Shown piece after piece: positions 1 to 23,189 of a DNA stretch of 23,189 nucleotides. Made by a program: the position numbers and the translations under genes. Positions within the stretch are counted from its first letter, which is position 1. Each line of letters opens with the position of its first letter. Source of the stretch: a virus; the IMG/VR virus record IMGVR_UViG_3300033153_003202, positions 1-23,189 of that record; one strand, given 5' to 3'. Under the pieces are notes generated by a model that saw only the letters and a list, made by a program, of their open reading frames with translations, searched no databases and had not been told where the DNA came from.

Positions 1-887
1 TTTGCGAAGGTAGGCTCTGCGCCTTGGTCTTCGACTAGGCCGGCGAAGTGCTCGTATATGTCTTCGACGTCGCCGGCGGCGTGGAGGGAGTTCCAGAACC
101 AGATGGCGGCGATGTCGCCGTCCATGCCGTTGGATGCCGCGTCGTACTTGACGCCGATAAACACGTTATCGCCGCTCTGAGCAGTTGTCCCGCCGGGAGC
201 TGCGGCAGCTGTACTGGCGTCTACGGTGCCTGAGGCATACATAGACACATCGCCATCATCGTCAATGGTTCCACAGGATAAGACCCAGCCGGCAAGGAGA
301 GTCGTCCAATCGTCAAATTCTACGCCCGTATTCCCGGCTGCGGTGTTCGCTATGAGTATGCGCGATCGGTCATTTGTCCCCTCAATGTAAAACAGCAACC
401 CTGGGTGGTTCCCTGCGTCTGTCCTAGCTTCCAATATCGTTTGAGTGAGACTATCATTCGAGGTTCTGAAGAGCGCGCAGGTGGAACAATCGGCGTCGTT
501 ACAGTCCGCAATTCCGTTCGAGTTACTGGTATAGAAGTCCGGCGTTGCGTCCTCAAACCTCACCGCCTGCATACATCCTGTCTTGCTCGCCCAGCCCGCT
601 GTGTCATCGTAGCAAAACGGCGTATCAATCCCGGTCGTCGGAGCGCCGGTCGCTGTGAACAGATGACTACTCTTCCCGCCCGCCCCGGTCGGATCGTCCC
701 CGTACCAGTACACGTCAGGCGCAGCCACTCCCGCCACCGGCCAGCTTGCCGCTGGATCTATGCCCGACTTATCCCCCTCCCAGCAGAACTCCGCGCCTGC
801 GCAGTAGTCGGCCACGCCGCTGTCGCCGACAAGCATGAACAGCGGCATTCCGATGACGCCTACGAGTAGCAACGCCGCCTTGATCAT
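1..887 (-). CDS. Secreted-type LamG/concanavalin-like protein, C-terminus cut by window edge
   Basis: Hand translation from the ATG at 887 gives an open frame of about 295 codons running off the left edge without a stop. The N-terminus (MIKAALLLVGVIGMPLFML..., then GVA-DYC) looks like a signal peptide, with Lys3, a long hydrophobic core and a plausible cleavage site near residue 26. The later part, including NVFIGVKYDAASNG, MDGDIAAIWFWN and a final EDIYEHFAGL, resembles the end of a LamG_3/concanavalin-like sugar-binding sandwich. About eight cysteines are spread through the visible part. The start overlaps the upstream gene's stop (ATGA), so it is probably translationally coupled and co-transcribed with the tail genes. 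A role in host recognition or surface binding is inferred. The coding frame is well supported; the exact function is not. Confidence 0.75.
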   Translation of the reverse strand, partial: MIKAALLLVGVIGMPLFMLVGDSGVADYCAGAEFCWEGDKSGIDPAASWPVAGVAAPDVYWYGDDPTGAGGKSSHLFTATGAPTTGIDTPFCYDDTAGWASKTGCMQAVRFEDATPDFYTSNSNGIADCNDADCSTCALFRTSNDSLTQTILEARTDAGNHPGLLFYIEGTNDRSRILIANTAAGNTGVEFDDWTTLLAGWVLSCGTIDDDGDVSMYASGTVDASTAAAAPGGTTAQSGDNVFIGVKYDAASNGMDGDIAAIWFWNSLHAAGDVEDIYEHFAGLVEDQGAEPTFA

Positions 888-2608
888 GGGATGGCCTTGA
901 GGTCCTGGACGTGCCCGATCTTGGCGTACGCCGCACCGTCATACCAAAACGTGATGTCGTCAACCGCGTCATCGGTACCAGTGATTGCCGTAAGGGCGAC
1001 GCCACCGGCCGTGTGAATGACCGGCGCAAATACGATAGTGCCGAGTTGCGTGCCCTGAATCACTCGCAAGAACATCCCGGTAGTAAGCGGGTTGCTCATG
1101 GTGACGGTCACGGTGCCCGACGCACCTTCGAGGTCAACGACCTGGGAATCGCCGGTTGACCAGTCTACCGTCGCCGCGTTGGTCGTAACCGTGTTGGTTG
1201 CGGGGACGGTGTAGGATGTTTGTGATCCGAATATCACCTCGCTGTGCGCCGTAATCCCGCCAGCGGGCGCAATAGTTAGCCGCGCGACTGGCGTCTGCGC
1301 GTTGTCGGGCGATGTCAAAAACACCAGCTCTGTCGGCATATCATCAGCGCCAGGCGTGCCGTCAACTATCGCCCTGATCTGCGCTCCAAGGGCCCCGTCT
1401 GTCCCGTCCCAACCGGCGAAATCAAGCTGCCCAATAATGTCATTGTTGGCAACGGCCGTCGGCGCGTCGTGTTCACCACGGGCACGCAATAGGATCATTG
1501 TGGTCGAATGCGTGTCCGACGCGCGATCGAGATAGGCAACATACCTGTTAGCCACATCTGCCCCATGGGACGACAGATCAAAAGTCTTGACCGTGCCGTT
1601 TACAGAGACACTTGCATGCGGCGTAGTGCCGATCCTCACTTCGGTTATCGCCACCGTGCCCAGCTCATCGATCGCGCTTTCGATCGTAGTCTCGGTTGTC
1701 GAGTCGATAGCGTCGATATTCTGGCAGGTGAGAGTTCCCGAAGAGTCGGAAAACGGGGTCGACGTCCCTACCACAAGGCCCGTGTTGCCCACTGTCACTT
1801 GAGTAAATCCTACGTTCGCATCAGTCGTCAGATCCTGGTTGCAAACACAGCCACCAACTTCAACATCAAGCGTGCCGGCCAGGGTGACGGTCTGGCTTTG
1901 GATGCTCGTCAGGTTCGCGCAGGTATCGATCGCGGCCTCTATGGTTGTTTCGGTTGTCGAGTCGAGAAGGTCGATATTGGTAAGGCTCAAAGTCCCCGAT
2001 GAGTCGGAAAACGGAACTGATGTGCCTATTGTCAGCCCATTCGATGCCGGAAGCGTCAACGCATCCAAATTCGTGTTGTCGCCTCGGCCCGTCTCGATAT
2101 AGTCGTTGTCTGCCTGCACGTACAACGCGATCCACGCGTCGGTTGTCAACGTCATGCCGCCCCACTTCTGATCCAGGTTGAAGTTGCCAGAGTCGACTAT
2201 GGTTGAACTATTGGCATTCGAGCCGCCGATCAAAAACACAGTTGACCCGGCTGTCGGGCTGTCCAAGTCCGTGATCACGGTTGCCCCAGTATTCGCTTGC
2301 GTGGTCCAAACATCGGCACCTGAAACACTGGGCGTCGCGTCGCCGTCTGCTACGGTGCCATAGGAATGGACAAGTGCGACATCGAATGTTGCCGTCGTGC
2401 CGTTCAGCGTCAGAGCATCCACGCCGCCGCAAACACAGACCCACGTGTCAGCCGCAGACCTCCAGCAATACGTATTCGGGTCGGCCAGCTTGTCGCCATA
2501 CAGCTTGCCGCCGTCAAGATCGACATCGCCTGCATCGATCTGCGGCAATGTGCCGCCAGCCCGCGGCAACGGACCTAGCAGCGCCAACAAAACAAAAAGA
2601 GTGTTCAT
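884..2608 (-). CDS. Tail-fibre-like repeat protein with hydrophobic N-terminal leader
   Basis: 574 residues starting at ATG 2608. The first 19 residues (MNTLFVLLALLGPLPRAGG) form a hydrophobic leader, but without a basic residue before the core. The body is rich in Gly, Thr, Ser, Asp and Val, as in fibrous beta-structured phage proteins. Two internal repeats are visible: each has a (T)PFSDSSGTL block followed by a DSTTETTIE(A/S)AID block. The C-terminal part has alternating beta-strand-like segments and a terminal FWYDGAAY motif often seen in fibre proteins. Seven cysteines lie in the first 320 residues, including two CVC pairs. It sits downstream of the tail-tip genes and overlaps the LamG-like gene by 4 bases. 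A tail fibre or receptor-binding accessory is likely; an exported protein is an alternative. No close family is recognised. Confidence 0.75.
   Translation of the reverse strand: MNTLFVLLALLGPLPRAGGTLPQIDAGDVDLDGGKLYGDKLADPNTYCWRSAADTWVCVCGGVDALTLNGTTATFDVALVHSYGTVADGDATPSVSGADVWTTQANTGATVITDLDSPTAGSTVFLIGGSNANSSTIVDSGNFNLDQKWGGMTLTTDAWIALYVQADNDYIETGRGDNTNLDALTLPASNGLTIGTSVPFSDSSGTLSLTNIDLLDSTTETTIEAAIDTCANLTSIQSQTVTLAGTLDVEVGGCVCNQDLTTDANVGFTQVTVGNTGLVVGTSTPFSDSSGTLTCQNIDAIDSTTETTIESAIDELGTVAITEVRIGTTPHASVSVNGTVKTFDLSSHGADVANRYVAYLDRASDTHSTTMILLRARGEHDAPTAVANNDIIGQLDFAGWDGTDGALGAQIRAIVDGTPGADDMPTELVFLTSPDNAQTPVARLTIAPAGGITAHSEVIFGSQTSYTVPATNTVTTNAATVDWSTGDSQVVDLEGASGTVTVTMSNPLTTGMFLRVIQGTQLGTIVFAPVIHTAGGVALTAITGTDDAVDDITFWYDGAAYAKIGHVQDLKAIP
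1671..2045. repeat. Two diverged direct repeats inside the fibre-like gene
   Basis: Segments at about 1671-1785 and 1929-2045 share long identical words such as cggttgtcgagtcga and gagtcggaaaacgg in the same order. They encode the paired PFSDSSGTL/DSTTETTIE repeats and look like an old in-frame duplication of a fibre module. Confidence 0.7.
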
Positions 2609-2612
2609 GTCA

Positions 2613-3020
2613 CTACCTCTTCTTCAAATTCAACGAACCGTAGAGGGTGAATGCGTCATCGGCCGAACCGCTCGCGAACGACGCAATCAACTTGACGTGG
2701 GTAAACCCAACTGTACGGATCGACCCCTCGAGGGTGATGCTAACGCCGCTCGTGTCTTTGATATTCGAATAATCCTTGAGCGTGCCGAGGCCGGCGGAAT
2801 CGAGGTTCTCGGCCTGCGCCTGTACCCACGTAGTGCCGCCGTTGTTCGACTTGTATGGCGTAATGGTGACGGCAGTAGCCGCGCCGTACGTCAGCGCACC
2901 CGCCCACGCGAATTCGTCCGCGTCGGTGCAGTCTTGCGCATCGGTCGTGCGGATCGCCAAGCTCGCGTTGCCTGCGATGCCGTCAAAAAGCTTTCCTAGT
3001 TGTCTGGTTGCGTATGGCAT
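2613..3020 (-). CDS. Small tail-associated protein of unknown function
   Basis: 135 residues starting at ATG 3020, with a good ribosome-binding site (TAGGAG, five bases upstream of the ATG). The sequence has alternating hydrophobic and Thr/Ser residues (for example ATAVTITPYKSNNGG and TVGFTHVKLIASF), suggesting a compact beta-sandwich. It has no membrane segment or signal peptide and ends in a basic LNLKKR. It lies 9 bases after the C1q-like tail protein and 4 bases before the fibre-like gene, so it belongs to the tail operon. It may be a tip or fibre-attachment protein; this is inferred from position only and I do not recognise the family. Confidence 0.8.
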   Translation of the reverse strand: MPYATRQLGKLFDGIAGNASLAIRTTDAQDCTDADEFAWAGALTYGAATAVTITPYKSNNGGTTWVQAQAENLDSAGLGTLKDYSNIKDTSGVSITLEGSIRTVGFTHVKLIASFASGSADDAFTLYGSLNLKKR

Positions 3021-3029
3021 TGGTTTCTC

Positions 3030-3869
3030 CTATGGGATCGTGATTTCATGGCCGTTAAACCATGTGTCGGCCTGCGCCGCTGATGTGTTCCGTGCAGCGC
3101 CAGCCGCTTGGTAGCAATAGACCTCTACGGCATCACCAGCGAGCAACGGGATATCGGCCGAACCGCCAACCGTGGGGTTGCTTGCCGCCACCCCCCCCAG
3201 TTCCATTGTTAGAATTTTGCGGGACGGGGCGGCGTTGACGTAGTATGTGGCGGTTACCGGCGTATCCTGAACCGCTGCTACAATAGTGACGGCGGTGTCA
3301 AAATGGAACAGGCCATCCCATGGTGCTGTGAATGTGCTCCCGGCAAAATTCCTGCCGTGGTCATGGGTCTCGGTTGCAAACAGAACCTTGGTAAACACGC
3401 CATTACCGAGAGCCGTTGCACCAGACGCCCACGCCCCGAATGCTAGCGGGACCTCTCGGTAGGTGTAGTGATCGACGTAGAGGTCAAAGCCAGCGCCAGA
3501 CTTTCCGAATATCGGCTTGATGTAGCGGGTGTTGACGTGGAATGAACCGATAACAGTATTTTTCAACTCCCAGGCTGCGGCGCCATTCGCCGTCCCGATA
3601 GACTCAGAAACAAGAACTATTGCCTTATCCTTGTCGTATTCCTTGGTGCCGTAACTGACGTTATCGCCGGGATTTGCCCTGCTTGCGTAATACCCAATGG
3701 AGCGTCTGTACGGCCGCCCGTTGTTGACCGGGATAAACTCCTTTGTAATGAGCTTGCCCGCTGCCGACGCGGCAGGGAACAAAACCGAATAGGCACCGCT
3801 CAACACCTGCGCGGAACTCCGCTCGGCGTCGATGTCCCATGTTCCGACGTCCATTTCCCAAACGCTCAT
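3030..3869 (-). CDS. Tail tip/fibre protein with C-terminal C1q-like domain
   Basis: The open frame extends upstream to 4175, but those extra 102 codons overlap the end of the hub gene and have shadow-like Arg/Ser/Pro composition. ATG 3869, 13 bases after the hub stop, is the sensible start and gives 279 residues. Residues about 20-130 look like a carbohydrate-binding beta-sandwich (SGAYSVLFP, EFIPVNNGRPYR). Residues about 150-279 follow the C1q/TNF-like jelly-roll pattern: FTAPWDGLFHFDTAV, then YYVN, then PLLAGDAVEVYCYQ, then a final WFNGHEITI. Such domains are found as trimeric receptor-binding heads in phage tail proteins. Being directly downstream of the hub fits a host-binding role. The domain is assigned by pattern, not by a search. 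Confidence 0.75.
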   Translation of the reverse strand: MSVWEMDVGTWDIDAERSSAQVLSGAYSVLFPAASAAGKLITKEFIPVNNGRPYRRSIGYYASRANPGDNVSYGTKEYDKDKAIVLVSESIGTANGAAAWELKNTVIGSFHVNTRYIKPIFGKSGAGFDLYVDHYTYREVPLAFGAWASGATALGNGVFTKVLFATETHDHGRNFAGSTFTAPWDGLFHFDTAVTIVAAVQDTPVTATYYVNAAPSRKILTMELGGVAASNPTVGGSADIPLLAGDAVEVYCYQAAGAARNTSAAQADTWFNGHEITIP

Positions 3870-3882
3870 ATCAAAGCCGCCG

Positions 3883-6057
3883 TCATGGTGGGTAGTTGGA
3901 TCCAGCCTGCCACTGGATGAACATTGCGTTAGGAACAATATTGCCGCTGTTGTCAGTTTCGAAACTGAGCTGTGTTGCCTCCACTGATGACTCGACAAGC
4001 TTGGCCCCCTGCACCGGCTCGGTTGGCGCGACATCGGTGTCAATCGACGTGATTGCGGCAGCGCCGGTTGTGACAACGGCCAGCAGTACCTGATTGGATG
4101 ACTGGTAAGGCGCCGCGGCTGCATTATTGACCGCGGAATATGTGATCCCGTTCGTGTCCAAGTCCAGGGTGACATACGTGTCCTTGGACGCCGTATACGT
4201 GTGCGTTGTCGCCTCGGGAATTATGGCCATCGCATCGCCGTTCGATGCGTAACCCACCGCAAGGCTCCCACCCAACCCTGCCGTTTGCGTGACATCGCAA
4301 CCATCGAGGATTGCCCCTTGCACCACGTCTTGCTGAACTGCCTGCCCCCTGGTTGTGTCTATCGCCAATGGCGAGGTGAGCCCGGTTCGCGTGAGTACAT
4401 TGATCCCGGCATATGCAAGCTTCCACTCAATGCGGCCGGTACCGTCGAACAAGTGCACTTTCTTGCCTATGATCTCCCACTTCTTTGCACTGGTGATGCC
4501 GTCAAGTCCGTATGTGACAAACTGATCTGTAGTCAGCGATACCAAATCGCCAATCTGATACGGGAACTTTCGAAGGTTTGTTGCCACTTCAACGATTGGC
4601 GCGCCGTAACCGAAACGCTCCAACAGTTCATCACAAAGCATGACGATCGGAGTGATATCGTACACCATGGTATTGGTGTTGACGTGCGCGCTGATTGACG
4701 TACCTAGCTGATTGCGCGAAGCTGCGCCAATCGTTACACGCCCATCCCATCCGCTCTCTTCAGTCCAACCACTATCCGGATCCCAGAAGTAAGCCGACAC
4801 GTCATCGACTGTGCCGCGGGTCAGGCTGGTGACTTTGACAATTTCGGCATTGCCAATATCTTGAACGTGCGTGCTGTCGAGCAACAGATAGACAGGGTGC
4901 CCTGCGTTGATTACCAACCCCGCTTTATTCCCGCTGAGTGCATGCGTGGTCACCCCGTACAATGTAAACGCCACAGGGTCGGTGATGTTATCCACGTCGG
5001 CAGCCAGCCGCATAACCGAAGATACCCAAGGCGTCGAGAACTTGTACGAATGGATCCGCTCGGTTTCACCTGGGTAGGCATACGCCGCTTGCGATCCTGT
5101 TTCGTCGGCTCTGTAGGATTGTTTCCAGTTACCATCGGGGCCAGTGCCATCAAAGTTGACAACGATTCTGTTGACTATGTTCTCGTCCAGTGCATCTTGC
5201 TTGAACGAGCCCGGCAGGAAGTCGTCATCCGTCCAATCATCCGCGGCTGATGCAGCAGAATCAAAACGCACAAACTTGGCATCCCCATCTTCGTCGTTTA
5301 CAAGATGTCCGTTGAGTAGCTTCGTGATGGACTGCGCCACGTCAAAGGCGCTTGTGGGCTCGTGCACGCCTCCCCAATCACGCCACCTCTTGGGGTCATC
5401 CATGCTCAAGTTGTTGGCGTATGCACCCGCGGCCATGGATGTAGTGCGCGACACCAGCAGATGCTCAATGTCATCGTATTCGAGCTGCGTTGGGTCGAAG
5501 CTATTCGCGTTGAAGGATACCGCTCCTCCCTTTTCCAGCACTCCTCCACCGGCTCCATCATACAGGCATTCCAGTGGGTGCGTGTTGTACCAAAACCCTG
5601 TTATTTTGTTCAGCTCAAGTATCTGGGATTGCCCTAGGGCCACGAGCTTGATCGTGTGACCGTCCGTAGGCTCTATGCTGTCAATAACACCGTTTTTGAA
5701 CAACGCTACAAAGTCGGTTTCGTCCAACTCGGCAGCACCTAACCACAACTCCACCTTCTGGCCTGCCAAACGATAGTTGACAATCACTGGGCGCAACCAC
5801 GCGTCATCAACATCGATAATCAGCCCGGTGTTTTTCATATCGCGCGTTAGGGGATTCAACTCACCGCCAATCGGATCGATCCTTTGAATCGCCGCTGGTA
5901 TGTCCCCTAGGTCATAAAGGTCCGAACCCGAGTCCATATTGCCAGCGCCGATAGTCTTGAAGGTCGTAGGCCCCGCGCCTTCCGTGATCTCCATGTAGAT
6001 ACGGATCCTCGCACCGTCTCGGCAGACAGCTTGGTACCACGCATCTGATGGGGACAT
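3883..6057 (-). CDS. Tail hub / tip protein (tail-associated structural protein)
   Basis: 724 residues from ATG 6057. A GTG at 6063, in frame and overlapping the previous stop, is an alternative start; the GGAG site lies 10 bases before the ATG and 4 before the GTG. The N-terminal 150 residues (WYQAVCRDGARIRIYMEI, VELWLGAAELDETDFVALFKNG, IKLVALGQSQILEL) have the beta-rich look of baseplate-hub or tail-tip proteins. A central region has TRGTVDDVSAYFWDPDSGW. The C-terminal 170 residues (ATTHTYTASKDTYVTLD, then APTEPVQGAKLV) resemble fibre-like modules. It follows the tape measure and distal tail genes, where siphophages encode the hub. It probably forms the tail tip and may anchor the C1q-like protein encoded next. 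Confidence 0.65.
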   Translation of the reverse strand: MSPSDAWYQAVCRDGARIRIYMEITEGAGPTTFKTIGAGNMDSGSDLYDLGDIPAAIQRIDPIGGELNPLTRDMKNTGLIIDVDDAWLRPVIVNYRLAGQKVELWLGAAELDETDFVALFKNGVIDSIEPTDGHTIKLVALGQSQILELNKITGFWYNTHPLECLYDGAGGGVLEKGGAVSFNANSFDPTQLEYDDIEHLLVSRTTSMAAGAYANNLSMDDPKRWRDWGGVHEPTSAFDVAQSITKLLNGHLVNDEDGDAKFVRFDSAASAADDWTDDDFLPGSFKQDALDENIVNRIVVNFDGTGPDGNWKQSYRADETGSQAAYAYPGETERIHSYKFSTPWVSSVMRLAADVDNITDPVAFTLYGVTTHALSGNKAGLVINAGHPVYLLLDSTHVQDIGNAEIVKVTSLTRGTVDDVSAYFWDPDSGWTEESGWDGRVTIGAASRNQLGTSISAHVNTNTMVYDITPIVMLCDELLERFGYGAPIVEVATNLRKFPYQIGDLVSLTTDQFVTYGLDGITSAKKWEIIGKKVHLFDGTGRIEWKLAYAGINVLTRTGLTSPLAIDTTRGQAVQQDVVQGAILDGCDVTQTAGLGGSLAVGYASNGDAMAIIPEATTHTYTASKDTYVTLDLDTNGITYSAVNNAAAAPYQSSNQVLLAVVTTGAAAITSIDTDVAPTEPVQGAKLVESSVEATQLSFETDNSGNIVPNAMFIQWQAGSNYPP

Positions 6058-6062
6058 CGCCA

Positions 6063-7013
6063 CTATTCATTCTCCAAAAAGAAGGCCTCAGTGCCTTGCT
6101 CTTCGCCGAAGATACTCACTGTGCGTTCGGTGAATCCAGCGCTTGGCATGTCGAGATCGGTTGGCTTGCTTATCATCCTCCAGCCTGCCGGAGCCGTCGT
6201 AGGCTTGTCGATGAAGACAAAATTCCCACGCGTCGCCTTGAACCACGCCTTGAAGTCTGCAATGCGCGCGGCTTCCCATGCCGGGAACGTGGCAATGAGG
6301 TCGTGGCGGTTCTGATGATGGATAACAGCATGACGAACACCACCCATGGTGCGCGACGCTGCAACTTCATCGTGTAGGCCAATATCGTCGTATGGGTTGG
6401 ATGGCTGTGTCTTGGTTTGGTATCTTTGGGCCAGCACCAGCTCTCCAACTTGCGGCACGAAATCGCCAGCTCCGTTGTCGAGCTTCAACCAAACATAACG
6501 CGCTGTGTACCTGTTTGGTCCGGCATCGGCACCCACGTCATGCGCCCGACCGCCATCGGCCCCATGTGCAAGGGACAGATCCACCAACCGCGTGTCGTCG
6601 GACGGTGCGCCGAAGTCACCAATCTCGGTCAAGCTCGTTCGGAATGTGTTATCGTCCGATATCTCAAGCGTCACAGCGTCAACGGCAGCGGTCCCGAAGT
6701 TGTGCCCGATGATGAAAGCACAGTCGAACGTAACGGACACGCCAAGATCAAAACCAAGAAACCAAACGCTGTCAGTTGTCACGCCATCGGTTTTCGTGAC
6801 GTAGCCCGGGTAGCCATCGTGCGATCTCAGTACTGGGAAATCACTGTCGACCCGACTGGTCCACGACGTGATATCATTGGCCCCCACGACATCGTCTTCA
6901 ATCCACTTCTCGTGTGTCGGGGCAATGGGGATAGTCTGTACCGCAAGCAACGGATAATCGGCCGCGAGCCACGTTTGCTCATCTGCACTGACATCTGCAA
7001 ACGACCACGCCAC
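6063..7013 (-). CDS. Distal-tail-like protein with galactose-binding-like domain
   Basis: 316 residues from GTG 7013. The start is supported by a strong GGAGG site 7 bases upstream, lying inside the last codons of the tape measure gene. Residues about 60-175 (VWFLGFDLGVSVTFDCAFIIGHNF, then VTLEISDDNTF, later TARYVWLKLDN) match the look of a discoidin/F5-8-type galactose-binding fold, in which strands end with YVWLKL. The C-terminal third (RHDLIATFPAWEAARIADFK, then NFVFIDKPT) resembles the end of siphophage tail proteins encoded just after the tape measure. It would sit at the tail tip between tube and hub. The distal-tail assignment rests mainly on position. Confidence 0.6.
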   Translation of the reverse strand: MAWSFADVSADEQTWLAADYPLLAVQTIPIAPTHEKWIEDDVVGANDITSWTSRVDSDFPVLRSHDGYPGYVTKTDGVTTDSVWFLGFDLGVSVTFDCAFIIGHNFGTAAVDAVTLEISDDNTFRTSLTEIGDFGAPSDDTRLVDLSLAHGADGGRAHDVGADAGPNRYTARYVWLKLDNGAGDFVPQVGELVLAQRYQTKTQPSNPYDDIGLHDEVAASRTMGGVRHAVIHHQNRHDLIATFPAWEAARIADFKAWFKATRGNFVFIDKPTTAPAGWRMISKPTDLDMPSAGFTERTVSIFGEEQGTEAFFLENE

Positions 7014-7014
7014 G

Positions 7015-8964
7015 TCACATCCTCCAACGGTCTAGGCGCTTTTGCATTTTGTTTACGTCTTGCACGCCCTGTGCGTATTGACCTGATGTCTGGGGCACCA
7101 CGGAGTCCGCATGGTAGTGCATGTGTGTGTTGCCGCTGCCCGCCGCTACCGGTGCCGCCGACTCGCGGCTTTCGAGCACATCGGCAAGACGTTGGATCAC
7201 GCCAGTCTGCCCGCGCTGCAAGACGCCCTCGCCATGTTGCACGAGTGTCCCGACCGAGTCGACACCGGGCACGCCGCCCATAACCACGCCGCCCATTGCT
7301 GCCTTTGGGATTTGAGCCATGTACCCTTTGATGAGTCCGAATATAATACCCGCGGCCACCGTGGCCATTATCGGGCCGATAATGGGGATGCCTGCTTGAG
7401 AGAATGCGCTTGCCGCTGCACCAGAAGCCGCATACGACATGACAGCAACTTGCGCTGCATCAATGACAGCCATTGTCATACGTCGGCCGGCATCTTCTGA
7501 ACCCATGGCGATATCAATAAAAGCCTGCGTCATAACGCCGGCTACGGCTTGCGCTGCTGCCTGATTAGCGGATAACCACTCTTGCAGTCTGGCGTCTTCG
7601 TTTTTGGCTGCCGCCTCTTGTGCGTCCGCGATCTTATCTATGTTCGCGATTCGACGTTCTGTGAATCTGTCGAGTGCGGACATTTTCTCTTCTAGCTCAT
7701 TCTTCTTTTCCTCACCAAGACCACCACCTGCTTTACCCGGTGCGCCACCTACCCCTTTGCCTGCTTCCCCTAGCTCCCCCAACGCCGCCGCCGTCTGCAA
7801 CACCTTCCCTCGATACCTCTCCACCGCCTCGGCCGCCTTGTCTGTGGCACTGCTGATATTGACCATCGACTGCGCGCCTTTTTCGATGCTGTCTTCCAAT
7901 GTAACAGCGAGCATCTCAGCCGCTTCACCCACAGACGCAATGCCGTCACGCAACGGATTTGTATCGAGCTTCCCTAGCTTAACCAGGATATCGAATATCT
8001 TGTTGAACGGCGTCATGGTCAATTCAGCCACTGCTATCAGTTGCTGAAAACCCCGGACCAATCCGAGTATCATCACCTCGCCGATTATCTTGATCCCCTT
8101 GAACACGTTGATCAGAAACCCGCCAACCTTAATCACGGCTTTGATCGAAAAGATGATCGCCGCAAATGATTCATCCATGAAGTCAAGCTTGCCCGCAGAC
8201 GCTTCAACCTTGACAGTCATCTCAGCAATGAAGCGACTCAATTCGATGATGATAGCGCGCAACAACTTGCTGTCGGTCGTGACTGCGCCGATGGCTTCGC
8301 GGAAGTCACCAAACGTGTTGCTGAGTTGTGTCATGGCGCCCGAGTAGGTCTGAGCCTTCGCCGCCGCAGCGCCTCCGAATTGCTCGTTGATCATTTTGAG
8401 ACCGATAGCGAATTGCTTTGATTTCGGAATCGACTGGTCAACCTTGATTCCAAACGTCGCCAATCCAGCCGCGCCCTCTTTCGACGCCACAGACAATGCC
8501 TGCATGACTGGCTTGACATCTTGTCCGAGCACTGCCGCAATATCGGTTGCGGCCGTAACGGTATCCTCTAGCTGTTTACCAACGAGGCCGAACCGTACGC
8601 CCATCGCCGCTGTGGCAATTGTCGCCTCATCGCCTACTGTCGACACAGCCTGTAGTTCTGACGCGAAATCAGCAATGCGTTGCGTGGCAGCGGCTACGTC
8701 TTCCTCCCCTGTTTGCCTGAGTGCCGATGACAGATCCTGCAACGCATCCTGCTGAATCGACGCAAGTCGAATGCTCTCCTTCATCCAATTGTGCAAACCT
8801 TTGAACGCCACAAACGCAACAACCGCCGCACCAACGACCTTGAGGGCTTTGCCAAGCCCGCCCATTTTCTTCCCGAACGTCTCAGCATTTTTACTGGCGC
8901 TATCGAAGCCCTTTTTTGATTTGTCTTCGGCCTCGATTTCGATTCCGACTTCGCCGTCAGACAT
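7015..8964 (-). CDS. Tail tape measure protein
   Basis: 649 residues from ATG 8964. It is mostly helical, rich in Ala, Gly, Lys and Glu. A hydrophobic stretch near residues 40-58 (ALKVVGAAVVAFVAF) and another in the C-terminal part (AGIPIIGPIMATVAAGIIFG) are typical of tape measures, which fill the tube and contact the membrane at DNA entry. The N-terminus is charged (EVGIEIEAEDKSKKGFDSA), as in the family. The C-terminus has a GGVVMGGVPGVDSV.TLVQHGE.V motif of the kind often seen at tape-measure ends. It lies directly after the G/GT chaperone genes. It is short for the family; at about 1.5 angstroms per residue a tail near 100 nm would be expected. Confidence 0.9.
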   Translation of the reverse strand: MSDGEVGIEIEAEDKSKKGFDSASKNAETFGKKMGGLGKALKVVGAAVVAFVAFKGLHNWMKESIRLASIQQDALQDLSSALRQTGEEDVAAATQRIADFASELQAVSTVGDEATIATAAMGVRFGLVGKQLEDTVTAATDIAAVLGQDVKPVMQALSVASKEGAAGLATFGIKVDQSIPKSKQFAIGLKMINEQFGGAAAAKAQTYSGAMTQLSNTFGDFREAIGAVTTDSKLLRAIIIELSRFIAEMTVKVEASAGKLDFMDESFAAIIFSIKAVIKVGGFLINVFKGIKIIGEVMILGLVRGFQQLIAVAELTMTPFNKIFDILVKLGKLDTNPLRDGIASVGEAAEMLAVTLEDSIEKGAQSMVNISSATDKAAEAVERYRGKVLQTAAALGELGEAGKGVGGAPGKAGGGLGEEKKNELEEKMSALDRFTERRIANIDKIADAQEAAAKNEDARLQEWLSANQAAAQAVAGVMTQAFIDIAMGSEDAGRRMTMAVIDAAQVAVMSYAASGAAASAFSQAGIPIIGPIMATVAAGIIFGLIKGYMAQIPKAAMGGVVMGGVPGVDSVGTLVQHGEGVLQRGQTGVIQRLADVLESRESAAPVAAGSGNTHMHYHADSVVPQTSGQYAQGVQDVNKMQKRLDRWRM

Positions 8965-9052
8965 GACAAACCTCGATTAAATTGGCGGCGGGGCACGCCG
9001 AAGCATATCGATTACGAGGCAGAAACCGACTACCCCAGCCGCCAAAGCTCAT
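8957..9052 (-). CDS. Possible 31-residue ORF between chaperone and tape measure
   Basis: The ATG at 9052 overlaps the stop of the T frame (ATGA) and the frame ends at 8957, overlapping the tape measure start by 8 bases. The predicted peptide begins MSFGGWGSRFLPRNRY and contains two Cys. Without it there would be an 84-base gap in an otherwise tightly packed operon. Coupled stop-start overlaps at both ends favour a real gene, but its length is close to chance and I do not recognise it. Alternatively the stretch only holds the tape measure ribosome-binding site (GAGG, about 7 bases upstream of ATG 8964). Confidence 0.4.
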   Translation of the reverse strand: MSFGGWGSRFLPRNRYASACPAANLIEVCHV

Positions 9053-9450
9053 TCCTTCGATTTCTCCTGTTCGATTTTCCGCGCTTCCTCGCTGCACGCC
9101 CTGATCGCTTCGAAGACATACGCGGGTTGATCTCTCATCTCGCCGGGAAATGGCAATACCTTGTATTCCCGCCACTCCGACCACCATTGAATCACGTGGT
9201 TGACTTCCGGCGTGATCGTCGCATTCGGACACCTCCGATGCTCCGGTGCCCATTCCAAAAAGAACCCGTCGTTGCTTTCGCAGTCGCAATTGCGCTCCTG
9301 ACGCTTCGTGTCGTCCGCAAGGCGCAACTCTGGATCCTCGGCATCGAGGTCGAAAGGTGCATCTTTTGGAATTGACGGGTCGCATCTGGAACACTTCCAC
9401 TTTCGTTGTTCATCACTTGCTAGGTGGATGTATCGGACTGCGAATCGGAT
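9049..9450 (-). CDS. T half of the GT tail assembly chaperone, read by -1 frameshift
   Basis: This frame has no convincing start of its own: a TTG at 9327 is the first candidate and would lose conserved-looking sequence. It is open back into the G gene in the -1 frame. Ribosomes slipping at 9450-9456 would continue here for 133 residues, giving a GT fusion of about 262 residues. The T part begins IRFAVRYIHLASDEQRKW and has a KCSRC motif, then NCDC, then a FFLEWAPEHRRCPN block and an acidic helical end. The cysteines may bind a metal. In lambda the T domain recruits the tail tube protein to the G-coated tape measure; the same role is inferred here from position between tube and tape measure genes. 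Confidence 0.75.
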   Translation of the reverse strand: MRFAVRYIHLASDEQRKWKCSRCDPSIPKDAPFDLDAEDPELRLADDTKRQERNCDCESNDGFFLEWAPEHRRCPNATITPEVNHVIQWWSEWREYKVLPFPGEMRDQPAYVFEAIRACSEEARKIEQEKSKE

Positions 9451-9836
9451 TTTCCCACAAGGCCGTCGGCCAGTAGGGACTGGTTTTTGATTGCATCAAT
9501 GATGTCTTCAAGGATCTCAGCGGGCGCAATCTCGGCAAGCCTCTTCCCTGTCGTGATCATGCTCGACGTCTTCTGACCGTTCTTGACTTCGGTCAGCGTT
9601 AGATTCTCAACGCCAGTCACGCATTTGGTAATGGCCCTCGCTCGCAACTTGTTGTAACGCCGAACATAGTTGATGTTCCCGCCGCGCGTGAGCTTGCCAT
9701 GGCTCTCTTCAAGCTGTCGGTATTCTGGCCCAGTCATTGGGACAACCGTTACAAAAAACCGTTTGTCCTCGGGGAGATCGCGATTGTCCCTGTAGTCCGG
9801 TGCGTACCTGGCTTCATCGAAAACGTGCAGTTCCAT
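9420..9836 (-). CDS. Tail assembly chaperone G
   Basis: 138 residues from ATG 9836, with GAGG 7 bases upstream. The protein is small and charged, predicted mainly alpha-helical after residue 35 (PMTGPEYRQLEESHGKLT, then helical segments), and ends in a hydrophilic tail (SDSQSDTST). It lies between the major tail protein and the tape measure gene, where lambda-like phages encode gpG, a chaperone that coats the tape measure during tail assembly and is absent from the virion. A slippery heptamer, G GGA AAA, covers codons 128-129, ten codons before the stop, allowing a fraction of ribosomes to make the longer GT protein. Confidence 0.8.
   Translation of the reverse strand: MELHVFDEARYAPDYRDNRDLPEDKRFFVTVVPMTGPEYRQLEESHGKLTRGGNINYVRRYNKLRARAITKCVTGVENLTLTEVKNGQKTSSMITTGKRLAEIAPAEILEDIIDAIKNQSLLADGLVGKSDSQSDTST
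9450..9456 (-). promoter_or_regulatory. -1 ribosomal frameshift site GGGAAAA
   Basis: On the minus strand the G-frame codons here read GTG GGA AAA TCC, giving the canonical X XXY YYZ heptamer G GGA AAA, one base different from lambda's G GGA AAG. After a -1 slip the ribosome reads ATC CGA TTC and stays open to 9049. I saw no obvious strong downstream hairpin by eye, so a stimulatory element is not established. Confidence 0.85.
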
Positions 9837-9868
9837 TGTTTGCCTCGTTGTATTGCGTCACCTGTCTA

Positions 9869-11269
9869 TCAGGTGTGCTTCCAAGTGATTGCGTCGTTCA
9901 AGCTGGCCGATTCCAGTCCTGTAAACGTAAGACTGTAGGTTGCGACCCCAGACTCGGGAACCGACAAAGGTGAGAAATCCATCTCGACTTGCGCGAGGTC
10001 GAGCTCCAACCGTGTCCCTGATTCGGCCGCGCCACCAATCACGACGGCTAGTGCTACCGACGCGAAGTCTTTGCGGTTGAGAATTTTGATTACCGCATCC
10101 GCTCGCAACCTGATGTCGATTTTCCCAGTTATGTCAAAAAACCCTGGTGTGGCATCAGACATATCCTGCTGGAATGCCGCGGAATCGTGATAGGCGTTGT
10201 TGGCTTTGATCGTCAACTCGAAGTTGCTGACGATCGCAGTCATCGCCAACGAGTCCCACGTCAGGCTACCAGTGATGCCGGTAGTCGGTACGCCTGCATC
10301 AGTCCATGTCGGGACGTGCGGGCGATACACGGAATCATCGGCATGGGTTATGGTAACCGCGCCATCGTCGTCGGCTTCAACTATTTGGAACACATGCGAA
10401 ACCGGACCGGAGTCTACCCTGTATCCGAGATCGTTCGAACCGTCGTCGTCTTCGATGATGACAACAGAGTTTTTGCCCAGCAGGTTGTCCTCTGTGGTTT
10501 GGACTTGCAAATCATTGTCAGCCGCCATAGCGGCGTCGAGTGTGCCGTTCGACGTTTGAACGAAACCCATCCCACGGCCTTCGACATGTAGTTTCGGTTC
10601 ATCCCCGCCACTGCACTTCAGCGTTAACGATTCCGGAATGCATCCCCACATTGCCTCCATCATCTTGCCTTGGAATTGACGAACGAGCGTGAGGGTTTTC
10701 AGGGATTGCCTGGGGGATGCCAGTACCCAAACCGATGCTCCGTCGTCAGCCACCCATGTATCTTCGATGTCGAAAGACACCCCTGCAACAACACTGGAAA
10801 CGATGAACGTGCCGTTGTAGTTAGTGGATCCTGAAATGGTGACCGACTCGCCATTAACCAAATCGTGAGCTGTGGTTACGGTTACATAGGGAGTGCTGTC
10901 AGAATACGCCGTGATGGCCCCAGCCGGATTCTGGGTGTACGTGACATCGTTGGTGTTTATATCCTCATTGGAAAAAAGCGCCTCGAGAAGTGGACCACAA
11001 TTTGGGGCTGTCGCCTTAGATCCCGATGGCACATAATACCCATCGGTAGACCAACTATACTCGCTCTTCCCGGTAATGCGTTCCTGTGTGCCCCTACTTG
11101 GCTGGAACGAATCGCGCCGATCCTTGCGCGCAATGCTCGGACCAAAGTCAGAAGTCAGCACGGCCATGGCATCGGTTGCCGCGGGACGGCGGAATGTGCC
11201 CGCAGTCGTCTCGGACGCTACGAAAAACTTCTGCCGCTCTCCGAGGATGTCTTCGTACGTGATTCCCAT
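9869..11269 (-). CDS. Major tail (tube) protein with inserted FCCH-like beta domain
   Basis: 466 residues from ATG 11269, with a GGAG site upstream. The N-terminal part (YEDILGERQKFFVASETTAGTF) matches the opening of many siphophage tail tube proteins, which begin with a short motif and a strand marking an assay-like 'KF.VA.ET..GT' pattern. Residues about 110-185 form a separate beta module (VTVTTAHDLVNGESVTISG, then YNGTFIVSSV, then SFDIEDTWVADDGASVW) like the FCCH-type insertions seen in phage tail proteins. The remainder returns to tube-like beta segments, ending VATYSLTFTGLESASLNDAITW. It is longer than plain tube proteins (about 200-350), which the insertion explains. The gene precedes the G/GT chaperones, as expected for the tube subunit. 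Confidence 0.8.
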   Translation of the reverse strand: MGITYEDILGERQKFFVASETTAGTFRRPAATDAMAVLTSDFGPSIARKDRRDSFQPSRGTQERITGKSEYSWSTDGYYVPSGSKATAPNCGPLLEALFSNEDINTNDVTYTQNPAGAITAYSDSTPYVTVTTAHDLVNGESVTISGSTNYNGTFIVSSVVAGVSFDIEDTWVADDGASVWVLASPRQSLKTLTLVRQFQGKMMEAMWGCIPESLTLKCSGGDEPKLHVEGRGMGFVQTSNGTLDAAMAADNDLQVQTTEDNLLGKNSVVIIEDDDGSNDLGYRVDSGPVSHVFQIVEADDDGAVTITHADDSVYRPHVPTWTDAGVPTTGITGSLTWDSLAMTAIVSNFELTIKANNAYHDSAAFQQDMSDATPGFFDITGKIDIRLRADAVIKILNRKDFASVALAVVIGGAAESGTRLELDLAQVEMDFSPLSVPESGVATYSLTFTGLESASLNDAITWKHT

Positions 11270-11273
11270 GATC

Positions 11274-11534
11274 CTACTCCTTCACCTTCTTCAATTTCGC
11301 CTTGGGCTTCGGCTCCGATTTCGGCTCTGCCTTCATCTTTGGGAATATGCCTCGACGTGACGCTCGGTAGGTGTCGAGATCCCCCCCGAAGTCCGGCCGA
11401 AGCTTCAACGCGTCAAATGCATCGTTGGGAATGTCCCCACGTTTGACGGTGTCGCCTTTTCGGATCGTGCGCTTCTGATTTGTTCCCATTACTCGGATCT
11501 GACCGTTGCCGCTGTATGTGATCGACTCGCTCAT
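11274..11534 (-). CDS. Small basic connector-region protein, unknown function
   Basis: 86 residues from ATG 11534, overlapping the previous stop as ATGA and ending 4 bases before the tail tube start. The first 60 residues look folded (ITYSGNGQIRVMGTNQKRTI, then KRGDIPNDAF). The last 20 are a Lys/Pro/Glu tail (KSEPKPKAKLKKVKE) likely to be disordered. The coupled position between tail terminator and tube suggests a small head-tail or tail-completion factor. I do not recognise the family. Confidence 0.8.
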   Translation of the reverse strand: MSESITYSGNGQIRVMGTNQKRTIRKGDTVKRGDIPNDAFDALKLRPDFGGDLDTYRASRRGIFPKMKAEPKSEPKPKAKLKKVKE

Positions 11535-11998
11535 GAGAGACTCCCGTCTCGATGGTAAACAACATTGAACGTCATAGTGAGGGTACCGCCCGCACCTTGA
11601 CTATCGATTGAATCAGGATCGCCGATATCGTCTTGCTGCGATATCAAGTGAGTCATCGTTGCAAAACCGCCACGTGTGGTGTCAGCCGAGATAGCCGCCA
11701 AGATATCGTCTTCGATATTCGTAATGGCTTCTGACGCAAGGGCTTTCGTGGCCGCATTCACGTGAGCTGCCACGATGATCGGCATTGTCACTCGGAGTTG
11801 ACCGAATGCGTAATACTTGAACGTCGACACCTGCGGCATGTAGCCAACCCATGCACGCAAACCTGCGCCAACACTGTGCCACTCTTTGATGAGTCGCTCG
11901 ACGGTTTCAACGTCGGTCTTGTACCCGTTGGCAATCGTGATCCCTTCCAGGGTTGTCTGAAAGTTGTCCAAGATGGATTCTTTCGGAGGCGTGCCCAT
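11531..11998 (-). CDS. Tail terminator / tail completion-like protein
   Basis: 155 residues from ATG 11998, which shares bases with the preceding stop (TAATG). The protein has an N-terminal helix region (ILDNFQTTLEGI), a central LRVTMPIIVAAHVN strand-helix and a C-terminal GTLTMTFNVVYHRDG strand. This arrangement is common among gpU-like tail terminators, which cap the tube and bind the head. Position fits: after the gpS/gp10-like gene and before the tube gene. No catalytic motifs are present. The assignment is by fold impression and synteny. Confidence 0.65.
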   Translation of the reverse strand: MGTPPKESILDNFQTTLEGITIANGYKTDVETVERLIKEWHSVGAGLRAWVGYMPQVSTFKYYAFGQLRVTMPIIVAAHVNAATKALASEAITNIEDDILAAISADTTRGGFATMTHLISQQDDIGDPDSIDSQGAGGTLTMTFNVVYHRDGSLS

Positions 11999-12585
11999 TA
12001 TGCGCTCGCCTTCTGGATCGCAATGTTGATGTGCTTGCCGATGATGTCGCGGATCCCTTTTTCGGCTGCCTTGCGGGCACGCTCAACGTAACCCTTGCCG
12101 CGGATTGTGACTTGAGGTTTGAGGAGGTAATGCGGCTTGATTCGTTGGCTCTTGCCTTTGCCTGTAATCTCCGCAAGCAACTTGTTGCCGGCTTTGCTTT
12201 TGATGAATGTCAGCCGTCCAGGTGCCCACGTCCTCGGCCACTTACCGGGGACCTTTGCCTCCTGGCTGATAGGTATCGCGAGGTTCTTTGTCGACTTCGC
12301 CTGAATGACACCACCCTCATCCTGAATTCCCGCATAGACGAGGTCCAACAATGCGGCACTGCTTTTGATCTTGCCGCTCGTTTGCAGCATGACGGCCTTG
12401 GGGTTGCGCGACAGTTGCCCTGTGCCGCCGCTCGAGAACACAGCGGCAATCGTCTCCTTGAGCTCGCCCTCGGCATGAATAGCCGCGAGCATCAACGACT
12501 TGACCAACTCCTTGTCGATTTCGTCGGTAACGCTCTCGAGGTATTCCTCAACGTTGCTCTCGTATTTGATTCCGACGTCAACCAT
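11998..12585 (-). CDS. HK97 gp10-like / virion morphogenesis protein
   Basis: 195 residues from ATG 12585, overlapping the upstream stop by 8 bases. An N-terminal helical part (EIDKELVKSLMLAAIHAEGEL) is followed by beta segments and a C-terminal motif, PHYLLKPQVTIRGKGYVERA, then KAAEKGIRDIIGKHI. The closing 'P..L.P.....' plus long helix is characteristic of HK97 gp10-like and phage virion-morphogenesis (gpS-like) proteins, which complete the tail before joining to the head. Its place between the head-tail adaptor and the terminator agrees. Confidence in the gene is high and in the family moderate. Confidence 0.75.
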   Translation of the reverse strand: MVDVGIKYESNVEEYLESVTDEIDKELVKSLMLAAIHAEGELKETIAAVFSSGGTGQLSRNPKAVMLQTSGKIKSSAALLDLVYAGIQDEGGVIQAKSTKNLAIPISQEAKVPGKWPRTWAPGRLTFIKSKAGNKLLAEITGKGKSQRIKPHYLLKPQVTIRGKGYVERARKAAEKGIRDIIGKHINIAIQKASA

Positions 12586-12982
12586 TGTTTTTGCCCCAGC
12601 CTATGCCGACGCCAACTTGACGATAATCGGAATCCGAATTGATGGAGTCTGCCGCGCTATTGCTCAACCCGCCGACGTACGACTCGGCCACACCGCGACT
12701 CTCTGCTTTGAGCTCTTTCAGCAAATCCTTGTAATGAGTGATCTGTTGTGAGCGCGACGCACTCATGCCGACGTTGCTGCGGTCCACGTCTCGGGCCAAG
12801 TGCGCAATGACGTCTTGCACGCAGCGGATCGCTGTCGGGCCAACCGCATCGTCGTACTGGTCGAGGCGAAACTCAATCTGCTCATCGGAGAGCATTTGCT
12901 TGTTCTCTTGAGTGTCGCCGATCGCCGACCGAACCTGAGACAATGCCGTTGTGAGATCGGAGGAGTCCCACGTGAATGTCAT
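12578..12982 (-). CDS. Head-tail adaptor (gp6-like connector)
   Basis: 134 residues from ATG 12982. The sequence has FTWDSSDLTTALSQVRSAIG near the start, then QMLSDEQIEFRLDQY, then a helix with ARDVDRSNVGMSASRSQQIT and a further amphipathic helix (YKDLLKELKAESRGVA). This order (a short DLTT..S.VR..IGDT opening, 'LSDEEI' helix, 'A.....D....G..SA..SQ' helix) is typical of gp6-like head-completion connectors that bind the portal ring. The C-terminal 30 residues are Ser/Gly-rich and probably flexible. The next gene overlaps by 8 bases. Confidence 0.75.
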   Translation of the reverse strand: MTFTWDSSDLTTALSQVRSAIGDTQENKQMLSDEQIEFRLDQYDDAVGPTAIRCVQDVIAHLARDVDRSNVGMSASRSQQITHYKDLLKELKAESRGVAESYVGGLSNSAADSINSDSDYRQVGVGIGWGKNNG

Positions 12983-12985
12983 GGA

Positions 12986-13684
12986 CTACCCCTTCTTTTT
13001 GCTCGCCCGCTTTTTCCTCGTCTTTTTCTTCGGGGGCGTTGGGGTAGGTTTTGGATCGTCGATCAACAGCCCGACTGATGCCGCTTCGTCCGGATCGACT
13101 TCAGCGGTGTCTGTCTGCACGGGGCCTTCGGGAACTTCGGTAGCCTTGCTGTCTGTCTTGATCAGGTGTCCATCGTCGTCGATGTGGGTGCCGAAGGTTG
13201 TGTCAGGTTGCGGCTTGGGCTCTGGTGCTACTTCTGGTGGAACCAGCACCGTCTCGAGACCCTTCGCAACACCTTCGCGCTCGTCATCGGTCAACAGGCC
13301 TTCCAGTTCACTGTGCGGCATCGACTCGGCGAGATCGGCCGCTTCAAGAGCAGTTCCTGCACCATCGGCAACCATGTGCACGATTGCCAATCGCTTGGTG
13401 ATGATCTCGGCCGCTGCGTGAGCCGTGTATCCTTGCGCCATAGCCTTGGCGAACGTCGGGACATCCACAACTTCGGTTTTCGGGATCGGCGGGATCGAGT
13501 GGTCTATGCCGCGGTCGCCGCGTTTCGATAGCGGCTCCATCCATGACTCGCCGTCGGAGGGTATCCACCGAAGCACGCCCATCGATACGAGCGTGCGCTT
13601 CGGCTTCAAATCAGGACAAGGATCCCCTGGTTTGCACTCTACTCCCTTGTAGGTCCGCGCCTTTTGGAACACGTATGGGGCCAC
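12986..13684 (-). CDS. Hypothetical head-connector region protein with Lys-rich tail
   Basis: 232 residues from GTG 13684, supported by GAGGTG five bases upstream; no better start is present. Residues 1-60 (YVFQKARTYKGVECKPGDP, then LVSMGVLRWIPSDGE) look like a small beta domain. The middle contains a helical stretch (FAKAMAQGYTAHAAAEIITK). The last 90 residues are acidic and Pro-rich, ending in KKKTRKKRASKKKG. It lies between the capsid gene and the head-tail adaptor, the usual place for a small head-completion protein. The basic tail could contact packaged DNA, which is inference only. Family not recognised. Confidence 0.75.
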   Translation of the reverse strand: MAPYVFQKARTYKGVECKPGDPCPDLKPKRTLVSMGVLRWIPSDGESWMEPLSKRGDRGIDHSIPPIPKTEVVDVPTFAKAMAQGYTAHAAAEIITKRLAIVHMVADGAGTALEAADLAESMPHSELEGLLTDDEREGVAKGLETVLVPPEVAPEPKPQPDTTFGTHIDDDGHLIKTDSKATEVPEGPVQTDTAEVDPDEAASVGLLIDDPKPTPTPPKKKTRKKRASKKKG

Positions 13685-13717
13685 AGTGTCACCTCGTAAT
13701 GGAAGGACCAGAAACCG

Positions 13718-13891
13718 TCAGCCAGTTGCCGGGTTGATCAGGAGCAGTCCCGAATCGGCAGCCGTGATCTTTGGATCAAAAGCGGTTTCGGAATGGAGCC
13801 AATCGCCCAGTGGGTCATCACTGCGCCAACGCCGTATCGCCGCGCCACCCTTGCCATTCGCGTCGTAGTCAGACCACGAGTAGGTGTACAT
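13718..13891 (-). pseudogene. Displaced C-terminal fragment of the major capsid protein
   Basis: This frame, +1 relative to the capsid ORF, encodes YTYSWSDYDANGKGG, then AAIRRWRSDDPLGDW, then FDPKITAADSGLLLINPATG. That is the expected end of this major capsid family: a YTF.W strand, a basic R.W/R.R strand and a final 'K..A.DxG.L..N' strand. It begins at an AATG within the capsid gene with no useful ribosome-binding site, so separate translation is unlikely. It is read here as the severed end of the capsid gene after an internal deletion with frame change. Confidence 0.75.
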
Positions 13892-14582
13892 TGTAAACCG
13901 TTTCGGTGACGAGGAAGTTTGCCACGCCGAACCCTTTTGCGAGATCCGAATAGTCGGCAAATCCGCCATCGGAAGTGTGCTTGATTTTGTCGAGGGTGTC
14001 ATCGTGCTCGAGCAAATAATCAGCAACTTCCGCGCATGCCACGATGGTGTTGGGCTTGAACCCACCGCACAGCTTTTGCAGGGTGCGAAGGTACGCGCGC
14101 ACCACCACATACGGGGTGCTCGAGCTGTCAGAGAAATGCACGAAGTCGGAACCCGAAGCGGCGCCCGTTGCAGTCGTGGTCCAATTGCCCGACGTGAACA
14201 ATTTGGTGATGACCTGGAGCTCGCGACGAAGCAACTGTTGCTGAGTCAAAAACCGAACCGTTGCGTCATCGAGGTCGACATCGGCATCGGTTCGGTCTTT
14301 GTCAAGGATGAGCTTCTTCAGCGGCCACTCTTCACAAGAGTAGGTTGAGCTCGACATCTCGAAGGTCGCCTCAGGTGCCGGCGAGTTCCGGTCGGTCTCG
14401 TCCGTTTGCAGACGGAGGAAATCAGCGGCATCCCAGATTGGGTACTTGTCGCTCGATTTCGCGACCTTGATGATCGGGGACACCTTGTCGGCGATGAACA
14501 TCTCCTGATCTTGGACGAATCCGATCGACAAGTCCGTGAGCAGGGTATCGATATGCACTTGAGACTTGAGAGGGCCTGGCAT
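13869..14582 (-). CDS. Major capsid protein, C-terminus lost by frame disruption
   Basis: 237 residues from ATG 14582, with a strong AAGGAG site eight bases upstream. The opening (VHIDTLLTDLSIGFVQDQEM, then FIADKVSPIIKVAKSSDKYP), the middle (STYSCEEWPLKKLILD, QQQLLRRELQVITKLF) and FKPNTIVACAEVADYLLEH match the HK97-fold capsid family that opens with HID..L...S......FIAD.VFP. After TETVYN the frame runs into VHLLVV and stops. Relatives continue about 35-45 more residues before a YTF.W strand; here that strand lies immediately after, in the +1 frame. The product therefore lacks the end of the P-domain and is probably non-functional, unless the sequence is in error. Protease-scaffold and decoration genes upstream confirm its identity. 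Confidence 0.8.
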   Translation of the reverse strand: MPGPLKSQVHIDTLLTDLSIGFVQDQEMFIADKVSPIIKVAKSSDKYPIWDAADFLRLQTDETDRNSPAPEATFEMSSSTYSCEEWPLKKLILDKDRTDADVDLDDATVRFLTQQQLLRRELQVITKLFTSGNWTTTATGAASGSDFVHFSDSSSTPYVVVRAYLRTLQKLCGGFKPNTIVACAEVADYLLEHDDTLDKIKHTSDGGFADYSDLAKGFGVANFLVTETVYNVHLLVV

Positions 14583-14599
14583 GTTCCTAGCTCCTTTGT

Positions 14600-14616
14600 G
14601 CGGCGCTGAGCGCCGC
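14600..14616 (-). promoter_or_regulatory. Perfect hairpin just upstream of the capsid ribosome-binding site
   Basis: GCGGCGC-TCA-GCGCCGC is a perfect 7-bp G+C stem with a three-base loop, ending a few bases before the AAGGAG of the capsid gene. No U-tract follows, so it is not an ordinary terminator. It may shape mRNA processing, stability or capsid translation. Confidence 0.6.
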
Positions 14617-14626
14617 GTTCACTCAT

Positions 14627-14641
14627 GCGGTTTCAGACCGC
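14627..14641 (-). promoter_or_regulatory. Second hairpin upstream of the capsid gene
   Basis: GCGGT-CTGAA-ACCGC gives a 5-bp stem and five-base loop, 10 bases upstream of the larger hairpin. The two lie in tandem in the 75-base gap between the decoration and capsid genes. Confidence 0.45.
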
Positions 14642-14657
14642 TCTAAACCTCGACCTC

Positions 14658-16406
14658 TTACGCCGGGGTGAATACGCTGTAGTAGCAAGTGACTCGCAAC
14701 AGCCGGTCGCCGGCTGCGTTGTACGGACTTGCGCTCATCGTCCAGACCAGATCCTCATCGGCATCTGGCACAACAACGGTTGCTAGTTGTTTGATGTCTA
14801 CCAGAGTGTCTGCGCCTGCACCGTTGAACCAATTGGCCAACGTCAGCGACACGGTTGCCCCGCCACCAGCCGTTTGGTACTTGATGATGGAATTCTCGTT
14901 CTGGTCGTAGTTGGCGCCTCCGCCCGAAATGTTGGCGATCAAGTGATGGAAAATCAAAGCATCACCAGAAGCGACTGTCCCTAGACCTACCTCGGCCGAG
15001 AAGTCGACCAACACCAATGGCGTGGCATCTCCGGCTTTCACTTCGGCCGCTGACCAGTTGGTGGTCGCTTGCCGCATGAACGTCTTGGCCAGAGTCAGTG
15101 CGCCGCCAGCCGCCAATGTGGCATCGCCGCTCACCGCAACCGATGCCGGCGCCGTGCCGGAATCGACCATGATGTTGCCGCCGGTCGCGCCCATATCGAG
15201 CACGGTTATGTCGTTCGTAGTACCGACCACGACATTGCCGATCGGAACGTTGAGCTCCGTGATCGCATTGGCGGTGTTCGTTCCCTTGATGATGATCCCG
15301 TGACCACCTGCCGCAACGCTTCCCAGCATCGCAGGAGTGACGGAGTCGTTTGCGATTGTGACTGCCCCACCGTCCGCGATTGTGACATCGCCGGAAACCG
15401 TGGCCCACTGTGGCGCGTTCGACCCACCCTGTTGCAGGATGTCGTTGGCGGTGCCTTCACCCAATCGAGCCAAGGCAGTTGCACTGGACTTGTAGAGGAT
15501 GTCGCCTGTGGCATCCGAGCCGACCGTCACATCTGTGCAAGTCGCAACGCCATCTGCCAGTGTGACATCGCCGCTCATACTCACCCACTCGGGGAGCAGG
15601 CTGCCGCCATCCATCTGCAAATATTGGCCCGTGGTGCCCTTTGCCAATCTCTCGAACGTGCTCGCCGAATCGCGCATCAAAATGTCGCCGCTCGCATCGC
15701 CGGCTGCCGTGGTGGCCAAGTCTGTCTGTGCAGCGGAAGTGATAGCCGATTGAGCAATCCACTCCGGGGCCGTGGCACCGGAATTCATCGCCAGGATTTG
15801 CACCGTAGTGCCCTTGGCCAAGCGCTCAAACGTGGTCGCCGAATCACGATAGATGAGATCGCCTGAGGCGTCCGAGGCTGCCGTGGTGTCGATATCGGTA
15901 CACACTGTCACACCAGCGTTGCTCATCGTGACATCGCCGGTCATGGTAACCGCAGCGGCTTCGCCGCTACCGTTGCCAAGCCACACCTTGCCGTCCGCCA
16001 ACGCCCGGTCCGCCACTGCGCTGTTGAGCGCGGTGCCGAGACAAATGATGCACGGGATGCGGTCGCCGTCCGAGCCGTCCGACAAAGCGATTGCAATGAC
16101 TGCCTCGTCCGGATCGGTCTGAGCGATCAACATACCGTCGACATCAACCACGAGTCGGTTTTGCTGGCTGACGGTCCCGCCAATCTTCGGCGAGAAGATC
16201 CCGCCGTACACAACGCTGGCCGCTTCACCCTCATCGGGCGCGTTGAACAGAATGCCGAGAGTGAACTCGCCAAGCGTGTCACACAGCTCGATAACATCGC
16301 TCGAGAGTTTGACGGCGTAGTACTGATTGTCTGTGAGATCCGAACCAGCAATGAGCCCAGTAGAAACGATTTGCGGCTTGCCTTCGTATGCTCCGATGTC
16401 GCCCAT
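14658..16406 (-). CDS. Capsid decoration protein fused to fibre-like repeats (candidate head fibre)
   Basis: ATG 16406 is chosen over the GTG five codons upstream because AGGA lies 8 bases before it; this gives 582 residues. Residues about 10-105 (STGLIAGSDLTDNQYYAVKL, then FTLGILFNAPDEGEAASVVY, then RLVVDVDGMLI) match DUF2190-type capsid cement proteins, which are usually about 110-130 residues. The rest is an extension. Three repeats of about 57-60 residues share a (S/G)DA(S/T)GDI...SAT.(F/L)(E/A)RL..GT...IL block and SGDVT segments. They lead into a C-terminal beta domain (about 130 residues, ATTNWSAAEVKAGDATPLVL onward). The gene lies between protease and capsid genes, the decoration-protein position. 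It may project fibres from the head. Confidence 0.7.
   Translation of the reverse strand: MGDIGAYEGKPQIVSTGLIAGSDLTDNQYYAVKLSSDVIELCDTLGEFTLGILFNAPDEGEAASVVYGGIFSPKIGGTVSQQNRLVVDVDGMLIAQTDPDEAVIAIALSDGSDGDRIPCIICLGTALNSAVADRALADGKVWLGNGSGEAAAVTMTGDVTMSNAGVTVCTDIDTTAASDASGDLIYRDSATTFERLAKGTTVQILAMNSGATAPEWIAQSAITSAAQTDLATTAAGDASGDILMRDSASTFERLAKGTTGQYLQMDGGSLLPEWVSMSGDVTLADGVATCTDVTVGSDATGDILYKSSATALARLGEGTANDILQQGGSNAPQWATVSGDVTIADGGAVTIANDSVTPAMLGSVAAGGHGIIIKGTNTANAITELNVPIGNVVVGTTNDITVLDMGATGGNIMVDSGTAPASVAVSGDATLAAGGALTLAKTFMRQATTNWSAAEVKAGDATPLVLVDFSAEVGLGTVASGDALIFHHLIANISGGGANYDQNENSIIKYQTAGGGATVSLTLANWFNGAGADTLVDIKQLATVVVPDADEDLVWTMSASPYNAAGDRLLRVTCYYSVFTPA
15440..15900. repeat. Three diverged tandem repeats in the decoration gene
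   Basis: Units begin near 15448, 15630 and 15804 (period about 175-180 bases). The last two share words such as ccgaatc and ggctgccgtggtg in order. They encode the GDASGDI...ERLAKGTT modules. The match is clear at protein level and partial in DNA. Confidence 0.65.
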
Positions 16407-16426
16407 GACTCTTGTCCTCACTTATC

Positions 16427-16441
16427 GCCGGCAGCTCCGGC
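16427..16441 (-). promoter_or_regulatory. Hairpin upstream of the decoration gene
   Basis: GCCGG-AGCTG-CCGGC forms a 5-bp G+C stem with a five-base loop in the gap between the protease stop and decoration start, about 20 bases before the ATG. It lacks a U-tract. Its position resembles that of the hairpins before the capsid gene. Confidence 0.4.
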
Positions 16442-16465
16442 TGGTTGGTTCCTTGTTTGATTCGC

Positions 16466-17812
16466 TCAGCCGTTCACTTCAGCGGTGTACTCTTGGTACA
16501 ACTCTCGGTTTGTTGGATCCTTGATCGCCTTGGCGACCGCTTGCTCTTTGGTGAGCTTCGGATCTGACTCTTGCAATTTCTTGGCAATCGCTTCGAACTT
16601 ACCCTTGGCGGTCATCTCGGCATCGTTGCCACGTCCGCCTTTGTCGTCGAACAGCGGATGATTCTTGAGGGCCTCGTTCCTGTTGCCCAGCAATTTCTCG
16701 AAGGTTGCGTATTCCTCTGGCTTGAGCGATCCGCTTGCCACACGCATAACCTTGGCGATTTCGTCAGTGGACTCGCCAGCCAGGAAGGGGAGGTTCTCAG
16801 CCTTCGACCGAAACTTGGCAACCTCGGTTCTTTCCTCGATGTCGTCGAGTCGTTTCTTGACGTCCTCGGCATCCTCGAGCCGCTTGCGGATTGCCTCGGG
16901 AAGACTCTTCATGACCTTTGCCATCTCTTCCTCTTCGTCCTTTTTGGGCTCCGGTGCCGGATCGCCCTCGGCGTTCGCGACAGGTGCAACGGGCTCAGCA
17001 ACCACAACCGGGGCTGCTGGAGCGGCGGCAGGCGCGGCGGGCTGTGCAGCGGCTTCAATTGCCGCGAGAATGACTGCGCGCTTCTCGTCATCAAGCTCGG
17101 CCAACACATCGTCGAGATTCATTGTCTGTACCTTTCCAAAGATCTTCATGACCTGGGAAATGAAACGCTTGCCAAGCCCTTTGTTGGATTTTGGCGCGTC
17201 TTGTTCTTTGCGTTTGGCAATCACGATTTTCGGTAGGTCGTCACCGCTGCCACTTGCCCCGTGGTCGACAATCGAAATCTCATCGACCGACAAGTCCACG
17301 AGCGCTTTGACCACTGAGCCGTTGCGCTCACCAACGGGGATCTTCCGGGCATTGCCGTGGATCGACAGCTCGGAACGCTCGCCGTTTTTGACTCGAGCGA
17401 TTGCGCCCGGGTCGCGGAGTTTCATCGACACAACCCAGCCCTCGGTTTTCACGTCACCGAGGCCAAGGGCTGCCGCTTTTTCCTTGCTGATAACCATCGA
17501 CTCGACCACGTCGCCAACGCGATCGGCGTGCATTTCGCCCGCTTTGCCGGCGCCGCCATCAATCATGAGGCCGTGTGCGGTTTTTTCGAGCTCTGAAACG
17601 AGCAGCAATTCGTTGTGGAAGTCGATCAAAGGCTCGCCGTCTGCACTCGACAGAGCGGCCCAACCGGTGACGATTCCGTTTTGATCGTCGAACTTGGCGA
17701 CGGGGAGTGAGAGAGAAAACGCCTCGGGTTTCGAGGCGGCAAGCTTAGCCGTGTCGCGCTTTAGCCACGCGGCGTAGGTCTCGGCCTGAGTGATCCCTGG
17801 TTGGTTTGGCAC
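16466..17812 (-). CDS. XkdF-type prohead serine protease fused to scaffold domain
   Basis: 448 residues from GTG 17812; the ATG at 17822 is out of frame and no strong ribosome-binding site is visible. Residues 40-185 show the XkdF-like putative phage serine protease pattern: GIVTGWAALSSADGEPLIDF, EMHADRVGDVVESMV (His95 a candidate catalytic base), TEGWVVSMKL, then SELSIHGNA (Ser148 or Ser150 a candidate nucleophile), and VDEISIVDHGA. After about residue 230 there is an Ala/Pro linker (250-285) and a charged helical coiled-coil region (about 295-448), the expected internal scaffold. Such proteases cut scaffold and capsid tails during prohead maturation. A promoter-like sequence lies just upstream, and the decoration and capsid genes follow. 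Catalytic residues are inferred by pattern. Confidence 0.8.
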   Translation of the reverse strand: MPNQPGITQAETYAAWLKRDTAKLAASKPEAFSLSLPVAKFDDQNGIVTGWAALSSADGEPLIDFHNELLLVSELEKTAHGLMIDGGAGKAGEMHADRVGDVVESMVISKEKAAALGLGDVKTEGWVVSMKLRDPGAIARVKNGERSELSIHGNARKIPVGERNGSVVKALVDLSVDEISIVDHGASGSGDDLPKIVIAKRKEQDAPKSNKGLGKRFISQVMKIFGKVQTMNLDDVLAELDDEKRAVILAAIEAAAQPAAPAAAPAAPVVVAEPVAPVANAEGDPAPEPKKDEEEEMAKVMKSLPEAIRKRLEDAEDVKKRLDDIEERTEVAKFRSKAENLPFLAGESTDEIAKVMRVASGSLKPEEYATFEKLLGNRNEALKNHPLFDDKGGRGNDAEMTAKGKFEAIAKKLQESDPKLTKEQAVAKAIKDPTNRELYQEYTAEVNG

Positions 17813-17900
17813 GTGCGTTCATGTTGGTATCGCTTCGTGACTTGCGTCACCGGGCACGTGCAATGCTAGGCCACACACCGAATTAACGATGGTGTCTAAG

Positions 17901-17928
17901 GTTGTACCGGTTTTTTTGGGATTGTCAA
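17901..17928 (-). promoter_or_regulatory. Sigma70-like promoter before the capsid gene block
   Basis: On the minus strand a perfect TTGACA (17928-17923) is followed by 16 bases and TACAAC (17906-17901; 4 of 6 matches to TATAAT). An A-rich run lies in the spacer. It sits in the only sizeable non-coding gap of the head region, about 90 bases upstream of the protease GTG, and could boost transcription of protease, decoration and capsid genes. The region 17813-17924 shows no other gene. Confidence 0.5.
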
Positions 17929-18025
17929 GCGGAAAGATTCTGCCTCTTACACCTCGGGCACACCACCACCCACGGTCGGGCCAGCACGAGCGCCAGCCGC
18001 TTGCCGCATTTCACACACCGCGGGT

Positions 18026-18029
<4 letters not shown>
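17925..18029 (-). CDS. Com-like zinc-ribbon protein, start codon uncertain
   Basis: Reading ...NPRCVKCGKRLALVL, then VVVCPRCKRQNLSA to the stop at 17925, this frame gives a short two-CxxC zinc ribbon. It closely follows the pattern of Mu Com (RC.(V/H)CGKLLA....I.CPRC...N). Com is an RNA-binding regulator that permits translation of mom. The only in-frame start at the right distance is ATA 18029, overlapping the portal stop codon; a GTG at 18014 would lose the first Cys. A distant ATG at 18200 would give 91 residues overlapping the portal HTH. No mom-like gene is seen here. The ribbon itself is convincing; whether and how it is translated is not settled. Confidence 0.45.
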
Positions 18030-19654
<1,625 letters not shown>

Positions 19655-19656
19655 GA

Positions 19657-20532
19657 CTATCCCTCAATTTTCTTCAAAACGATCCTGTGTCCGCATCTGC
19701 AATTTGCCAGATCGCCAATCGGTAGGGCTGGATCTCCGGGATGCTTTCCACGTGCGCCGCTCGGAAGGATGAACGCCTCACCCACTTTGACTTCTTTGCC
19801 GTGCATTTTCCAGTGCCGCCTTTTGCCACTTCGTCTGTCCCCGGTTTTGGCCAGCCATCTTACCACAGAATAGTAGCCTTTTTCTCGCGCTGTTTTGTCA
19901 ATGAGGCCATACGTTTGAAATGCGGCTGTGTTCTCTGCTTGCGCCAATTCAGTCCGCGCGATCAACGCCGCTCGCTCCGGGCTCCAAGCGTAGATGCGGT
20001 TCCCGACTTTCTCGCTGTGAAACGTCGTGCGAATACGTCGCGCGATCTCGCCAGTGCTCGGTAGCACATCCTCATCGGCTGCATCGGTGAGAAGACTCAT
20101 GATCGACTCTTTCACCAGCTTGCGCGTTTCGATCTCTACCTCACGCACGCGCTTCGTCGCCCACCCTTCGAGCTCTGTGAATATCTTGAGCTTGAACCGC
20201 TTGTCCGTGAGCGCAGCTTTGAGCCGCTTCGGGTTGAGTATCCGGTCAACACCGCTCATGCTCCCAACGCGAAAGCTTGCATCGGTCGCTTGAGCAACCC
20301 CGAACCGCATCAGGATCGCGAGCAGCTCTTCGTCAATTCCCTCGGCCTTCGATATCAGCTCGTATCGCTTGGCTACCGTGTAGCCCTTGCCGCCTTTTTT
20401 CAACCGCAACAACTTCGTCTGTCGGGCCGCTTCCTCACGCGCACGCTTGAGCATCCAGTTTTGGAGCGCTCGGATCATCGGCTTTGACCGACGTTCGATC
20501 AGGCGCTCTTGTTGCTGTTGGCGGTTAGGCAT
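19657..20532 (-). CDS. MuF/gpF-like head morphogenesis protein
   Basis: 291 residues from ATG 20532, overlapping the zinc-ribbon gene by 8 bases. The N-terminal half is basic and helical (QQQERLIERRSKPMIRALQN). The second half has the MuF core: PERAALIARTELAQAENTAA (about 186-203), HWKMHGKEVKVGEAF (240-254), then GKHPGDPALPIG and DLANCRCGHRIV (275-284). The ARTE helix and the H..M.G....GE.F....G..PGDP....NCRC ending define the SPP1 gp7/Mu gpF family, minor head proteins bound to the portal. Here the gene precedes the portal gene; the opposite order is more common. No toxin domain is fused. Confidence 0.85.
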   Translation of the reverse strand: MPNRQQQQERLIERRSKPMIRALQNWMLKRAREEAARQTKLLRLKKGGKGYTVAKRYELISKAEGIDEELLAILMRFGVAQATDASFRVGSMSGVDRILNPKRLKAALTDKRFKLKIFTELEGWATKRVREVEIETRKLVKESIMSLLTDAADEDVLPSTGEIARRIRTTFHSEKVGNRIYAWSPERAALIARTELAQAENTAAFQTYGLIDKTAREKGYYSVVRWLAKTGDRRSGKRRHWKMHGKEVKVGEAFILPSGARGKHPGDPALPIGDLANCRCGHRIVLKKIEG

Positions 20533-20533
20533 G
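20521..20533. repeat. 13-bp direct repeat, copy 1 (start of MuF gene)
   Basis: gcggttaggcatg occurs here and at 20678-20690. On the minus strand each copy reads CATGCCTAACCGC, containing the ATG of one gene (MPNR) and the TAA of the gene before it. The 157-base period equals one zinc-ribbon gene. Confidence 0.8.
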
Positions 20534-20689
20534 TTTCATCCTACGCTTCCGACTGGAATAGTTTCGCGTGCGACAGACGGGGCACCGCTCGCCTTCCATG
20601 ATCAGCGCACTGTCGCAACCCCAACACCACAGCTTGCCGCGCTTCGGCCGTTTGGCCCTGTCGCGATTTGTTTGCCAGCGGTTAGGCAT
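20525..20689 (-). CDS. 54-residue zinc-ribbon protein
   Basis: Found by hand translation from ATG 20689 to TAA 20525. The protein is basic (MPNRWQTNRDRAKRPKRGKL, then WCWGCDSALIMEGERCPVCR, ending RRMKHA). Two CxxC knuckles 11 residues apart fit a small zinc ribbon, like those in recombination or nucleic-acid-binding proteins. It overlaps its upstream neighbour and the MuF gene by 8 bases each, indicating tight coupling. A nucleic-acid or protein-binding role is inferred from the ribbon and net positive charge; no family is recognised. Confidence 0.75.
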   Translation of the reverse strand: MPNRWQTNRDRAKRPKRGKLWCWGCDSALIMEGERCPVCRTRNYSSRKRRMKHA

Positions 20690-20690
20690 G
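20678..20690. repeat. 13-bp direct repeat, copy 2 (start of zinc-ribbon gene)
   Basis: Second copy of gcggttaggcatg, identical to 20521-20533, again spanning a stop-start overlap and encoding MPNR at the start of the next protein. Confidence 0.8.
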
Positions 20691-20867
20691 GGGCAACCGA
20701 ACCTTCGGTGTTGGCAACTTCCCCCATAGCCATTCGTCTACGCCTGCCTGAAAAAACTCCAACACCTTGTCGACATGCACTGCCGGAAACGGCTTCGCGG
20801 GTTTCTTCCCAAACGTCCAAGCCCACCGCTTGGCGAATTCAGCACGACTGACGGATAATGGGCTCAT
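20682..20867 (-). CDS. 61-residue small protein, unknown function
   Basis: The ATG at 20867 shares its A with the preceding TGA (TGATG) and is preferred to a GTG one codon upstream. The product (MSPLSVSRAEFAKRWAWTFG, then FPAVHVDKVLEFFQAGVDEW) is compact, Trp-rich and mildly basic, with a likely helix-loop-helix. It is part of the run of small coupled genes between the large terminase and MuF genes. I do not recognise it. Position suggests a packaging or head factor, or an accessory (moron-type) function. Confidence 0.65.
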   Translation of the reverse strand: MSPLSVSRAEFAKRWAWTFGKKPAKPFPAVHVDKVLEFFQAGVDEWLWGKLPTPKVRLPHA

Positions 20868-21037
20868 CACACAAACCCTATCCTTCGCCTGAGTAGCATC
20901 TCGTTGCCTTTGTGGTCGTAGAGCAACACGCCTTCATTCTCGTCGACATGGATTGTCGGTTGCTCGTTAGGTTCGTCGGGGCAATCATCATCGCCGAGGT
21001 CGAGCCTGACTTCGTCCGGAGTGTAGCCTTTCTCCAT
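20867..21037 (-). CDS. 56-residue acidic small protein, unknown function
   Basis: Found by hand translation from ATG 21037 to TGA 20867, with a GAGGGGG ribosome-binding site eight bases upstream. The product is acidic: MEKGYTPDEVRLDLGDDDCP, then IHVDENEGVLLYDHKGNEML, ending LLRRRIGFV. The VLLYDHKGNEML segment looks like a beta-hairpin. Its stop shares a base with the next ATG, so translation is coupled. No known family is recognised; the strong ribosome-binding site and coupling are the case for it being real. Confidence 0.65.
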   Translation of the reverse strand: MEKGYTPDEVRLDLGDDDCPDEPNEQPTIHVDENEGVLLYDHKGNEMLLRRRIGFV

Positions 21038-21038
21038 C

Positions 21039-21233
21039 TCACTCGCCCCCTCTCAACATGTCGATGTCAGCCGCTAGATAAAACGCGATCGCGTCCGCCC
21101 ACCATGTGGTATCCCCTGCGGCCTTGAGTTCTCGCACTTTCTTTTCCATGGCTTCGCGCACTATCTCATTTGTAATTGGCCTACCGTTCAACTCCTCGGC
21201 CGTCATCAGCTCAATGGTGTCGTCCGTGCCCAT
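21039..21233 (-). CDS. 64-residue small protein, unknown function
   Basis: Start ATG 21233 is preferred to an in-frame upstream ATG (21254), because GAGGAGG lies five bases before it and its A is shared with the preceding stop (TGATG). The product is acidic and helical (MTAEELNGRPITNEIVREAM, then KVRELKAAGDTTWWADAIAF) with no signal peptide. Two Trp and a closing LAADIDMLRGGE suggest a small helical bundle. It belongs to the small-gene cluster downstream of the large terminase. Function unknown. Confidence 0.7.
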   Translation of the reverse strand: MGTDDTIELMTAEELNGRPITNEIVREAMEKKVRELKAAGDTTWWADAIAFYLAADIDMLRGGE

Positions 21234-21424
21234 CACTCCCTCCTCATCGCCCAAGACTTCCAGGCGATCGGCCCGTAGCGTTTCTCGATTGCCCGTATCT
21301 CCGATGCGCTCATATCGTCGAGCGTGCGAACCGGACCGTGTCCGATTTGGTCAGCATCGCCTCGCACGTAGTCCCACAGGTCACCGGTCTGGCTGTCGTT
21401 TAGCTCTCTGGCGATTGCTGTCAT
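21233..21424 (-). CDS. 63-residue small protein, unknown function
   Basis: ATG 21424 has GGAAG eight bases upstream, inside the last codons of the large terminase; ATG 21439, in frame, would give 68 residues but lacks such a site. The product (MTAIARELNDSQTGDLWDYV, then MSASEIRAIEKRYGPIAWKS) reads as a small helical protein with a conserved-looking DDMSASEIRAIEKRYG helix. Much of the same frame upstream is a shadow of the terminase. It is coupled to the terminase and to the next gene. Function unknown. Confidence 0.65.
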   Translation of the reverse strand: MTAIARELNDSQTGDLWDYVRGDADQIGHGPVRTLDDMSASEIRAIEKRYGPIAWKSWAMRRE

Positions 21425-21426
21425 AC

Positions 21427-22671
21427 TCAACACTTCCATGGGTTCTTGGTTTCGTTCTGTTTGAAGCTGGGATCGATCGACGTCGTGCGACTCTTGACCA
21501 ACGGTCCAAGTCCGTAGCGAGCTGCGTCCCAAATGTGATTGTGCTTGTCGATAATGACGGGCAACACATCGCCGCTGAGTCTGTCTGTCTTGTATGAATA
21601 CAGCCGCGCCTCGTCGATCGCGTGCCTGCACCGTGGATGGATGATGATCCGCTTGTACCCGCGCAAGTGTTGGATACCGTCCTCGACACTGCCCGACCAT
21701 TTCTTGCACGGCTTCATGTTGGGATAGCCGTGCTTCTTCATGTGCGATATCGTCTCGGGCCGAGCGTTGTCAGCACGCGTGATATATTTCCTAGCGTCGG
21801 GCACGCTGTCAAATAGCTGTGGCAAGTCGTCATTGTCAACCCCGACTCCATACGCCTCATGCTCAATGTACAGATCGCGCTCGAGTGACCCTTCGACACC
21901 GCTCACCCACATACGCACAAGCGTTGTTGGGTCGGTGGAGAATCCCCAGTCAGCCCCTTGGTGCGGACCGCTCCAATCTTTCTTCGGCTCGAATGATTCG
22001 ACTACCCATTTGCCGTGTAGAACTTGAGCTTTGCTGCGCTGACGAGTCTTGCCGCCCCAGACGTGCGCAGCCGCGTCACTGTCGACAGAATAGAGGTAAT
22101 CCTTCTCGGCGATCATTTCGTCGGACAACCACGGGTTGTCGGCCCATCCAACTTCAACGACTTTCGAATCTGGCGGCGGGTGATCGATGAAGCGACGATA
22201 AACCGGATCGGACTTCTGATCAGGGTTCCAGCTCGTCCATATCTCACTGCCTTCTTTGCGCACTGTCGGTATCAACACATTCCAAGATGCTTCGGAGACG
22301 GACTGCCCTTCCTCAACCCATGCGATCGTGACGCCTTCTGTGCTCTTCACGTTTTCAGAATTCAACCGCAACCCCGTGAAGATAAACTCGGTGCCGTTCT
22401 TGCCGAGTATCTGGTTTTGAGTGACCCGATAGAAGCCACTCAACCCGAGCGCTTCGATCTTGTCCGTGAGCAGTTTGTGCACTGAGTCCTTGATACTCGT
22501 TTGGAATTCGCGCGTGCAAAGAATGCGGTGTCTGTTTTGTGCGCCAAGGATGAGTAGCGCTTCCGCGATTGCGTGACTCTTGCCGCCGCCGCGTCCGCCG
22601 TAGAGCGCCTTGTACCTGCAAGGCTTGAAAAGAAACTGGAAGATCTCCAGTATGTCGGTCTTAGCTATCAC
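21427..22671 (-). CDS. terL: Terminase large subunit (PBSX type)
   Basis: The frame is open to 22755, but the part before 22671 overlaps the small terminase and reads as shadow. GTG 22671 overlaps that gene by 11 bases and gives 414 residues (MIAKTDILEIFQF...). Walker A is GGRGGGKS (25-32) and Walker B TIAWVEE (115-121), with a SWNP coupling segment at 147-150. The nuclease half has ADWG (Asp241), Asp301 and a late D.HNHIWDAARY segment (Asp375 and Asp382 candidates). This is the ATP-driven motor and nuclease that cuts and pumps DNA through the portal. Length agrees with the PBSX/Terminase_3 family (about 400-430). Between it and the portal lie five small genes and MuF. Confidence 0.92.
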   Translation of the reverse strand: MIAKTDILEIFQFLFKPCRYKALYGGRGGGKSHAIAEALLILGAQNRHRILCTREFQTSIKDSVHKLLTDKIEALGLSGFYRVTQNQILGKNGTEFIFTGLRLNSENVKSTEGVTIAWVEEGQSVSEASWNVLIPTVRKEGSEIWTSWNPDQKSDPVYRRFIDHPPPDSKVVEVGWADNPWLSDEMIAEKDYLYSVDSDAAAHVWGGKTRQRSKAQVLHGKWVVESFEPKKDWSGPHQGADWGFSTDPTTLVRMWVSGVEGSLERDLYIEHEAYGVGVDNDDLPQLFDSVPDARKYITRADNARPETISHMKKHGYPNMKPCKKWSGSVEDGIQHLRGYKRIIIHPRCRHAIDEARLYSYKTDRLSGDVLPVIIDKHNHIWDAARYGLGPLVKSRTTSIDPSFKQNETKNPWKC

Positions 22672-22993
22672 TTGGCGACTTGACGAAATTGACAACGATA
22701 CCCTCGAGCTTGTCGCCGCCCAAGTCGATCGATTGCGCCGGCTTGCCCCAACCACGGTCGAGGAGAGAGTTGGCCGCTTGAAGTCTCACTGCATCCTTGT
22801 CGGCCGACTGCGCGAGCTCAACGAGGGTATCAAGGGCCATCTGAGTTTGTGCGCGGAACGCCTCAATAATATCCTTGGGGATCTTCGGACGGCCGGAGGG
22901 GTTGCCAGACTCACCGGGCTTGAATTGCCACGGCTTATCTGCTTGGGAACTGTTACCAGTCTTCTTGCTGGCCTTTTTCTTCCGGGCAACCAT
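22661..22993 (-). CDS. Terminase small subunit, DUF5681-type
   Basis: 110 residues from ATG 22993. A Lys-rich start (MVARKKKASKKTGN) is followed by the DUF5681 signature, WQFKPGESGNPSGRPKIP (about 22-39), and a helical body (FRAQTQMALDTLVELAQSA, then VRLQAANSLLDRGWGKPAQS). DUF5681 proteins sit directly upstream of large terminases in many phages and are taken as small-terminase or packaging-recognition proteins. Overlap with the large terminase start (11 bases) supports this. The function is inferred mainly from family and position. Confidence 0.75.
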   Translation of the reverse strand: MVARKKKASKKTGNSSQADKPWQFKPGESGNPSGRPKIPKDIIEAFRAQTQMALDTLVELAQSADKDAVRLQAANSLLDRGWGKPAQSIDLGGDKLEGIVVNFVKSPSDS

Positions 22994-22997
22994 ACCC

Positions 22998-23189
22998 CTA
23001 CTCTACACCACCTGGCGGCTTAAGCCAAACCGTGCACGATTGCTCGTCACATTCGAAATCGTGCTCAACTTTCATGACCTCGCCATGATGCACCTCTGCT
23101 GGCCCCCTGTTGACCGCTGTCCAGTTCTTTCGATACCAGACAGTCTCACCCCTTCGTGGCACCCATGCGGCGCTGTACGGGCCAGCACG
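22998..23189 (-). CDS. Partial unknown gene upstream of the terminase, N-terminus outside the window
   Basis: Hand translation shows 63 codons open from the right edge to a TAG at 22998, four bases before the small terminase ATG. The visible part reads AAWVPRRGETVWYRKNWTAV, then HHGEVMKVEHDFECDEQSCT, ending VWLKPPGGVE. The two Cys and beta-like spacing suggest a small folded domain. The dense packing against the terminase gene supports a real gene in the same operon. I do not recognise the family. Confidence 0.6.
   Translation of the reverse strand, partial: RAGPYSAAWVPRRGETVWYRKNWTAVNRGPAEVHHGEVMKVEHDFECDEQSCTVWLKPPGGVE

Follow-up and report, generated by a model that had tools for sequence, protein, structure and literature searches.

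The gene for the major capsid protein is broken in an IMG/VR virus record of 23189 bases (accession number IMGVR_UViG_3300033153_003202; the whole record was analysed and is referred to here as the window), which raises the question of whether the virus itself or only its record has lost part of the gene. The record, which may be a fragment, is taken to be an assembled sequence from an uncultivated, metagenomic source. The window is the head-tail module of a siphovirus-like phage, and the genes on the minus strand were found in the order terminase, Mu-F-like head protein, portal, XkdF-like protease, head decoration-like protein, capsid and tail genes.

The capsid open reading frame (minus strand, 14582 to 13869) encodes 237 amino acids (aa) and was identified using the phrog_1005 profile and by its identity to the capsid protein of a sister phage. 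It matches the phrog_1005 major head protein with an E value of 4.3e-45 over positions 3 to 228 of the 315 in the profile, i.e. the N-terminal two thirds. Residues 1 to 231 are family sequence, and the final six (VHLLVV) are an out-of-frame read-out. The protein ends in TETVYNVHLLVV*, with the stop located after TETVYN-VHLLVV, and the codons of the capsid frame at this point are GTT TAC AAT GTA CAC CTA CTC GTG GTC TGA. The C-terminal strands of the family, MYTYSWSDYD...ITAADSGLLLIN, were found directly after TETVYN in the +1 frame, where they form an orphaned C-terminus of 57 codons and a stop (minus strand, 13718..13891). The other two frames of this stretch contain stops. Thus, the complete C-terminal part that accompanies the N-terminal part of phrog_1005 members in the same frame is present in the window only in the +1 frame and with 34 residues absent. 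The orphaned C-terminus matched residues 265 to 317 of the sister capsid (L001) with 31 of 53 identities (58%; BLASTP E value 1e-22), far beyond chance, which confirms the original prediction that the capsid frame stops just after TETVYN and that the C-terminal strands lie in the +1 frame. These had been placed within about five codons of each other and are indeed very near, but the transition is in fact immediate, as the AAT codon for N231 (13892-13890) and the ATG codon for the M of MYTYSW (13891-13889) have two bases in common at the junction (minus strand, 13889..13892).

The sister capsid gene (IMGVR_UViG_3300031920_000058, examined as loci L001 and L020) is an intact single frame of 319 residues, and its product is 68% identical to the window protein over window residues 1 to 231. 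Between the two junction points L001 has 34 residues (102 nt), whereas the window has a 2-nt overlap, and 104 nt (3x34+2) are therefore absent relative to L001. A missing length of the form 3n+2 had been predicted, and comparison with relatives bore out the further proposal that one missing block accounts for both the short protein and the change of frame. The relatives examined were 103 capsids from 88 IMG/VR loci, 13 sequenced phages, the sister and one locus in a Petroclostridium chromosome. All 103 have a single open frame across the match and none is broken or has the same short C-terminus, though the IMG/VR loci were taken in order of match strength, so that the sample favours intact genes and gives no base rate for such lesions. 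The interval between the junction points is 34 residues in 80 relatives, 41 in 16 and 36 to 57 in the other seven, close to the 35 to 45 residues originally proposed. In GenBank phage records, 102 of 105 matches span 80% or more of the sister capsid.

Several positions within the 34 missing residues are nearly invariant in the family (G 91%, an F column 92%, P 98% and A 92%), and the block aligns with the solved phage protein 3bjq. The missing stretch belongs to the conserved core of the capsid and is no inserted element, and the structural cost that its loss would carry rests on this conservation and on the alignment to 3bjq. No second record of the same virus was found in searches with the capsid, its C-terminus, an exact 20-mer or the portal.

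The orphaned C-terminus still has the character of coding sequence. It is free of stops, and mismatches to the sister over 54 codons number 21, 9 and 29 at the first, second and third positions, with few second-position changes, indicating that it was recently under coding constraint. The corresponding mismatches for the N-terminal part are 59, 48 and 128 over 230 codons. The 57% identity of the orphaned C-terminus to the sister falls within the 5th to 95th percentile range of 55-78% seen for 1416 family pairs with N-terminal identities of 60-76%.

The lesion is also isolated. All other genes that could be compared with the sister (terminase, Mu-F-like, portal, protease and tail genes) are collinear and each is in one frame, mostly at ~35-67% identity with one weak tail-gene match at 26%, and the capsid is the sole disrupted frame among them. 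The gene of unknown function downstream of the capsid (minus strand, 12986..13684) is intact, with a single open frame and a match in the sister, and the upstream neighbour, a head decoration or fibre-like gene (minus strand, 14658..16421; phrog_673 head scaffolding, E value 6.5e-8), is in one frame, as it is in the sister. The lesion is a single event, either young or artefactual, rather than part of a wider decay.

Other differences and similarities between the two phages were observed within the module. The product of the decoration or fibre-like gene is 587 aa with internal repeats in the window and 375 aa in the sister, and the two have only approximately the first 126 residues, the N-terminal part, in common, suggesting a possible fast-changing surface fibre. 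The portal protein of both phages (window 18026-19654, minus strand; L020 6279-7901) has a predicted HTH_17 excisionase-like DNA-binding domain in its C-terminal ~70 residues (Pfam E values of 3.6e-10 and 2.3e-9), preceded in the window by a Pro-Glu repeat linker; this is an unusual fusion, as predicted from the Pfam matches. The gene before the large terminase (window 21427-22993, minus strand) encodes a short DUF5681 protein, and the sister gene at that place (L020 10403-10966) encodes an unrelated-looking protein of 187 aa.

The phrog_1005 family of HK97-type capsids includes those of Roseobacter phages RDJL Phi 1/RDJL6, Pseudomonas phage KPP23, Arthrobacter phage Kovu and Rhizobium phage RHph_TM3_3_9. 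The window resembles this family in that residues 1 to 231 and 53 residues of the orphaned C-terminus align, and in the place of the capsid in the head module, behind a decoration or scaffold-like gene. However, the window capsid lacks 34 core residues and its C-terminus is out of frame, a lesion seen in none of the 103 relatives. Likewise, the window and the sister share the same head-tail gene order, but in the sister the capsid frame is intact. In phage T7 gene 10A/10B, the frame-0 product is a complete capsid protein and the shift merely adds an extension. The window is similar in having C-terminal sequence beyond the capsid stop in another frame, but its frame-0 product lacks core sequence, which no shift restores. 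Nothing specific was found in the literature on capsid frameshifts and metagenomic errors.

It is probable that ~104 nt were lost from the assembled sequence and that the capsid gene is intact in the virus. We infer a fault in the record rather than in the virus because the capsid gene is indispensable and no further lesion accompanies this one, and this is supported by the finding that all 103 relatives, cultured phages included, hold the segment in one frame. Two adjacent pieces could have been joined on a few matching bases over a short uncovered stretch, or an equivalent join could have arisen during library preparation or read merging. If the conserved N and A residues that flank the block in the family (97% and 92%, respectively) existed in this virus, the join overlap would be ~2-5 nt, which would misfit the collapse of a repeat by a k-mer assembler and would fit either a short-overlap join or a real microhomology deletion. 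Counting against an artefact, assembly errors more often take other forms than a 104-nt deletion, and this overlap is shorter than the minimum lengths given for joining by overlap. rnaSPAdes, which belongs to the SPAdes family, joins contig tips that overlap exactly over 8 bp or more and are linked by one read pair, or that are linked by five read pairs alone (PMC6736328), though the assembler behind this record may differ.

The sequence by itself does not tell such an artefact from a genuine, very recent deletion of ~104 bp in the sequenced DNA, arising by microhomology or slippage, and it is possible, though a good deal less probable, that the window comes from a phage that is defective, or from a prophage only just inactivated, and that makes no heads of its own. 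The clean junction, a few bases of microhomology compatible with the conserved flanking residues, and flanks that have not decayed, as suits a young event, are all in keeping with a genuine deletion. However, the comparable genes include no second lesion, and neither an integrase nor a host flank, which would point to a prophage, was seen in the 23 kb record, which is possibly a fragment. Established phage biology holds that a lytic population in which a capsid null has become fixed would not persist without complementation. Decay of a prophage, as originally suggested, was rejected, as several disrupted genes would be expected and only the capsid is disrupted among those comparable with the sister, which are otherwise in frame.

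A working short or split capsid, in which a compact shell protein arises through programmed +1 frameshifting or through independent translation of the C-terminus, is very unlikely given that the 34 core residues are in neither frame. Well before the junction the +1 frame is already open, and an ATG at 13891 starts the C-terminal piece, but neither route supplies the 34 residues present in all 103 relatives, no ribosome-binding-like sequence was found ahead of the internal ATG, and the stop context, GTC TGA C, is probably a poor slip site, as GTC moved by +1 would pair with TCT. The suggestion that this gene has lost, by excision, an insertion element that its relatives carry fits the absence of a block relative to the sister. 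It is contradicted by the comparison, as in all 103 relatives the block is ordinary, family-conserved capsid sequence in frame that aligns with 3bjq, and excision, if precise, would restore the frame instead of disrupting it, leaving this reading extremely improbable. If the assembler had collapsed a tandem or direct repeat in the strict sense, a deletion with a clean junction would also result, but no direct repeat of 7 nt or longer was found, either flanking the equivalent block of the sister or at the junction in the window. Though the virus's own missing sequence could differ, collapse in this sense has hardly any likelihood, and of the assembly collapse originally proposed, a false join on a short overlap is the part that is still viable. 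Polymerase skipping driven by a hairpin was considered separately and rejected, as the corresponding DNA of the sister folds no better than shuffled sequences (z 0.01).

The lesion, for which a record error is the most likely source, is therefore a commonplace oddity rather than a novelty in phage biology. It bears mainly on data quality, as the major capsid gene, a key marker, is broken in a public virus record, and the broken capsid is still accepted by profile searches over two thirds of their length. It is highly doubtful that a capsid-null phage population lives on the shell protein of a helper, or that a compact capsid is functional without the 34-residue block. Nevertheless, should the deletion be genuine and persist, complementation by a helper phage would be indicated.
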